From: Pseudomonadota bacterium
GTDB lineage: Bacteria > Pseudomonadota > Alphaproteobacteria > Rhodospirillales > Magnetospirillaceae
Assembly: GCA_021782815.1 (NCBI GenBank)
Contig: JAJXUO010000007.1
Span: 1 to 64,000, forward strand
DNA length: 64,000 nucleotides
Direction of reading: 5' to 3'
Every line of letters begins with the position of its first letter. The first letter of the stretch is position 1. Under the pieces are notes generated by a model, which ran no database searches, was not told the origin of the DNA, and was given only the letters and a program-made list of their open reading frames with translations. The translations under genes and the position numbers were made by a program. Below, piece by piece: positions 1 through 64,000 of this stretch.

Positions 1-3
1 CGA

Positions 4-87
4 CGCGCGCCTGATGGCGCGAAGCCAAGGGTTTCGGAGAAACCCGCCCGGCGCATGAGGGTGCAGTGATCGGTTCCGATCACTGCA
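4..87 (+). repeat. Structured intergenic repeat, copy A
   Basis: First seen copy of the window's hairpin repeat family. Hairpin 1 pairs CGCGCC (6-11) with GGCGCG (16-21) around TGAT. The fixed motif AAGCCAAG follows (22-29). Hairpin 2 pairs GGGTTTC (29-35) with GAAACCC (39-45) around GGA. Then comes GCCCGGCGCATGAGGG (46-61). Hairpin 3 pairs TGCAGTGATCGG (62-73) with CCGATCACTGCA (76-87) around TT. The other copies keep this layout but use different stem sequences. The copy may extend left of the window. Function unknown. Confidence 0.75.
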
Positions 88-151
88 ATTTGGTATAAGG
101 CCGCGGCCAAGCAATCCGGAGGACTGCACCCGGCGAGGGGCATATCAAAGC

Positions 152-189
152 TTAGATCGTGATGCACGATTTAATGCATCACGATCTAA
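152..189. repeat. Perfect 15-bp inverted repeat upstream of chemoreceptor
   Basis: A 15-bp arm (152-166, starting TTAGATCG) is repeated as its exact complement at 175-189, with an 8-base AT-rich loop CGATTTAA. It lies about 140 bp before the chemoreceptor start, in an AT-richer stretch than its surroundings. It could be a terminator-like hairpin for an upstream gene outside the window, an operator, or the outer hairpin of copy A. The rest of 190-329 shows no gene, only the AT-rich leader and ribosome-binding site of the next gene. Confidence 0.6.
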
Positions 190-329
190 TGCCAATCCAT
201 CTTTTGGTGGAGACAGTCCTTCTTTTATCGATAGGATTAAATTTCAGTATGAATTTTAGTTTTTGCATGTTGGAATGATCCCAGGAAATACCATCTTCCT
301 CGGAAGACCTTTCCATCAGGAGTTGGGAA

Positions 330-1808
330 ATGTTTTGGTCCTCGCGCAAAAGCAACGAATCCACCGCCATTCTGACCGCCCTGGACAAATCCCAAGGCCG
401 CATCAGCTTCGACCCCAACGGCACCATTCTGGATGCCAATGAAAACTTCCTGGCTCTGATGGGCTACCGCCTGGAAGAGGTCAGGGGCCAGCACCATAGC
501 CTGTTCGTCGATCCCAAAGAACGCGACGGCCAGGACTACAAGGCCTTTTGGGAAGCGCTGCGCCGCGGCGAGTTCCAGGCCCGCCAGTTCAAGCGCATCG
601 GCAAGGGCGGCAAGGAAGTGTGGATCGAGGCCAGCTACAATCCCATCCTCGATCCTAACGGCCGCGTGGTGAAGGTGGTGAAGTTCGCCAGCGACGTCAC
701 CGCCGAGAAGGCCCGCCTTATCGACATGCAGGGCCGCATCGAGGCCATCGGCAAATCGCAAGGGGTGATCGAGTTCACGCCCGACGGCACCATCGTCGAC
801 GCCAACGACAATTTTCTCAAGGTTCTGGGCTACCGGCTGGACGAGATCAAGGGCAAGCATCACAGCATGCTGGTCCCGTCCGAGGAACGCGACGGCCCGG
901 CTTATAAAACCTTCTGGGAAACCCTGCGCCGCGGCGAGTTTCAGGCCCGCCAGTTCAAGCGCGTCGGCAAGGGCGGCAAGGAGGTGTGGATCGAGGCCAG
1001 CTACAATCCCATCCTCGATCCTAACGGCCGCGTGGTGCGGGTGGTGAAATATGCCACCGACATCACCGCCCAGATCACCCTGCTGAACGATCTGAAGCGC
1101 CTGATCGACGTCAATTTCGCCGAGGTGGACAGCGCCATGGCCCAGACCGCCCAACAGGCCGACAGCGCCAACATGGCGGCGGGGGAAACCTCCAGCAATG
1201 TGCAGATGGTGGCTTCGAGCTCGGAGGAGCTGGCCGCCTCCATCACCGAGATTTCCCAGAGCATGAGCAAATCCCAGGCCGCCACCGACGCCGCCGTCGG
1301 CCAGGTGACCAATGCCGGCGGCGCCACCGAGCGGCTGGCGGCGGCGGCCCAGGCCATGGGCGGCATCGTCGGGCTGATCCAGAACATCGCCGGCCAGATC
1401 AATCTCCTGGCCCTGAACGCCACCATCGAATCGGCCCGCGCCGGCGAGGCGGGCAAGGGCTTCGCCGTGGTGGCCAACGAGGTCAAGCATCTGGCCAACC
1501 AGGCCGCCCAGGCCACCGAGCAGATCGGCCGCGAGATCGAGGGCGTGCAAAGCATCTCCGGCGAAGTGGTGGGGGCGTTGAACACCATCCGCCAGTCCAT
1601 CGAGAACGTGCGCGAATATGTGGCCGCCACCGCCTCGGCGGTGGAGGAGCAAAGTGCGGTGACCCGCGACATGTCGGCCAATATGAGCAACGCCTCGCAG
1701 GCGGTGGATACCATTTCCGGCAACGTGGCCGGCATCGCCGCCGCCGTGCAGCAGGCCGAGGCCGCCATCGCCAAGACCAAGGAGGCCGCCGCCGTCCTGG
1801 CCCGCTAG
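330..1808 (+). CDS. Methyl-accepting chemotaxis protein with two PAS domains (cytoplasmic)
   Basis: A 492-residue soluble chemoreceptor. No membrane segment or signal peptide is visible, so it probably senses an intracellular signal. Two PAS-PAC units occupy about residues 12-125 and 134-248 and share long stretches such as the [19 protein letters not shown] region. A coiled-coil signalling domain fills about 260-490, with the hairpin tip around [20 protein letters not shown] that contacts CheA and CheW. PAS units of this type often bind flavin or heme, but the cofactor cannot be told here. The ATG is supported by AGGAG seven bases upstream. No che genes are adjacent, so it is an orphan receptor. 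The DNA of the two PAS units is nearly identical over 558-671 and 924-1037 (3 differences in 114 bp), suggesting recent duplication or gene conversion. Confidence 0.93.
558..1037 (+). repeat. Near-identical internal duplication in chemoreceptor
   Basis: Bases 558-671 are repeated at 924-1037 (offset 366) with only three substitutions over 114 bp, within the two PAS units. Outside this block the units differ far more. It suggests recent local gene conversion or duplication. Confidence 0.85.
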
Positions 1809-1894
1809 AAAAGGGAGGGGTGGCGGCATCCTTGGCCCCACCCCGCGCCCGTGATATGGTGCGCCGCTTCAGAGGAAGATGAGCGGCGGACGCC

Positions 1895-3685
1895 TTGAGC
1901 AGCAAGCAAAAGATCAAACTGGACCATACCACCTGGGCTCTGATCCGCCGTCTGGTGCGCGAAGGGGTTTCGCCCTATCGCGGCAAGGTGCTGGCCTCGC
2001 TCCTGTGCATGGCCCTGGCCTCCGGCGCCACCGGCCTGTCGGCCTGGCTGATGAAGCCGGTGGTCAACGAGGTGTTCGTCAGCAAGCAGGCCTCCATGCT
2101 GTGGCCCATCGCCCTCGGGGTGATCGCCACCTTCCTGGTCAAGGGCACCGCCACCTATCTGCAATCCAGCCTGACCTCGTGGTACGGCCTTCGGGTGATC
2201 GCCGATATGCAGAACCGGCTGTTCGCCCATCTCACCACCATGGACCTGGCCTTTTTCCACGGCGAATCCACCGGCGTGCTGGTGTCGCGCTTCACCGTGG
2301 ACATCAGCCTGATGCGCGGCGCCGTTTCCAACGCCCTGGTGGGTCTGGGCCGCGACACCCTGACCACCATCATCCTGGTGGGGGTGATGTTCTGGCAGGA
2401 CTGGACCCTGGCCGCCATGGCCTTCGTGGTGTTTCCGGTGGCCATCCTGCCCATCTCCAAGATCGGCAAGCGCATGCGCAAGGTGACGGCCAACACCCAG
2501 GAGCAGATGGGCGAGTTCAACACCCTGCTGGAACAGAGCTTCCAGGGCATCCGCATGGTCAAGGCCTACGGCATGGAAGGCTACGAGCGCGGCAAGATCG
2601 CCGCCATCACCGAAACCCTGTTCCGCCTGACCTACAAGGCCGGGCGGGTGCGCGCCGCCTCCAGCCCCATCATGGAAACCTTAGGCGGCGTGGCCGTGGC
2701 CATCGTCATTCTTTACGGCGGGCATCGCGTCATTACCGGCGCCACCACCGCCGGGGCCTTTTTCGCCTTCATCACCGCCCTGCTCATGGCCTACGAGCCG
2801 GTGAAGCGCCTGGCCAACCTCAACACCAACCTGCAGGAAGGGCTGTCGGCCGCCGCCCGCGTCTTCCACCTGATGGACATGTCGCCGTCCATCACCGACG
2901 CCGCCGAGGCGAAAGAGCTGCGGATTTCCGGCGGCGCCGTGCGCTTTCAGGACGTGGAGTTCAGCTACGACGGTGAACGCCAGGCCCTGAACCGCGTCAA
3001 TCTCGAGGCGCCGGCCGGACAAACCGTGGCCCTGGTGGGCTCGTCGGGCGGCGGCAAATCCACCATCCTCAATCTGATCCCCCGTTTCTACGACGTCGGC
3101 GGCGGCCAGGTGCTGGTGGACGGCCAGGATGTGCGCGCCGTCGGCATGGCCTCGCTGCGCCGGGAGATCGCCCTGGTCAGCCAGGAGGTGGCGCTGTTCG
3201 ACGACACCATCCGCGCCAATATCTCGTTCGGCCGCTTCGAGGCCAGCCAGGACGAAATCGAACAGGCCGCCCGCCATGCCGCCGCCCACGACTTCATCAT
3301 GGCCCTGCCCCAGGGCTACGACACCATCGTCGGCGAACACGGCATCAAACTGTCGGGCGGGCAGCGCCAGCGCCTGTCCATCGCCCGGGCCATGCTGAAG
3401 AATGCGCCCATCCTGCTGCTGGACGAGGCCACCTCGGCCCTGGACACCGAATCCGAGCGCCAGGTGCAGGCGGCGTTGGAGGTGTTGATGCGGGGCCGCA
3501 CCACCATCGTGGTGGCGCACCGCCTGTCCACCATCGTCGATGCCGACCTCATCCATGTCATCGACAAGGGGCGGGTGGCGGAATCGGGCAGCCATGCCGA
3601 ACTGCTGGCCCGGGGCGGCATCTATGCCCGCCTTTACGCCCTGCAGTTCGCCGAGGACGGCAGCGCCGCCGTCCCGGAGGCCTGA
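1895..3685 (+). CDS. msbA: ABC exporter, MsbA-type lipid A/phospholipid flippase (permease-ATPase fusion)
   Basis: A 596-residue half-transporter. The exporter membrane domain covers about residues 20-320 and the nucleotide-binding domain about 340-580. Visible motifs are Walker A GSSGGGKST, signature LSGGQRQR, Walker B ILLLDEATSALD and H-loop AHRLST. It would act as a homodimer in the inner membrane. It is followed at 5 bp by an acyltransferase and then by waaA and lpxK, which fits MsbA moving lipid A across the inner membrane. The start is a TTG giving MSSKQKIKL; a GAGG-like site lies further upstream than usual, so the exact start is moderately sure. Family members with other lipid or drug substrates look alike; the neighbourhood is what argues for lipid A. 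Confidence 0.88.
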   Translation: MSSKQKIKLDHTTWALIRRLVREGVSPYRGKVLASLLCMALASGATGLSAWLMKPVVNEVFVSKQASMLWPIALGVIATFLVKGTATYLQSSLTSWYGLRVIADMQNRLFAHLTTMDLAFFHGESTGVLVSRFTVDISLMRGAVSNALVGLGRDTLTTIILVGVMFWQDWTLAAMAFVVFPVAILPISKIGKRMRKVTANTQEQMGEFNTLLEQSFQGIRMVKAYGMEGYERGKIAAITETLFRLTYKAGRVRAASSPIMETLGGVAVAIVILYGGHRVITGATTAGAFFAFITALLMAYEPVKRLANLNTNLQEGLSAAARVFHLMDMSPSITDAAEAKELRISGGAVRFQDVEFSYDGERQALNRVNLEAPAGQTVALVGSSGGGKSTILNLIPRFYDVGGGQVLVDGQDVRAVGMASLRREIALVSQEVALFDDTIRANISFGRFEASQDEIEQAARHAAAHDFIMALPQGYDTIVGEHGIKLSGGQRQRLSIARAMLKNAPILLLDEATSALDTESERQVQAALEVLMRGRTTIVVAHRLSTIVDADLIHVIDKGRVAESGSHAELLARGGIYARLYALQFAEDGSAAVPEA

Positions 3686-3690
3686 CCCCC

Positions 3691-4386
3691 ATGCGCGGGT
3701 TGAAGCAGGTTCTGAAAAGCGAGCCGGTGCGCGCCGCCCTGTGCTGGCTGGGCGCCCTTTATATCCGCCTGGTGTGGCTCACCGGGCGCTGGCGGGTGGA
3801 GAACGCCGCCACCGCCGAAGCCCACTGGGCCCAGGGCAAGCCCTTCATCCTGGCCTTCTGGCATGGCCGCATCCTGATGATGCCCATGTGCTGGCGGCGC
3901 GGCCTGCCCATCCAGATGCTGATTTCCCAGCACCGCGACGGCCAGATCATTTCGCGCACCGTGGGGCATTTCGGCATCGACACCGTGGTGGGCTCGTCCT
4001 CCAAGGGCGGCTCGGCGGCCCTGCGCAGCATTCTGAAATACCTGAAAAACGGCACCTGCGTCGGCATCACCCCGGATGGACCGCGCGGCCCGCGCATGCA
4101 CGCCTCCGAGGGCGTGGCGCAGATCGCCCGGCTGTCGGGGGTGCCGGTGATCCCCTGCAGCTATTCCTGCCGCCGCCGCCGGCTGCTGGGCAGCTGGGAC
4201 CGCTTCCTGGTGGCCCTGCCCTTTTCGCGCGGCGTCATCGTCTGGGGCGAGGCCATCACCATCGACGGCGGCCCCGAGGCGGTGGACCAGGGCCGCCTGG
4301 CCATCGAGGCCGAGCTGAACCGCATTTCCGCCCTGGCCGACCACCTGATGGGCCAGCCGCCGGTGGAGCCCGCCCCGTGCTCCTGA
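3691..4386 (+). CDS. DUF374-family lipid acyltransferase (possible LpxJ-type lipid A acyltransferase)
   Basis: A 231-residue protein with an N-terminal hydrophobic stretch (about residues 14-30) and acyltransferase-like motifs: FWHGR near residue 54, SQHRDGQ and TPDGPRGP. These match the DUF374 (PF04028) group rather than LpxL/HtrB. Some DUF374 members (LpxJ of epsilonproteobacteria) are secondary acyltransferases of lipid A. Here the gene lies between an MsbA-like exporter and waaA, with its 3' end overlapping waaA by 10 bp, so a role in lipid A acylation is a reasonable inference. Phospholipid acylation is the alternative. ATG start 5 bp after the previous stop, consistent with translational coupling. 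Confidence 0.82.
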   Translation: MRGLKQVLKSEPVRAALCWLGALYIRLVWLTGRWRVENAATAEAHWAQGKPFILAFWHGRILMMPMCWRRGLPIQMLISQHRDGQIISRTVGHFGIDTVVGSSSKGGSAALRSILKYLKNGTCVGITPDGPRGPRMHASEGVAQIARLSGVPVIPCSYSCRRRRLLGSWDRFLVALPFSRGVIVWGEAITIDGGPEAVDQGRLAIEAELNRISALADHLMGQPPVEPAPCS

Positions 4387-5645
4387 CGCTATACCGCACT
4401 CTGACCACCCTGGGCGCGCCGCTGGTCAACGCCTATCTGGCCCGCCGCCTGCGGCGCGGCAAGGAGGAGGCCGCCCGTTTCGAGGAACGGCGCGGTCAGG
4501 CCGGCCTGCCCCGCCCGCCCGGACGGCTGGTGTGGCTGCACGGCGCCTCGGTGGGGGAAACCCTGTCGCTGCTGCCGCTGGTGGAGCGGCTGCTGGCCCG
4601 CCCCGGCCTTGCCGTGCTGGTCACCTCGGGCACCGTGACCTCGGCGGCGCTGATGGCCGAACGCCTGCCCGCCGGGGCCCTGCATCAATATGTGCCGGTG
4701 GATCGCCTGCCCTGGGTGCGCCGCTTCCTCGATCACTGGCGCCCCGATCTGGCCCTGTGGTGCGAATCCGAGTTCTGGCCCAATCTGTTGAGCGAAACCG
4801 CCGCCCGCGCCATTCCCATGGTGCTGCTGAACGGCCGCGTTTCCGACCGCAGCTTCGCCCGCTGGCAGAAGCATCCCCGCCTCATCGCCCGGCTTTTGCG
4901 CTGCTTCCGCCTGTGCCTGGGGCAAAGCGAAACCGACTGCGCCCGCCTGAAGGCCCTGGGCGCGCCCCAGGTGGCCTGTCGCGGCAATCTGAAATTCGCC
5001 ACCCCGCCCCTGCCCGCCGACGCAGACGCCCTGGCCGCCCTGGAGGCCACCCTGGGAGGCCGTCCGCGCTGGCTGCTGGCCAGCAGCCATCCCGGCGAGG
5101 AGATCCTGGCCGGCCGGGTGCATCGCGCCCTGGCCGCCCGCCATCCCGGCCTGCTTACCGTGATCGTGCCCCGCCATCCCCAGCGCGGCGGCGCCATCGC
5201 CGCCGACCTGCGCGATCAGGGCCTGCGGGTGGACCGCCGCGCCGGCGGCGAGGAGGCCGGGCCCGACACCGAAATCCTGCTGGCCGACACCCTGGGCGAA
5301 ATGGGCCTCTTCATCCGTCTTTGCCCCATCGTCATGATGGGCAAGAGCCTGATCGGCCAGGGCGGCCAGAACCCGCTGGAACCGGCCCGCCTGGGCGCCG
5401 CCGTGCTGTTCGGCCCGCATATGGACAATTTCGCCGATATCGCCACCCGCATGGCGGCGGCGGGGGCGGGTAAATGCGTCGAGGACGAGGCCGATCTGAC
5501 CGAAACCCTGGGCAATTTCCTTGCGGACCCGGCGCAAAGCGCCATGATGGGGGAAACGGCGCGACGTTTCGCCCAGGATCAGGCGGGTGTGCTCGACGCC
5601 GTCATGGCCATGCTGTCCCCCTGGCTGGACGCGCCGGGGGCGTGA
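4377..5645 (+). CDS. waaA: 3-deoxy-D-manno-octulosonic acid (Kdo) transferase
   Basis: A 422-residue GT30 enzyme that transfers Kdo from CMP-Kdo to the lipid A precursor at the inner face of the inner membrane. An N-terminal membrane anchor (about residues 1-20) is followed by the conserved LVWLHGASVGE segment, the CESEFWPN motif, and a C-terminal GT-B half with GGQNPLEPA. The length matches bacterial KdtA/WaaA. The start is a GTG at 4377 inside the end of the acyltransferase gene; the longer upstream reading frame is a shadow of that gene. It lies between the acyltransferase and lpxK in one lipid A operon. One cannot tell from sequence whether it adds one or two Kdo residues. Confidence 0.93.
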   Translation: MLLTLYRTLTTLGAPLVNAYLARRLRRGKEEAARFEERRGQAGLPRPPGRLVWLHGASVGETLSLLPLVERLLARPGLAVLVTSGTVTSAALMAERLPAGALHQYVPVDRLPWVRRFLDHWRPDLALWCESEFWPNLLSETAARAIPMVLLNGRVSDRSFARWQKHPRLIARLLRCFRLCLGQSETDCARLKALGAPQVACRGNLKFATPPLPADADALAALEATLGGRPRWLLASSHPGEEILAGRVHRALAARHPGLLTVIVPRHPQRGGAIAADLRDQGLRVDRRAGGEEAGPDTEILLADTLGEMGLFIRLCPIVMMGKSLIGQGGQNPLEPARLGAAVLFGPHMDNFADIATRMAAAGAGKCVEDEADLTETLGNFLADPAQSAMMGETARRFAQDQAGVLDAVMAMLSPWLDAPGA

Positions 5646-5664
5646 ATTTCATGGAGAGGCGGGC

Positions 5665-6639
5665 ATGAAGGCTCCGGGCTTCTGGTACAAGGGCGGTGTT
5701 CTGTCCCATCTGCTGGCACCGTTGAGCCCCTTATGGATCAAGGCCGGGCAACGGCGCCAAACCGCCGTCACCCCCTATCGCGCCGCCGTGCCGGTGGTGT
5801 GCATCGGCAATCTGGTGGCCGGCGGCGCCGGCAAGACCCCGGTGGCGCTGTCGGTGGCCGACTATCTGGACGGCGCGGCCTTCCTGTCGCGCGGCTATGG
5901 CGGCGAACTGGCCGGCCCGGTGCAGGTGGATCCCAAAACCCACGACTACAGGATGGTGGGCGACGAACCGCTGCTGCTGGCGGAAAGCGCCCCCTGCTGG
6001 GTGGCGAAGAACCGCCGCGCCGGAGCCCGCGCCGCCATCGCCGGCGGCGCCCGCGCCCTGGTGATGGACGACGGTTTCCAGAACGCCAGCCTGATCAAGG
6101 ATCTGTCGCTGCTGGTGGTGGACGGCCCTGTGGGGTTCGGCAACGGCCGCTGCATTCCGGCCGGCCCCTTGCGCGAGCCGGTGGAACAGGGCTTGGCCCG
6201 CGCCGACGCCGTGGTCATCGTCGGCGAGGACCGCACCGGCATCGCCCGGAAGGTGGGCAGCCTGCCGGTGCTGTTCGCCACCCTGGAACCCGAGATCGAA
6301 AGCCTGACCCTGAAGGGGGAAAAGGTGGTGGCCTTCGCCGGCATCGGCCGCCCGGAAAAATTCTTCGATACCCTGGAAGGGCTGGGCGCCGTCATCGTCG
6401 GCGGTTACGGCTTCCCCGATCATCATCCCTATCATCCCACCGAGGTCAGCGAACTGATCGCCGAGGCGGAACGCCAGGAGGCCGCCCTCATCACCACCAC
6501 CAAGGATTACGTGCGCCTGCCGCCCCATCTGCGCAGCCAGGTGGGGGTGTTGCGCGTCAGCGTCACCTGGGCCGACGAGGCCGCCCTGCAAAGGGTGCTG
6601 GACCCGGTCCTGCAACGGCTTATACCGCCCGGCACTTGA
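5665..6639 (+). CDS. lpxK: Tetraacyldisaccharide 4'-kinase
   Basis: A 324-residue LpxK that phosphorylates the 4' position of the lipid A disaccharide, giving lipid IVA. The P-loop reads GNLVAGGAGKTP (about residues 46-57) and the MDDGFQN motif carries the catalytic aspartates. The N-terminus has the short amphipathic/membrane segment typical of the family. The ATG at 5665 is preceded by GGAGAGG. It is the last gene of the msbA-DUF374-waaA-lpxK run. Its stop codon is embedded in the left arm of the terminator-like hairpin at 6630-6655. Confidence 0.94.
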   Translation: MKAPGFWYKGGVLSHLLAPLSPLWIKAGQRRQTAVTPYRAAVPVVCIGNLVAGGAGKTPVALSVADYLDGAAFLSRGYGGELAGPVQVDPKTHDYRMVGDEPLLLAESAPCWVAKNRRAGARAAIAGGARALVMDDGFQNASLIKDLSLLVVDGPVGFGNGRCIPAGPLREPVEQGLARADAVVIVGEDRTGIARKVGSLPVLFATLEPEIESLTLKGEKVVAFAGIGRPEKFFDTLEGLGAVIVGGYGFPDHHPYHPTEVSELIAEAERQEAALITTTKDYVRLPPHLRSQVGVLRVSVTWADEAALQRVLDPVLQRLIPPGT

Positions 6640-6655
6640 GTCAAATCAAGTGCCG
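6630..6655 (+). terminator. Hairpin at lpxK stop codon
   Basis: CGGCACTTGA (6630-6639, containing the TGA stop) pairs perfectly with TCAAGTGCCG (6646-6655) around GTCAAA. No T-run follows, so intrinsic termination is uncertain. The preceding TATACCGC motif is also found before the outer hairpins of repeat copies B and C. Confidence 0.55.
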
Positions 6656-6713
6656 ACCGGTGTTGTCACCGCCTCCGGGGACGTTACACGCTGAAACCAT
6701 TTCAGCTACGCTC

Positions 6714-6741
6714 TTGAAATCTGAACTATGTAGTTTAGTTT
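6714..6741 (+). promoter_or_regulatory. Candidate sigma-70-like promoter for the 48-residue protein
   Basis: TTGAAA at 6714-6719 and TAGTTT at 6736-6741 are 16 bases apart, in the only AT-rich patch of this gap. A small inverted repeat, GCTGAAA/TTTCAGC (6690-6706), sits just upstream and could be an operator. Only sequence resemblance supports this. Confidence 0.4.
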
Positions 6742-6769
6742 TAAGAGAGACCCCGCAAGGACCACCGCC

Positions 6770-6916
6770 ATGCCCACCCGTTCACACAGCCTGCTCGACC
6801 TGCTCCGCCACACCCGCGACGACGCCCGCCGCCTCGAGCCCCCCATCGGCGCCCTGCTGGTGCTGACCCTGGTGCTGTACGGCTGCCTGTGCATTTACGG
6901 CATGACCCAGCTTTGA
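6770..6916 (+). CDS. Small single-pass membrane protein (48 residues), unknown function
   Basis: A reading frame of 48 residues starting MPTRSHSLLD. A basic, polar N-terminal half (residues 1-26, Arg/His/Asp rich) is followed by one hydrophobic segment of about 20 residues (28-47), giving a short membrane protein with the charged end in the cytoplasm by the positive-inside rule. AAGGA lies eight bases before the ATG and a promoter-like sequence lies upstream, both supporting a real gene. The stop is followed at once by structured repeat copy B. I do not recognise the family. It sits alone between lpxK and the convergent hrpB, so context gives no clear role. Confidence 0.55.
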   Translation: MPTRSHSLLDLLRHTRDDARRLEPPIGALLVLTLVLYGCLCIYGMTQL

Positions 6917-7190
6917 CATATATCCCGGTGATCGGAACCGATCCCCGGGTGCCCCTCAATCGCCGGGCGCGGCTTCCAGCCGCTTGGCTTTCCTCCGCTT
7001 GTGGGCTGCGCCCATCCGCAGCAAAGCTGCGGACCGCCCTCCGGGCGTCGGCTGCCAAAGGCAGCTCCCCTCCTGCGCTAACGCTGTCCGCCTTGCGGCG
7101 TTCGTCTGCGACTCCCGTCGTCGCTACGGGGACCGAGGGTGGGCCAGCCGCATCCTGATGAGCATCCTCATCAGGATGCGGTATAATATT
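6917..7190 (-). repeat. Structured intergenic repeat, copy B (hairpin array)
   Basis: Longest copy of the repeat family, in minus orientation, filling the gap between the 48-residue gene and hrpB stop to stop. Read on the minus strand it starts with an outer hairpin (7148-7181: 14-bp stem CCGCATCCTGATGA, 6-base loop). A chain of small hairpins follows, including GCTGCC/GGCAGC and CCGCAGC/GCTGCGG (7016-7032) with 3-base loops. Then come AAAGCCAAG, the core hairpin GCGGCT-GGA-AGCCGC (6969-6983), GCCCGGCGATTGAGG and the end hairpin at 6924-6949, whose 12-bp stem has one mismatch. Copy C is the same element with the middle removed. Confidence 0.75.
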
Positions 7191-7193
7191 TCA

Positions 7194-9689
7194 TCATGTT
7201 CCCCGCGGTTTGGCCCGCGCCGTGGGGGCGGCCTGCATGGGATCGTCGGGCCAGACATGTTTGGGATATTGCCCGCGCAGATCGGCCCGCACCTGTTTGT
7301 AGGCATTGGCCCAGAAGCTGGCCAGATCCCGCGTCACCTGCACCGGCCGCCGCGCCGGCGACAAAAGATGCAGCATCAGTTTGACCCGTCCGCCCGCCAC
7401 CGTGGGGGTGTCGGCCAGGCCGAACATCTCCTGCAGCCGCACCGCCAGAACCGGCACCTCGCCCTCCCCGTAGCGGATGGGAACGCGGCTGCCCGAGGGC
7501 ACGGTGACATGGGTGGGAGCCTCGGCATCGAGGCGTTTGCGCAGCTCCCAGGGCAGCAGGCTGTCCAGCACCGCCGCCATGTCGAGGCGGGCCAGATGGC
7601 TTCTCCGGCTCAAGCCCTCCAGCCACGGCCCCAGCCAGGATCCCAAATCCGCCAGCAGGGCCTGATCCGAAAGATCGGGCCAGGCCTCGCCCTCGACCCG
7701 GCGCAAGAAGGCGATGCGGGCGCGCAAGGCCTCGGCCCCTTCGCCCCAGGGCAGGCAGTCCAGCCCCATGTCGCGAATGCCCTCCAACAGCGCCGCCGTC
7801 ACCGCCGCCGGATCGGGCCGGGGCAGAGCCTCGTCCTTCAGGATCAGCTCGCCCAGCTTGCGCCGCCGCCGCGCCGCCACCAGCTGCTCGCGCCCATCCC
7901 AGGCCACGCCGTCCTCCACGCCGATCAGATCGGCGAACTGCGCCTCCAGATCGGCCAGGGCCAGCGGCGCGGCCAGAAAGATCCGCGCCTCGCGCTTGTC
8001 GCCATCCAGTTCGGCCACCGCCAGCAGATCGTTGGTGGCCAGGGCTTCCGGCTCGGCAAAAAAGGCGCCGCGCCCGTTGCTCAGGCGATATTGCAGGCCC
8101 TGGCCGCCCCGGCGCAGGGCGATGCGGTCGGGGTAGGCGAAGGCCAGCAGCAGACCGGCCTCCTCGACGCTATCCTCGGCCGGAGCGATGCGCAGTTGGC
8201 GGCGCAGCTGTTTCGCCGCCTCGCGCACCCGCTGCACGCCGCCACGATCCGCCGCGCCGCCGCGCGGATCGCGCAACAGCTCCAGGCGCAGCCGCAGATC
8301 GGCATCGCGTTCACCGCGCAGAATATCGCGTTCCGACAGCAGCGCCGCCAGATCGCAGGCCAGCGACCCCAATCCCAGATCCTGGCCGCGCAGCACCATA
8401 TGGGCCAGGCGCGGATGCAGCGGCAGACCGGCCATGGCCCGGCCATGGGCGCTGATGCGGCCCGAAGCGTCCAGCGCCCCCAATTGCCGCAGCAACCCCC
8501 GCGCCTGGGCATAGGCGGCGGCGGGCGGCGGATCGAGCCAGGCCAGCACGCCAGGGTCCGTTACCCCCCAGCGCGCCAGATCCAGGGCCAACGGCGCCAG
8601 ATCGGCCTCGGCGATTTCCGGCGTGGCGAAGGCCGGCAGGGCGCGGTGCGCCGCCTCGGTCCACAGCCGGTAACAAAACCCCGGCCCCAAACGCCCGGCA
8701 CGGCCGCGCCGCTGCTCGGCCGAGGCCTTGGATACCGGCGCCGTCACCAGCCGGGTCATGCCGCCGTTGGCGTCGAACCGCGGGCCACGGGCCAGACCGC
8801 CATCCACCACGATGCGGATGCCCTCGATGGTCAGCGAGGTTTCGGCGATGCTGGTGGCCAGCACCACCTTGCGCCGCCCCGGCTGCGGCCGCAGGGCCTC
8901 GTCCTGGGCCTGCTGCGGCAGATCGCCGTAAAGCGGGGCGATCAGCAGATCGGGCCGCTGCCGCGCCAACCGCTCGGCCACCCGGCGGATTTCGGCCTGG
9001 CCGGGCAGGAAGGCCAGCACATCGCCCTCGGCCTCTTCGGCCAGGGCGCGCAGGATCAGGGCGGCAAAAGCGTCCTCGAAACGGCCGGACGGCGCGCCCT
9101 CCAGCCAGCGCACCGCCACCGGATGGCTGCGCCCCTGGCTGGTGATCATGGGAACATCGCCCAACAGCGCCGCCACCGGGCCGCCGTCCAGGGTGGCCGA
9201 CATCACCACCAGGCGCAAATCGTCCCGCAGCGAGCCCCGGCTTTCCAGGCACAGCGCCAGCCCCAGATCGCCGTTCAGGCTGCGTTCGTGAAATTCGTCG
9301 AACAGCACCGCCGCCACCCCCTCCAGGGCGGGATCGTCCTGCAGGCGGCGGGTCAGCACCCCTTCCGTCACCACCTCGATGCGGGTTTTCGGGCCGACCT
9401 TGCTGTCCAGACGGATGCGGTAGCCCACGGTTTCGCCCACCGCCTCGCCCAGCAGCGCCGCCATGCGCCGGGCGGCGGCGCGGGCGGCCAGGCGGCGCGG
9501 TTCCAGCATGAGAATGGTGCCGTCCCGCCGCCAGGGCTGGTCGAGCAGGGCCAGCGGCACCAGGGTGGTCTTGCCGGCGCCGGGAGGCGCCTGCAAAACG
9601 GCGCCCGTCCCCTCCGCCAGGACGGTCAGCAGATCGGGCAGCGCGTCCTCGATGGGCAGGCCGCCCGCGAAGCCGGGCAGCGGAATCAC
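7194..9689 (-). CDS. hrpB: ATP-dependent DExH helicase HrpB
   Basis: An 831-residue DExH-box helicase of the HrpB family; the physiological substrate in bacteria is poorly defined. Visible motifs are QAPPGAGKTT (motif I, about residue 33), DEFHER (motif II), VVMSATLD (motif III) and QRRGRAGR (motif VI), followed by HA2 and the HrpB-specific C-terminal region. The GTG start at 9689 overlaps the queD stop in a GTGA arrangement, so translation is probably coupled to queD. The family's usual length is about 820 residues, which fits this start rather than the longer open frame. It is the last gene of queE-queD-hrpB, and repeat copy B follows its stop within a few bases. Confidence 0.93.
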   Translation of the reverse strand: MIPLPGFAGGLPIEDALPDLLTVLAEGTGAVLQAPPGAGKTTLVPLALLDQPWRRDGTILMLEPRRLAARAAARRMAALLGEAVGETVGYRIRLDSKVGPKTRIEVVTEGVLTRRLQDDPALEGVAAVLFDEFHERSLNGDLGLALCLESRGSLRDDLRLVVMSATLDGGPVAALLGDVPMITSQGRSHPVAVRWLEGAPSGRFEDAFAALILRALAEEAEGDVLAFLPGQAEIRRVAERLARQRPDLLIAPLYGDLPQQAQDEALRPQPGRRKVVLATSIAETSLTIEGIRIVVDGGLARGPRFDANGGMTRLVTAPVSKASAEQRRGRAGRLGPGFCYRLWTEAAHRALPAFATPEIAEADLAPLALDLARWGVTDPGVLAWLDPPPAAAYAQARGLLRQLGALDASGRISAHGRAMAGLPLHPRLAHMVLRGQDLGLGSLACDLAALLSERDILRGERDADLRLRLELLRDPRGGAADRGGVQRVREAAKQLRRQLRIAPAEDSVEEAGLLLAFAYPDRIALRRGGQGLQYRLSNGRGAFFAEPEALATNDLLAVAELDGDKREARIFLAAPLALADLEAQFADLIGVEDGVAWDGREQLVAARRRRKLGELILKDEALPRPDPAAVTAALLEGIRDMGLDCLPWGEGAEALRARIAFLRRVEGEAWPDLSDQALLADLGSWLGPWLEGLSRRSHLARLDMAAVLDSLLPWELRKRLDAEAPTHVTVPSGSRVPIRYGEGEVPVLAVRLQEMFGLADTPTVAGGRVKLMLHLLSPARRPVQVTRDLASFWANAYKQVRADLRGQYPKHVWPDDPMQAAPTARAKPRGT

Positions 9690-10213
9690 GGTTCGCGGTA
9701 AACGGCGCGGCAGTTGGGGGTTTCCCACACCACCAGTTCGGCCAGACGGGCCAGGCCGTCGCTGCGGGCCGCCACCACCGGCTTCAGGCGGTGATACCAG
9801 TGCCGGGCCAGCTGCTCGGCGGTGGGATTGGCATCCAGCACGTAGAGCTTGCTGTCCATGCGGGTCCGGGTGGTCAGGCAATAGCCGTCGCGGGCCACGG
9901 CGGCCCGCACCGCCTCCAGCCACTCTGGCCCGGCGTCGTCGGGACGGAACATGGCCAGCAGCCCGGCATCCTCCACATGGGCCAGAAAGCCGTGATCGCA
10001 AGGCGCGTCGATCACCGCCAGCATTTCCTCTTTCAGGAAGCCGAAATCCAGCACCATGTCGGCCTGCTCGCCGCTTTCCTGCAGCCGCCCGGCGGCGCAG
10101 AAGGCCTCGATCATATAGCGGTGGCCATGCAGATTGCGGCATTTCGAGCCATGGGTCAGCACACGGTGCCCGGCATCGATATAGATCTGCCGCGAAATGG
10201 TGAAGGTGCTCAT
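9686..10213 (-). CDS. queD: 6-carboxytetrahydropterin synthase family protein (QueD-like)
   Basis: A 175-residue member of the 6-pyruvoyl-tetrahydropterin synthase fold, which converts dihydroneopterin triphosphate to 6-carboxytetrahydropterin on the way to queuosine. The zinc histidines are His16, His29 and His31 and the catalytic cysteine is Cys25, in the C-x3-HGH motif (CRNLHGH). A CDHG motif and PTAEQLARHWY are also present. It is longer than the compact QueD of about 120 residues because of an insert around residues 85-115. It sits directly downstream of queE, supporting the queuosine role; queC and queF are not in the window. A 4-bp overlap joins it to hrpB. Confidence 0.88.
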   Translation of the reverse strand: MSTFTISRQIYIDAGHRVLTHGSKCRNLHGHRYMIEAFCAAGRLQESGEQADMVLDFGFLKEEMLAVIDAPCDHGFLAHVEDAGLLAMFRPDDAGPEWLEAVRAAVARDGYCLTTRTRMDSKLYVLDANPTAEQLARHWYHRLKPVVAARSDGLARLAELVVWETPNCRAVYREP

Positions 10214-10232
10214 CTTGCTGCTACGATCCCGC

Positions 10233-10859
10233 TTATCTCAGGCCTACGACCTTATGCATTTGCAACCCCAGGCGCCACTGGGGATTTTCCAGACAATAGG
10301 CGGCGGCGGCGCGCACCGCCTCCTCCCGCTCCGGCCCGTCCAGGGGCTGCAGGATGAAATGCCGGAAGGCCAGACCGGCGAACCGCTCGGGCCGGGCCTT
10401 GGCCTGGGGATAGACCAGCTTCAGCTCGTCGCCCGCCGTCAGCGCCAGCGGCGCGTCGGCCTTGGGGCTGACGCACAACCAGTCCACTCCGGGCGGACAG
10501 GGCCGGGTGCCGTTGCTTTCCACCGCCACCTCGAAGCCCTGTTCATGCAGGGCGTCGCACAGGGCCTGATCCAGCTGCAACAGCGGCTCGCCGCCGGTAC
10601 AAACCACATAGGGCACGCCGCCGGCGCCGGCCGGCCACAAGGCCGCCACCGCCTGGGCCAGAGCGGCGGCATCGGCGAAGCGCCCGGCATCGGCGCCGAC
10701 GAAATCGGTATCGCAGAAATCGCAGACGGCATCGGCGCGGTCCGCCTCGCGGCCCGACCACAGATTACAGCCGGAAAAGCGGCAGAACACCGCCGCCCGC
10801 CCGGCCCGCGCCCCTTCGCCCTGCAGGCTGTAAAACAGTTCTTTCACGGAATAGCTCAT
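10233..10859 (-). CDS. queE: 7-carboxy-7-deazaguanine synthase (radical SAM)
   Basis: A 208-residue radical SAM enzyme that converts 6-carboxytetrahydropterin to 7-carboxy-7-deazaguanine. The cluster cysteines follow the C-x14-C-x2-C form seen in some QueE proteins (CNLW...CDFC, about residues 30-48), rather than the ordinary C-x3-C-x2-C. The SAM-binding CTGGEP motif and the substrate-binding FYSLQGEG N-terminus are visible. The ATG giving MSYSVKELF fits the family start; the longer open frame upstream is not supported. First gene of queE-queD-hrpB, 19 bp before queD. Confidence 0.92.
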   Translation of the reverse strand: MSYSVKELFYSLQGEGARAGRAAVFCRFSGCNLWSGREADRADAVCDFCDTDFVGADAGRFADAAALAQAVAALWPAGAGGVPYVVCTGGEPLLQLDQALCDALHEQGFEVAVESNGTRPCPPGVDWLCVSPKADAPLALTAGDELKLVYPQAKARPERFAGLAFRHFILQPLDGPEREEAVRAAAAYCLENPQWRLGLQMHKVVGLR

Positions 10860-10986
10860 AGAGGGGGAGGTAAGCCCGCCGCCGTCGCCGGTCAAGAGAA
10901 AGCTTTCACAGGACTGTCCCTTGCCTGGCGCCCCGCGCCGACGTACCCCCGGAGGAACAGCGTTCACCAGCAGGAGCGGCCTTCCC

Positions 10987-12000
10987 ATGCGTATCGCCAT
11001 CGTCACCGATGCCTGGCATCCCCAGCCCAACGGCGTGGTCCGGGTTTTAAGCAGCCTGCATCAGCGCCTGCTGGCGGCCGGGCACGCGGTGATGGTGCTC
11101 TCTCCCGATCTGTTCACCACCATCCCCTGCCCTACCTACCCCGAGATCCCCCTGGCGCTGTTCCCCTTCGCCGGCGTGGCGCGGCGGCTGGCGCTGTTCC
11201 GCCCCGAGGCCATCCATATCGCCACCGAGGGGCCGCTGGGCTGGGCGGCGCGGCGCTGGTGCCTGAAACACGAAAAACCCTTCACCACCGCCTATCACAC
11301 CAAGTTCCCGCAATATATCCATGCCCGCAGCAAACTGCCGCTGCCCTGGCTTTACGCCGCCATCCGCCGCTTCCACGCCCCCTCGGCGGCGGTGATGGTG
11401 CCGTCGCCCTCGGTGTTCGACGAACTGACCCACTGGGGCTTTCGCAATGTGCGGGCCTGGTCGCACGGCGTCGATACCGCGCTGTTCCACCCCCAGGGCA
11501 AGGACGCCCTGGACTTTCCCCGCCCCATTCATCTTTACGTGGGCCGGGTGACGGTGGAGAAGAACCTGCCCGCCTTCCTCGATCTCGATCTGCCGGGCAG
11601 CAAGGTGGTGGTGGGGTCGGGGCCGCAGCGCGAGGCGCTGATGAAGCGCTATCCCGACGCCCACTTCCTCATTGCCCACGGCGACGCCGAACTGGCCCTC
11701 TATTTCTCGGCGGGCGACGTTTTCGTCTTTCCCAGCCGCACCGACACCTTCGGCCTGGTGATGCTGGAGGCCATGGCCTCGGGCGTTCCGGTGGCCGCCT
11801 TCCCGGTGCCGGGGCCGCTGGACGTGCTGGCCGAGCAAAATCCCGAAATGCCAGCCGGGGTGCTGAACGAGGATCTGGCGGCGGCGGCCCGGGCGGCGCT
11901 GGCCCTCGATCCCGAACATTGCCGCGCCTATGCCCGCCGCTTCGGCTGGGACCGGGTGGTGGAGGAATTCGTCTCCTTCCTGGCGCCGATCCCGGCCTGA
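10987..12000 (+). CDS. GT4-family glycosyltransferase
   Basis: A 337-residue GT-B fold glycosyltransferase of the GT4 group. The N-terminal domain begins MRIAIVTDAWHPQPNGVVRV, and the HGVD loop links the two domains. The C-terminal nucleotide-sugar domain carries GRVTVEKNLPAFL and the E-x7-E motif region FGLVMLEAMASGVPV. This sequence style resembles glycolipid mannosyl/glucuronosyl transferases of alphaproteobacteria (the GDP-mannose-dependent alpha-mannosyltransferase group), but the acceptor cannot be read from sequence. The ATG at 10987 is chosen because it begins the conserved fold; a TTG further upstream is less likely. Its TGA stop abuts base-to-base the stop of the convergent histidine kinase, leaving no room for a terminator. 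Confidence 0.88.
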   Translation: MRIAIVTDAWHPQPNGVVRVLSSLHQRLLAAGHAVMVLSPDLFTTIPCPTYPEIPLALFPFAGVARRLALFRPEAIHIATEGPLGWAARRWCLKHEKPFTTAYHTKFPQYIHARSKLPLPWLYAAIRRFHAPSAAVMVPSPSVFDELTHWGFRNVRAWSHGVDTALFHPQGKDALDFPRPIHLYVGRVTVEKNLPAFLDLDLPGSKVVVGSGPQREALMKRYPDAHFLIAHGDAELALYFSAGDVFVFPSRTDTFGLVMLEAMASGVPVAAFPVPGPLDVLAEQNPEMPAGVLNEDLAAAARAALALDPEHCRAYARRFGWDRVVEEFVSFLAPIPA

Positions 12001-13386
12001 TCACCCCGCCGGCAACGGCAGGATCAGCCGCGCCGACAATCCGCCGCCGGGGCGGTTTTCCAGCCGCAGATCGCCGCCATGCGCCAGAAGCACGGTGCGG
12101 GCGATGGCCAGGCCCAGGCCGATGCCGCCGGTGGCGGCATTGCGCGAGGCCTCCAGCCGCACGAAGGGCTTGACCACCTCGTCCTGCAGCTCCGGCGGAA
12201 TGCCGGGGCCGTCGTCGGCGACCTCGATCACCGCCTGCCCCGGCTCGCGGCGGCACGACACCCGGGCGCAGCCGCCATAGCGGATGGCGTTTTCCACCAG
12301 ATTGCGCACGGCGCGGCGCAAGGCCACCGGACGGCAACTGACGGCGATGCGCGGCGAGGGCAGGAACTGAACCGGCAGATCCAGCTCGGCCATGTCGTCC
12401 ACCAGGCTTTCCACCACCGAGGCCAGATCCATGACGCGCGGCGCCTCGTTCAGGGCGTCGGCGCCGGCGAAGTCCAGGGTGGAGCGCACGATGGCCTCCA
12501 TCTCCTCGGCGGTGGCGGTGATCTGGGCCGCCACCTCCTCGTCCTCGATCAGTTCGGCCTTGAGGCGCAGACTGGTCAGCGGCGTGCGCAGATCATGACT
12601 GATGGCCGCCAGCAGGCGGGTGCGGTCCTGCATGAAACGGGTGATACGGTCCTGCATGGTGTTGAAGGCGCGGATCAGGCTGACCACCTCGGCCGGGCCG
12701 CTTTCCTCCAGGCGGGTGCCGCCATCGCCCCGGCCCAACCGCTCGGCGGCCTCGGCCAGACGGCGCAGGGTGCGGGTTTCCCGGGCCAGAACGAAAAAGG
12801 CCACCAGCAGCACCGCCAGCACCATGCTGAGCACCGGCAACAACGGCGCCATTTCCCAATAGGACGGGATGACGATATGGCCATCGGCGTTGAGCCAGCG
12901 CCCATCCTCCAGCGGCACCGAGAGCAGCAGACCGCTGAAATGGTGATGATGATCGGGACGGCCGGAAAAGGGCAGGCCGCTGACCGGACGATAGCGGTCG
13001 CAATCGTGATCGGCCTGATCGCGCAGCTCCAGCCGGGGCGGCCCGGCGGCGTAAGGGGCCAGGAGATTGCGCAGGCGTTCCTGTAAAGGCCCCGCCTCCG
13101 CGTCCTCGTCGGTGTCGGAATTGGCGCGGGGCGCGGCATCCAGGCTGTAGCACAGGGTAAAGAGGCTGAGATGCTCGGCCACCTCGGCGCGGCGCTCGGG
13201 CGGTGTGGCCCGCAACAGCCGCAAGGTGGCCTCGGTCTGTTCGAAAACCTGGCTGCGCACGATGCCCACATGGGCGGCGTGATCGGAAATGAGAAAGTCG
13301 GCGACGCTGCCGCCCTGCGACGCCAGCACCGCCAGCAACAGGAACAGACTGACGCGGCCGAACAGGGTGCGGGGCACCAGTCTCAT
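12001..13386 (-). CDS. Sensor histidine kinase (EnvZ/OmpR-type system)
   Basis: A 461-residue membrane histidine kinase. Transmembrane segments lie at about residues 10-30 and 180-200 and enclose a periplasmic sensor of about 150 residues. A HAMP-like linker follows. The H-box is AISHDLRTPLTSL, the N-box NLVENAIRYG, and the G-boxes DDGPGIP and GGIGLGLAIA. The periplasmic domain contains single cysteines and the run PDHHHHF, so metal or redox sensing is possible but not shown. The ATG overlaps the regulator's TGA (ATGA), so the pair is translationally coupled. It ends next to the convergent glycosyltransferase stop. Confidence 0.93.
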   Translation of the reverse strand: MRLVPRTLFGRVSLFLLLAVLASQGGSVADFLISDHAAHVGIVRSQVFEQTEATLRLLRATPPERRAEVAEHLSLFTLCYSLDAAPRANSDTDEDAEAGPLQERLRNLLAPYAAGPPRLELRDQADHDCDRYRPVSGLPFSGRPDHHHHFSGLLLSVPLEDGRWLNADGHIVIPSYWEMAPLLPVLSMVLAVLLVAFFVLARETRTLRRLAEAAERLGRGDGGTRLEESGPAEVVSLIRAFNTMQDRITRFMQDRTRLLAAISHDLRTPLTSLRLKAELIEDEEVAAQITATAEEMEAIVRSTLDFAGADALNEAPRVMDLASVVESLVDDMAELDLPVQFLPSPRIAVSCRPVALRRAVRNLVENAIRYGGCARVSCRREPGQAVIEVADDGPGIPPELQDEVVKPFVRLEASRNAATGGIGLGLAIARTVLLAHGGDLRLENRPGGGLSARLILPLPAG

Positions 13387-14111
13387 GCCGGCTCCTCTTC
13401 CCGCACCGGCACCGCCAGGCAATAGCCCTCGCCCCACACCGTCTTGATGATGCGGGGATTACGCGGATCCTCCTCGATCTTGCGGCGCAGGCGGCTGATC
13501 ATGTTGTCGATGCTGCGGTCGAAGGGCTCGGCGCTGCGGCCCACGCTCAAATCCAGCAACTGATCACGGCTCAAGGTCTGGCCGGGCCGTTCGGTCAGCA
13601 CCTCCAGCAGACGGTATTCGGCCGAACTCAAAGCCAGGCTGACGCCATCCTCGCCGGTCAGCTCGCGCCGGGTGGAGTCTAAAAGCCAGCGATCGAAACG
13701 CAACTGCCGGCCGGCGGCGCGCGCCGCCTTGGCCCGTCCCGGCTCGGCCCGGCGCAGCACCACGCGGATGCGGGCCAGAAGCTCGCGCGGGCTGAAGGGT
13801 TTGCAGACATAATCATCGGCGCCCATTTCCAGGCCGACGATACGGTCCGCCTCCTCGACCATGGCGGTCAGCATGATCACCGGGATTTCGGCGGCGCGCA
13901 GCACCCGGCACAGATCGAGGCCGCTTTCCCCGCCCGGCAGCATCAGATCCAGCACGGCGAGATCGATGGCGGCGCCCTGCAACACCCGGCGCATGGCGGC
14001 GCCGTCACCGGCGACGCTGACGCGCATGTTCATCCGCGTCAGATACTTGGCCAGGAGATCGCGGATTTCACGGTGATCGTCGACCACAAGAATATGCGGA
14101 ATTTTGTCCAT
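13383..14111 (-). CDS. OmpR-family response regulator
   Basis: A 242-residue two-domain regulator. The receiver domain (about residues 5-120) has the acidic pocket VVDDH, phospho-acceptor Asp in LDLMLPGG and the conserved Lys in CKPFSPREL. The C-terminal winged helix (about 140-240) is of the Trans_reg_C type and ends with the SRLRRKIEEDP and VWGEGYCL signature. The start MDKIPHILVVDD at 14111 fits the fold; an in-frame extension upstream is not supported. It is divergent from the cytochrome c' gene across 191 bp that holds a set of 10-bp-spaced direct repeats, so it may control both itself and the cytochrome pair. Confidence 0.93.
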   Translation of the reverse strand: MDKIPHILVVDDHREIRDLLAKYLTRMNMRVSVAGDGAAMRRVLQGAAIDLAVLDLMLPGGESGLDLCRVLRAAEIPVIMLTAMVEEADRIVGLEMGADDYVCKPFSPRELLARIRVVLRRAEPGRAKAARAAGRQLRFDRWLLDSTRRELTGEDGVSLALSSAEYRLLEVLTERPGQTLSRDQLLDLSVGRSAEPFDRSIDNMISRLRRKIEEDPRNPRIIKTVWGEGYCLAVPVREEEPA

Positions 14112-14177
14112 GAGCGGCTCCCTTGCAAAGAGTAGCCCGAAGCGCCGGAAAGCGGAGCGGAAAAAAGTGTCTTCATC

Positions 14178-14231
14178 TGTCGCAACGGCCCGCCCCGCGA
14201 CATTCGGTGACACTTTGCCACGGAAGCGACA
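14178..14231. promoter_or_regulatory. Candidate response-regulator binding array
   Basis: In the gap between the divergent regulator and cytochrome c' genes, hexamers resembling GCGACA recur about every 10 bp: GCGACA 14197, GTGACA 14207, GCCACG 14217 and GCGACA 14226. The inverse TGTCGC stands at 14178. Direct half-sites at one helical turn are typical of OmpR/PhoB-type regulators. The link to the adjacent regulator is an inference. Confidence 0.45.
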
Positions 14232-14302
14232 AATTTCCCGGCCTTTTGTGGGCTAGGGTTTGCGCCATCCCCCCTTGTTCGCTCCACTTTCGAGGATCAA
14301 TG

Positions 14303-14755
14303 ATGAAAGTCTCTCTGCGCTCGCTCGTTCTGACCGCCGCCACCGCCGGCACCCTGCTGGCCAGCACCGGCCTGGTCCTGGCCGCCGATCCCATCACCGA
14401 ACGCATGCACGGCTTCAAGGGCAGCAAGCACGCCATGGCCGCCATCCGGGACGCCATGGCCTCGGGCCATCAGGCCGCCATCACCGCCCCGGCCAAAGAG
14501 ATCGCCGCCTTCGCCGCCCGTATTCCCAGCCTGTTCCCGGCCGGCAGCACCAACGACCAGTCCAAGGCCCGCGACGCCATCTGGGACAATTTCCCCGACT
14601 TCACCGCCAAGGCCAAAACCATGCAGACCAGCGCCCAGGCCCTGGCCGATCTCAGCGCCTCCGGCAAGGCCACCCCGGCCCAGATCAAGAGCGCCTTCGT
14701 CAAGGTGACGGAAAGCTGCAAGGCCTGCCACCAGCACTACAAGGAAAAGGAATGA
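14303..14755 (+). CDS. Periplasmic class II cytochrome c (c'/c556 type)
   Basis: A 150-residue exported cytochrome. A signal peptide (about residues 1-27, ending VLA-AD) precedes a four-helix-bundle domain with the heme motif CKACH close to the C-terminus (about residues 139-143), as in cytochrome c' and c556. Such proteins carry electrons or bind NO in the periplasm. The second of two adjacent ATGs (14303) has better spacing to AGGA; starting at 14300 adds one Met. The stop overlaps the start of the downstream cytochrome b561 gene, so the two are probably made together as an electron-transfer pair. Confidence 0.92.
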   Translation: MKVSLRSLVLTAATAGTLLASTGLVLAADPITERMHGFKGSKHAMAAIRDAMASGHQAAITAPAKEIAAFAARIPSLFPAGSTNDQSKARDAIWDNFPDFTAKAKTMQTSAQALADLSASGKATPAQIKSAFVKVTESCKACHQHYKEKE

Positions 14756-15411
14756 CGCGCGCCCCCCGGCCGGACAGCCTGCGGGTCTGGGATCTGCCGG
14801 TCCGCCTGTTCCACTGGAGCCTGCTGGCCGGTCTCGTCGCCCTTTATGTCACCCAGGCCCTGGGCCGCATGGAACTGCATGCCCGCGTCGGCGAGGCGGT
14901 GCTGGCCCTGGTGCTGTTCCGCCTGCTGTGGGGGCTGATGGGCAGCCAGACCGCCCGCTTCCGCGATTTCGTCGGCGGCGGGCGCACGGCCCTGGCCTAT
15001 CTGCGCCAGGGCCGCAGCCCCTCGGCGGGGCACAATCCCCTGGGCGGCTGGATGATCGTGGCGCTGTTGGGCGCCCTGCTGGTGCAGGCCGGTCTCGGGC
15101 TGTTCGCCAACGACGACATCCTGTTCGAGGGGCCGCTGGCGCATCTGGTCAGCGGCGACACCTCGTCGCTGCTCACCCACTGGCATGGGCTGCTGTTCAA
15201 GATCCTGGCCGGTCTCGCCGCCCTGCATGTGGCCGCGGTGCTGGCCCACTGGTTCGGCAAAGGCGAAAATCTGATCCTGCCCATGCTGACCGGGCGCAAG
15301 CCCTGGCCGGCCGAGCGGCCCCGCCCCGTCCTGGCCTTCGTCTCGCCCCTCCGCGCCCTGGCGGCGCTGGCGGTGGCGGTGGCGGCGGTGGCGGCGCTGC
15401 TCCGGCTTTGA
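14752..15411 (+). CDS. Cytochrome b561-family membrane protein
   Basis: A 219-residue inner-membrane di-heme b-type cytochrome of the bacterial b561/NiFe-hydrogenase cytochrome b-like group. Four to five hydrophobic helices are visible (about residues 20-38, 45-65, 95-115, 140-165, 195-218). Candidate heme histidines occur in LFHWSL near the N-terminus, ELHARVG and THWHGLLFK. It probably exchanges electrons between the quinone pool and the periplasmic cytochrome c encoded just upstream, with which it shares a 4-bp ATGA overlap. It is convergent with ilvA, 26 bp apart. Confidence 0.9.
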   Translation: MTRAPRPDSLRVWDLPVRLFHWSLLAGLVALYVTQALGRMELHARVGEAVLALVLFRLLWGLMGSQTARFRDFVGGGRTALAYLRQGRSPSAGHNPLGGWMIVALLGALLVQAGLGLFANDDILFEGPLAHLVSGDTSSLLTHWHGLLFKILAGLAALHVAAVLAHWFGKGENLILPMLTGRKPWPAERPRPVLAFVSPLRALAALAVAVAAVAALLRL

Positions 15412-15437
15412 GCGCATGCCGCCCCGGGGCTGTGGTT

Positions 15438-16955
15438 TCAGGCCCCGCCCAAAAACAGGCGATAGGCCGGATTGGCGGTTTCCTCCTCGTAAGGGTAGCC
15501 CAGCTGGTCGAGACGGGCGAACAGCCGCCCGCGCTCGGCCGCGGGCACCCGCAGGCCCACCAGCACGCGGCCGTAATCGGCGCCGTGGTTGCGGTAATGG
15601 AACAGGCTGATGCTCCACTCCGTGCCCACGCCGTCGAGGAAGCGCAGCAGGGCGCCGGGACGCTCGGGAAATTCGCAGCGCAGCACCACCTCGTCGGTCA
15701 CGTCGGCGGCCCGGCCCCCCACCATATAGCGCACATGCAGCTTGGCGGTTTCATCGCCGCTGAGATCCAGCACGCCGTAGCCCATGGCCTCCAGCTGGGC
15801 CACCAGCGGCGCCTTGTCGCGCGGGGCGTCGGCCAGGGTCAGGCCGACGAAGACGTGGGCGTCGCGGCCCGGCGCGACACGGTAATTGAATTCGGTAATG
15901 GCCCGCGCCCCCAGCACCTGGATGAAGCGGCGGTAGCTGCCCACCTCCTCGGGGATGGTCACCGCCAGCAGGATCTCGCGGGCCTCGCCCAGCTCGGCGC
16001 GTTCGGCCACATGACGCAGACGGTCGAAATTCATGTTGGCGCCGCTGTTGATGGCCACCAGGGCGCCCTCGCCCCGGCCCGGCGCCGCCGCCTCCCAGGC
16101 CTTCAGTCCGGCCAGGGCCAGGGCCCCCGCCGGTTCGGCGATGACGCGGGTATCCTCGAACACGTCCTTGATGGCGGCGCAGATGGCATCGGTGTCCACC
16201 GTCAGCACCTCGTCCAGCAGGGTACGGCACAGGCGGAAGGTTTCCGCCCCGGCCTGGCGCACCGCCACCCCGTCGGCGAACAGGCCGACACGCTCCAGCA
16301 CCACCCGCTCGCCGGCCTCGATGGCCGCCCGCATCGAGGCGGCATCCACCGGTTCGACGCCGATCACCCGGGTTTCGGGGCGGAGGAACTTGATATAGGA
16401 GGCCACCCCGGCGGCCAGGCCGCCGCCGCCGATGGGCACGAACACGGCGGCGATGGGATCGGGATGCTGCTGCAGGATTTCCATGCCGACGGTGCCCTGC
16501 CCGGCGATGACGTCGGGATCGTCGTAGGGATGGACGAAGGTCAGGCCCCGCGCCCGTTCCAGATCGCGGGCATGGGCGTAGGCCTCGTCGAAGGTGTCGC
16601 CCCGCAGCACCACCTGGCCGCCCCAATGGCGCACCGCCTCCACCTTCAGGCCGGGCGTGGTCACCGGCATGACGATGGTGGCCTCGATGCCCAGCCGTTG
16701 CGCCGACAGCGCCACCCCTTGCGCGTGATTGCCGGCCGAGGCGCAGATCACGCCGGCGGCGCGGCTGGCCGCCGACAGGCGGGCGATGCGGTTGTAGGCG
16801 CCGCGAATCTTGAAGGAAAAGATCGGCTGCAGATCCTCGCGTTTCAGCAGCGCCGCACGCCCCAGGCGCCGACTGAGCCGCACCATGGGATCGAGCGGCG
16901 TTTGCACCGCGACGTCGTAGACGCGGGAATCGAGGATGCGGCGGATATAGTCCAT
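15438..16955 (-). CDS. ilvA: Threonine ammonia-lyase, biosynthetic
   Basis: A 505-residue PLP enzyme converting threonine to 2-oxobutanoate for isoleucine synthesis. The PLP lysine is in FSFKIRGAYN (about residue 49), the substrate loop is SAGNHAQGVA and the phosphate-binding loop GGGGLAAG. Two ACT-like regulatory domains follow (about residues 330-415 and 420-505), matching the long isoleucine-inhibited form rather than the short catabolic one. The ATG begins MDYIRRIL, the family's usual start. It is transcribed alone, away from the exported protein gene at 17090. Confidence 0.95.
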   Translation of the reverse strand: MDYIRRILDSRVYDVAVQTPLDPMVRLSRRLGRAALLKREDLQPIFSFKIRGAYNRIARLSAASRAAGVICASAGNHAQGVALSAQRLGIEATIVMPVTTPGLKVEAVRHWGGQVVLRGDTFDEAYAHARDLERARGLTFVHPYDDPDVIAGQGTVGMEILQQHPDPIAAVFVPIGGGGLAAGVASYIKFLRPETRVIGVEPVDAASMRAAIEAGERVVLERVGLFADGVAVRQAGAETFRLCRTLLDEVLTVDTDAICAAIKDVFEDTRVIAEPAGALALAGLKAWEAAAPGRGEGALVAINSGANMNFDRLRHVAERAELGEAREILLAVTIPEEVGSYRRFIQVLGARAITEFNYRVAPGRDAHVFVGLTLADAPRDKAPLVAQLEAMGYGVLDLSGDETAKLHVRYMVGGRAADVTDEVVLRCEFPERPGALLRFLDGVGTEWSISLFHYRNHGADYGRVLVGLRVPAAERGRLFARLDQLGYPYEEETANPAYRLFLGGA

Positions 16956-17089
16956 GACGCGAAATCGGCCCTCTTCGGCAAGGAAAGTCGCCAGCCTACC
17001 TTTTTCCCCCGCTTTGCGGTTGATCTTTTGAATCCGCCGGGCGCAATATCGCGCCGTTTCACTGTCTTTCGCCCCGAGGGCTTCCCATC

Positions 17090-17659
17090 GTGATCAAGCG
17101 TTTGTCCCTGTGCGCCGCCCTGATCGGCCTGTCCGTGTCCCTGTCGCTGCCCGCCTCGGCCCGGTCCTCCTGCTTCACCCCGGACGAGGCTCAGGCCGCC
17201 CATTTCCGCACCATGTTGCAGGAATTCAATGTGGCGGCCCTCAATTGCCAGAGCGTGGATCCCAAAGACCCCACGCCCAGCATCCACGACCGCTACAACA
17301 GCTTCGTCAGCAAGTTCGGCCCCACCCTGCAGCATACCGCGCAGACCGTGCGCCGCCACTTCCAGCGCACCCACGGCAATCTCGACCGCTGGGTCACCCA
17401 GGTGGCCAACGGCGACGGCCAGACGGTGACCACCGACGCCAATTACTGCCAGCACGCCTCCGATACCCTGGACAAGGCCCTGACCCTGGACAGCGCCCAG
17501 CTGGAAAGCTTCGCCACCACCGCCATGGCCCCCGACCCCTATGTGGAGGAGTGCCCGGCCAAGCCCCTGCATCACGCGGTCAAGGCTGCGCATCACCGCA
17601 AGGCGAAGGCCAAGAGCCATCACCATCATCACACCGAGAAGACCGCCGAGGCCAACTGA
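17090..17659 (+). CDS. Secreted protein of unknown function with histidine-rich C-terminus
   Basis: A 189-residue protein with a clear signal peptide (about residues 1-24, cleaved near ASA-RSS). The mature part is mostly helical in character and has cysteines near residues 28, 54, 124 and 153 that could form disulfides in the periplasm. The C-terminal 30 residues are rich in His, Lys and Ala and include a run of five histidines, which suggests metal binding. The start is a GTG giving MIKRLSL. I do not recognise the family. It is a single gene between the divergent ilvA and a convergent chemoreceptor; a GC-rich hairpin follows. Confidence 0.72.
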   Translation: MIKRLSLCAALIGLSVSLSLPASARSSCFTPDEAQAAHFRTMLQEFNVAALNCQSVDPKDPTPSIHDRYNSFVSKFGPTLQHTAQTVRRHFQRTHGNLDRWVTQVANGDGQTVTTDANYCQHASDTLDKALTLDSAQLESFATTAMAPDPYVEECPAKPLHHAVKAAHHRKAKAKSHHHHHTEKTAEAN

Positions 17660-17665
17660 CCGGTT

Positions 17666-17698
17666 GCTCCGCCCCGCCCTTTCGGGCCGGGGCGGAGC
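17666..17698. terminator. GC-rich hairpin between convergent genes
   Basis: GCTCCGCCCC (17666-17675) pairs with GGGGCGGAGC (17689-17698), with a further inner CCC/GGG pairing. It lies between the converging 17090 and 17708 genes. No T-run follows on either strand, so it may block exonucleases or act with Rho. Confidence 0.5.
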
Positions 17699-17707
17699 CG
17701 TCCGGCG

Positions 17708-19042
17708 TCAGGTCGCCGCCAACAGGCGTTGCAGGAAGGTCTGCATCACCCCGCGCAAGGTATTGGCCTGCCCGGCCAGGGCCCCCGCCGACTGCGAAAC
17801 GTCGTGCGCCGTGCGTCCGGTTTCGCCGGCCGCCGTCGATACCTCGCCGATCACCCGCGACACCCGCTCGCTGCCGCTCGACACCGCCTCGATGCTGCGG
17901 ACGATTTCCGCCGTGGCCGCCGATTGCTCCTCGACCGCGGCGGCGATGGCGGCGGAAATCCGGTTGATCTCCTCGATCCGCCCGGCGATCCCGGCGATGG
18001 CCTCCACCGCCTGGCGGGTGGCCGCCTGCACCTCGCCGATCTGACTGCCGATCTCGTCGGTGGCCTTGGCGGTTTGATTGGCCAGATTTTTCACCTCGCC
18101 CGCCACCACGGCGAACCCCTTGCCGGCCTCCCCGGCCCGCGCCGCCTCGATGGTGGCGTTCAGGGCCAGAAGATTGGTCTGGCTGGCGATATCGCTGATC
18201 AGCTTGACCACGTCGCCGATCTTGGCCGAACTGTCGGCCAGGCCCCGTACCGTGGCATTGGCCTCGCCGGCCTCTTGCGTGGCCAGGCGCGACATGTCGC
18301 TGGACTGGGCCACCTGCACGGCGATCTCCCGCACCGAGGCCGACAGCTCGCCGGCCGCATCCACCACGGCGCGGGCGTTATCGGTGGTGCTGGCGGTGAT
18401 GGTGCTGACCTCGGCGGTCTGACGGCTGGTCTGATCGGCGGTGGACGAGGCCGTGGCCGCCGCCGTCGTCATCTGATCGGCGGCGGCGGCCACCGTATCC
18501 ACGACCTGCAGCACATCGCGTTCGAATTCATCGGCATAGCCCTTGACCGTTTTTTGGGTAAAGGACTTGCCTGAAACGATGAACACCGAGGCCGACATTT
18601 CCAGTTCCAGCAGGAAAGCCTTGTTCAGCGCCGTCACCACCTGCACGAACTCTTGCGGCTTCTTACGGTAAGAAGGCGCGATCTCTTCGATCAGGGTATT
18701 CAGGAACGTATTGAAAAAGGTGAAGAAATACCGGCAGTCCAGACCGGCGCGCTCGCGGGTTTCGTAAATTTCCACACCGTGGCGCAGCACATCGTCGCTG
18801 ATGGCGCCGGTCAGCATCTCTTCCATCCAATGCTTGCGATGCACCCTTTTGGCCGCCTCCATATCGAGATTGGCGTAAAACCGGGCGCAACCGGGCAAAT
18901 GCTGATTGAGGCGCAAGCCCGCCTCGATGGCCACATCGATCTTGCTTTCAATTACCGGCAGCGCCGCGCGCAGGGCCGCCTGGGCCTGGGCATCCAGACC
19001 CATGGAGCGCAAGCGTTCAACCCGGTCGAGTTCAAACTCCAT
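17708..19042 (-). CDS. Globin-coupled chemoreceptor (HemAT-like)
   Basis: A 444-residue soluble chemoreceptor. Residues about 1-155 match the sensor-globin (protoglobin) fold, with [13 protein letters not shown] around residues 67-79 holding the probable proximal heme histidine and an aromatic CRYFFTFF segment near 103. The coiled-coil signalling domain (about 200-440) has the hairpin tip [20 protein letters not shown]. HemAT-type proteins sense oxygen for aerotaxis, the probable role here. No membrane segments are present. AGGGGGG stands just before the ATG. It is an orphan receptor beside signalling genes but not in a che cluster. Confidence 0.9.
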
Positions 19043-19108
19043 GTCGACCCCCCTATTTCACAGTCATGAACAGGGCGACTCCTATCCTAAATTTGCACAG
19101 ACATAAAC

Positions 19109-20650
19109 TTAGGCTTTATCCCCACCCATGCCACATTCATGCATAGCTGCCATGCGCGAGAGTTGCGCCTGCACCCGCGCCACCACCTCCGCCCAGTCGC
19201 CGGCCCGTTGCTGGCGATAAAGCCGGGCGGTGGGATACCAGGGGCTGTCGTCCCGTTCCAGCAACCAGCGCCAGCAGCCGTCGAAGCGCGACAGGATCCA
19301 TACCGGCCGCCCCAGGGCTCCGGCCAGGTGGGCCACCGCCGTATCGACGGTGATCACCAGATCCAAGGCCATGACCAGGGCGGCGCTGTCGGCGAAATCG
19401 CCGATGCCGTCCATCACCTCCAGTGGACGTCGCCCGGCGGGCAGACGGCGGAGCTCGGCGGCCGCCGGGCCCTTCTGCAGGCTGACGAAGCTGCATCCCG
19501 GCACCTCCAGCAGCGGCGCCAGCTGCGCCAGGGCCATACTGCGCCGCCGGTCGGTGGCCGCCGCCAGGGGATCGTGCGGACGGGGATCGCCCGACCATAC
19601 CAGCCCCACCTTGCAACCCGGCAGGGCGGCCAGGCGGTTTTGCCAGGCCGCCACCTGCGCCGCATCGGCCCGCAGATAGGGCACCGGGGCGGGAATGGTG
19701 TCCAGCGTCACCCCCAGAATACCGGGCAGGCTCATCAAGGACTGGCGATAATCGCAGTCCGGCCAGGGCTCGCCCGCCGCCACCACCGCATCGACCCCGG
19801 GTGCGTCGCCCAGCAGGCGCAGCAGCGGACGCGGCACCTCCAGCACCACTTTGGCGCCGCGCCGCGCCACCGGCTCGGCGAAGCGGACGAACTGCAAGCT
19901 GTCGCCGAAGCCCTGTTCGGCATAAAGCGCGATGGTCTTGCCGGTCAGATCCTGTCCGGTCCAGGCCGGTTGGGCGAACGTCCGCGCCCCGGCCCCGGCC
20001 ACCCCGCCGGCCAGCCGCCATTCCCGTTCGGCCCAGCCCTCGGTCAAACGCCCTTGCGCCAGCAACACCAGCGACAGATTGAAATGGGCCTGGGCGAACT
20101 GGGCATTGAGGCTGATGGCCCGGCGCAAGGCGGCCTCGGCCTCGGCATGGCGGCCCTGCTGCAACAAGAGAATGCCCAGACTGTTGGCCGCCTCGGCATA
20201 GCCGGGATGAAGCTCCAGGGCGCGGCGGGCATGAGCCTCGCCCGCCTCGGGCATGCCCAGCTGCCCCAGTACGATGGAAAGATTGCTGTGGCTTTCCGGA
20301 AGATCGGGGGCCAGGGCCAGCGACCGGCGCAGGCTGTCGGCGGCGGCGGCGGCATCGCCCAGCGCCGCCAGGGCGATGCCGAGATTGGTGAGGGCGCGAA
20401 CATGGCCGGGGTCCAGCGCCACCGCCTTTTTCCAGCGCTCGGCGGCGGGTCCGGCCCGGCCCTCCTGCATCAGGGCCAGCCCCAGGTTGAAATGCAGTTC
20501 GGCCTCGCCGGGGGCCAGTTTCAGCAGTTTCAGGTAAAGAGACTGGGCATCGGCCAGGCGCCCGGCCCGGTGATGGCTCAGGGCCTCGGCCAGCAGGGCG
20601 GCGCCCCGGGCCGCCGCCGCCGCCGACAGCGGCTTGCCTTTCGCCACCAT
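19109..20650 (-). CDS. TPR protein with C-terminal glycosyltransferase-9-like domain
   Basis: A 513-residue protein. About six tetratricopeptide repeats occupy residues 15-235, with recurrent A-x-LGIAL and GR-A-A patterns. A GT-B-like C-terminal domain (about 260-505) contains LYAEQGFGDSLQFVR, VGLVWSGDP and VITVDTAVAHLAGALG. Proteins of this architecture are often annotated simply as TPR proteins and are thought to modify glycans or proteins; the acceptor is unknown. The ATG (20650) shares one base with the stop of the upstream GGDEF gene (TGATG), so expression is coupled. Arginine and alanine richness is ordinary for this genome. Confidence 0.85.
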   Translation of the reverse strand: MVAKGKPLSAAAAARGAALLAEALSHHRAGRLADAQSLYLKLLKLAPGEAELHFNLGLALMQEGRAGPAAERWKKAVALDPGHVRALTNLGIALAALGDAAAAADSLRRSLALAPDLPESHSNLSIVLGQLGMPEAGEAHARRALELHPGYAEAANSLGILLLQQGRHAEAEAALRRAISLNAQFAQAHFNLSLVLLAQGRLTEGWAEREWRLAGGVAGAGARTFAQPAWTGQDLTGKTIALYAEQGFGDSLQFVRFAEPVARRGAKVVLEVPRPLLRLLGDAPGVDAVVAAGEPWPDCDYRQSLMSLPGILGVTLDTIPAPVPYLRADAAQVAAWQNRLAALPGCKVGLVWSGDPRPHDPLAAATDRRRSMALAQLAPLLEVPGCSFVSLQKGPAAAELRRLPAGRRPLEVMDGIGDFADSAALVMALDLVITVDTAVAHLAGALGRPVWILSRFDGCWRWLLERDDSPWYPTARLYRQQRAGDWAEVVARVQAQLSRMAAMHECGMGGDKA

Positions 20651-21894
20651 CACACCCGCGTTTGATGTTTGGTGCGGTACATGGCCTGATCGGCGAAATT
20701 CATCAATTCGCACATGTCCTTGGCATGGTCGGGATAAACGCCGATGCCGATGCTGGCCCCCACCGCCATCTCGTGGCCGAACAGGGTCATGGGCGCCGAA
20801 ACGGCGGCGGTGATCTTCTCGGCCACCTCCTCGGCCTCGGTCGCCGTGGTCAGCTCTTCCAGCAGCACCATGAATTCATCGCCGCCGACGCGGGCCACGG
20901 TATCGGTGGCCCGCACCACATGGCCCATGCGCCGCGCCACTTCCCTCAGCACGTCGTCGCCGACGGCATGGCCGAAGCGGTCGTTGATGGGCTTGAATTT
21001 ATCGAGATCGACGAACAGCAACGCCATTTTGTAATTGTGACGGCGCGAGCGCTTGAAAGCCTCCTCGATACGGTCGTCCAGCAGATGGCGGTTGGGCAGG
21101 CCGGTCAGGGCATCGTGGTGCGCCATATAGAAGATGCGCTCCTCCTCGGCGCGGCGGGCCGAGATATCGCGCACGATGCCGGTGAAGGAGAGATATTCCC
21201 CCTGCTGCAACTCGCGCACCGACATTTCCATGGGGAACTCCTCGCCCCCCTTCTTCTTGCCGGTAAGATGGGCCATCTGGCTCAAGAGCTGCACCCAGTC
21301 CTTGGCCGGGCGGTTATCGTCCACCAGGCTGTCGGGCATCAGGGCGCGCAAGGTCTTGCCCAGCACCTCCTCCTTGCTGAAGCCGAAGATATGTTCGGCC
21401 GCCGGATTGAAGGTCTGGATCACGCCGCGCTCATCCAGGGTGATGATGCCGTCGGCCACGGTATTGATGATGCCCTCCAACCGCTGCTCGCGCTGGCGCA
21501 GGGCGCGGGCGGCGCGCAGATGCTCGGACATGTCGTGGCATTCCACCATGTAGAGGCCGTCCTCCAGCGGTGAAACCCACATCTGGGCATCGATATCATG
21601 CTGGTCGGCATGCACCAGCTTGATGGAGATGGCCCCTTCCTCCTCGGCGAACACCGCCAGGCCGAAATCGGCCAGTTCGGCATAATCCCTGTGCAGAAGC
21701 TCGAAGAAGGAGCGGCCGTAGAGTGTGGCGGGATCGACATGGCCCAGACAGGCGGCGCCGGCCCGGTTGATCCACAGGATCTCACTGGCGGCGCAGATCA
21801 TCACCACCGGATGCAGGCGATCCAGCGTTTTGATCAGCGCCTGCCACGGCGGTTGTGCAATCAGACCGGACGGCATTTGAGGGTAATTACCCAT
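20650..21894 (-). CDS. PAS-PAS-GGDEF diguanylate cyclase
   Basis: A 414-residue cyclase making cyclic di-GMP. A first PAS-like region (about residues 20-120) and a second PAS with PAC (about 130-255) precede the GGDEF domain (about 258-412). The active-site GGDEF is intact, and RATD five residues before it is a complete RxxD inhibitory site, so the enzyme should be active and subject to product inhibition. No membrane segments are visible, so the signal is probably cytoplasmic. It overlaps the downstream TPR-glycosyltransferase by one base, suggesting that the cyclase and that enzyme work together. Confidence 0.92.
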   Translation of the reverse strand: MGNYPQMPSGLIAQPPWQALIKTLDRLHPVVMICAASEILWINRAGAACLGHVDPATLYGRSFFELLHRDYAELADFGLAVFAEEEGAISIKLVHADQHDIDAQMWVSPLEDGLYMVECHDMSEHLRAARALRQREQRLEGIINTVADGIITLDERGVIQTFNPAAEHIFGFSKEEVLGKTLRALMPDSLVDDNRPAKDWVQLLSQMAHLTGKKKGGEEFPMEMSVRELQQGEYLSFTGIVRDISARRAEEERIFYMAHHDALTGLPNRHLLDDRIEEAFKRSRRHNYKMALLFVDLDKFKPINDRFGHAVGDDVLREVARRMGHVVRATDTVARVGGDEFMVLLEELTTATEAEEVAEKITAAVSAPMTLFGHEMAVGASIGIGVYPDHAKDMCELMNFADQAMYRTKHQTRV

Positions 21895-21903
21895 CCCGTA
21901 TCC

Positions 21904-21995
21904 CTGACGTGACGCGACTTGGCACGGCCCGCCACGTCAGCAGCGGGCCGCATCATCCCAGCAACCACCACAATAGGGGGTCGGGCCCGCTTTTT
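21904..21995 (+). other. Inverted repeats in the divergent cyclase-cobM gap
   Basis: Two successive inverted repeats occur between the divergent GGDEF and cobM genes. CTGACGTG (21904-21911) pairs with CACGTCAG (21933-21940). AGCGGGCC (21942-21949) pairs with GGCCCGCT (21984-21991), followed by TTTT. The second resembles a terminator or attenuator ahead of cobM. I looked for a cobalamin riboswitch box and did not find a convincing one. Confidence 0.4.
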
Positions 21996-22081
21996 CCAGA
22001 GATTGATGAGGAAGTCGTGGCGCCCACAAATGCTTGCGGCTATGGTGCCCGGTCTGGCAAGACCCATCACAGGCGACGTTC

Positions 22082-22846
22082 ATGACCGTTCATTTCATCG
22101 GCGCCGGGCCCGGCGCGCCCGACCTCATCACCGTTCGCGGCCTGGGCCTGATCCGCCGCTGCCCGGTGGTGCTCTATGCCGGCTCCCTGGTGCCCCCCGA
22201 AATCGTCGCCGAGGCGGCGGCCGGAGCCCGGGTGGTGGATACCGCGCCCCTCGATCTCGACCAGATCATCGCCGAGATGGAACAAGCCCATGCCGCCGGA
22301 CTGGACGTGGCGCGGGTGCATTCGGGCGATCCCTCCATCTACGGCGCCATCGCCGAACAGATGCGCCGCCTCGACGCCCTGGCCATTCCCTACGACGTCA
22401 CCCCCGGCGTGCCCGCCTTCGCCGCCGCCGCCGCCGCCCTGTGCACCGAGCTGACCCTGCCCGACATCAGCCAGACCATCGTGCTGACCCGCACCGCCGT
22501 GCGCGCCTCCTCCATGCCGGAACACGAGGATCTGGCCACCCTCGGCGCCAGCCGCGCCACCCTGGCCATTCACCTTTCGGTGAACAATCTGGCCCATGTG
22601 GTGCGGGAGCTGTCGCCGCTTTACGGTGAAGATTGCCCGGTGGTGGTGGCCTATCGCGTCGGCTGGCCCGACCAGGCCTTCCTGCGCGGCACCCTGGCCG
22701 ACATCCGCGACAAGGTGAAGGCGGCGGGCTATACCCGCACCGCCCTGGTGCTGGTGGGCCGGGTGCTGGACGCCGCCGACTTCAACGACAGCCATCTCTA
22801 TGCCGCCGATCACACCCATGTGCTGCGGCCGGGCAAAACCGGTTAA
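22082..22846 (+). CDS. cobM: Precorrin-4 C(11)-methyltransferase
   Basis: A 254-residue SAM-dependent methyltransferase of the tetrapyrrole (TP) family that methylates C-11 of precorrin-4 in cobalamin synthesis. The N-terminal VHFIGAGPGAPDLITVRG loop, LYAGSLVP, VHSGDPSIYGA and TPGVPAFAAAAA motifs fit CobM/CbiF. The length matches the family. The ATG at 22082 starts the conserved fold. No other cob genes are adjacent, so the pathway is dispersed. The stop runs directly into structured repeat copy C. Confidence 0.93.
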   Translation: MTVHFIGAGPGAPDLITVRGLGLIRRCPVVLYAGSLVPPEIVAEAAAGARVVDTAPLDLDQIIAEMEQAHAAGLDVARVHSGDPSIYGAIAEQMRRLDALAIPYDVTPGVPAFAAAAAALCTELTLPDISQTIVLTRTAVRASSMPEHEDLATLGASRATLAIHLSVNNLAHVVRELSPLYGEDCPVVVAYRVGWPDQAFLRGTLADIRDKVKAAGYTRTALVLVGRVLDAADFNDSHLYAADHTHVLRPGKTG

Positions 22847-23013
22847 TACCGCATCCTGATGAAGATGCTCATCAGGATGCGGCTGGCCCATTGAGGGCCC
22901 CGCAGCGACGACGGAGCGTGAGCGCAGGAGGAAAGCGGAGGAAAGCCAAGCGGCTGGAAGCCGCGCCCGACGATTGAGGGGCACCCGGTGATCGGTTCCG
23001 ATCACCGGGATAC
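22847..23013 (+). repeat. Structured intergenic repeat, copy C
   Basis: Shorter copy of element B in plus orientation, filling the gap between the convergent cobM and methyltransferase stops. The outer hairpin CCGCATCCTGATGA (22849-22862) pairs with 22869-22882 around AGATGC. After a body with AGCGACGACGGAG and GCGCAGGAGG come AAAGCCAAG, the core hairpin GCGGCT-GGA-AGCCGC (22950-22964), GCCCGACGATTGAGGGG and the end hairpin CCCGGTGATCGG/CCGATCACCGGG (22984-23009). The outer and core hairpins are base-for-base those of copy B apart from loop bases; the end hairpin is the same with a mismatch in B. Confidence 0.8.
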
Positions 23014-23017
23014 GAAC

Positions 23018-23767
23018 TCAAGACCGATCGTCGCGACGGAAGCCCTGCGGCAGGGCGATGGAGCGCCGCCGCCGCTGGCCCTCGCGCGCATCCTCGGCGC
23101 GCAGGGCGGCGCCGGCGTAAACCTGCTTGGCGGCCTCGGCCATCAGCACGCCGGAAAAGCCGCCGAACCAGCGGCCGCCCAGCTTTTCCCAGGCCGGCGC
23201 CGAGCGCAGCACCATGCGGCTTTGCGTCGGCGGCATGAACAGGGCCGGCACCGTCTGCAGCGGCAGGAACATATTATCGCGCAGCAGGCGGTTGAGCTGG
23301 CTCTGGGTATAGGGGCGGCCCTGGCCGAACGGGGTGCGGTCGAGCCGGGCCCAGATGCCGCGCCGGTTGGGGGTGATCAGCAGCAGGCGGCCGCCATCGT
23401 CCAGCACCCGCCAGATTTCGCGCATCATGCCGCGCACATGCTCGGTGGATTCCAGGGCGTGCACCACCACCACCCTATCGACGGAGCGGTCGGGCAGCGG
23501 CAGATCGGTTTCCTCGGCCAGGGCGGCCAGGCCCGGCGCGCCGGGCGGCCACGACACCACCCCCTGGGCCGAGGGCATCACCGCCAGCACCCGCCCCGCC
23601 TCGTCGCGCATCACGCCGAGATAGGGCGCCGCATAGCCCAGACCCAGCACCGTCAGCCCCTTGAGATCGGGCCACAACAGACGGATATGCCGCCGCAGCA
23701 CCCGGCGCACCGTCTGGCCCAGGCCGCTGTCGTAGAAATCGCGCAGATCGATGACGTCGCTCCACAT
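23018..23767 (-). CDS. Class I SAM-dependent methyltransferase
   Basis: A 249-residue methyltransferase-11-like protein. The SAM-binding motif I is VLGLGYAAPYLG (about residues 35-46). An acidic/DRVVVVHALE motif (about 95) follows, then REIWRVLDDGGRLLLITPN, the usual post-motif region. The substrate is unknown. The gene lies back-to-back with gloB (122 bp between starts). The start MWSDVIDL at 23767 has GGAAG upstream; the longer open frame runs into the gloB promoter region and is rejected. An Arg-rich C-terminal tail (RRRRS) is notable. Confidence 0.88.
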   Translation of the reverse strand: MWSDVIDLRDFYDSGLGQTVRRVLRRHIRLLWPDLKGLTVLGLGYAAPYLGVMRDEAGRVLAVMPSAQGVVSWPPGAPGLAALAEETDLPLPDRSVDRVVVVHALESTEHVRGMMREIWRVLDDGGRLLLITPNRRGIWARLDRTPFGQGRPYTQSQLNRLLRDNMFLPLQTVPALFMPPTQSRMVLRSAPAWEKLGGRWFGGFSGVLMAEAAKQVYAGAALRAEDAREGQRRRRSIALPQGFRRDDRS

Positions 23768-23888
23768 GCCGCCATCTTCCAGACCGCGGCATCGCGCCGC
23801 AACAGGGAAATCATCGAAAGAGCATGGAATTCGCCGGCCCGCCCGGCTATCGTGACGCGGTGGACGAACAGCACGGACCTTAGCCGCG

Positions 23889-24659
23889 ATGCCCCGCCTC
23901 GACATCGACCTGATCCCGGTTCTGCGCGACAATTACATTCACCTGCTGCACGACCGGGAGACCGGGGCCACAGCCGTGGTGGACCCCGCCCTGGCCGAGC
24001 CGGTGGAGGCCTTGCTGGCCCAACGCGGCTGGACCCTGACCCATATCTTCAACACCCACCATCACGACGACCATACCGGCGGCAATCTGCGCCTGAAGGC
24101 CGCCACCGGCTGCCGTATCGTCGGCGCCGGAGCCGACGCCCAGCGCCTGCCCGGCCTCGATATTCCGCTGGAGGACGGCGACGCCGTGGTCTTCGGCGGC
24201 ACCACCTTGCAGGCCATCGCCACGCCGGGCCATACCCTGGGCCATCTCTGTTACTGGCTGCCCGAGGAGCAGACCCTGTTCAGCGGCGACACCCTGTTCT
24301 CGCTGGGCTGCGGCCGCCTGTTCGAAGGCAGCGCCGCGCAGATGTGGGCCTCGCTGTCGCGGCTGGCCGCCCTGCCCGGCGCCACCCGGCTCTACTGCGC
24401 CCACGAATATACCCAGAGCAACGCCGCCTTCGCCCGCACCATCGAGCCCGGCAACACCGCCCTGGCCGAGCGTTGCGCCGAGGTGGAAGCCTTGCGCGCG
24501 CAAGGCTTGCCCACCCTGCCCTCCACCCTGGCCCGCGAGGTCGCCGCCAATCCCTTCCTGCGCGCCGATCAGCCCGCCATCCGCCGGGCCCTCGGTCTGG
24601 ACCAGACCCCGGCCGCCGGGGTTTTCGCCGAACTGCGGCGGCGCAAGGACGTTTTCTGA
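23889..24659 (+). CDS. gloB: Hydroxyacylglutathione hydrolase (glyoxalase II)
   Basis: A 256-residue metallo-beta-lactamase-fold enzyme that hydrolyses S-lactoylglutathione to lactate and glutathione. The dinuclear metal site motif THHHDDH is at about residues 58-64, with further ligands in TPGHTLGH and FSGDTLF. The C-terminal substrate domain has CAHEYTQSN and NPFLR. The length matches the family. A glutathione S-transferase gene follows 21 bp later, consistent with a shared detoxification role. Confidence 0.95.
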   Translation: MPRLDIDLIPVLRDNYIHLLHDRETGATAVVDPALAEPVEALLAQRGWTLTHIFNTHHHDDHTGGNLRLKAATGCRIVGAGADAQRLPGLDIPLEDGDAVVFGGTTLQAIATPGHTLGHLCYWLPEEQTLFSGDTLFSLGCGRLFEGSAAQMWASLSRLAALPGATRLYCAHEYTQSNAAFARTIEPGNTALAERCAEVEALRAQGLPTLPSTLAREVAANPFLRADQPAIRRALGLDQTPAAGVFAELRRRKDVF

Positions 24660-24680
24660 ACCCTTAGAGGATCCCGATCG

Positions 24681-25289
24681 ATGAAACTGCGCTACTCCCC
24701 CACCTCGCCCTATGTGCGTAAAGTGGTCATCACCGCCCTGGAAACCGGGCTGGACGGGCGCATCGAACGGGTGCGCACCAACGCCTGGGATCCCGCCACC
24801 GATCTCGTCGACGACAATCCCCTGGGCAAGGTCCCGGCCCTGACCCTCGACGACGGCTCCTGCTATTACGACAGCCCGGTGATCTGCGAGCTGCTGGACA
24901 GCCTGCACGACGGCGCCAAACTGTTCCCCGCCGCCGGACCCGAGCGCTTCACCGCCCTGCGCCGCCAGGCCCTGGGCGACGGCATCCTCGACGCCGCCCT
25001 GCAAGCGGTGATCGAAACCCTGCGCCGCCCCGAACCCTACCGCTGGAACGGCTGGATCGAACGCCAGAAGGCCGCCATCGCCCGCGCCCTCGATCAGTTG
25101 GAGACCGAGGCCGCCAGCCTGGCCCGCGGCCCCCTCACCATCGGCGAAATCGCCATCATCGCCGCCCTCGGCTATCTCGACTTCCGCTTGAGCGCCGACC
25201 CCTGGCGGCAGGGTCGCCCGGCCCTGGCCGCCTGGTTCACCGAGATGGAAAAGCGCCCCTCGGTGGCTGCCACCCTTCCCAAGGAGTAA
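24681..25289 (+). CDS. Glutathione S-transferase
   Basis: A 202-residue GST. The thioredoxin-like N-domain (about residues 1-75) starts MKLRYSPTSPYVRKV, with the probable active Ser/Tyr near residues 6-12, NPLGKVPAL (cis-Pro) and a DSPVICELL glutathione-binding motif. The helical C-domain covers about 85-200. AGAGGATC precedes the ATG. It is co-directional with gloB. The natural substrate is unknown. It ends before a 19-bp palindrome at 25304. Confidence 0.9.
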   Translation: MKLRYSPTSPYVRKVVITALETGLDGRIERVRTNAWDPATDLVDDNPLGKVPALTLDDGSCYYDSPVICELLDSLHDGAKLFPAAGPERFTALRRQALGDGILDAALQAVIETLRRPEPYRWNGWIERQKAAIARALDQLETEAASLARGPLTIGEIAIIAALGYLDFRLSADPWRQGRPALAAWFTEMEKRPSVAATLPKE

Positions 25290-25303
25290 CGCCCGCCCCA
25301 TAT

Positions 25304-25322
25304 GATGTTGCAGTGCAACATC
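25304..25322. promoter_or_regulatory. Perfect TGCA-type palindrome before patatin gene
   Basis: GATGTTGCA and TGCAACATC form a perfect 9-bp inverted repeat around a single G, 26 bp before the patatin start. TGC/GCA-rich palindromes of this kind resemble operators for the PHB regulator PhaR in other alphaproteobacteria. That identity is only a suggestion. Confidence 0.55.
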
Positions 25323-25347
25323 GCCATCCTCCGGGGGAGATCGTTCC

Positions 25348-26328
25348 ATGCGCTGGAGAAGCCCGTTCCATTCCGAGCCGCCGCCGCCGGCGCTGCTGGC
25401 CGGTCCCTGCGCTCTGGGCCTGCAGGGCGGCGGCGCCCACGGCGCCTTTGCCTGGGGCGTGCTCGACCGCCTGCTGGAGGAGGAGGATTTTCATCCCGCC
25501 GCCGTCAGCGGCGCCAGCGCCGGCGCCGTCAACGCCGTGGCCCTGGCCTGGGGCCTTTTGCAGGGCGGGCGGGCCGGCGCGCGCGACACCCTGGCCCAGG
25601 TCTGGGCGGGCATCGGCAAACTCTCGGCCTTCAGCCCCATGGGCCTGCCCGGCGCCGACGTGCAGTTCGATCTGATGACCCGGGTGCTGTCGCCCTATCA
25701 GTTCAACCCGCTCAACCTCAATCCCTTGCGCGACCTCCTGTCCGGGCTGGTGGATTTCGAACGGTTACGGCGGGCGGCGTCGCTGCCGCTGTTCATCGCC
25801 ACCACCCACGTGCCCAGCGGCGACGTGCGCATTTTCCGCGAACACGAGCTGACCCTGGAGGTCCTGATGGCCTCCACCTGCATTCCGTCCATGCATCAGG
25901 CGGTGGAAATGGACGGCGAGCCCTATTGGGACGGCGGTTTTTCCGCCAATCCCCCCATCCTGCCCATGGTGCTCGACACCGACTGCCGCGCCCTTTTGGT
26001 GGTGAAGCTGACCCCCGATCAGGAGGAGGGCGCCCCGGTGGCCGCCCCCGACATCTTCAGCCGCCTGCGCCGCATTTTGTTCAATGCCCCGCTGCAACGG
26101 GAACTGGACGCCCTGCGCGACATCGCCGCCGCCGCCGGCGAGGGCGGGCATCTGCCGCCGAAACTGGCCCGGCTGCGCGATCTCGACGTGCGCACCCTGG
26201 CCATCGATCCCGACTTCTTCCAAAAGCCCAAGGGCTCGGCCCTGGACCCCAAGCCCCAGCTGCTGGACCGCCTGTTCCAGGCCGGCCGCGCCAAGGCGCA
26301 AACCCTGATCAACAGTCTGGCGGGTTGA
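25348..26328 (+). CDS. Patatin-like phospholipase/esterase
   Basis: A 326-residue patatin-fold lipid hydrolase. The oxyanion motif is GLQGGGAHGAF (about residues 24-34), the nucleophile Ser57 lies in GASAG, and the dyad aspartate is in WDGGFSANPP. No signal peptide is visible, so it probably acts in the cytoplasm or at the inner membrane. Bacterial patatins hydrolyse phospholipids or acyl-CoA-like esters; the substrate is unknown here. The 19-bp palindrome at 25304 lies just upstream and GGGGAG precedes the ATG. The longer overlapping open frame (25302 on) is a shadow. Confidence 0.9.
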   Translation: MRWRSPFHSEPPPPALLAGPCALGLQGGGAHGAFAWGVLDRLLEEEDFHPAAVSGASAGAVNAVALAWGLLQGGRAGARDTLAQVWAGIGKLSAFSPMGLPGADVQFDLMTRVLSPYQFNPLNLNPLRDLLSGLVDFERLRRAASLPLFIATTHVPSGDVRIFREHELTLEVLMASTCIPSMHQAVEMDGEPYWDGGFSANPPILPMVLDTDCRALLVVKLTPDQEEGAPVAAPDIFSRLRRILFNAPLQRELDALRDIAAAAGEGGHLPPKLARLRDLDVRTLAIDPDFFQKPKGSALDPKPQLLDRLFQAGRAKAQTLINSLAG

Positions 26329-26383
26329 CCCCCAGCCTCCCCCTTCTGCACACTGGCGGAAGGCTGGCGGAACGGAACGGGGC

Positions 26384-28156
26384 ATGGACAGCATCAATCT
26401 TCTCATACTGGTCTGCGCCGGGTTGGCCGTGGCCGCGGTTTTCACCAGCGTGCTGGCCTTCCGCTTCGGCGCGCCCCTGCTGCTCTTGTTCCTGGGCCTC
26501 GGTCTGGCCGCCGGGGTGGACGGGCTGGGCGGCATCGATTTTTCCGATACCCACACCGCCTTTCTCATCGGCAGCGCCGCCCTGGCGCTGATCCTGTTCG
26601 ACAGCGGCTATCACACCAGCCTGAAAAGCTACCGCCAGGCCGCCGCCCCGGCCATCACCCTGGCCACCCTGGGCGTGCTGGTCACCACCGCCCTGGTGGC
26701 CCTGCCCGGCCGTTATCTGCTGCATCTGTCGTGGAGCGAGGCGCTGCTGCTGGGCACCCTTCTGTCCTCCACCGATGCCGCCGCCCTGTTCTTCCTGCTG
26801 CGCACCGGCGGCATCACCATCCGCGACCGCGTGCGCTCCACCCTGGAGGTGGAATCCGGCAGCAACGATCCCATGGCCATCTTCCTCACCCTCACCCTGG
26901 TGACCCTGCTCACCGGCCAGCAGGCCAGCGGGCCCTGGCAGATCCTGGGCCGTTTCATCCTGGCCGGCGGCGGCGGCGTGGGCATGGGGCTGCTGGGCGG
27001 CTGGCTGATCATCGCCGTGGTCAATCGTCTGCGCCTCGATCCCGGCCTGACCCCGGTGGCGGTGATGGGGCTGGCGGCGGCGGTGTTCGGCCTGACCAAC
27101 CTTCTGGGCGGCAGCGGCTTTCTCGCCGCCTATCTGGCCGGTCTGCTGGCCGGCAACGCCAAGCTGCAAGGCGGCGGCGGCTTGCGCCGCTTCCAGGACG
27201 GCATCACCTGGCTGGCGCAGATCGCCATGTTCGTCACCCTGGGGCTGCTGGCCACCCCCAGCCAGTTTCCGGCCCTGCTGGGCGCCGCCGCCCTGCTGGC
27301 CGCCGTGCTCACCTTCGTCGCCCGGCCGCTGGCGGTATTCCTGTGCTTAACACCGTTCGGCTTCGGCAAGCGCGAGCGGGTCTTCGTCGCGTGGGTGGGC
27401 TTGCGCGGCGCCGTTTCCATCCTGCTGGGGCTGGTGCCGCTGTTGCAGGGCGTGCCCCAGGCCGGACGCTTTTTCGATATCGCCTTCCTGGTGGTGGTGG
27501 CCTCGCTGCTGGTGCAGGGCTGGACGGTGCGGCCGCTGGCCCGCTGGCTGGGGCTGATCGTTCCCGACAAGACCGGACCGGTGGACCGCATGGAGGTGGA
27601 TCTGCCCGGTCTGGCCGACCGCGAGATGGTGGCCTATGTGCTGCACCCCGACAGCGCCGTGGCCCAGGGCCGGCCGTTGCCGCGCTGGGCCCGGCCCATT
27701 CTGGTGCGCCGCGCCGGCCGCCTCAGCAGCACGCCCGGCCCGCTGCAGGCCGGCGACCGGGTGTTTCTGCTGGCCGCCCCGCATCAGGTGCCGCTGCTGG
27801 ACGGCCTGTTCGGCCGTGTGCGCGACCAGGCCGAAACCGAGGCCGGCCTCTATGGCGATTTCGCCATGACCCCCGACATCACCGTGGCCGCCCTGCGCGA
27901 CGCCTACGGCCTGGGCCTGCCCGCCCTGCCCGACGCCCTGACCCTGGCCGAACTGTTCCGCCGCGAGTTCCGCCAGGATCTGGAACTGGGCGACCGCCTT
28001 CATCTGGGCCCGGTGGATCTGATCGTGCGCGATATGACCGACGGACGCATCACCTCGGTGGGCATCGCCCTTGATCCCAGCCCGCCGGTGGGCTGGGAAC
28101 GCCTCAAGCTGCGGCTGGAGGCCCGCTTTCCCCGCCTGTTCGGCGCCGCCTCCTGA
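26384..28156 (+). CDS. K+/H+ antiporter, CPA1 family (NhaP2/CvrA-like)
   Basis: A 590-residue inner-membrane antiporter. About 12-13 hydrophobic helices cover residues 5-390, with the FDSGYH motif and the conserved STDAAA and ESGSNDP motifs of CPA1 exchangers. A cytoplasmic C-terminal region (about 400-590) includes a TrkA-C-like regulatory domain (DLPGLADREMVAYVLHPDSA). Such proteins exchange K+ for H+ under osmotic or pH stress. The final 53 bp overlap the 3' end of the convergent exporter gene, which is unusual. Confidence 0.92.
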   Translation: MDSINLLILVCAGLAVAAVFTSVLAFRFGAPLLLLFLGLGLAAGVDGLGGIDFSDTHTAFLIGSAALALILFDSGYHTSLKSYRQAAAPAITLATLGVLVTTALVALPGRYLLHLSWSEALLLGTLLSSTDAAALFFLLRTGGITIRDRVRSTLEVESGSNDPMAIFLTLTLVTLLTGQQASGPWQILGRFILAGGGGVGMGLLGGWLIIAVVNRLRLDPGLTPVAVMGLAAAVFGLTNLLGGSGFLAAYLAGLLAGNAKLQGGGGLRRFQDGITWLAQIAMFVTLGLLATPSQFPALLGAAALLAAVLTFVARPLAVFLCLTPFGFGKRERVFVAWVGLRGAVSILLGLVPLLQGVPQAGRFFDIAFLVVVASLLVQGWTVRPLARWLGLIVPDKTGPVDRMEVDLPGLADREMVAYVLHPDSAVAQGRPLPRWARPILVRRAGRLSSTPGPLQAGDRVFLLAAPHQVPLLDGLFGRVRDQAETEAGLYGDFAMTPDITVAALRDAYGLGLPALPDALTLAELFRREFRQDLELGDRLHLGPVDLIVRDMTDGRITSVGIALDPSPPVGWERLKLRLEARFPRLFGAAS

Positions 28157-29015
28157 TCAGATCGCCGGCGCCCAGGGCGGCGCCGCCGATGATCAGGGCC
28201 GCCGCCGCCGCCACCCGCCAACTCAAGGCGCCCCGGCCGAAGGCGATAAGCAGGCCGTTGGACAACAGCGGCACCCCGTAGGCCATGGCCCCCAGGGCGC
28301 GCAGATTGCCGTGCTTGCAGCCCAGATCCCACACGAAGAAGGCCGCTCCCACCGGCCCCAGCCCCATGGCCAGCACCGCCGCCCACTGCCAGCCTTCCGG
28401 CCACACCGTCCGCTCGAAGGCCAGATGGCAGAGCAGGGCCAGCAGGGCGGTGGCGGCGCAGAAGCCGCCCACGGCATCGCTGGGCACCTGGCGGTAACGG
28501 CGGTTCAGCACCGAATAGCCGGCCCAGATCACCCCGCAGGCCAGCGCCGCGCCATAACCCAGCAGGTAACGCCCCTCGAAGCGCACGGCCCCGCCCTTGA
28601 CGATGAGCAGCGCCGCCCCGGCCAAACCGGCCAGACCCCCCAGCAGATGGCGGGGCCGCAGCACCTCGCCCGGCAACAGCGCCGCGAACAGCACGATCAG
28701 CAGCGGCCACAGATAGTTCAGCAGATTGGCCTCCAGGGGCGGCGCCAGACGCAGGGCCAGAAAATAGAAGAAATGATAGCCGAACAGCCCGGCCACCCCC
28801 AGAAGCCAGGCTCCCGGCGGCTGTTTCAGCCGCGGCAGAATGGCCTGGCCGCGCCACAGCCAGTTGACCACGGCGATGAGGGACCCTAAGGAAAAGGCCA
28901 TGGCCACCAGCTGAAACGGCGGCACGGCGCCCGTTCCGATGGTGAGAATGGCCAGGGTGCCCCACAGCAGCAGGGCGGACGCGCCGATCAGGGTGGCGCG
29001 CGCGGACGAGGACAT
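28104..29015 (-). CDS. DMT-superfamily exporter (EamA domains, YddG-like)
   Basis: A 303-residue membrane protein with about ten hydrophobic helices in two EamA-type halves (about residues 5-135 and 150-285), resembling aromatic amino-acid/drug exporters of the YddG type. The substrate is not certain. The start MSSSARATLIG at 29015 is chosen because it places the first helix near the N-terminus. The C-terminal tail is Arg-rich. Its 3' end overlaps the convergent antiporter gene by 53 bp, so the transcripts could pair as antisense RNAs. Confidence 0.88.
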   Translation of the reverse strand: MSSSARATLIGASALLLWGTLAILTIGTGAVPPFQLVAMAFSLGSLIAVVNWLWRGQAILPRLKQPPGAWLLGVAGLFGYHFFYFLALRLAPPLEANLLNYLWPLLIVLFAALLPGEVLRPRHLLGGLAGLAGAALLIVKGGAVRFEGRYLLGYGAALACGVIWAGYSVLNRRYRQVPSDAVGGFCAATALLALLCHLAFERTVWPEGWQWAAVLAMGLGPVGAAFFVWDLGCKHGNLRALGAMAYGVPLLSNGLLIAFGRGALSWRVAAAAALIIGGAALGAGDLIRRRRRTGGESGPPAAA

Positions 29016-29082
29016 GGCGGCTTCCAAACAAAACAAGGGGGCCGACTGTCGCCCCTCTGCCGCCGCGCCGTCAATCCACAAA

Positions 29083-29117
29083 AAACGCCCCCCTTCCCGG
29101 CGGGAAGGAGGGCGTTT
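29083..29117 (-). terminator. Rho-independent terminator after thiolase gene
   Basis: A 17-bp hairpin with one mismatch (arms 29083-29099 and 29101-29117). On the minus strand it is followed by a T-run (the A-run at 29080-29085 of the plus strand). It terminates the thiolase transcript and stands just before the exporter gene. Confidence 0.8.
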
Positions 29118-29176
29118 CCAAACAAAGCTTAATATGTCCCTCGCCGGGCGTCACATGGAACGCTCGGCGCTCACAT

Positions 29177-30349
29177 CTAGCGTTCGATGGCCACGGCGAC
29201 ACCCATGCCGCCGCCGATGCACAGGGTGGCCAGACCCTTCTTGGCGTTGGTCTTCTGCATTTCATGCAGCAGGGTGACCAGCACGCGGTTGCCCGAGGCG
29301 CCGATGGGATGGCCGAGGGCGATGGCGCCGCCGTTGACGTTGACCTTGGCCACGTCCCAGCCCATGTCGCGGTTGACGGCGATGGCCTGGGCGGCGAAGG
29401 CCTCGTTGGCCTCGATCAGATCGAGATCGTCCACGCTCCAGCCGGCCTTGGCCAGGGCCTTCCGCGAGGCCGGGATCGGGCCGGTGCCCATGATGGAGGG
29501 ATCGACGCCGGCGGTGGCCCAGGAGGCGATGCGGGCCAGGGGGGTGAGGCCGCGCTTGGCCGCTTCCGCCGCCGTCATCAGCATGACCGCCGAGGCGCCG
29601 TCATTGATGCCCGAGGCGTTACCGGCGGTGACGCTGCCGGCCTTGTCGAAGGCGGGGCGCAGCTTGGCCAGCGAGTCGGCAGTGGTGCCGAACTTCGGAT
29701 GCTCGTCGGTGTCGAAGAGCTTTTCCTCTTTCTTCACCACGATCTTGACCGGCACGATCTCGTCCTTGAACTTGCCGCCCTTGATGGCCGCCTCGGCCTT
29801 CTGCTGCGAGCCCAGGGCGAAGGCGTCCTGCTCTTCGCGGCTGATACCCCACTGCTTGGCCACGTTCTCGGCGGTGATGCCCATATGGGTGCCCGAGAAG
29901 GCGTCGGTCAGGCCGTCGTTGATCATGGTGTCCACCATGGCGGCGTTGCCCATCTTGGTGCCGGCGCGCAGGTAAACGGCATGGCGGGAATTGCTCATGC
30001 TTTCATGGCCGCCGGCGATGACGATGCTGGCATCGCCGTTCAGGATGGCCTGATAGCCCAGGGCCACGGTGCGCAGGCCCGAACCGCACACCTGATTGAT
30101 GGTCCAGGCCGGGGTTTCGATGGAGAGGCCGGCCTTCAGGGCCGCCTGACGGGCAGCGTTCTGGCCGTCACCGGCCGCCAGCACCTGGCCGAAAATCAGT
30201 TCGGAGACTTCGGCGGCCTCAACCTTGGAGCGGTTCAGCAGCTCGCGGATCACCACTTCGCCCAGACCGGCGGCGCTGTAGGACGACAGGCTGCCGTTGA
30301 AGGCGCCGATCGGCGTGCGGGTGGCGGCGACGATAACGATATCGGACAT
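29177..30349 (-). CDS. Acetyl-CoA acetyltransferase (biosynthetic-type thiolase)
   Basis: A 390-residue thiolase condensing two acetyl-CoA to acetoacetyl-CoA. The nucleophile Cys is in [10 protein letters not shown] (about residue 88), the catalytic His in GHPIGASG and the second Cys in LCIGGGMG. The length and the PhaA/AtoB-like sequence fit the first step of polyhydroxybutyrate synthesis. A PHA-synthase-like gene lies just upstream on the same strand, 159 bp away, and supports that role, although the partner reductase phaB is not in the window. AAGGAG precedes the ATG. The gap holds AT-rich promoter-like sequence, so it may have its own promoter. Confidence 0.93.
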
Positions 30350-30508
30350 GACCTTGTGTCTCCTTGGTTACGAACAGTGTTGGCGGATGGATTGATCTTC
30401 GAGTCCCCTGGAGCGCCTGATACGCGGCACCCTCGTTGTTCGGCATATATAGGCTAAGAAAATTTTAGCGGCCAGAGTGTATGAGATATATTATTGCGGA
30501 AGCAAGGA

Positions 30509-31597
30509 TTACCTAACCCCTTTCAGCCAGCGGACCAGGGGGCCGTAGATCTCGGTTTTCGCCCGCCGTCCGGTCATCATGCCGATATGCCCCACCGCCA
30601 CCTGACGGATGCGGCAGCGCGGCAGCGACCGGGCCAGCGGCAGGGCCGAGGCCGGAGGAACGATACGATCCTTCAAGGGGATCATGGCAAGCGACGGCTT
30701 CGTGAAATCTTGCGGCCGCATCGCCCGTCCCTCCAGGCGCCAACGGCCTGCGGCGGTGTCGTTGCGGCCGTACCAGCCGAACAGGCATTCCCCGGCCACC
30801 GGCGCCGACAGCGGCACGCCGTCGTTGAGCCAGTCCTCCAGCGCCACGAAATCGCGGGCCTTGGCGCTCTTTTGCGGCAACCGGGCGAAGGCGCGGAATT
30901 TGCGGTCGGCCCCGGCGGGGTCGATGCTGGCGAACAGAACCTGCAACAGATCCAGCGGCATCACCCCCTCCACCGCCATCACATCCTCCAGCAGGCGGGC
31001 CAGGCTTTGCAGCATGCGGGCCTGGCGGTCGTCGGGCTGGTGGAAATCCCACGGCGTGGCCAACAGCGCCAGACCGGTCACGTCCTCCTGGCGCAACAGC
31101 CCCAGCCCCAGGCCCAGAAGCCCGCCCATGCAATAGCCCACCAGCGCCGGTTTTCCGGCCAGGGCCAGCACCGCGTCGAGGGCGCGGCTCAGGCGCCCGC
31201 CGATATAGGCGTCGAGGTCGAAGGTTTTTTCCAGCGGCCCCGGCGCGCCCCAATCCAGCAGGAAGGGGCGCAGGCCCTTCTCCGCCATGTAGCGCATCAG
31301 GCTGCGTTTGGCGGTGAGGTCCAGGATATAGGCGCGGTTGATCAGCGAGGGCACCACCAGCACCGGCGGCGCATCGGCGGCGGCGGCGGGGGCATAGTCG
31401 AGAAGACGGCTGCCGCCCTCCCGCCACGCCACCCGGGCCTCGGGCAGGGCGCGGTGATAGGGATGGCGGCGATAGGCCTCGATCCCGTCGAGGAACCCGG
31501 CCATGCGCCGGACGCTTTCGGCCTGCACGGCGCGGCTGAAGGCCTCGGCGTCAAGCCCCGCCAGGCTTTGCCGCAGGGTTTCGGCGGCGGCGCGCAA
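30509..31597 (-). CDS. PHA-synthase-like alpha/beta hydrolase (PhaC-type)
   Basis: A protein of about 362 residues with the PHA synthase fold. The nucleophile Cys is in the lipase-like box GYCMGG, the acid in PLKDRIVPP and the base in VGHIGMM. Cys in place of Ser is the mark of PHA synthases rather than lipases, and the length matches the class III type (about 355 residues). The start is uncertain. A TTG at 31597 with GGAAG six bases upstream gives the family length and a 47-bp overlap with the preceding gene; an ATG at 31750 would overlap it by 200 bp. It probably works with the coiled-coil protein encoded just upstream. Confidence 0.78.
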   Translation of the reverse strand: MRAAAETLRQSLAGLDAEAFSRAVQAESVRRMAGFLDGIEAYRRHPYHRALPEARVAWREGGSRLLDYAPAAAADAPPVLVVPSLINRAYILDLTAKRSLMRYMAEKGLRPFLLDWGAPGPLEKTFDLDAYIGGRLSRALDAVLALAGKPALVGYCMGGLLGLGLGLLRQEDVTGLALLATPWDFHQPDDRQARMLQSLARLLEDVMAVEGVMPLDLLQVLFASIDPAGADRKFRAFARLPQKSAKARDFVALEDWLNDGVPLSAPVAGECLFGWYGRNDTAAGRWRLEGRAMRPQDFTKPSLAMIPLKDRIVPPASALPLARSLPRCRIRQVAVGHIGMMTGRRAKTEIYGPLVRWLKGVR

Positions 31598-31943
31598 GCC
31601 GGGCTTCCAGCTCAGCGACCCGTTCCTCAAGCCGGGCAACGCGCCCTGCGAGCTGAACAGCGTCGAGGCCTGGCTGATCAGGTGGAACGGCAACGGGCGC
31701 GGGCCCTGCCGAAGACTGGGCGGGTGCTGCGGCGTGCGGTGCGGGCTCATGCGCCTCCCCGGGTTTGGCGGCGGTCTTGATGCCGGTGGCCTGGGCGATG
31801 GTTTCCGCCCCCTTGACCATCAAACGGTAGGCCTGGGCCATATTATCGGCCAGCGCCGGATCGTTGACCATTGCGGCCACCTGATCCTGCCATAGATCAA
31901 GGTAGCGTTTGGCAAGCTGTTCAAGGTCTGGCGCATCGCTCAT
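31551..31943 (-). CDS. Coiled-coil accessory protein of the PHA synthase (PhaE/PhaR- or phasin-like)
   Basis: A 130-residue protein. The N-terminal helical region (about residues 1-55) starts MSDAPDLEQLAKRYLDLW. An Ala/Pro-rich linker (about 58-95) follows, and then a C-terminal heptad segment VARLEERVAELEARLA. Small helical proteins directly before a PhaC are commonly PhaE/PhaR-type synthase partners or granule-binding proteins, and the overlap with the PhaC-like gene favours a partner. The match to any named family is not certain. The ATG at 31943 is divergent from the TPR gene at 32017 with a 73-bp gap. Confidence 0.7.
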   Translation of the reverse strand: MSDAPDLEQLAKRYLDLWQDQVAAMVNDPALADNMAQAYRLMVKGAETIAQATGIKTAAKPGEAHEPAPHAAAPAQSSAGPAPVAVPPDQPGLDAVQLAGRVARLEERVAELEARLARRRRNPAAKPGGA

Positions 31944-32016
31944 GCCTGAACTATACCCATGGGATGGGGCGTTTGACCAGCCATCCCGCACTTCGTCGCC
32001 CAGCACGGACCAAGCC

Positions 32017-32937
32017 ATGACCAGCGTTTTCCGCGTTCCGTTTCCCGTTCTCGGCCTGATGGCCGCCCTGCTGCTGGCCCTGCCCGCCCAGGCCCAGCAA
32101 AGCGACCCCGACAGCTCCGTCGCACCGACCGACAGCTCCGCCGCCCCCGTCGACGGACCCGCGGTGCCGCCCGACGGCGTGCCCAGCGCCCCCGCCCCCG
32201 CCGCCAAACCCGGCAAAACCGGCAAAACCGGCAAAACCGATAGCGGCGAACGCATCGACGAGGCCCGGCAATACCTCCATTGCATCTCCCTGGCCCGGCA
32301 AAAGCCCGAGGACGGTTGGGAGGAGGCCCTGGCCTGGACCAGCCTCGGCGGCGGCGAACCGGCCGAGCACTGCGCCGCCGTGGCCCTGTTCGGCCTGAAA
32401 TCCTATGCCGAATCCGCCACCCGCCTGCAGGATCTGGCGCAGAAAAGCCACCGCTCCAACCTGCTGCGCGCCGGCATGCTGGATCAGGCTGGACAGGCCT
32501 GGCTTTTGGATCATCAGCCGGAAAAGGCCTATGCCGCCATCACCACCGCCCTGCAGCTGGTGCCGGGCGCGCCCGACCTGCTGGTGGACCGCGCCCAGGC
32601 CCTGGCCGAGGCCAAGAATTATCGGGATGCCCTCAAGGACCTGGACCAGGCCCTGGCCGCCGACCCCAACCGGGTGGACGCCCTGGTGTTCCGCGCCTCG
32701 GCCCGGCGCATCCTCAATAACCTCGACGGCGCCGCCGCCGATATCGCCAGCGCCCTGGCCCTTGATCACCTCGATCCCGACGCCTGGCTGGAAGACGGCA
32801 TGGTCAAACGTCTGCGGGGCGACAAAACCGGCGCCCGCAAGGCCTGGATGCAGGTTCTGACCCTGGCTCCGAAAACCCCCGACGCCGTTACCGCCCAGCG
32901 CAATCTGGAACTGATGGACGTGGAAACCAACAAATGA
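32017..32937 (+). CDS. Exported TPR protein, unknown function
   Basis: A 306-residue protein with a signal peptide (about residues 1-27, cleaved after AQA). A Pro/Ala/Asp-rich low-complexity stretch (about 28-75) includes three tandem GKT triplets. TPR-like helices fill about 80-300, with repeat signatures such as DRAQALAEAKNYRDALKDLD. It probably acts in the periplasm as a protein-binding scaffold. The start MTSVFRVPF gives a proper signal peptide; the longer frame does not. The stop overlaps the next gene (ATGA), so it is coupled to a nucleotide-sugar-type epimerase and a helicase. Confidence 0.78.
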   Translation: MTSVFRVPFPVLGLMAALLLALPAQAQQSDPDSSVAPTDSSAAPVDGPAVPPDGVPSAPAPAAKPGKTGKTGKTDSGERIDEARQYLHCISLARQKPEDGWEEALAWTSLGGGEPAEHCAAVALFGLKSYAESATRLQDLAQKSHRSNLLRAGMLDQAGQAWLLDHQPEKAYAAITTALQLVPGAPDLLVDRAQALAEAKNYRDALKDLDQALAADPNRVDALVFRASARRILNNLDGAAADIASALALDHLDPDAWLEDGMVKRLRGDKTGARKAWMQVLTLAPKTPDAVTAQRNLELMDVETNK

Positions 32938-33791
32938 TCCGTCCCACCCTGTTCTGCTTCGGCCTGGGCTATTGCGCCCGCCGCCTGGCCCGCCGCCTGG
33001 CGGCGCAAGGCTGGGAGGTGGGCGGCACCCTGCGGGCGCCGGACGCGGCCCCCGACCCCGACGGCTTCGCGCCGCTGCCCTTCGGCCCCGGCCGGCCCCT
33101 GCCGGCGGGGGCGCTCGACCGGGCCACCCATCTCCTGATCTCGATCCCCCCCGGCCCGGCGGATATGGCCGATCCGGTGCTGGATCACTGCCGGGCCGCC
33201 CTGGAGGCGGCGCCCTGCCTGCAATGGATCGGCTATCTCTCCACCACCGGCGTCTATGGCGATCATCAGGGCGGCCTGGTGGATGAAACCACGCCGCCCG
33301 CCCCCACCTCGGCCCGCGCCGCGCGGCGGGTGATGGCGGAACGGGCCTGGCTCGATCTGGGCCGCGCCCTGGCGGTGCCGACACAGGTCTTCCGCCTGGC
33401 CGGCATCTATGGCCCCGGCCGCAGCGCGCTCGACGATCTGCGCCGGGGCACGGCGCGGCGCATCGTCAAACCCGGCCAGATATTCAGCCGCATCCATGTG
33501 GAGGATGTGGCCACGGTCCTGGAGGCCTCCATGGCCCGGCCGCGCGCCGGAGCCGTCTACAATGTCTGCGACGACGAGGCCGCGCCCCCCCAGGACGTGG
33601 TGGCCTTCGGCGCCGCCCTGCTGAACCTGCCGCCACCGCCCGAGATTCCCTTCGAGCAGGCGGCGCTGTCCGAAATGGCCCAAAGCTTCTGGACCGACAA
33701 CAAGCGGGTGGACAACAGCCTTCTGCATAAGGAACTGGGGGTACGCCTGGCCTATCCCAGCTACCGCGAGGGGCTGGCCGCCTGCGCATGA
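32934..33791 (+). CDS. NAD(P)-binding epimerase-family protein (YeeZ-like)
   Basis: A 285-residue short-chain dehydrogenase/epimerase-like protein. An N-terminal nucleotide-binding motif, CFGLGYCARRLAR (about residues 8-20), replaces the usual GxxGxxG with GLGYCA. YLSTTGVYGD, FRLAGIYGPGRS and IHVEDVA follow as in YeeZ/SDR-like proteins. The catalytic Tyr-x3-Lys is not evident, so it may be a non-enzymatic or different oxidoreductase. It overlaps its neighbours at both ends by 4 bp in one transcription unit. No precise function can be given. Confidence 0.83.
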   Translation: MIRPTLFCFGLGYCARRLARRLAAQGWEVGGTLRAPDAAPDPDGFAPLPFGPGRPLPAGALDRATHLLISIPPGPADMADPVLDHCRAALEAAPCLQWIGYLSTTGVYGDHQGGLVDETTPPAPTSARAARRVMAERAWLDLGRALAVPTQVFRLAGIYGPGRSALDDLRRGTARRIVKPGQIFSRIHVEDVATVLEASMARPRAGAVYNVCDDEAAPPQDVVAFGAALLNLPPPPEIPFEQAALSEMAQSFWTDNKRVDNSLLHKELGVRLAYPSYREGLAACA

Positions 33792-36559
33792 CCCCCGCCG
33801 CCCCCCGCCTGCTTCTGCCCGACGCCCCCGTCCTGATCGCCACGCCCCAGGGCGCGCTGTGGCTGACCCCCGACGGCGAGATCGAAAGCCTGGCCCCCGC
33901 CGCCGCCCTGGCCCGCGCCCGCGCCGAACCGCCGCTGGTGTGCCACCGCCCGGCGGTGGCGGCCCGCCTCAAGGGCGAACCGTTTCCCGCCTACGATCTC
34001 CTGGAGCTGTTCGCCTTCGTCCGTCCGGCCCGTTTCGCGGTGCCGACGCCGCGCGGCCTGGCCGAATCCTTGGGCCTGCCCGCCCCCGCCGATCACGAGG
34101 ACGAGGCGCTGCTGCTGCCCCGCGCCGCCGCCCTGCTGCTGACCCGGCTGATGGAACGGGTGCCGCGCTGGAAGGCCGACCGCCAGGGCGAGATCAAAGG
34201 CCTGGCCTGGACCATGGCCCGCGGCGGCTGGCCCTGGGGCCCGGCGGTGCTGGCCGCCCTCGGCGCCGAACGGGACCAGGGCCGCGGCGCCGCCGCCCTC
34301 AAGGTGTGGGACCGCCTGGGGGAATGGAGCGAGCACGCCCCCGAGCCGCCGCCCGGCACCCAGCCTGTCGATCCGGCCGAGGCCCGGGCCCGGCTGGCCC
34401 AGATCCTGGGCGAAGCCGCCGAACAGCGCCCCAGCCAGGCCGATTACGCCTCGGCCGCCGCCCTGGCCTTCGCCCCGCGCCAGGCCGTGGGCGAGCCGCA
34501 TCTGGTGCTGGCCGAGGCCGGCACCGGCACCGGCAAAACCCTGGGCTATATCGCCCCGGCCAGCCTGTGGGCGGAAAAGAACCAGGGGCCGGTGTGGATC
34601 AGCACCTATACCCGCAACCTGCAACGCCAGCTGGACGGCGAGCTGACAAGGCTTTATCCCGATCCCGACATCAAGGGCCGCAAGGTGGTGATCCGCAAGG
34701 GCCGGGAAAACTATCTCTGCCTGCTCAATCTGGAAGAGGCGGTGTCGCGGCTGCTGCCGCGCGGCGGCGAGGGCGCCCGCCCCGGCGAGGCGGTGGCCCT
34801 GGGCCTGATGGCGCGCTGGACCGGCGCCAGCCGCGACGGCGACATGGTGGGCGGCGATCTGCCGGGCTGGCTGACCGATCTCCTGGGCCGCCCGCGCACC
34901 CTGGGCCTGGCCGACCGCCGCGGCGAATGCGTCTATTCCGCCTGCCCGCATTACCGCAAATGCTTTATCGAGCGGGCGGTGCGCAAGGCGCGCCGCGCCG
35001 ATATCGTGGTGGCCAACCACGCCCTGGTGATGATGCAGGCCGCCTTCGGCGGGCTGGACCAGGACAGCCTGCCCACCCGTTACGTGTTCGACGAGGGCCA
35101 TCACGTTTTCGATGCCGCCGACAATGCCTTTTCCGCCGCCCTCACCGGGCTGGAAGGGGCCGAACTGCGGCGCTGGCTGCTGGGCGCCGAGGCCGAGGGG
35201 CCGCGCAGCCGCGCCCGCGGCCTGAAACGCCGCTGCGAGGATCTGGTGGGGCACAGCCCCGCCGCCGCCGAGGCCCTGGACGAGGCCTTACGCGCCGCCC
35301 GCGCCCTGCCGGCGCCGGCCTGGCACCAGCGCCTGAACGACGGCGTGCCGCAAGGCCCCTGCGAACGGTTGCTGGCCCTGGTGCGCCAGCAGGTGCGGGC
35401 CCGCAGCCCCGGCGGCGGCGACAGTCCCTACAGCCAGGAATGCGACCCCCGCCCCCCGCTGCCCGGCCTGACCGAGGCGGCCCTGGAGCTGGATGTGGCC
35501 CTGGATCGTCTGGCCCGCCCCTTGCGGGTGCTGGTGCGCACCCTGGGCGAACTGCTGGCCGACGATTCCGCCGAACTGGACAGCGCCACCCGCCAGCGCA
35601 TCGAGGCCATCGCCGCCGGCATCGACCGGCGCGCCCTGGGCCCCCTGGCCGCCTGGCGCGACATGTTGGGCGCCCTGGAGGACGGCCCCTCCGACGATTT
35701 CCTCGACTGGTTCGCCCTGGAACGCATCGACGGCCGCGACGTCGATGTCGGGCTGCACCGCCATTGGATCGATCCGTCGCGTCCCTTCGCCAAATATGTG
35801 GCGGAACCGGCGCACGGCCTGCTCATCACCTCGGCCACCTTACGCGACGGCTCGGGCGATCTCGAAGCCGACTGGCAGAGCGCCGAAGCGCGCACCGGCG
35901 CCCTGCATCTGCCGGCGCCGCCGGTGCGGGCCGCCGTGCCCTCGCCCTTCGATTACGCCGCCAGCACCCGCGTGCTCATCGTCACCGATGTGCGCAAGGA
36001 CGACATGGCCCAGGTGGCCGCCGCCTACCGCGAACTGTTCCTGGCGGCGGGCGGCGGCGCCCTGGGGCTGTTCACCGCCGTCAGCCGCCTGAAGGCCGTG
36101 CATCAGCGCATCGCCGCCCCGCTGGACCGGGCCGGCCTCGATCTTTTGGCCCAGCATGTGGACGGCATGGACACCTCCACCCTCATCGACATCTTCCGCG
36201 CCGAGGAGGACGCCTGCCTGCTGGGCACCGACGCCGTGCGCGACGGTGTGGACGTGCCCGGCCGCTCGCTGCGGCTGATCGTCTTCGACCGGATGCCCTG
36301 GCCCCGCCCCGATCTTCTGCACAAGGCGCGGCGGGCCCGTTTCGGCGGCAAGGCCTACGACGACATGATCACCCGCCTGCGCCTGAAGCAGGCCTTCGGG
36401 CGCCTGGTGCGCCGGGCCGGCGATCGTGGCCTGTTCGTGCTGCTCGATCCCCTGATGCCCTCGCGCCTCCGCGGCGCCTTTCCCCCCGGCGTCACCCCGG
36501 AACGGCTGGGCCTGGCCGAGGCGGTGCGCCGTTGCCGGGAGTTTCTCCATCCGGGGTGA
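33788..36559 (+). CDS. DinG/XPD-like ATP-dependent DNA helicase
   Basis: A 923-residue superfamily 2 helicase. Walker A AEAGTGTGKT is at about residues 239-248. Four cysteines form a likely iron-sulfur cluster region (YLCLLN, then GECVYSACPHYRKC). The DEAH-type box is DEGHH, and motif VI is near the C-terminus (KQAFGRLVRR). The N-terminal 230 residues are specific to the alphaproteobacterial form and contain no exonuclease motif I can identify. The family unwinds DNA with 5' tails, including R-loops and damaged sites. It overlaps the upstream epimerase gene by 4 bp. The stop codon starts the repeat cluster D. Confidence 0.9.
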   Translation: MTPAAPRLLLPDAPVLIATPQGALWLTPDGEIESLAPAAALARARAEPPLVCHRPAVAARLKGEPFPAYDLLELFAFVRPARFAVPTPRGLAESLGLPAPADHEDEALLLPRAAALLLTRLMERVPRWKADRQGEIKGLAWTMARGGWPWGPAVLAALGAERDQGRGAAALKVWDRLGEWSEHAPEPPPGTQPVDPAEARARLAQILGEAAEQRPSQADYASAAALAFAPRQAVGEPHLVLAEAGTGTGKTLGYIAPASLWAEKNQGPVWISTYTRNLQRQLDGELTRLYPDPDIKGRKVVIRKGRENYLCLLNLEEAVSRLLPRGGEGARPGEAVALGLMARWTGASRDGDMVGGDLPGWLTDLLGRPRTLGLADRRGECVYSACPHYRKCFIERAVRKARRADIVVANHALVMMQAAFGGLDQDSLPTRYVFDEGHHVFDAADNAFSAALTGLEGAELRRWLLGAEAEGPRSRARGLKRRCEDLVGHSPAAAEALDEALRAARALPAPAWHQRLNDGVPQGPCERLLALVRQQVRARSPGGGDSPYSQECDPRPPLPGLTEAALELDVALDRLARPLRVLVRTLGELLADDSAELDSATRQRIEAIAAGIDRRALGPLAAWRDMLGALEDGPSDDFLDWFALERIDGRDVDVGLHRHWIDPSRPFAKYVAEPAHGLLITSATLRDGSGDLEADWQSAEARTGALHLPAPPVRAAVPSPFDYAASTRVLIVTDVRKDDMAQVAAAYRELFLAAGGGALGLFTAVSRLKAVHQRIAAPLDRAGLDLLAQHVDGMDTSTLIDIFRAEEDACLLGTDAVRDGVDVPGRSLRLIVFDRMPWPRPDLLHKARRARFGGKAYDDMITRLRLKQAFGRLVRRAGDRGLFVLLDPLMPSRLRGAFPPGVTPERLGLAEAVRRCREFLHPG

Positions 36560-36631
36560 GCGCCCGCGCAACCGTTTGCGCGAAAGCCAAGCTGGCGGCC
36601 GGCCCGCGCCCGGCGATTGAGTGGACATATG
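36558..36631 (+). repeat. Structured intergenic repeat, copy D1
   Basis: A 74-bp unit overlapping the helicase stop. Hairpin 1 pairs GCGCAA (36566-36571) with TTGCGC (36576-36581) around CCGT. GAAAGCCAAG, a degenerate core hairpin, GCCCGGCGATTGAG and TGGACATATG follow. It matches D2 at 69 of 74 positions; all five differences are in the core hairpin. Confidence 0.8.
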
Positions 36632-36660
36632 GAACCGGCGCAGCCGGTGACTGGCGCATT

Positions 36661-36734
36661 GAGCGCCCGCGCAACCGTTTGCGCGAAAGCCAAGCTGGCG
36701 GAACACCTGCGCCCGGCGATTGAGTGGACATATG
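36661..36734 (+). repeat. Structured intergenic repeat, copy D2
   Basis: Direct repeat of D1 after a 29-bp spacer, with an identical hairpin 1 and flanks. The core hairpin has a GAA loop and two mismatched pairs. A separate hairpin CAATCGG/CCGATTG (36745-36764) with a 6-base loop follows. Confidence 0.8.
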
Positions 36735-36819
36735 AAAACCAAGACAATCGGCGTCGCCCGATTGCCCTGGGGCAGGGTGATCGCATATGGAGGCCGCTTT
36801 ATGCGGCTGACTAGCCCGT

Positions 36820-36911
36820 TGAGGGCGCCGGAGCGTTGCCGGAGCGGTAACGCGGAGGCATAAGCGAGGACAGCCAAGCTGGCGGAACGCCAGCGCCCGG
36901 CGCTTGAGGGA
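36820..36911 (+). repeat. Structured intergenic repeat, copy D3
   Basis: A diverged third copy. Hairpin 1 is GCGTT/AACGC (36833-36853). CAGCCAAG follows, then a perfect core hairpin GCTGGCG-GAA-CGCCAGC (36878-36894) and GCCCGGCGCTTGAGGGA. It is followed by CAGGGTGA/TCACCCTG (36924-36951). No gene is seen in 36560-37033; the rest of the stretch is mosaic repeat sequence and the trpS leader. Confidence 0.75.
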
Positions 36912-37033
36912 CAATAAAGACGCCAGGGTGAGCGCAAATGCGATCACCCTGTGCCCTGGGGTGAGCACGCTTGACCACTCCCCTGGTTTGGAGTACCTCC
37001 CAGCCGTTCCATCCGCTTAGGAGACAGACGTTC

Positions 37034-38029
37034 ATGAACCGCATTTTCTCTGGCGTTCAGCCCACCGGCAACCTGCATCTCGGCAACTATCTCGGGGCCG
37101 TGCGCAACTGGGTGCGGCTGCAGGACCAGTATGAATGCGTGTTTTGCCTGGTGGACATGCACGCCATCACCCTGTGGCAGGATCCGGCCGCGCTCCGCGC
37201 CCACACCCGCGAGGTGGCGGCGGCCATGCTGGCCGCCGGGGTCGATGCCGAGAAGCATATCCTGTTCCATCAGAGCGCCAACCCCAACCATGCCGAACTG
37301 GCCTGGATCTTCAACTGCGTCGCCCGCATCGGCTGGCTGAACCGTATGACCCAGTTCAAGGACAAGGCCGGCAAGAACCGCGAGAACGCCTCGGTGGGGC
37401 TTTACGCCTATCCCAACCTGATGAGCGCCGACATCCTGGTCTACAAGGCCACCCATGTGCCGGTGGGCGAGGATCAGAAGCAGCATCTGGAGCTGGCCCG
37501 CGACACCGCCCAGAAGTTCAACAACGATTACGGCGTGGAGTTCTTCCCCCAGCCGGAACCGCTGATCCTGGGGGCGGGCACCCGCATCATGTCGCTGCGC
37601 GACGGCGCCAAGAAGATGAGCAAGTCGGACGAGTCCGATTATTCGCGCATCAACATGACCGACGACGCCGACACCATCGCCCTGAAGTTCCGCAAGGCCA
37701 AGACCGACCCCGAGGCCCTGCCCGAGACCGAGGCCGGTCTTGAGGGCCGCCCCGAGGCCGCCAACCTCCTGGGCATCTGGGCCGCCCTGTCGGATTGCGG
37801 CCGCGCCGAGGCGGTGGCCCGTTTCGCCGGCCGCGCCTTCTCGGACTTCAAGAAGGAGCTGACCGATCTGGCCGTGACCGTGCTGGCCCCCATCAACGGC
37901 GAAATGAAACGCTACCTGGCCGATCCGGCCCAGATCGACGCCATCCTGATGCGGGGCGCCGGCCGCGCCCACGCCCTGTCGGCCCCCATCATGGACGAGG
38001 TCAAGGACATCGTCGGGTTCCTGAAATAA
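37034..38029 (+). CDS. trpS: Tryptophanyl-tRNA synthetase
   Basis: A 331-residue class I synthetase charging tRNA-Trp. The HIGH-like motif is [10 protein letters not shown] (about residues 10-19) and the KMSKS motif is KKMSKSDES (about 194-202). The length matches bacterial TrpS. The ATG at 37034 has AGGAG ten bases upstream. It is preceded by the D repeat cluster and followed by a hairpin without a T-run. Confidence 0.97.
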
Positions 38030-38038
38030 TCCATCCGT

Positions 38039-38069
38039 TCCCGGCGGATCGCCGTTTGCGCCGCCGGGA
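38039..38069 (+). terminator. Hairpin after trpS
   Basis: TCCCGGCGG (38039-38047) pairs with CCGCCGGGA (38061-38069) around a 13-base loop, 10 bp after the trpS stop. No T-run follows, so it is only a candidate transcript-end structure. Confidence 0.45.
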
Positions 38070-38111
38070 GCTTGACGCATACTGAACCGGTCCGATCCGG
38101 GGAATCCGCGC

Positions 38112-39074
38112 ATGGCAGAGGAGTTTGCATCCGACCCGGCCCAGCCGTCCACGCCCGCGGGCGCGGACGAGGGCGGGGCTTTTCTGTCCTCGCCCGGCCT
38201 CATGCGCCCGCTGTCGCGGCTGGCCGCCCTCGGCGTGCTGCTGGCGCTGCTGCTCTACTATCCGGTGGGGGCGTGGCGGGCCGACGTCATCGACGACGAC
38301 CTCGCCTTCACCGCCGCCGCCCAGCCGGCGCAAAGCCGCGCCCTGGCGGTGGCCGCCGCCCTGCTGCACCGCGAGGTGGACCAGCACGGCTGGATCCCCA
38401 GCCAACCCTTCTTCATGCCCTCGGCGCTGTTGAGCGCCATGCCCAACTACCAGCTGGGCATGGCCGCCGCCATCGCCCGCTTCACCACCGCCTTCCACGA
38501 CCATGCCGCCGCCTTCGGCGGCGCCGACGCCGATCTCACCCGCGCCGTGGCCCTGATCCATTACCCCCCCGATCTGTGGATGATCGATCCCGCCGCGCCC
38601 TGGGGCACCGTGCCCTCCAGCGACAAGCAGTTCCGCAACGCCGCCTGGGAGCTGGAAGCCTACAACCGCAGCCTGGCCACCGGCGCCACCCGCTACGGGC
38701 GCGGCCCCGAGACCTTGCGCGCCCTGGTGCGCAGCATCGCCTGGGAACTGGACAGCGCCGCCGCCCTGCTGGACGAGGGCGGCCAGGGCCACCCCGCCCG
38801 CGCCTTCTGGCAGGCCAAGGGCCGGGCCTATGCCGATTATCTGCTGCTCGTCTCCTTAGGCCGGGATTACGACGCCCTGCTGCGCCAGCGCGGCCTTGAG
38901 GGGCGCTGGCGCGACATGACCGCCAGCCTGGCCGCCGCCGCCCGCCTGCACCCCCTTCTGGTGCTGAGCGGCAGCGAGGACGGCCTGCTGCTGCCCAATC
39001 ATCCGGCCGCCCTGGGCTTCCATCTGCTGCGGGCGGAAAGCCGCCTGGGCGATCTGGCCGGAGCCCTGTCGTGA
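38112..39074 (+). CDS. DUF2333-family membrane-anchored protein
   Basis: A 320-residue protein with an acidic, Pro/Ala-rich N-terminus, one transmembrane segment (about residues 38-57) and a large, helix-rich domain (60-320). FMPSALLSAMPNYQLG and AWELEAYNRSLATG fit DUF2333 (PF10095), a family without known function. The orientation of the anchor suggests that the large domain is periplasmic. The gene overlaps the next by 4 bp (GTGA), so it is translationally coupled to the TIGR02186 protein. The ATG at 38112 lacks a strong ribosome-binding site. Confidence 0.8.
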   Translation: MAEEFASDPAQPSTPAGADEGGAFLSSPGLMRPLSRLAALGVLLALLLYYPVGAWRADVIDDDLAFTAAAQPAQSRALAVAAALLHREVDQHGWIPSQPFFMPSALLSAMPNYQLGMAAAIARFTTAFHDHAAAFGGADADLTRAVALIHYPPDLWMIDPAAPWGTVPSSDKQFRNAAWELEAYNRSLATGATRYGRGPETLRALVRSIAWELDSAAALLDEGGQGHPARAFWQAKGRAYADYLLLVSLGRDYDALLRQRGLEGRWRDMTASLAAAARLHPLLVLSGSEDGLLLPNHPAALGFHLLRAESRLGDLAGALS

Positions 39075-39820
39075 GGGGCGCCCGGCGGCTGCTCGCCCTG
39101 CTGGGCGTGGGGCTGAGTTTAAGCCTGGCCCCGGCCGGCGCCGCCGAACCGCTGGTGGCCGATCTGTCCAACCATCTGGTGGCCATCACCACCGGATTCT
39201 CCGGCGCCTCGGTGCTGCTGTTCGGCGCCGTGGACGGCCCGGGCGACGTGGTGGTGGTGGTGCGCGGCCCGCCCACGCCGCAGCTGCTCCGCCGCAAGGA
39301 AGCGGTGATGGGGATCTGGATCAACCGCGATCATGCCGAAATCGACGACGCTCCGGTGTTCTATCACGTGGCTTCGACCCGGCCCCTGTCCGAGATCGCC
39401 GGCCCCGCCTTGCTGGACCGCCAGCAGATCGGCCTCGACCATCTGCATTTTTCCGTGCGCGGCGGCGATCACGGCCCCGGCGACGCCGCCTGGCGCGCCG
39501 CCCTGCTGCGCCTGCAGCGCCAGACCGGCCTTTACGGCGACCAGACCGGCCGGATCAGCATGATGGGCCAGGAATTGTTCCGCACCCAGCTCGACCTGCC
39601 CGTCAATATTCCCACCGGCAGCTATCAGGTGGAGGTGTATCTGTTCCGCCATGGTGATATTGTCAGCGCCCAGACCACGCCGTTGATCATCGGCAAGATC
39701 GGCGTTGGGGCGACGGTGTACGACTTCGCCAACCGCCATGCCCTGTTGTACGGCCTGCTGGCGGTGCTGCTGGCCGTTGCCGCCGGGTGGCTGGCCGCCG
39801 TGGCCTTCAAGAAAGCGTAA
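39071..39820 (+). CDS. Alph_Pro_TM/TIGR02186-family membrane protein
   Basis: A 249-residue protein with a signal-anchor/signal peptide (about residues 1-25), a beta-rich periplasmic domain (about 28-215) and one C-terminal transmembrane helix (about 225-247) ending in Lys-Lys. LSNHLVAITTGFSGASVLLFGA and VVVVRGP are the family signature (PF09608, found in alphaproteobacteria). The function is unknown; elsewhere the family occurs next to TauE/SafE-like exporters, which are not adjacent here. The GTG start overlaps the DUF2333 stop. A universal stress protein gene follows 11 bp later with a strong GGAGG. Confidence 0.86.
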   Translation: MRGARRLLALLGVGLSLSLAPAGAAEPLVADLSNHLVAITTGFSGASVLLFGAVDGPGDVVVVVRGPPTPQLLRRKEAVMGIWINRDHAEIDDAPVFYHVASTRPLSEIAGPALLDRQQIGLDHLHFSVRGGDHGPGDAAWRAALLRLQRQTGLYGDQTGRISMMGQELFRTQLDLPVNIPTGSYQVEVYLFRHGDIVSAQTTPLIIGKIGVGATVYDFANRHALLYGLLAVLLAVAAGWLAAVAFKKA

Positions 39821-39831
39821 GGAGGCGTCGG

Positions 39832-40323
39832 ATGCAGGATCGCCGCAAACCCCCCGCCAAGACCAACCGCACCTTCCTGGTGGTGGTGGACAATACCGAG
39901 GAAATGCGCGCCGCCCTGCGCTACGCCTGCCGCCGCGCCCGCAGCACCGGCGGCCGGGTGGCGCTCTTGCGGGTGGTGGAGCCCAGCGAGATGCAGCATT
40001 ACGCCGCCATCGGCGATCTGATCCGCGACGAGGCCCGCGCCGCCGCCGAAGCCCTTTTGGAAAGGCTGGCGGCCGAGGTCAACGAAACCTCGGGCGAAAT
40101 GTCGGCCCTTTATGTGCGCGAAGGCCTGGCCCGCGACGAACTGCTGGGCCTGATCAACGAGGAACCCTCCATCTCCATCCTGGTGCTGGCCGCCGGCACC
40201 GGCAAGGAGGGACCGGGGCCGCTGGTTTCGGCGCTGACCGGAAAATACGTCAATAAACTGCGGGTGCCCGTCACCATCGTTCCCGGAACCTTGAGCGACG
40301 CCGAAATCGACGCCCTGACCTGA
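39832..40323 (+). CDS. Universal stress protein (UspA family)
   Basis: A 163-residue cytoplasmic protein with the Usp fold. The N-terminal strand is FLVVVDNTEEMRAAL, with helices around LRYACRRARS, and the C-terminal part is LVLAAGTGKEGPGPLVSALTGKY followed by VPVTIVPG. The glycine-rich GTGKEGPGPLVS segment is in the place of the ATP-binding G-x2-G-x9-G-S/T motif, so nucleotide binding is possible. The GGAGG site at 39821 and the ATG at 39832 define the start. It is expressed with DUF2333 and TIGR02186 upstream and the TonB-like gene downstream, whose ATG abuts its stop. Confidence 0.88.
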   Translation: MQDRRKPPAKTNRTFLVVVDNTEEMRAALRYACRRARSTGGRVALLRVVEPSEMQHYAAIGDLIRDEARAAAEALLERLAAEVNETSGEMSALYVREGLARDELLGLINEEPSISILVLAAGTGKEGPGPLVSALTGKYVNKLRVPVTIVPGTLSDAEIDALT

Positions 40324-41193
40324 ATGCCCCTGGCCTCCCCCTCCTCCGAACATTACGTTCCCCCGCCCCGTCGCCGCCCCGTTCTCGTGATGGTGGCGGT
40401 GGCGTTATCGTTGCTGCTGCACGCCCTGTTCCTGGCCTCGACCTATCCCTGGACGCCGCCGCCGCGCCCGCCCATGGCGGTTGCGGTCAGCGTGGCCGAA
40501 GTGCCTCCGGCGCCGGCGCCCAAGCCGCGCCCCAAGTCCGAGCCCAAACCCAAACCCCCTCCAGCGCCGCCGAAGCAGACGCCGCCCAAGCCCCGCCCGC
40601 CGCACGACATCAAGCCGTCGGACGCCAAGCCGGAACAGCGCAAGCCGGTGCCCCCCAAGCCCCGGGCCCCCCGCGCCAAGGCCCCCAAAGCATCGGCGAC
40701 GGCGGCGCACACGGAAACGCTGGATATGAAACTGGGGCCGAACAAGGCGGTTCCGGAAGGCACCCCCCATCTCGACCGCCCCTCCCTCAAACGCGACAAA
40801 GTCAGCGGCGATCTGTCCAGCGAGGACCGCAGCTTCAGCCACGACTCGAATGATCCGACGGGCCGGAGCATCGCCTCCTTCATTCTGGCCCGGATTTCAG
40901 AACTCTGGACCCCGCCGCCACAGCTGCGGGGTCACGGCGTGCATTTCCACCTGAGACTCGACGTGCGCCCCGACGGCACGTTCGGCGCGCTTTACGGCAT
41001 CTCCCAGCCCTGGAACCCCCTGGCCGCCATTCCTCAGCTCGCCACCCTCCCCGAAGGCGACCCGGCGCGCAACGCCCTGATCACCTTTTACCGGACCCTG
41101 CGCGACATCCAGCCCTTGCACCTGCCGCCCGATCTGGAACCGCGGAAAACCACCACCGTCACCATCACCGTGCTGATGGACGACATGCCGTAA
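40324..41193 (+). CDS. TonB-like energy-transducer protein (Pro/Lys-rich)
   Basis: A 289-residue protein. A short cytoplasmic tail and one transmembrane helix (about residues 20-38) are followed by a Pro/Lys-rich spacer (about 45-125) that would cross the periplasm, and then by a folded C-terminal domain (about 180-289). The C-domain resembles the TonB/TolA fold only in general character (FHLRLDVRPDGTFGALYG, VTITVLM). No exbB/exbD or tolQ/R is adjacent, so its motor is elsewhere or absent. The ATG directly follows the Usp stop. The substrate receptor is unknown. Confidence 0.75.
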   Translation: MPLASPSSEHYVPPPRRRPVLVMVAVALSLLLHALFLASTYPWTPPPRPPMAVAVSVAEVPPAPAPKPRPKSEPKPKPPPAPPKQTPPKPRPPHDIKPSDAKPEQRKPVPPKPRAPRAKAPKASATAAHTETLDMKLGPNKAVPEGTPHLDRPSLKRDKVSGDLSSEDRSFSHDSNDPTGRSIASFILARISELWTPPPQLRGHGVHFHLRLDVRPDGTFGALYGISQPWNPLAAIPQLATLPEGDPARNALITFYRTLRDIQPLHLPPDLEPRKTTTVTITVLMDDMP

Positions 41194-41338
41194 CACGCTG
41201 ATAAAACATAAAAATAGACTAAAGTTGCCCGGAAGTACCCGACTAAAAGACTTGACGGAGCCCCCGACATCCCCCATCTGTCCGGTGAATGCCCTCCCTC
41301 CGGCCCGCAAAAGACCGGATTGTCAAGGACCCGGATCC

Positions 41339-41884
41339 ATGTTCATCCAGACCGAACCCACCCCCAATCCCAATACCCTGAAATTTCTGCCCGGGCGCGA
41401 TGTTCTCGGCAGCACCACGGCGTCGTTCTCGGATGCGGCCATGGCGCAATCCTCGCCCCTGGCCAGCCGCCTGTTCGCCCTGGGCGGCGTCACCGGCGTG
41501 TTTCTCGGCAGCGATTTCATTTCGGTCACCAAAAGCGAAGGCGTGGACTGGCCGGTGCTGAAGCCCGCCGTGCTGGGCGCCGTCATGGACCATTACACCT
41601 CGGGCGAGGCCCTGATCTCGGAAACCGCGCCCGCCGCCGCCGTGGGCGAGGACAGCCCCATCGTGGTGCAGATCAAGGAGCTTCTGGACACCCGCGTGCG
41701 TCCGGCCGTGGCCAATGACGGCGGCGACATCATCTTCCGCGCCTTCGAGGACGGGGTGGTTTATCTGCACATGCAAGGGGCCTGCTCGGGCTGCCCCAGC
41801 TCCACCGCCACCTTGAAGCACGGCATCGAAAATATGCTGCGCTACTATGTTCCCGAGGTTCAGGCCGTCGAGGCCGTGGACTAA
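41339..41884 (+). CDS. Nfu-type iron-sulfur scaffold protein
   Basis: A 181-residue protein with an N-terminal Nfu domain (MFIQTEPTPNPNTLKFLPG, about residues 1-90) and a C-terminal NifU-like domain (about 105-180) whose CSGCP motif holds the C-x2-C iron-sulfur ligands. It assembles or carries 4Fe-4S clusters to target proteins. The start MFIQTEPTPN is the family start. The leader 41194-41338 has only weak promoter-like sequence (TTGACGG). A terminator-like hairpin follows the stop. Confidence 0.94.
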   Translation: MFIQTEPTPNPNTLKFLPGRDVLGSTTASFSDAAMAQSSPLASRLFALGGVTGVFLGSDFISVTKSEGVDWPVLKPAVLGAVMDHYTSGEALISETAPAAAVGEDSPIVVQIKELLDTRVRPAVANDGGDIIFRAFEDGVVYLHMQGACSGCPSSTATLKHGIENMLRYYVPEVQAVEAVD

Positions 41885-41910
41885 GTTACATTTAGAAACA
41901 ATGTGTTACC

Positions 41911-41947
41911 GCGCAGTGTGACAAAAAAGGTTGCACTGCGCATTTTC
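41911..41947 (+). terminator. Rho-independent-type terminator after Nfu gene
   Basis: GCGCAGTG (41911-41918) pairs with CACTGCGC (41934-41941) around a 15-base A-rich loop. ATTTTCTT follows. It lies 27 bp after the Nfu stop. Confidence 0.6.
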
Positions 41948-41949
41948 TT

Positions 41950-42100
41950 CCGGTTAGGGTCTGACCGGTTTGAGGGGAGACTTCCCCCACCGAGAAGAGC
42001 GCGCCCAGGTTTGGTTGAAGCGCTCTGAAAACGTCCGCCTGATGGCCGCAGCAAGCCGTCCGGGCTTCGCCGAAGCCCCACGGAGGCCGGACGTGTTTTT
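41950..42100 (+). other. Structured leader before the glucosaminidase gene
   Basis: No gene is seen between 41885 and 42128. It holds successive inverted repeats: CCGGT/ACCGG (41950-41968), GGGGA/TCCCC (41974-41987) and AGAGCGC/GCGCTCT (41996-42026). A two-part hairpin CGTCCGG/CCGGACG enclosing GGGCTTC/GAAGCCC (42057-42093) is followed by TGTTTTT (42094-42100). The last looks like an intrinsic terminator or attenuator just before the gene. Confidence 0.5.
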
Positions 42101-42128
42101 AAGGATCAACTACAGAGCGATTGGACAC

Positions 42129-43088
42129 ATGCATCATCGAACTCGAACCACGTTGCGCGACGGCCTGTGCCTGGCCATTCTGGCCTCGTTCACCTTTGGA
42201 CTGATCGCCCTGGTCTCGAGCGGGCATCCCTCGCCGCGTCTCTCCGCCTCCGCCGAGCAAGCGTCCGTGGCCCATGGCCGCCTGCCGCCCGCCGCGCTGA
42301 CCATTCACGTTTCGGAAACCCGGACCGCCGGCCAGCTGTCGGCGGCGTTCGACCGCATCGGCTTCGATCTCAATTCGGTGGCCGCCGGCTACATCTCGGT
42401 GCCGCGCGTGCTGCTGACCCGTCTGCCCCGCGATCTCGACCGCATCGACAATCCCGATCTGCGCAAGGTGGTGTTCCTGCGCAGCCTGCTGCCCGTGATC
42501 CTGCAGGTCAACGAACAGATCGGCCAGGACCGCGCCCGCCTTCTGCAGATCCGCCACGAGGTCAATATCGGCCAGCGCCTCAGCCCCGACGAGGTGCAGT
42601 GGATCATGGCCCTGGCCGACGCTTACGACGAGCCGGAAGCCAATCTCGACGCCCTGGCCCGCAAGGTGGACGTCATTCCGCCGTCGCAGGCCCTGGCCCA
42701 GGCCATCGAGGAAAGCGGCTGGGGCACCTCGCGCATCGCCCGCGAGCAGAACGCCCTGTTCGGTCAGTTCGGCCAGGATGAAAGCGGGCAGTGGGATTAC
42801 CGCAATTTCCCCTCGCTGCTGGCGGCGGTCAAGGCCTATGCCCACAATCTCAACACCCATCACGCCTACCGCGAATTCCGTGCCGCCCGCGCCCAGATGC
42901 GCCGCCAGTCGGGCGGCATCGACGCCTACGCCCTGGCCGGCACCCTGCATCGCTATTCCGAACGGGGCGACGGCTATGTGCAGGATCTGCGCTCCATCAT
43001 ACGCGCCAACGATCTCGAGGCCTTCGACACGGCGCGTCTGAACAATCTGGCCTCCTCGGCCACCATCGTCGCCAGCAACGACCGCTAA
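42129..43088 (+). CDS. Bax-like peptidoglycan glucosaminidase
   Basis: A 319-residue protein with an N-terminal signal anchor (about residues 13-33) and a glucosaminidase-type (GH73/Bax-like) domain at about 190-300, shown by LAQAIEESGWGTSRIAREQNALFGQ and the SLLAAVKAYAHNLNTH segment. The Glu in QAIEESGWG is the likely catalytic acid. It should cleave peptidoglycan in the periplasm, for example in cell-wall turnover. The ATG at 42129 is the first that gives a clean anchor. The unusual leader upstream carries terminator-like structure, so expression may be attenuated. Convergent with proC. Confidence 0.85.
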   Translation: MHHRTRTTLRDGLCLAILASFTFGLIALVSSGHPSPRLSASAEQASVAHGRLPPAALTIHVSETRTAGQLSAAFDRIGFDLNSVAAGYISVPRVLLTRLPRDLDRIDNPDLRKVVFLRSLLPVILQVNEQIGQDRARLLQIRHEVNIGQRLSPDEVQWIMALADAYDEPEANLDALARKVDVIPPSQALAQAIEESGWGTSRIAREQNALFGQFGQDESGQWDYRNFPSLLAAVKAYAHNLNTHHAYREFRAARAQMRRQSGGIDAYALAGTLHRYSERGDGYVQDLRSIIRANDLEAFDTARLNNLASSATIVASNDR

Positions 43089-43091
43089 AAC

Positions 43092-43113
43092 AAGGGGGGC
43101 CGCGGCCCCCCTT
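43092..43113. terminator. Bidirectional terminator between glucosaminidase and proC
   Basis: A 22-bp palindromic hairpin: AAGGGGGGCC (43092-43101) and GGCCCCCCTT (43104-43113). Short T-rich tracts follow on both strands (TTTGTG and TTGTTTTA). It lies between converging genes. Confidence 0.75.
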
Positions 43114-43125
43114 TGTGCCTTTACT

Positions 43126-43917
43126 TCAGCCGGCCAGCTGGCGTGAGCGGTCCGCCGCCGCCGCCACGGCGCGGGTCAGGAGCGGCGTCAGGCCGTCTTC
43201 CGCCATCAGAACCTGCAGGGCGGCGAAGGTGGTGCCGCCGGGGCTGGTGACGTTCTGTCGCAGCACCGCCGCCTCATCGGCGGCCCGATGCAGCAATTCG
43301 CCCGATCCGGCCACGGTGGCCCGCGCCAGACGGGCGGCCAGATCGGCGGGCAGACCGGCGGCCTCGCCGGCCTGGGCCAGGGCCTCGGCCAGCAGGAACA
43401 CATAGGCCGGACCGCTGCCCGACACCGCCGTTACCGCGTCCATCTGGGCCTCGTCCTCGATCCAGGCCACCTCGCCCACCGCCGCCAGCAGCGCCGAGGC
43501 CAGGGCCCGTCCCGCCGCCGGCACATGGCCGTTGGCCACCGCCACCGTCATGCCGCGCCCCACCGCCGCCGGGGTGTTGGGCATGGCCCGCACCACCGCC
43601 GCGCTTTCGCCCAGCGTCCCGGCGAAATAGCCCAGGGTCTTGCCGGCGGCAATGGACAGGAACACCGCGTTTTTATAACGGGCATAAGGCGGCAGGGCGG
43701 CATCCATCATCTGCGGCTTGACCGCCAGCACCACCATGTCGGGCTGAAAGGCGGCGGGAACGGCCTCGGGCGAAGCCACACCCCGCACCCCTTCGATGCC
43801 GCTTTTGCCCGAAGGCTCCACCACGATCACGTCGGCCGGGTCCACACCCTGGCGCAGCCAGCCCGCCAGCATGGCCCCGCCCATCTTGCCGCATCCCACC
43901 AGAAGAAGTTTCGTCAC
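43126..43917 (-). CDS. proC: Pyrroline-5-carboxylate reductase
   Basis: A 263-residue NAD(P)H reductase making proline from pyrroline-5-carboxylate. The N-terminal nucleotide-binding motif is LLLVGCGKMGGAML (about residues 4-17). VLAVKPQMM, RAMPNTPAAVG and the proline-binding AVSGSGPAYVF and ATVAGSGELL segments are typical. The GTG start overlaps the stop of the upstream ybjN-like gene (GTGA), so translation is coupled. The longer upstream frame is not part of the family. Confidence 0.95.
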   Translation of the reverse strand: MTKLLLVGCGKMGGAMLAGWLRQGVDPADVIVVEPSGKSGIEGVRGVASPEAVPAAFQPDMVVLAVKPQMMDAALPPYARYKNAVFLSIAAGKTLGYFAGTLGESAAVVRAMPNTPAAVGRGMTVAVANGHVPAAGRALASALLAAVGEVAWIEDEAQMDAVTAVSGSGPAYVFLLAEALAQAGEAAGLPADLAARLARATVAGSGELLHRAADEAAVLRQNVTSPGGTTFAALQVLMAEDGLTPLLTRAVAAAADRSRQLAG

Positions 43918-44417
43918 GCCTGCCCCACAGTCTCGATCATGGCGGCGGCGATGGCGTCGGCCACCGATTTTCCGCCCCAGATCACGAATTGAAACGCCGG
44001 ATAGAACCGGTCGCATTCCTCCATGGCCACATCGATCAGGTCCTCGACCTGGGCCACGTTCAGATTTTCCTGGCCGCGCAGCAGCACCGAATGGCGGAAC
44101 AGCGGAATGCCCTCGTCGGCCCACAGCCCGAAATGGCCCAGCCACAGCCGCTCGTTGACCAGGGCCAGCAGCTCGTAAATGGCGCCGCGCTTGGCCGGCT
44201 GCACCTTCATGTCGAAGGACACCGTGAAATGCAGCGCTCCCACATCCTCGCGCCAGGCGAAATAGAGGCTGTAATCACACCATTTTCCCGGCACCTCCAC
44301 CGCCATCTCGTCGTCGCAGCGGCGATCGAACGGCCAGTCGTTGGCCGCGACGATCTGCTCGATCAGATCCAGCGGATGGGCCTGGGTCTCTTCGTCCAAG
44401 GTCATGGAATAGGTCAT
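43914..44417 (-). CDS. YbjN-domain protein (putative sensory transduction regulator)
   Basis: A 167-residue cytoplasmic protein of the YbjN family (PF10722): small, acidic, with WCDYSLYFAWREDVGALHFTVS and the C-terminal FVIWGGKSVADA. The molecular role is unknown; E. coli YbjN affects stress resistance and motility. GGGAGGT precedes the ATG at 44417. It is coupled to proC, a gene order seen in many alphaproteobacteria and recognised here from memory only. Confidence 0.87.
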   Translation of the reverse strand: MTYSMTLDEETQAHPLDLIEQIVAANDWPFDRRCDDEMAVEVPGKWCDYSLYFAWREDVGALHFTVSFDMKVQPAKRGAIYELLALVNERLWLGHFGLWADEGIPLFRHSVLLRGQENLNVAQVEDLIDVAMEECDRFYPAFQFVIWGGKSVADAIAAAMIETVGQA

Positions 44418-44535
44418 CGCGTCGACCTCCCTAAGGTCAGCGGCAGCGGTGCGAACCAATATTTTGGGGCCCCCACCCGCTCAGACCGCAGGATGCAGCC
44501 TATAAAGTCCCTTCCTCCAGTGCAAGCGAACAAAA

Positions 44536-44790
44536 TCACTCGGTCCCCTTCAGCCGCTCTTCCAGGGCCGCCAGGCGGGCGGCCAGGGCCTCCTGCTCCT
44601 CGCGGGCCTTGGCGGCCATGGCGCGCACCGCCTCGAATTCATCGCGCGACACCAGATTCATGCCGCCGAGGAAATGCTCCATCTGCTGACGGATCATGCT
44701 TTCCATCTCCGTTTTGAGGCCGGTCAGGGCGTTGAGGGCGCCGCCGGCCATGCGGGCCATGTCGTCGAAAAAGCGGTTGTCGGTCTGCAT
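44536..44790 (-). CDS. ubiK: UbiK/BMFP-family accessory factor
   Basis: An 84-residue protein. The N-terminal amphipathic part (about residues 1-45, with MARMAGGALNALTGLK) is followed by a coiled coil (about 48-80: AREEQEALAARLAALEERL). This is the membrane-fusogenic BMFP family, whose E. coli member UbiK helps ubiquinone biosynthesis enzymes. The length matches. It is divergent from hldD and on the same strand as ybjN-proC, 118 bp upstream of ybjN. Confidence 0.9.
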   Translation of the reverse strand: MQTDNRFFDDMARMAGGALNALTGLKTEMESMIRQQMEHFLGGMNLVSRDEFEAVRAMAAKAREEQEALAARLAALEERLKGTE

Positions 44791-44893
44791 CGTTCAGGAA
44801 ATCCCGGCTGGTGAAGATGAAGCCAATCCCTTGGCAGGGGGCACGGCGCAGCCTATAACAGAGCGGTACCTAGGTTCATCAGGGAAATGCGAC

Positions 44894-45880
44894 ATGTATG
44901 TGGTAACGGGCGGCGCCGGTTTCATCGGCTCGAACCTCCTGGCCGCGCTGGAAGCGCGCGGCGACGCTCCGCTGGTGGTGTGCGATCGTCTGCGCGACAA
45001 GGACAAGTGGCGCAATATCGGCAAGCGCGAGCTCTCGGACATCGTGCATCCCGAGCAGATCTTCGATTTTCTCGATGCCAACCGCGGCCGTATCACCGCC
45101 ATTTTCCACATGGGGGCCATTTCCTCGACCACGGAAAGCAACGCCGATCTCATCGTCGCCAACAATTTCAACCTGACCACCGCCCTGTTCGCCTGGGCGA
45201 TCCGCAACAATGTGCGCATCATCTACGCCTCGTCGGCCGCCACCTACGGCGACGGCAGCGCCGGTTTCGACGATGAATTCTCCTGCCAGGCCCTGTCCCG
45301 CCTGCAACCCTTGAACGCCTACGGCTGGAGCAAGCACCTGTTCGACCGCCGCGTCGCCCGCAAGGTGGCCGAGGGCAAGCCGCTGCCGCCGCAGTGGGTG
45401 GGGTTGAAATTCTTCAACGTCTACGGCCCCAACGAATATCACAAGGGCGGCCAGCAAAGCGTGGTGTCGCAGCTCTATCCCCACGCCGTCAACGGCGCCA
45501 GCGCCACCCTGTTCAAGTCGCACAATCCCAATTACGGCGACGGCGGCCAGATGCGCGATTTCGTCTGGGTGGGCGATCTGGTGGATGTGATGATGTGGTG
45601 CCTGGACAATCCCCAGGTCAGCGGCCTGTTCAACATGGGCACCGGCCAGGCCCGCACCTTCCTCGATCTGGCCACCGCCGTCTACCACGCCGTGGGCCGG
45701 GAACCGCACATCAAGTTCGTCGATACCCCGGTGAACATCCGCGACAAATACCAGTATTTCACCGAGGCCCGTATGGACCGCCTGCGCGCCGCCGGCTACC
45801 AGAAGCCCTTCACCAGCCTGGAGGACGGCGTGGCCGCCTACGTCACCCGCTATCTCGGCGCCGCCGACAGGTATCTCTGA
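44894..45880 (+). CDS. hldD: ADP-L-glycero-D-manno-heptose-6-epimerase
   Basis: A 328-residue SDR epimerase that makes ADP-L-glycero-D-manno-heptose for the lipopolysaccharide inner core. The NAD-binding motif VTGGAGFIGSN is at about residues 3-13, the catalytic Tyr-x3-Lys is in NAYGWSKHLFD, and FNVYGPNEYHKG marks the substrate region. A single start, MYVVTGG at 44894, with AGGG upstream is clear; the longer frame overlaps ubiK. It is followed one base later by lgt. The enzyme shows that heptose-containing core is made. Confidence 0.95.
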   Translation: MYVVTGGAGFIGSNLLAALEARGDAPLVVCDRLRDKDKWRNIGKRELSDIVHPEQIFDFLDANRGRITAIFHMGAISSTTESNADLIVANNFNLTTALFAWAIRNNVRIIYASSAATYGDGSAGFDDEFSCQALSRLQPLNAYGWSKHLFDRRVARKVAEGKPLPPQWVGLKFFNVYGPNEYHKGGQQSVVSQLYPHAVNGASATLFKSHNPNYGDGGQMRDFVWVGDLVDVMMWCLDNPQVSGLFNMGTGQARTFLDLATAVYHAVGREPHIKFVDTPVNIRDKYQYFTEARMDRLRAAGYQKPFTSLEDGVAAYVTRYLGAADRYL

Positions 45881-45881
45881 C

Positions 45882-46706
45882 ATGCCCCTGATGTTTCCCC
45901 AGATCGACCCGGTGGCCCTGCATCTGGGACCGCTGGCCATCCACTGGTACGCCCTGGCCTATATCTGCGGCCTGCTGGGGGGGTGGAGCTATCTGCGCTG
46001 GCTGGTGCGCCGCCCGCCCTTCGCCATGACCGTGGACCAGGCCGACGATTTCGTCACCTGGGCCACCCTGGGGGTGGTGCTGGGCGGCCGCCTGGGCTTC
46101 GTACTGTTCTATAAACCCGACTTCTATCTCGCCCATCCCCAGGAAATCCTCGAAGTGTGGAAGGGCGGCATGTCGTTCCACGGCGGCGCCCTGGGGGTGA
46201 TCACCGCCATCGTGCTGTTCTCGCGCAAATACGCCCTGAACCTGTTCGCGGTGGGCGACGTCATCTGCGTGGTGCAGCCGCTGGGGCAGTTTTTCGGCCG
46301 CATCGCCAACTTCATCAACGGCGAGCTTTACGGCCGTCCGGTGGAGGGCCATCTGCCCTGGGCCATGATCTTCCCCTCCGATCCCGCCCATCTGCCCCGC
46401 CACCCCAGCCAGCTCTATGAAGCCGGCCTGGAAGGCCTGGCCATGCTGCTGCTGATGCATGTGCTGTGGCGCAACGAAAAGGTGCGCGGCAAGCCCGGCA
46501 CCCTGGCCGGGGTGTTCCTGGCCGGCTACGGCAGCGCCCGCATCATCTGCGAATTCTTCCGCGAGCCCGACAGCTATCTCGGCTTCCTGTGGGGCGGCGC
46601 CACCATGGGCCAGCTTCTCTCCATTCCGCTGGTGCTGGCCGGCATCATCCTGGCGGTGATCTCGCAGCGCCGCACCGCGCCGCCGGCCCCGCCCGCCGCG
46701 CCATGA
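45882..46706 (+). CDS. lgt: Prolipoprotein diacylglyceryl transferase
   Basis: A 274-residue inner-membrane enzyme that attaches diacylglycerol to the lipobox cysteine of prolipoproteins. Seven hydrophobic helices are visible, with the family motif GRIANFINGELYGRP (about residues 140-155) and HPSQLYEA. It starts one base after the hldD stop; an internal ATG at 45891 would shorten it by three residues. Its stop overlaps the start of the next gene by 4 bp. The window encodes at least two lipoprotein substrates. Confidence 0.95.
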   Translation: MPLMFPQIDPVALHLGPLAIHWYALAYICGLLGGWSYLRWLVRRPPFAMTVDQADDFVTWATLGVVLGGRLGFVLFYKPDFYLAHPQEILEVWKGGMSFHGGALGVITAIVLFSRKYALNLFAVGDVICVVQPLGQFFGRIANFINGELYGRPVEGHLPWAMIFPSDPAHLPRHPSQLYEAGLEGLAMLLLMHVLWRNEKVRGKPGTLAGVFLAGYGSARIICEFFREPDSYLGFLWGGATMGQLLSIPLVLAGIILAVISQRRTAPPAPPAAP

Positions 46707-47764
46707 CCCCATTGGCCACGCTGCTGGCCCAGCGGATCCGCGAGAGCGGACCGCTGCCGGTGGAAAGCTTCATGGCCCAGGCCCTGGGCCATCCCCAGCA
46801 CGGCTATTACCGGACGCGCGACCCTTTGGGGGCGGCGGGCGATTTCGTCACCGCGCCGGAAATCAGCCAGATGTTCGGCGAACTGATCGGACTGTGGTGC
46901 GCCGTGGTCTGGCAATCCCTGGGCGAGCCCCGCCGCATCCTGCTGGCCGAGGCCGGACCGGGACGCGGCACCCTGATGGCCGACGCCCTGCGCGCCGCCG
47001 CCCAGCTTCCGGCGTTCCGCGCCGCCATCGAGCCGCACCTTCTGGAAACCAGTCCGGCCTTGCGCGCCTGTCAGGCCGAACGCCTGGCCGGCGCCGCCCC
47101 GGTGTGGCACGAGGATCTGGACGACCTTCCCACCGACGCCCCGCTGCTGTTCATCGCCAACGAATTCTTCGACGCCCTGCCGGTGCGCCAGTTCGTGCGG
47201 CGCGGCGCCGACTGGCGCGAACGGATGGTGGCGCTGGACGGCGAAACCTTCGTCTTCGCCGACGGCCCGGTGGCCCATCCGCAAGCCCCGCCCGCCAACG
47301 AGGGGGATCTGTTCGAGCATAGCCCCGCCACCGCCGCCTTTGCCGCCCGGCTGGGGACCCGTCTGGCCGCCCAGGGCGGCGCCGCCCTCATCATCGATTA
47401 CGGCCACGGCGCGACGGCGGTGGGCGAAACCCTGCAGGCGGTGCGCCGCCACGCCTATGCCCCGGTGCTGGCCGATCCCGGCGAGGCCGATCTCACCGCC
47501 CATGTGGATTTCGCCGCCCTGGCCCGGGCCGCGCACCCGGCCCAGGCCCTGCCGCTGGCCACCCAGGGGCGGTTTTTACGGCGCCTCGGCATCGAATTGC
47601 GCGCCGAACGGCTGGCCCGCGCCCGGCCGGAACAGGCCAATGAGATCCAGCGCGCGTGCCAACGCTTGATCGACGCCGCGGAAATGGGCACTTTGTTTAA
47701 GGTATTGGCCCTTACCAGCCCCTCACTCCCTCTCCCGCCAGGATTCGCCCCCGATGACGCCTGA
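46703..47764 (+). CDS. MidA/NDUFAF7-family SAM-dependent methyltransferase
   Basis: A 353-residue methyltransferase of the DUF185 family (PF02636). The SAM-binding motif ILLAEAGPGRGTLMAD is at about residues 74-89, preceded by GAAGDFVTAPEISQMFGE; FIANEFFDALPVRQF and IDYGHG follow. The mitochondrial relative NDUFAF7 methylates an arginine in complex I, so this bacterial protein is probably an arginine methyltransferase for complex I, by family inference. It overlaps lgt and pgeF in one operon. Confidence 0.9.
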   Translation: MTPLATLLAQRIRESGPLPVESFMAQALGHPQHGYYRTRDPLGAAGDFVTAPEISQMFGELIGLWCAVVWQSLGEPRRILLAEAGPGRGTLMADALRAAAQLPAFRAAIEPHLLETSPALRACQAERLAGAAPVWHEDLDDLPTDAPLLFIANEFFDALPVRQFVRRGADWRERMVALDGETFVFADGPVAHPQAPPANEGDLFEHSPATAAFAARLGTRLAAQGGAALIIDYGHGATAVGETLQAVRRHAYAPVLADPGEADLTAHVDFAALARAAHPAQALPLATQGRFLRRLGIELRAERLARARPEQANEIQRACQRLIDAAEMGTLFKVLALTSPSLPLPPGFAPDDA

Positions 47765-48536
47765 GATGATCTCCGTTTCGACATTGAACGAGGTGTTACG
47801 CATCCGCCACGGCTTCTTCACCCGTCAGGGCGGCGTCTCCCGCGGTCTCTACGCCTCGCTGAACTGCGGCTACGGCGCCGCCGACGCCCCGGACGACGTG
47901 GCCGCCAATCGCGCCCGCGCCATGGCCGCCCTCGACGTGGCGCCGGACAATCTGGTCACCGTGCACCAGCAGCATACCGCCGAGGTGGCGGTGATCGACG
48001 AGCGCTGGGCCCCCGGCGCCAAGCCGGTGGTGGCCGACGCCATGGTGACCAACCGCTTCGGCGTGGCCCTGGGCATTCTCACCGCCGATTGCGCCCCGGT
48101 ACTGCTGGCCGACCGCAAGGCCAACGTCATCGGCGCCGCCCATGCCGGCTGGCGCGGCGCCCTGGCCGGGATTCTCGACAACACCGTGGCCGCCATGGTG
48201 CGCTTAGGCGCCAAGCCCAACCGCATGGTGGCCGCCATCGGCCCCTGCATCGCCCAGCGCTCCTACGAGGTGGGGCCGGAATTCCCCGCCGCCTTCCTGG
48301 AGCAGGATGCCGACAATCACTTCTTCTTCACCGCCTCGCCCAACGAGGGCCGCACGTTCTTCGACCTGCCGGGCTATGTGGCCCGCCGCCTGGCCACCCT
48401 GTCGGTGGCCGAGGTCATCCGCACCCCGTGCGACACCTTCCGCGAGGAAAGCCGGTTCTTCAGCTATCGCCGCTCGTTGATGCGCGGCGAGAGCGATTAC
48501 GGCCGGAATCTCTCGGCCATCGTGCTGGAACGCTGA
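47754..48536 (+). CDS. pgeF: Purine-nucleoside phosphorylase/polyphenol-oxidase family protein
   Basis: A 260-residue YfiH/PgeF-family protein. Metal-site motifs are HQQHTAEV (about residues 74-81), TADCAPVLLAD (about 115) and AHAGWRG (about 135). Members have been described as laccase-like, as purine nucleoside phosphorylases and as peptidoglycan-editing enzymes; the true role here is not fixed by sequence. The ATG overlaps the methyltransferase gene by 11 bp. It is followed by a lipoprotein gene. Confidence 0.92.
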   Translation: MTPEMISVSTLNEVLRIRHGFFTRQGGVSRGLYASLNCGYGAADAPDDVAANRARAMAALDVAPDNLVTVHQQHTAEVAVIDERWAPGAKPVVADAMVTNRFGVALGILTADCAPVLLADRKANVIGAAHAGWRGALAGILDNTVAAMVRLGAKPNRMVAAIGPCIAQRSYEVGPEFPAAFLEQDADNHFFFTASPNEGRTFFDLPGYVARRLATLSVAEVIRTPCDTFREESRFFSYRRSLMRGESDYGRNLSAIVLER

Positions 48537-48552
48537 AACCGGCGGCCCCGCC

Positions 48553-49371
48553 ATGTCCGCCCGGCGCATCCTCGCTCCCCTGGCCCTGCTGGCGGCCCTG
48601 GCCGCCTGCGGACCCGTGCCCCATCCCTTCCAGCACCAGGCCCCCAATCCGCTGGTGCAGGATCGCCGCGCCCTGTCGGCCCTGAGCATCGCCCCGGTGC
48701 CCGGCCTGCCCGGTCTGGCCGAGGAAATGGTGAAAACCCTGGAGCTGGAGGATATTCCCGCCACCACCCACGCGCCCGGCGCCGGCGAACTGCGCTTGAG
48801 CGGACGCGCCCTGCCCTCGGGCGTGGTGGCCTGGACCCTGGCCCGGCCCAACGGCGACGCCGCCGGCGCCATCAGCACCCCCATTCCCCCCGGCCACTGG
48901 TCGGCCTCCACCCGCCACGAACTGGCGATGCGCGCCGCCGCCGACATCAGCCTTTGCCTGCGCGGCCCCGGCTCCGGCGACAGCGACCTGGAGCGCCGCC
49001 CCCATGTGGCCCTGGCGCCGCTGGTGGCGCCGCAGACTTTCGACGCCGACGCCCTTTATCACGCCATGGACCGCGCCCTGACCCGCCAGCAATATCTGGT
49101 CAGCGGCGATCACCCGGTGGCGGTGGTGCAGGGCCTGGTGCGCATCACCCCGCCGCCTCCGGCCATGAAAAACGGCCAGGACATGCTGGAGGTGATCTGG
49201 GTGGTGAAATCTCCCGACGGCCGCGAATTGGGACGGGTGTCCCAGGGCAACCCGGTGGACCCCATGCTGCTGACCGGATTTCTCGGGCCGCTGGGCCGCG
49301 ACATCGCCGATGCCGCCGCCCCCGGAATCGTCGAGGTGCTGCGCCATCTGCCGCCCGTCACCGAACGGTAA
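48553..49371 (+). CDS. Lipoprotein of unknown function
   Basis: A 272-residue lipoprotein with signal peptide MSARRILAPLALLAALAAC; the lipobox is LAAC with Cys19. The mature part has a beta-rich, periplasmic look, with single cysteine-containing DISLCLRG. No catalytic motif is evident. Position in the lgt-midA-pgeF operon with a short 16-bp gap suggests joint expression, but it gives no clear role. It is the sole unrecognised gene in this operon. Confidence 0.78.
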   Translation: MSARRILAPLALLAALAACGPVPHPFQHQAPNPLVQDRRALSALSIAPVPGLPGLAEEMVKTLELEDIPATTHAPGAGELRLSGRALPSGVVAWTLARPNGDAAGAISTPIPPGHWSASTRHELAMRAAADISLCLRGPGSGDSDLERRPHVALAPLVAPQTFDADALYHAMDRALTRQQYLVSGDHPVAVVQGLVRITPPPPAMKNGQDMLEVIWVVKSPDGRELGRVSQGNPVDPMLLTGFLGPLGRDIADAAAPGIVEVLRHLPPVTER

Positions 49372-49394
49372 TATTCATCCCGGACTCCGGTTTA

Positions 49395-49426
49395 TTGACA
49401 TTGCCTTCCCAGGGGCGCGCTGATAA
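49395..49426 (+). promoter_or_regulatory. Candidate prs promoter
   Basis: TTGACA at 49395-49400 is followed by GCTGAT or TGATAA around 49419-49426, at 18- to 20-base spacing. It is the best promoter-like sequence in the 124-bp gap before prs. The spacing is longer than ideal. Confidence 0.4.
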
Positions 49427-49495
49427 AGTCCGCGCCAACCACCCCATCCCCGTCGATCCCGACATCACTTCGGTCCGTCCCGAAGGGTAGCTCTT

Positions 49496-50428
49496 ATGAA
49501 AATCCTCGCCTGCAACAGCAACCGTCCTCTGGCCGAAGCCATCGGCAGCTATCTCAACATCGCTCTGACTTCGGCCACCATCCGACGCTTCTCCGACATG
49601 GAAGTGTTCGTCGAAATTCATGAGAACGTGCGCGGCGAGGACGTGTTCGTCGTCCAGTCCACCAGCGCCCCGGCCAACGACCATCTGATGGAGCTGCTGG
49701 TCACCCTGGACGCCCTGCGGCGCGGCTCGGCCCGGCGCATCACCGCCGTGGTGCCCTATTTCGGCTATGCCCGCCAGGATCGCAAATCCGGCCCCCGCAC
49801 CCCCATCACCGCCAAGCTGGTGGCCAATCTCATCACCAATGCCGGCGCCGACCGCGTGGTGACCATCGATCTGCATTCCGGCCAGATCCAGGGCTTCTTC
49901 GATATCCCGCTCGACAATCTCTATGCCGCGCCGGTGTTCTCCAACGATATCAAGAACCGCTTCGGCAACGAAAACCTGATGATCGTCTCGCCCGACGTGG
50001 GCGGCGTGGTGCGCGCCCGCATCATCGCCCGGCGCCTGGACGCGCCGCTGGCCATCATCGACAAGCGCCGCGAACGCGCCGGCGTTTCCGAGGTGATGAA
50101 CATCATCGGCGACGTCAACGGCCGCCACTGCGTGCTGGTGGACGATATCGTCGATTCCGCCGGCACCCTGTGCAATGCCGCCGAGGCCCTGATGAAGGCC
50201 GGCGCCACCTCGGTTTCGGCCTATGTCACCCATGGCGTGCTGTCGGGCGGAGCCGTGGCCCGCGTCACCGCCTCGCCGCTGGAAAGCCTGGTGACCACCG
50301 ATTCCATCATGGCCACCGAGGCGGTGCAGCGCGCCCACAATATCCGCCAGATCTCCATCGCCCCCCTGATGGCCGAGGCCATTCAGCGCGTCAGCGAGGA
50401 GCGCAGCGTTTCCAGCCTGTTCGACTGA
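49496..50428 (+). CDS. prs: Ribose-phosphate pyrophosphokinase
   Basis: A 310-residue enzyme making PRPP from ribose 5-phosphate and ATP for nucleotide, histidine and tryptophan synthesis. Visible motifs are [12 protein letters not shown] (about residues 124-135) and the PRPP loop [13 protein letters not shown] (about 214-226), plus the N-terminal [16 protein letters not shown]. The length matches the class I form. TAGCTCTT precedes the ATG without a strong ribosome-binding site. It is followed 7 bp later by a RidA-like gene. Confidence 0.96.
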
Positions 50429-50435
50429 ACCGGTC

Positions 50436-50795
50436 ATGGAGATTACCCGGCTGGACCCCGGCCCGCGCATGAGCGAGGCCACGGTGTGCAACGGCATCGC
50501 CTGGCTGGCCGGGCAAATCGCCGAGGACCATCCCGGCGCCCCGGTCGGGGAGCAGATGCGGGAGATCACCGCCCGCATCGACGCCGTGCTGGCCCGGCTG
50601 GGCAGCGATAAAAGCCGCCTGCTGTCGGCCACCATCTATCTGGCCGATATCCGCGATTTCGCCGAGATGAACGCGGTGTGGGACGCCTGGGTGGCGCCGG
50701 GGAAAACCCCGGCCCGCGCCACGGTGGAAGCCCGCCTCGCCGCTCCCGCCTACGCCGTCGAGGTGCAGGTGGTGGCCGCGCTCGAAACGCCCTGA
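50436..50795 (+). CDS. RidA-family (YjgF-like) protein
   Basis: A 119-residue protein of the RidA/YER057c/UK114 family, with SRLLSATIYLADIRDF and KTPARATVEARLAAPAY (Arg in ARATVEARL). RidA hydrolyses reactive enamine/imine intermediates, often from threonine dehydratase; ilvA is elsewhere in this window. The sequence is a diverged family branch, so the substrate is unsure. It starts 7 bp after prs and converges with rnhA, leaving a 4-bp gap between stops. Confidence 0.88.
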   Translation: MEITRLDPGPRMSEATVCNGIAWLAGQIAEDHPGAPVGEQMREITARIDAVLARLGSDKSRLLSATIYLADIRDFAEMNAVWDAWVAPGKTPARATVEARLAAPAYAVEVQVVAALETP

Positions 50796-50799
50796 CCGC

Positions 50800-51270
50800 T
50801 CACCCCGCCGCGCCCGCGCGGATCTCCTGAATCCCCTTGCGGGCCAGGGCGTCGGCCCGCTCGTTCTCGGGGTGGCCGGCATGGCCCTTGACCCAGTGCC
50901 AGGCCACGGAATGCCGGGCCTGCGCCTCGTCCAGGGCCCGCCACAGGTCGGCGTTCTTCACCGGCTTGTTGTCGGCGGTCTTCCAGCCGCGAAATTTCCA
51001 GCCGCGCAGCCATTCGCTGATGCCCTTCTGCACATACTGGCTGTCGGTATAGACATCCACCCGGCAGGGCCGCTTCAGGCCGGAAAGGCCGTTGATCACC
51101 GCCAGCAGTTCCATGCGGTTGTTGGTGGTGTGGGCCTCGCCGCCCCACAGCTCCTTTTCCTGCCCCTTCCAGCGCAGGATGCAGCCCCAGCCGCCGGGGC
51201 CGGGATTGCCGGAACAGGCGCCGTCGCTGTAAAGCTCCACCCGGACCGCCACCTCCTCGGCGGCGCTCAT
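50800..51270 (-). CDS. rnhA: Ribonuclease HI
   Basis: A 156-residue enzyme that removes RNA from RNA-DNA hybrids. The four acidic residues are in [16 protein letters not shown] (Asp), NNRMELLAV (Glu), YTDSQYV (Asp) and NERADALA (Asp), with [11 protein letters not shown]. The length matches bacterial RNase HI. The start MSAAEEVAV overlaps the thrB stop (ATGA), so the two are coupled. The longer upstream frame is a shadow of thrB. Confidence 0.95.
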
Positions 51271-52241
51271 GACGCCACCGGATCGAGCCCGTAGGCCCCC
51301 GGCCCGCTGACCTGGGCGTGAAAGCGCAGCTTGCGCTCGTATTCCAGCGGATCCTTGCGTTTGACGAAGGCCCCGGCCGGGGTATTGACCCAGTCGTAGA
51401 GGCGGGTGAGCAGGAAGCGCATGGCCGCGCCCCGGCACAAGGTGGGCAGGGCGGCGAATTCCGCCGCCGACAGCGGCCGCACCTGCTGGTAGCCGGTAAG
51501 CAGGGCCCTGGCCTTGGTGGCGTTGAAGGCGCCGTCGGCCTCGAAACACCAGGCGTTGAGGCAGATGGCGATATCGTAGGCCAGGAAGTCGGTGCAGGCG
51601 AAATAGAAGTCGATCAGCCCCGAAACCGCCGCCCCCTTGAAGAAGACATTGTCGGGGAAGAGATCGGCATGGATGATGCCGCTGGGCAGGTCCTGGGGCC
51701 AGTGTCCCTCCAGCCAATCCAGTTCGGCCGCCAGCATGGCCTCCAGACCCGGCTTGACCTCGTCGGCGCGCCGCCGCTCCAGCTCGAACAGCGGCCGCCA
51801 GCCGGCCAGCCCCAGGCTGTTGGCCCGCCGCCCCGCATAGCTTAGCCCGGCCACATGCATCTCGGCCATGGCCCGGCCCAGGGGCGCGCAGTGCGCCGCC
51901 TGGATCTTGCGCGGCCACAGGCCCTGCAGGAAGCTGATGATGGCGGCGGGGCGGCCGCACAGGTCGCGCAGGGTGCGGCCGTCGCGGCCCGGCAGCGGCG
52001 TCGGGCAGGCCAGGCCCTGGCGGGCCAGATGCTCCATCAGACCGATGAAGAACGGCAGATCGTCGGGGTTCACCCGCTTTTCATAGAGGGTGAGGATGTA
52101 GCTGCCCCGTTCGGTCTGCAGCAGGTAGTTGGAATTCTCCACCCCCTCGGCGATGCCCTTGCAGCCCTCGACGGCGCCGATATCGTACTGGGCGACGAAG
52201 GCTTCCAGCTCCTCGTCCGAAACTTCGGTGTAAACGGCCAT
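51267..52241 (-). CDS. thrB: Homoserine kinase (ThrB2/aminoglycoside phosphotransferase fold)
   Basis: A 324-residue kinase of the APH fold, the form of homoserine kinase found in many alphaproteobacteria (not the GHMP type). The Brenner-like motif is [14 protein letters not shown] (about residues 190-203), with the following [21 protein letters not shown] (DFG-like Asp). It phosphorylates homoserine for threonine synthesis. It lies between ispH and rnhA, a common order in this group. Confidence 0.94.
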
Positions 52242-52256
52242 GGTCTTTCGCGCTGC

Positions 52257-53204
52257 CTATTTGCCCGCCAGGGCGGCGGGAAGTTTGAAACTGATGGTTT
52301 CGCGGGTCACCGCCACCTCCTCGATGGTCACATCGAAACGCTCGGAACAGGCGGCGATGACCTCGTCCACCAGCAGTTCCGGCGCCGAGGCCCCCGCCGA
52401 CACCCCGAGACGGCTCACCCCGGCCAGCAGCGACCAGTCGATCTCGGCGGCGCGCTGCACCAGGATGGCGCGGGCGCAGCCGGCCCGGGCCGCCACCTCC
52501 ACCAACCGCTTGGAGTTGGAGGAATTGGGCGCGCCGATCACCATCACCGCCTCGCAACGCGGGGCGATGGCCTTCACCGCCTGCTGGCGGTTGGTGGTGG
52601 CGAAGCAAATATCGTCCTTCTTCGGGCCCTCGATGGCCGGAAAGCGCCGCTTCAGCACGGCGACGATGCTGGTGGTATCGTCCACCGACAGGGTGGTCTG
52701 GGTGATATAGGCCAGATGGTCGGGCGTGGCCGGAGCCACCTGCTCGGCCTGGGCGACGGTTTCCACCAGCAGCACCCGGCCCTCATCCACCTGGCCCATG
52801 GTGCCGATCACCTCCGGGTGGCCGGCATGGCCGATCATGATGATCTGGCGGCCCGCGGCGGCATGGCGCTCGGCCTCGTGATGCACCTTGGTCACCAGCG
52901 GACAGGTGGCGTCGAGATAGAACATGCCGCGCGCCTCGGCCGCCGCCGGCACCGCCTTGGGCACGCCATGGGCGGAAAACACCACCGGGCGGCCTTCCGG
53001 CACCTCGTCGAGGTCATCGACGAACACCGCCCCCTTGGCTTCCAGCGACGACACCACGAAGCGGTTATGCACGATCTCGTGACGGACATAGACCGGGCGG
53101 CCGTAGCGCACCAGGGCCTCCTCCACGATCTGGATGGCCCGGTCGACGCCGGCGCAGAAACCGCGCGGGCTGGCAAGCAGAAGGGTCAGGGCTGGTCTGG
53201 TCAT
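52257..53204 (-). CDS. ispH: 4-hydroxy-3-methylbut-2-enyl diphosphate reductase
   Basis: A 315-residue iron-sulfur enzyme of the MEP isoprenoid pathway producing IPP and DMAPP. The three cluster cysteines are in RGFCAGV (near residue 18), DATCPLV (near 100) and [10 protein letters not shown] (near 200). Further motifs are HEIVHN and FSAHGV. The start [10 protein letters not shown] at 53204 gives the normal family length; the long upstream frame is antisense to the lipoprotein gene. First gene of ispH-thrB-rnhA. Divergent from the 53322 lipoprotein. Confidence 0.95.
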
Positions 53205-53321
53205 GTCTCGGCGGAACGGTCTTACGGGGAAATTTGCCTGAACGGCGGCTTGTGCGGCGGGCCGCTGTTCACTACAGTCGCCAGCAATAGCAGAATTACC
53301 GCGATGGCAAAAGGTGAAGTC

Positions 53322-53954
53322 ATGACCAAGCCGACCTTCCTCAACCGCAGTCCGTCCCCGGCGGCCCGCCGTCTGGCGCGGGCGGGCCTGGCCGGACTTC
53401 TGGGCTTGGCCCTGCTCTCCGCCACCGCCTGTTCGTCCAGCTCCGACAGCAAGCCGGACGACAAGCCGCCGGTGGCCAAGATCGATCCCGAGAAGGTGGC
53501 CTGTCCCCATGTGTCGGTGCTGGCCGACGCCGCCCGGCTGACCCGGTTCCGTCCCGGCCCGGGCCGCGACATCACCGATGTGGCCCTGCATGCCGAACTG
53601 GTGCACTACAACGGCAGCTGCCTTTACGATCCCGACAGCAAGAGCATGAGCATCAAACTGCAGGTGGGCATCAACGCCGAACGCGGTCCCGCCGCCGCCG
53701 CCGACCGCAAGGCCGCTCTGTCGTACTTCGTCGCCATCCCGGCCTTCTTCCCCAGCCCGGCCGCCAAGCGCATCTTCCCCGTTCAGCTGACCTTCCCGGA
53801 CAACACCGACACCGTGGGCTATACCGACGACGAGGTGGACATCACCATCCCGGTGGACAAGATCCAGAACATGGAGAAGTACGAGGTGTTCCTCGGCCTG
53901 CAGCTGGACCAGGACGAGCTGACCTACAACCGCACCCATCGTTCGCTGCGATAG
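53322..53954 (+). CDS. Putative lipoprotein of unknown function
   Basis: A 210-residue protein with an N-terminal signal sequence of lipoprotein type: [12 protein letters not shown], with Cys and then [13 protein letters not shown]. The lipobox is not perfect at its third position. The mature domain is beta-rich and contains [21 protein letters not shown] and a second Cys near [10 protein letters not shown]. No known motif is recognised, though such exported proteins are common in Rhodospirillales. The start at 53322 has AGGTGAAG seven bases upstream; an ATG at 53304 is possible. It precedes the glycine riboswitch. Confidence 0.75.
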
Positions 53955-54017
53955 AGGTCTTTCAACCCCTGGACAAGCGGACGGCGTCTTTCTATGATGC
54001 CGCCCACATACAGATGA

Positions 54018-54226
54018 TCCCCGTGGGAGAGCGTGGCCGGTGACGGCCGCCGCCGAAGGAGCAACCGCCCCTGGAAACTCTCAGGCCAAAGGACCGCGGG
54101 GGGATGGCTCTCTGGAAAGCAGGCGACGAACGCTGTTTGGCGCCTCACCGAAGATGAAAGCCGGAGCAGGGCGGGTTTATCCCGCCGGGCCCGGCGAATC
54201 TTTCAGGTCATAAGGACAGAGGGGGG
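54018..54226 (+). promoter_or_regulatory. Tandem glycine riboswitch
   Basis: Two consecutive glycine aptamers precede gcvT. The first shows GGGAGAGCG (54024 on), CCGAAGGAGCAACCGCCCC and AACTCTCAGGCCAAAGGACCGC (to about 54102). The second shows CTCTCTGGAAAGC (54108 on), CACCGAAGATGAAAGCC and ATCTTTCAGGTCATAAGGACAGAG (to about 54226). These match the conserved core of the gcvT RNA element. Glycine binding is expected to turn on the glycine cleavage genes. No obvious terminator lies between aptamer 2 and gcvT, so control may be at translation initiation. Confidence 0.93.
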
Positions 54227-54276
54227 CAAACCGCTTCCGCTTGTGGAGGCGCGCCCTGTCGAAAGAGAGCCTTGCC

Positions 54277-55386
54277 ATGAGCACCGATCCGTCCCTGTCG
54301 CGCACCGCGCTTTACGATCTGCATCTCGCCCTGGGCGCCAGGATGGTGCCGTTCGCCGGCTATGCCATGCCGGTGCAATATCCCAGCGGGGTGCTGGCCG
54401 AACACACTCACACCCGCGCCGCCGCCGGTCTGTTCGACGTTTCGCACATGGGTCAGGTGGTGGTGCGCGGCGAAGGCCGCGCCGCCGCCCTGGAACGGCT
54501 GGTGCCGGGCGATCTCCAGGCCTTAAGCCCCGGCCAGATCCGCTACACCATGTTCACCAACGACCAGGGCGGCATTCTCGACGATCTGATGGTGGCCCAT
54601 GCCGGCGATCATCTGTTCCTGGTGGTCAACGCCGCCTGCAAGGCGCAGGACATCGCCCATCTTGAGGCCGGACTGGCCGGCCGGGCCACGGTGGAGGTGC
54701 TGTCCGGCCGCGCCCTGCTGGCCCTGCAGGGCCCGGCGGCGGTGACGGCGCTGGCCCGGCTGGCGCCCGAGGCCGCCGCCATGGGCTTCATGCGCTGGCG
54801 TCTCCTGGAGGTGGCCGGCATCCCCTGCTTCGTCAGCCGCTCGGGCTATACCGGCGAGGACGGTTTCGAGATCTCGGTGCCCGATCACGCGGCCGAAACC
54901 CTGGCCCGCGCCCTGCTGGCCCAGCCCGAGGTCAAGCCCATCGGCCTCGGCGCCCGCGATTCCTTGCGCCTTGAAGCCGGTCTTTGCCTGTATGGCGCCG
55001 ATCTCGACCCCACCACCACCCCGGTGGAGGCGGCGCTGACCTGGACCCTGTCGAAGCGCCGCCGCGCCGAGGGCGGTTTTCCCGGCGCCGCCGTGGTCCA
55101 GGCGCAGCTGGCCGAGGGGCCGCGCCGCCTGCGCGTGGGCCTGAAGCCCGAGGACAAGGCCCCGGCCCGCGCCCATACCGTGGTGACCGACGAGGCCGGG
55201 CGGCCCATCGGCGAAATCACCAGCGGCGGCTTCGGCCCCAGCGTCAACGGCCCGGTGGCCATGGGCTATGTGGAGGCGGCTTTCGCCCAGCCCGGCACGC
55301 CGGTCAGGCTGGTGGTGCGCGGCACCCCGCGCCCGGCCCGGGTGGTCACGCTGCCCTTCGCGCCGCACCGCTATCACAAACAGTAA
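54277..55386 (+). CDS. gcvT: Glycine cleavage system T protein (aminomethyltransferase)
   Basis: A 369-residue T protein that moves the aminomethyl group from the H protein to tetrahydrofolate, releasing ammonia. [36 protein letters not shown] and [15 protein letters not shown] are the family motifs. The start [14 protein letters not shown] at 54277 is supported by GAGAG; the upstream TTG lies next to the riboswitch. It is the first gene of gcvT-gcvH-gcvPA-gcvPB and is controlled by the riboswitch. Confidence 0.96.
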
Positions 55387-55408
55387 AAGCAACAGGGGAT
55401 CATCGGTC

Positions 55409-55786
55409 ATGAGCATCGTCTACTTCACCAAGGATCATGAATGGATCGCCGTCAGCGGTGACGAAGGGGTGGTCGGCATCACCGATCACGCCCAGCACGC
55501 CCTGGGCGATCTGGTGTTCGTCGAGCTGCCCGAGCCGGGCCGCACGGTGGCGCAGGGCGGCGAGATCGCCGTGGTGGAATCGGTCAAGGCCGCGTCCGAC
55601 GTCTATTCGCCGGTCTCGGGCGAGGTGGTGGCCGTCAATCAGGCGGCGGCCGATCAGCCCGGCCTGATCAACGAACAGCCGGAAAGCGGCGGCTGGCTCT
55701 ATCGCCTGCGCCTCGGCAACGCCGCCGAATTGGCGGGCCTGATGGACCGCGCCGCCTACGACGCCTTCGTGCAGGGTCTGGAGTAA
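55409..55786 (+). CDS. gcvH: Glycine cleavage system H protein
   Basis: A 125-residue lipoyl carrier. The lipoyl lysine is in [18 protein letters not shown] (about residue 61). It shuttles the aminomethyl group between the P, T and L proteins. Length and fold are typical. AGGGGA precedes the ATG. It lies between gcvT and gcvPA. The L protein (lipoamide dehydrogenase) is not in the window. Confidence 0.97.
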
Positions 55787-55792
55787 GCTCCC

Positions 55793-57139
55793 ATGCGCTA
55801 TCTGCCGCTGACCGGGGCCGACCGGCAGGCCATGCTGGCCGCCATCGGCGCCTCGAGCGCCGACGACCTGTTTCGCGACGTGCCCGTGGCGGCACGGCGC
55901 GACGCGCCGGTCGATCTGCCGTTCCATGCCGGGGAAATGGAGGTGGAAGCCCGTTTCGCCGCCCTGGCCGCCCGGAATATGGCGGCCGGATCGGTGCCGT
56001 TCTTCCTGGGGGCCGGGGCCTACCGCCATCATGTGCCGGCCACGGTGGACGCGCTGATCCAGCGCGGCGAGTTCCTCACCTCCTACACCCCCTACCAGCC
56101 CGAGGTCAGCCAGGGCACGCTGCAATACCTGTTCGAGTTCCAGACCCAGGTGGCGCTGATCACCGGCATGGAGGTGGCCAACGCCTCGCTTTACGACGCC
56201 GCCACCGCCTGCGCCGAGGCCGCCGCCATGGCCGCCCGCGTCACCCGGCGCAAGAAGGTGCTACTGTCGGGCGATCTGCATCCCCATTATCGCAGCGTCG
56301 CCGCCAGCACCCTGCAATTCACCGACATCGCGGTGGAGGCCCTGGATCCCGATCCTTTGGGCCTGGAGGATCTGCTGGGCCGGGTCGATTCCCAGACCGC
56401 CTGCGTCATCGTGCAAAATCCCGGCTTCTTCGGCCGCCTGAAGGATCTGACCGCCCTGGCCGAGGAATGCCATGCCGTCGGCGCCCTGCTGGTGGTGGCG
56501 GTGGCCGAGCCGGTGTCGCTGGGCCTGGTGGCGCCGCCCGGCGCCATGGGCGCCGACATCGTGGTGGCCGAGGGCCAGGCCCTGGGCAACGCCCTTAATT
56601 TCGGCGGACCGGGCCTCGGCCTGTTCGCCACCCGCGAAAAATACCTGCGCCAGATGCCCGGCCGTCTGGTGGGCCAGACCGTGGACGCCGACGGCCGCCG
56701 CGGCTGGGTGCTGACCCTCTCCACCCGCGAGCAGCATATCCGCCGCGAGAAGGCCACCAGCAACATCTGCACCAATTCCGGCCTGTGCGCCCTGGCCTTC
56801 TCCATCCATCTGTCCCTGCTGGGGGAAGAGGGCTTCACCGGTCTGGCCCGGCTCAATCACGCCCGGGCGGTGACCCTGGCCGACAAGCTGGCCCGCCTGC
56901 CGGGAGTGAAGCTGCTGCCGCAGAGCTTCTTCAACGAGTTCGCCCTGCTGCTGCCCAAGGATGCCGCCCAGGTGGTGGACGCCCTGGCGGCGAAACATAT
57001 TCTGGGCGGGGTGCCGGTGTCGCGCTTCTATCCCTCTTATCCCGAACTGGCCGAGGTCCTGCTGGTCACGGCCACCGAAACCACCAGCGAGGCCGATATG
57101 GACGCCTTCGCCGCCGCTCTGCGCGAGGTGCTGCAATGA
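55793..57139 (+). CDS. gcvPA: Glycine dehydrogenase (decarboxylating) subunit 1
   Basis: A 448-residue N-terminal half of the P protein in the split form. [40 protein letters not shown] and [11 protein letters not shown] are typical. It lacks the PLP lysine, which is on subunit 2. The two subunits decarboxylate glycine and load the H protein. It ends with a 4-bp overlap with gcvPB. Confidence 0.96.
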
Positions 57140-58626
57140 TCCCCACTCTCAGCGGCAATCAGGGCCTGCAGATCGAGGAACCCCTGATTTTCGAACAGGA
57201 CAGCCCGGGCGCCTGCGGCGTCGACCTGCCCGACGCGCCCGCAATCGACGACCGCCTGGGCGGCCTGGCCCGCCAGGGCCCTATCGGCCTGCCCGGCCTG
57301 GCCGAGCCCACGGTGGTGCGCCATTACACCCGGCTGTCGCAGAAGAATGTCGGCATCGATTCCGTGTTCTATCCGCTGGGCTCGTGCACCATGAAGCACA
57401 ATCCCCGCCTGAACGAAAAACTGGCGCGGCTGCCCGGACTGGCCGATATCCACCCCTTCCAGCCGCAAGGCACGGTGCAGGGCGCCCTGGAGTTGATGGA
57501 CACCTGCGCCCACTGGCTGAAAACCCTGACCGGCATGCCCGCCATCGCCATGAGCCCGGCCGCCGGGGCGCATGGCGAGTTCTGCGGCCTGATGACCATC
57601 CGCGCCGCCGTCGCCGCCCGGGGCGAAACCCGCACCCGCATCCTGGTGCCGGAATCGGCGCACGGCACCAACCCGGCCAGCGCCGCCGCCTGCGGCTTCA
57701 CCGTCGACCCCATTCCCGCCACGGCGCGGGGCCGGGTGGATCTGGCCGCCCTCAAGGCCAAGCTGGGCCCCGACGTGGCCGCGCTGATGCTGACCAACCC
57801 CAATACCTGCGGCCTGTTCGAGGACGAAATCCTGGAGATCGCCGAGGCCATCCACGGCGCCGGCGGTTATTTCTATTGCGACGGCGCCAATTACAACGCC
57901 ATCGTCGGGCGGGTGCGGGTGGCCGATCTCGGGGTGGATGTCATGCACATCAACCTGCACAAGACCTTCTCCACCCCGCATGGCGGCGGCGGCCCCGGTG
58001 CCGGCCCCACCGTGCTGTCGGCGGCCCTGGCCCCCTTCGCCCCCCTGCCCGCCGTGGTGCACGATGATCAGGGCTTCCGTCTGATCGAGCATGCCGCCCA
58101 GTCGGGGGCCATGCCGGTGGGCCGCATCAAGGGCTATCACGGCCAGTTCGGGGTGTTCGTCCGCGCCCTGGCCTATATGATGAGCATGGGCGCCGACGGC
58201 CTGCGCCAGGCCTCCAGCGACGCCGTGCTCAACGCCAACTATCTGCTGGCCGAACTGTCGTCCGATCTTTCGGCCTCGTTCGAGGGGCCCTGCATGCACG
58301 AGGCCCTGTTCGACGACCGCTTCCTCAAGGACAGCGGCGTGTCCACCCTCGATTTCGCCAAGGCCCTGATCGACGAGGGCTTCCATCCCATGACCATGTA
58401 TTTCCCGCTGGTGGTGCATGGCGCCCTGCTGATGGAACCCACCGAAACCGAAAGCAAGGACACCCTGGACCGCTTCATCGCCACGGTGCGCGGTCTGGCC
58501 CGGCGCGCCCAGGACGGTGGCGCCGAATCCTTCAAGGCGGCGCCCGTTTTCACCCCGCGCCGCCGCCTGGACGAAACCACCGCCGCCCGCACCCCGGTGC
58601 TGCGCTGGAAACCCCCGGCATCCTGA
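57136..58626 (+). CDS. gcvPB: Glycine dehydrogenase (decarboxylating) subunit 2
   Basis: A 496-residue C-terminal half of the P protein. The PLP lysine lies in [42 protein letters not shown] and [19 protein letters not shown] are conserved. Subunits 1 and 2 form the active P enzyme. The ATG overlaps the gcvPA stop; the longer frame upstream is a shadow. A strong hairpin follows the stop at 58634-58661. Confidence 0.96.
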
Positions 58627-58633
58627 TGCTACA

Positions 58634-58661
58634 AGGAGGGGAACCGCCCGGTTCCCCTCCT
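58634..58661 (+). terminator. Terminator hairpin after gcv operon
   Basis: AGGAGGGGAACC (58634-58645) pairs perfectly with GGTTCCCCTCCT (58650-58661) around GCCC. The following GTCATCCTC is only weakly T-rich. It lies 7 bp after the gcvPB stop. Confidence 0.65.
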
Positions 58662-58683
58662 GTCATCCTCGTCCCAGGCCATC

Positions 58684-59715
58684 ATGACCGCCCACCAGCC
58701 CCCTTCGCCCTACCGCCGGCTGCGCCGCGCCGTTTATCACATCCTGGGTGAGGAGGGCCATAACGAGGCCCTGGTCCGGCTGGTGGACTATACGCTGATG
58801 GCGCTGATCACCATCAACTGCCTGTTCACCATTCTGGAATCGGTGGAGCCGCTGGCCGACAGCCACGGCCATATTTTCCGCGCTTTCGACTATTTTTCCG
58901 TTCTGATCTTCTCGCTGGAATATCTGCTGCGGCTGTGGGCGGTGCCGGAACGCAACCAGCCGCGCTTCCATCATCCGCTGCTGGGGCGGCTGCGCCATAT
59001 CGCCACCCCCATGGCGCTGATCGATCTCATCGCCGTGCTGCCGTTCTATCTGGCCTTCTTCGTGCCCATGGATCTGCGGGCCATGCGCGTGCTGCGGCTT
59101 TTGCGCATCTTCAAGCTGACGCGCTACTCCCAGGCCATGACCATCGTCATCGACGTGCTGCGCAGCGAGGCCAAGGCCGTGGGCGCCGTGCTGTTCGTGT
59201 TCGCGGTGATCATCGTCTTCATTTCCAGCCTGATGTATCTGCTGGAACATGGCGCCCAACCCCATACCTTCTCCAACATTCCCGCCGCCATGTGGTGGGT
59301 GGTGGTGACCATGACCACCGTCGGCTACGGCGACATGGTGCCCATCACCCTGCTGGGCCGGGTGGTGGGGGCGCTCACCGCCGTGACCGGCCTGGGCATG
59401 ATCGCCCTCCTGGCCGGCGTGCTGGCCTCGGGCTTTTCCGAACAGCTGCGCATCCGCCGCGAACAGTATCAGGACACGGTGGAACAGGCCCTGACCGAAA
59501 GCGGCCAGATCCCCCGCCGCGCCCGCCGCCGCCTGGAGGAGGTGCGGCAAAAGCTGGGCCTGTCGCACGAGGAGGCGGCGCTGATCCTGGAACATGCCGT
59601 GCACGCCCCCAGCCATTGCCCCCACTGCGGCGGCCGCCTGCGTGAACGCGAGCCCGGGGACGAAGGCGATCTGCCGGAAAAACATCATCCGCAAGGCTCC
59701 ACGCCCGGCGTATGA
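58684..59715 (+). CDS. Voltage-gated-type potassium channel with C-terminal CPHCGG tail
   Basis: A 343-residue six-helix Kv-like channel. S1 covers about residues 33-52, an S4-like segment with repeated arginines ([18 protein letters not shown]) lies near 140, and the pore motif TMTTVGYGD is near 205-213. S6 follows. The C-terminal cytoplasmic tail (about 255-343) is an Arg-rich coiled region ending in a CPHCGG motif, which could bind zinc. No RCK domain is seen. The TVGYGD filter implies K+ selectivity. The ATG at 58684 starts just after the gcv terminator. The stop overlaps an in-frame upstream start of the next gene. Confidence 0.9.
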
Positions 59716-59750
59716 TTTCGGCCTCCTTCCCCCGCACCGGGAACCGCGCC

Positions 59751-61097
59751 ATGACCAAATCCCTGCTGCTGACCGCCGTCGCCGCTTTGCCCCTGCTGCT
59801 GGCGGCGCCGGCCCAGGCCGCCGGCCTGGACCGCCTTCAGCATATCGTGGTGATCTATCTGGAGAACCACAGCTTCGACAACATGTACGCCCTTTATCCC
59901 GGCGCCGACGATCTGGCGGCGCCGCAGGCCGCCTGGGCGCCGCAGACCGATGGCCGGGGCCGGGTGCTGGCGCGCCTGCCGCCGGTGTACGACGCCGAGA
60001 AGAAACGCCCCGATCCGCGCTTTCCCGCCTCTCTGGTCAATGCCCCCTTCCTCATCGACCAATATGTGCCGCAAAACGAGAAAACCCCGGATCTTGTGCA
60101 CCGCTTCTATCAGGCGCAGCAGCAGATCGACGGCGGCCGCATGGACCGCTTCGCCATCGTCTCCGACGCCGGCGGCCTCGCCATGGGCTATTACGATACC
60201 AGGAAGACGGAGATGTGGGCGCTGGCCCGGCGCTTCACCCTGGCCGATCATTATTTCCAGGGCGCCTTCGGCGGCTCGTTCCTCAACCACTTTTGGCTGG
60301 TCTGCGCCTGTACGCCGCGCTTCCCCCAGGCCCCCGCCGCCCTCACCGCCCGCCTCGACGGCCAGGGCCATCTTTTGCGGGACGGCGCCGTTACCCCGGA
60401 CGGCTATGCCGTCAACACCCTCTATGGCCGCGATGCCCCGCATCCGGCCAAGATTCCGGCCGCCGACCTGCTGCCGCCGCAAACCCTGCCCACCATCGGC
60501 GACCGCCTGTCGGCCAAGGGGCTCTCCTGGGCCTGGTATTCCGGCGGCTGGGACGACGCCCTGGCCGGCCATCCCGACCCCACCTTCCAATATCACCACC
60601 AGCCCTTCGCCTATTTCGCCCGCTATGGCGACGGCACCCCCGATGGGCGGGCGCATCTGAAGGACGAGCGCGATTTCGCGGCGGCCATTCAAGCGGGCCG
60701 GCTGCCCGCCGTGGCCTTCTATAAGCCGCTCGGCATCGAAAACCAGCATCCCGGCTACGCCACCATTCACAATGCCGACATCAAGGCCGCCGCCCTCATC
60801 GACAAGATCATGGCCGGGCCGCAATGGCGCAGCACCGCCATCATCGTCACCTACGACGAGAACGGCGGCTTCTGGGACCATGTCGCCCCGCCCAAAGGCG
60901 ACCGCTGGGGCCCCGGCGCCCGCGTGCCCGCCATCGTCATCTCGCCCTTCGCCCGCCGCCACCAGGTGGATCATCACCTCTACAACACCGCCTCGATCCT
61001 GAAACTGATCGAGGAGCGCTGGCATCTTCCCCCCCTGGGACCGCGCGACGCGGCGGCCGACGGCTTCAGCGGCGCCTTCGATTTCAGCGGCGGCTGA
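59751..61097 (+). CDS. AcpA/phospholipase C-like phosphoesterase, exported
   Basis: A 448-residue exported protein of the phosphoesterase family (PF04185), which includes acid phosphatase AcpA and phospholipases C. A signal peptide covers about residues 1-20 (APAQA-AG). [21 protein letters not shown] carries the metal-site Glu/Asn, and [14 protein letters not shown] holds the catalytic Asp/Glu. A start at 59712 would overlap the channel gene by 4 bp but adds residues before the signal peptide, so 59751 is preferred. The substrate, a phosphate ester or phospholipid, cannot be told. Confidence 0.87.
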
Positions 61098-61125
61098 TCC
61101 CCTGCCCCGCCCGGCCCAAAACGAA

Positions 61126-61151
61126 AAAGGGCGGCCCGAAGGCCGCCCTTT
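61126..61151 (-). terminator. Terminator for the porin gene (bidirectional hairpin)
   Basis: AAAGGGCGGCC (61126-61136) pairs with GGCCGCCCTTT (61141-61151) around CGAA. On the minus strand the stem is followed by TTTTTCGTTTT, so it mainly ends the porin transcript. It may also block the converging phosphoesterase transcript. Confidence 0.82.
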
Positions 61152-61175
61152 CCCTGTTCGGGATCCCGGAGGGGA

Positions 61176-62426
61176 TTAGAACTTCACACCGATACCGGTG
61201 ATCGCGGCGAAACCCTTGTTCTGGTCGGCGGCGATACCATCGTTGGTGCTGTACTTCACGGCGATCAGCGATTCGGTCAGCTTCACGCCCGGGCCGAGAT
61301 CGTAGGCGCCCGACAGGGCCCACACGCTGTCACGGTCATAGACACCGTTGTTGGTGCCGGTGTCGACGGTGGCGGTGCCGCCGTTGTTCACCACACCGGT
61401 GGCGGCCTGGCCGACGAAGTAGGTCAGGCTGACGCCGTAGGGGCCAGTGACGTAGGACACGCCGCCATCCCAGCTCAGACCGGCGCGGGCGGCAGCGGCC
61501 AGACCCTTGTCGGCCTCACCGACCATACGCTTCAGAGCCGACCCACCGACGGTGAAGCCCTTGTAGCTGACATTCAGGCCGCCCTGGTAGGCGGTCATGC
61601 CGGCGATGGCGGCCTTGCCCGAACCGACGTCGGCCTTGACGCCCACGCCGTCGAAGGTGTTGTTGTAGCTCAGGCCATAAACCCACAGGTTACCACCGGC
61701 GTTGGCGGCACCGCCGCTGGCGCCAACAGACGTATTCTGGCCGCCGTTGATGCCGGAATAGGGGTTGCTGAAGGCAGTCTGCTCGTAACCATGGGTATAG
61801 TCACGGAAGTTCATGTCCGGGGTATAGCTGACGCCGGCGGACAGGCCGTAGTAGGTCGGGGTGACGTAGATCACCTTGTTGCCCGAGCGGTCGTCACCGA
61901 CATAGGTGCGCTGCCAGTTTTCGTTGAAGTGCTCAGGCGCCAGCACCCAGAAACCGAAGTTGCCGTCCTGGCCGCCGATGCCGCCCACGTCCGGCGAACC
62001 GTTGTGGATCAGGGCGCCAACGTTGTCCTGCTGGCCGGCTTCGACCACACCGAACACGCCGCTGACGCTGACGAAGTCGCGGGTGATGCTGGAATTGCCG
62101 GTATCGTAGCTGTGGGTGTTGTTGGCCTGGCTGCCATTGGTGTCGATTTCGACGCCGACGGTGATGCCGTTGTCCAGCTTGGTCTTACCGGTGAAGTTCA
62201 GGTTCACCGCATCCTGCTGGCTGAAATTCTGGGTGGCGTTCGCGGCGGACACCCCCGTGGTGAAGTTGTTGGCCGCGCCGAAGTTGGCGCTGTGCTGGTT
62301 CTGCACATAACCGGCCCATTCGGTGGCGTCGCCGCCGATGGACAGGGTAAGGGGATCAGCGGCCTGGGCGACGGCAGCGGCGCCGAAGGCGACAGCGGCA
62401 ACGCCGGCGAAAAGAACCTTCTTCAT
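61176..62426 (-). CDS. General porin (outer-membrane beta-barrel)
   Basis: A 416-residue outer-membrane porin. A signal peptide MKKVLFAGVAAVAFGAAAVA (cleaved after AQA) is followed by alternating amphipathic strands that end in the terminal Phe (GVKF) needed for barrel assembly. Aromatic girdles and Gly/Asn-rich loops are visible, consistent with the gram-negative porin family of Rhodospirillales. AGAGGAATTCCG precedes the ATG. Codon use is less strongly GC-biased than that of its neighbours, as usual for highly expressed genes. The 313-bp gap upstream holds its leader. Confidence 0.9.
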   Translation of the reverse strand: MKKVLFAGVAAVAFGAAAVAQAADPLTLSIGGDATEWAGYVQNQHSANFGAANNFTTGVSAANATQNFSQQDAVNLNFTGKTKLDNGITVGVEIDTNGSQANNTHSYDTGNSSITRDFVSVSGVFGVVEAGQQDNVGALIHNGSPDVGGIGGQDGNFGFWVLAPEHFNENWQRTYVGDDRSGNKVIYVTPTYYGLSAGVSYTPDMNFRDYTHGYEQTAFSNPYSGINGGQNTSVGASGGAANAGGNLWVYGLSYNNTFDGVGVKADVGSGKAAIAGMTAYQGGLNVSYKGFTVGGSALKRMVGEADKGLAAAARAGLSWDGGVSYVTGPYGVSLTYFVGQAATGVVNNGGTATVDTGTNNGVYDRDSVWALSGAYDLGPGVKLTESLIAVKYSTNDGIAADQNKGFAAITGIGVKF

Positions 62427-62680
62427 CGGAATTCCTCTTCATTGAAGACGCCGGACGATCACACGCCAGGGCGCCGGAAGGATTAACTTTTCCCTTTTAC
62501 TCCTGGAAAAAATTACTGAAAAGGCGATTCCGGCCCCGCTGTGACATCGTCGTCATGCTGTGGCATTTTAAACACAAAACCCCCCTTTTTCGATGAAATA
62601 TGCTTACGCTTTGAGCATTCCCACCTTCATATTCCCGCTCCCCGCTGTTTAGCGTCGCGAAAACCCGTCAAAACAGCAAA
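62427..62680. other. Porin upstream region (no gene)
   Basis: An AT-richer stretch of about 250 bp upstream of the porin on the minus strand, with A- and T-runs such as those near 62508-62520 and 62575-62590. It probably holds the porin promoter and regulatory sites. I cannot assign a promoter with confidence. No reading frame there looks real. Confidence 0.45.
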
Positions 62681-62708
62681 ACGGCCGCCAGGAGTGCCCC
62701 GGCGGCCG
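62681..62708 (-). terminator. Terminator after ychF
   Basis: CGGCCGCC (62682-62689) pairs with GGCGGCCG (62701-62708). On the minus strand the hairpin is followed by TTTTGCTGTTTT. It lies about 30 bp downstream of ychF. Confidence 0.75.
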
Positions 62709-62714
62709 CTTTAG

Positions 62715-62733
62715 CTGCCTTAAATTAAGGCAG
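62715..62733. repeat. Perfect 19-bp palindrome after ychF
   Basis: CTGCCTTAA and TTAAGGCAG form a perfect 9-bp inverted repeat around one A, 6 bp after the ychF stop and just before its terminator hairpin. It could be part of the termination structure or a protein-binding site. Confidence 0.5.
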
Positions 62734-62739
62734 GCCGAT

Positions 62740-63840
62740 CTAAACATTAAACAGGAAGTGAAACACATCGCCGTCGGCCACCACGTACTCCTTGCCTTCC
62801 AGCCGCATCTTACCGGCCTCCTTGGCGCCGGCCTCGCCGCCGCAGGCGATATAATCGTCGTAGGAGATGGTTTCGGCACGGATGAAGCCGCGTTCGAAGT
62901 CGGTATGGATCACCCCCGCCGCCTGCGGCGCCTTCAGCCCGCGCGGCAGGGTCCAGGCGTGGGTTTCCTTGGGCCCGACGGTAAAGAAGGTGATCAGATG
63001 CAAAAGATCGTACCCGGCGCGGATCACCCGGGCCAGGCCGGTTTCGCTCAGGCCCAGGGTTTCCAGGAATTCCTGGCGCTCGGCCTCGTCGGTCAGCTGC
63101 GACACCTCGGCCTCGATGGCCGCCGAGATCACCACATGCGCCGCCCCCTGCGCCTCGGCCATGGCCGCCACCTTGGCGGAGAAGGCGTTGCCCGAGGCGG
63201 CCGAGGCCTCCTCCACATTGCAGGCGTAGAGCACCGGCTTGCTGGTGAGCAGGCCCAGGGTGCGCAGGATCTGCCGCTGCTCGGCCTCGAAGGGCACCGA
63301 GCGGGCCGGCTTGCCGTTCTGCAGGGCGGCCAGCACCGGCTCCATCACCTCCAGCTGGGCCTTGGCCTCCTTGTCGCCGCCCTTGGCCTTTTTCTGGGTC
63401 TGGATCACCCGCCGTTCCAGGCTGTCGAGATCGGCCAGCATCAGTTCGGTCTCGATGGTTTCGGCGTCGCGCACCGGATCGACCGAGCCCTCCACGTGGG
63501 TGATGTCGCCATCCTCGAAGCAGCGCAGCACATGGACGATGGCGTCCACCTCGCGGATATTGGCCAGGAACTGGTTGCCCAGCCCCTCGCCGCGCGAGGC
63601 GCCGCGCACCAGCCCGGCGATATCGACGAATTCCAGCTGGGTGGGGATCAGCTTGGCCGATTTAGCCACCGCGGCCAGCTTTTCCATGCGCCCGTCCGGC
63701 ACCGCCACCCGGCCCACATTGGGCTCGATGGTGCAGAAGGGATAGTTGGCCGCCTGCGCCGCCGCCGTCGAGGTCAGGGCGTTGAACAGGGTCGATTTCC
63801 CCACGTTGGGCAGGCCGACGATGCCGCAATTGAAACCCAT
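62740..63840 (-). CDS. ychF: Ribosome-binding ATPase YchF
   Basis: A 366-residue OBG-family P-loop protein. The P-loop is GLPNVGKSTLF (about residues 8-18). The specificity motif is NVEE in place of NKxD, as in the ATP-preferring YchF. An internal coiled coil and a C-terminal TGS domain (about 280-366) are present. It binds ribosomes and acts in translation and stress responses. The ATG at 63840 lies 17 bp after pth, the common pth-ychF arrangement. A terminator follows its stop. Confidence 0.96.
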   Translation of the reverse strand: MGFNCGIVGLPNVGKSTLFNALTSTAAAQAANYPFCTIEPNVGRVAVPDGRMEKLAAVAKSAKLIPTQLEFVDIAGLVRGASRGEGLGNQFLANIREVDAIVHVLRCFEDGDITHVEGSVDPVRDAETIETELMLADLDSLERRVIQTQKKAKGGDKEAKAQLEVMEPVLAALQNGKPARSVPFEAEQRQILRTLGLLTSKPVLYACNVEEASAASGNAFSAKVAAMAEAQGAAHVVISAAIEAEVSQLTDEAERQEFLETLGLSETGLARVIRAGYDLLHLITFFTVGPKETHAWTLPRGLKAPQAAGVIHTDFERGFIRAETISYDDYIACGGEAGAKEAGKMRLEGKEYVVADGDVFHFLFNV

Positions 63841-63857
63841 TTTATGCGCCTCCGCGT

Positions 63858-64000
63858 TTAGGATTCGGGCTTTTTCGGTTTAGGGGCGGGCACGGCCTGC
63901 GCCAGCCGGGTCATGAAGCCGTTGTCGTTTCCCTCCAGCAGGAGGGAAAGATTGTCGGCCACGCCGTCCAGCAACGGCACCAGCCAGTCCTGGTCGGCCT
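63858..64000 (-). CDS. pth: Peptidyl-tRNA hydrolase, C-terminal part (cut by window end)
   Basis: Only the last 47 codons are present, running to the window's right edge; the start lies outside. The translated tail contains ADQDWLVPLLDGVADN, FMTRLAQ and a Lys/Pro-rich end PKPKKPES, matching the C-terminus of Pth and its conserved FMxKv-type segment. The gene precedes ychF by 17 bp, the usual order. Pth frees tRNA from stalled peptidyl-tRNAs. Identification rests on this short tail and on context. Confidence 0.82.
   Translation of the reverse strand, partial: ADQDWLVPLLDGVADNLSLLLEGNDNGFMTRLAQAVPAPKPKKPES

Follow-up and report, generated by a model that had tools for sequence, protein, structure and literature searches.

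The hairpin repeats found at several places in the 64,000-nucleotide stretch of DNA analysed here (the window) are mobile, non-autonomous intergenic DNA of many alphaproteobacteria. They probably belong to a superfamily of modular build, made up of short mobile repeats that are non-coding and lie between genes, in which transposases would move the frames while the hairpins may be exchanged between copies, repaired, or selected at the DNA level. The constant part of this superfamily would be a core of the form GCCAA-[hairpin, GNA or GGA(N) loop]-GCCCGGCGNNTGAGG, which often has additional hairpins ahead of it.

A sequence-only reading of the window had proposed six copies (A, B, C, D1, D2 and D3), and all of them exist at the places claimed. 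A covariance model (R1), built from 60 loci hand-picked among 144 listed loci and drawn entirely from non-host genomes, recovers the six with E values from 1.4e-11 to 8.5e-6, the next matches in the window lying at E 0.0026, 0.059, 0.12 and 0.96. The copy list is thus right in its six positions and needed correction in two details, as copy C is in reverse orientation (minus strand) and the contig begins inside copy A. The search of the host and its relatives that had been proposed as a check has returned many further copies, which in the host are mostly intergenic. In the 118 contigs (3.44 Mb) of the host genome, GCCCGGCGATTGAGG, a motif of 15 letters, occurs with up to two mismatches at 257 places versus 6 for the reversed control, and the pattern GCCAAGN{11,20}CGCCCGSCGNNTGAG has 229 exact matches versus none. 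Within 1.10 Mb of this genome, 127 of 130 cores fall outside predicted genes. The exact pattern is present in 59 of 99 genomes, the host included (46 of 55 within the host family, 13 of 44 elsewhere in the order), with a total of 1386 matches versus 2 for the reversed control. A scan of contigs from other genomes yielded at least 117 pattern stretches. Among the matches listed, seven (L073, L076, L119, L135, L143, L158 and L165) were rejected as probable chance matches with poor stems inside predicted genes; they were excluded from alignment A1 and are included in the cross-species orientation, stem and second-hairpin counts. With these seven set aside, nine of the listed stretches belong to Sphingomonadales by title, and the remaining ones carry Rhodospirillales-type names or come from unassigned alphaproteobacterial or proteobacterial bins.

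Copy A (1-95, plus strand) matches R1 and is a class I element with a TACC...GGTA frame, whose left part is missing because the contig starts there (the window and contig C59 share their first base). Its core spans 24-59 and its right end, GGTA, lies at 92-95, followed by TAA at 96-98, which resembles the TNA duplications found elsewhere. The end of copy A is overlapped by a probable further, degenerate copy (61-138, plus strand; R1 E 0.0026), with GCCAAG at about 107 and CCCGGCGAGGGGC behind it. Copies C and B, both R1 matches, are class III elements. Copy C (6921-7183, minus strand, ends judged by eye) has a longer middle part, a core at 6955-6988 and a TACC start at 7183 on the minus strand, its other end being degenerate and without a clear duplication. 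In copy B (22847-23012, plus strand; core 22945-22978), TACC comes after the TAA stop that closes the gene upstream, and the right end is degenerate (GGGATA), without a matching duplication. A degenerate unit ending GCCCGGCGAGGGACA lies on the minus strand at about 29113-29177; it is lacking at the orthologous position in G001, which belongs to the host's genus and shows about 90-93% identity over the window region. The D1-D2 tandem pair (36560-36769, plus strand) contains cores at 36586-36621 and 36689-36724, 103 bp apart; its right end, CCGATTGCCCTG, is of the CAGGG/CCCTG type and its left end is missing. Into this right end is inserted D3 (36773-36951, plus strand; core 36873-36908), a complete CAGGG...CCCTG element bordered on the plus strand by a 10-bp target duplication, TGCCCTGGGG, with its left copy at 36763-36772 and its right copy at 36952-36961.

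The same core is found in elements with unrelated ends. Class I elements and their relatives start with TACC, end with GGTA and are flanked by a 3-bp TNA duplication. Counted over candidate end pairs rather than elements, this duplication is present in 22 of 28 pairs in the host, 18 of 30 in other species and 5 of 13 in G001, versus shuffled means of 6.9, 5.2 and 1.7, respectively. The base flanking ATACC...GGTAT agrees in 35 of 37 rows versus 12.5, the rows representing 34 elements, three of them in both orientations. The second frame starts with CAGGG, ends with CCCTG and is flanked by an exact 10-bp duplication, detected in 5 of 9 candidate end pairs in the host and 7 of 8 in G001 (versus 0.5 and 0.9). 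Some end pairs have no clean duplication, as is the case for copy B and for a nested element described below. Complete class I elements measure 129-201 bp, about 150 bp being usual for the TACC/GGTA form, and CAGGG elements mostly 159-183 bp, or some 175 bp. Since cores are found in both TACC/TNA and CAGGG/10-bp elements, one core is carried by two unrelated transposon frames. Among the 130 host cores in 1.10 Mb, 28 lie in a TACC frame, 13 in a CAGGG frame and 11 next to a right CAGGG-type end only, while 42 belong to tandem arrays and 36 are single, both without a recognised frame; these arrays and unframed single cores lack the terminal inverted sequences and target duplications of the framed elements. 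The core also occurs in head-to-head inverted pairs. By the search used, 12 of 53 class I left ends have no core; on inspection by eye, a few of these 12 prove to be variants of the core, and four or more have both ends and no core. It follows that the core is not needed for the TACC frame to be there, and, because core-less copies still carry both ends, the core would be a passenger of this frame. A coding function was considered and rejected: a reading frame through some class II units ends at the conserved TGA, but, as judged by reading, copies have spacers of several different lengths between the fixed motifs (11 to 20 allowed), so that the frame is broken from one copy to the next.

Comparison with G001 establishes that the repeat copies move. 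The D site is empty in G001, where 5 bp stand in place of 410 bp, and at the B site G001 carries another subtype, oriented alike. By reading of the 16 aligned core-bearing sites, which are not a random sample because the G001 stretches were mostly picked around G001 copies, the core is present in one genome only at 11 (at one of these with a remnant in the other genome) and in both at five, with type or orientation differing in four of the five. Moreover, a class IV element sits inside a class II element at two places (L272 and L278). At L272, the nested element has the flanks TGA/TACC...GGTA/TGA within a sequence known in its uninterrupted form; at L278, the duplication is mismatched. The nested elements belong to a sister subtype that ends CGCCCGGCGAGGGAC rather than CGCCCGGCGNNTGAGG, seen in the host and G001 at L272, L278 and, for example, L023 (about 617-652).

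It had been proposed that the stems change in sequence while staying paired, and this is strongly supported by stem counts, shuffles and alignment covariation. Between the fixed flanks, 102 of 149 distinct stems are fully paired versus fewer than one in shuffles, namely 78 of 111 in other genomes (among the matches listed, the seven chance stretches included), 13 of 22 in the host and 11 of 16 in G001. In a 60-row alignment, 93 cells of the helix are changed on both sides, the shuffled mean being 37.5, and the covariation score of the helix, 0.69 versus 0.04-0.16 for slid controls, is reached by none of 500 shuffles. The invariance of GCCAAG and CGCCCG in the alignment is due to their being part of the search pattern. 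The stems of D1 and D2 are imperfect, as had been described. The second hairpin proposed ahead of AAGCCAAG is also real: of 149 stretches upstream, 69 have a stem of at least six pairs, versus 2.0 among shuffled ones, and its loops are mostly of four letters, the last being T. The loop of the main hairpin is conserved in kind. The GNA triloop first reported is typical of the host and G001, most loops of the host genus being of this kind, whereas GGA or GGAN loops prevail elsewhere, the most frequent being GGAT, GGA, GGAC and GGAG.

How the stems have come to differ while remaining paired may have more than one answer. Ninety pairs of equal-length perfect arms differ at a single position and represent single compensated steps. 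In Azospirillum sp. RU38E, with 130 pattern matches, elements with near-identical outer hairpins have differing inner hairpins in mixed combinations; such mixing in otherwise like elements points to exchange of whole hairpins, and part of the stem differences looks like the result of such exchange between copies. Hairpins could also stay paired if imperfect palindromes are repaired when the DNA is replicated. More tentatively than for the movement of the frames, we infer that paired hairpin cassettes may be swapped between copies by recombination, and that imperfect hairpins may be turned into perfect palindromes by repair at replication, or eliminated by DNA-level selection for the hairpin.

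As for the enzymes, transposases acting in trans would move the frames, one of ISAs1 type serving the CAGGG elements and another one the TACC elements. The host encodes an ISAs1-family transposase in an element whose ends begin CAGGGC, and CAGGG-type ends with 8-10 bp duplications are features of ISAs1 elements. This insertion sequence (L307, about 1381-2650; ends CAGGGCTCCGAA) is cut by the contig end, and its ends share about six letters with those of the CAGGG elements. An autonomous partner of the TACC frame was not found in the roughly one third of the host genome searched. DDE_Tnp_1 transposases were considered for this role and rejected, as none of four host matches (one below the cut-off) is flanked by matching TACC ends within the stretches of host sequence covered; the IS5-type match has other ends. 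A recurrent neighbouring gene was likewise discarded as mobiliser: the commonest nearest cluster lies near copies at seven loci, and the top 25 neighbour clusters, from host and other-species loci, are common families, none transposase-like by its first residues. Carriage by phages or plasmids was sought by blastn with a class I element, without a match in either collection. The pattern was found in 83 stretches of IMG/VR contigs, including prophage-like and, by reading of their proteins, gene-transfer-agent-like clusters. In this collection, L329, L333, L381 and L370 show head-to-head core pairs, about 165-190 bp from start to start, those at L329 and L333 being located between genes resembling gene-transfer-agent structural genes. 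L313, L362 and L364 are parts of one 47,865-bp contig with 21 pattern matches, mostly tandem, in a prophage-like region, and its match spacing agrees with that of contig C20 of G099 (Azospirillum sp. RU38E).

The strong covariation would also be expected if the copies were structured cis-acting RNAs located in 3′ or 5′ untranslated regions, maintained because the folding of their transcripts is selected and spread because they are useful to host genes, an explanation we hold to be improbable. The initial proposal, that structure is selected in RNA or in single-stranded DNA, stands as far as pairing is concerned. Selection on single-stranded DNA may apply, and the RNA part draws no support from mispairs, strand folding and cross-species orientation. 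The G-T over A-C excess expected for RNA is not seen in the main stems, with 24 G-T versus 18 A-C mispairs (p=0.44; stems with more than three unpaired positions were excluded beforehand), nor in the second hairpin (5 versus 4). The two strands of copy B fold alike, with folding z values of -6.71 and -6.77. Between co-directional genes, counted across species, 34 copies lie with and 30 against the direction of the genes (among the matches listed, with the seven chance stretches counted). The host leans mildly the other way, toward RNA: counted by locus, 26 copies lie with and 11 against co-directional genes (p=0.02), a bias that passive insertion alone does not explain. The conserved place and orientation of different subtypes at the B site of the two species also fit an RNA role, but presence or absence at other orthologous sites, together with target duplications, speaks against it, as does the lack of an Rfam match to a known RNA. 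As for gene context, host copies by locus number 23 in convergent and 22 in divergent gaps, and host gaps of at least 60 bp number 60 and 129, so that convergent gaps look favoured; the cross-species copies number 41 and 17 (among the matches listed). The motif TGAGG ahead of start codons is a further point in favour of a cis-acting element. ATGs located 6-15 nt past TGAG begin a reading frame of 100 or more codons in 28 of 52 cases, versus 6 of 39 and 4 of 34 at greater distances, and the most frequent ATG offset is 11 (13 of 151, 6 of 28 and 8 of 110 copies in three groups). Some genes thus probably rely on the GAGGG end for ribosome binding. In a subset of loci, such as L446, L430 and L425, the unit fills the gap between co-directional genes, with TGAGGG at ribosome-binding distance before the ATG. 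Under the reading as mobile DNA, insertions between genes would be tolerated, and the terminal TGAGGG could serve a near downstream gene in this way.

Another reading, which we regard as possible and somewhat unlikely, makes the core itself the unit: an independent selfish or functional hairpin, read as folded single-stranded DNA by a non-RAYT enzyme, lodged in at least two transposon types, with stems swapped as paired cassettes, would constitute a REP-like system across several orders of Alphaproteobacteria. That the repeats have already been described under another name, as GTAG/CGTC REPs moved by RAYT or as a rhizobial-type mosaic repeat, seems very improbable. It is true that, in the accessible text of PMC3733652, CGTC repeats are common in alphaproteobacteria and mostly arranged as head-to-head dimers, and that the host has one Y1_Tnp gene with a class I core (L009, 2978-3008) some 1.2 kb downstream. 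But the hairpin is flanked by GCCAA and GCCCGGCG, in part because the search pattern contains them, instead of by the tags GTAG or CGTC, and its stems differ from the CGTC form reported in that text, in which the first pairs are A-T. The Y1_Tnp gene of L009 (about 1360-2180), the only host match, is bordered by other repeats, TTACGGTGACAGTTTACT, three direct and one inverted, that are unrelated to the hairpin family. Mobilisation by RAYT was rejected on these grounds and for lack of co-occurrence: Y1_Tnp is present in 22 of 59 genomes with the pattern and 13 of 40 without it (Fisher p=0.67), in 18 of 39 versus 17 of 60 at a threshold of five copies (p=0.087), with p=0.61 at 20 copies, and it is not matched in G036 or G048, which hold 133 and 98 copies. 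The six motif strings were not found in the literature searched. Rfam matched the window only with a glycine riboswitch, the copies themselves giving a chance miRNA match at E 0.36, and eight other loci have no recognised match at the core. The riboswitch consists of two tandem aptamers (54014-54223; 71.9 and 41.3 bits) ahead of a predicted gene at 54277.

The preferred account, that of a modular mobile superfamily, describes an abundant kind of repeat for which no description was found in the libraries searched, and in which one hairpin module is common to unrelated transposon frames. Against this account stand the TACC partner not found in about a third of the host genome, the shortness of the ISAs1 end match, the many host cores outside any recognised frame, the end pairs with no clean duplication and the orientation bias of the host copies. 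The many paired-stem variants present inside single genomes form a data set for asking whether pairing is kept by selection, recombination or replication repair. They also carry a warning, as strong covariation among copies of a mobile repeat alone is no evidence of a functional RNA.

With respect to known systems, the earlier statement that no named family has this layout agrees with Rfam and the literature searched. Novelty had been made dependent on the absence of a match to a known REP or MITE class; the repeats are of the MITE kind, and they do not match the GTAG/CGTC REPs. To judge from the accessible parts of PMC3116915 and PMC3733652, REPs, BIMEs and REPINs are alike in occurring as intergenic singles, tandem arrays and inverted pairs with varying stems and fixed tags, whereas the units described here are larger, have several hairpins and other tags, and lack association with a Y1 transposase. 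The repeats share with MITEs their short length, non-coding nature, many copies, inverted ends and target duplications; they differ in that one hairpin core is common to two unrelated frames and that most host cores lie in neither frame in complete form. Rhizobial intergenic mosaic elements (RIMEs) are mosaic palindromic repeats known from Rhizobiales. They resemble the present family as mosaic palindromic repeats of alphaproteobacteria and are set apart by their known occurrence, the family found here being mainly of the Rhodospirillales type with some Sphingomonadales (among the matches listed). The accessible part of a MITE review (PMC10969869) contains none of the terms alphaproteobacter-, Sinorhizobium, ISAs1, RIME or Brucella. 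The framed copies are accordingly classed as a new MITE family whose shared core is unusual.
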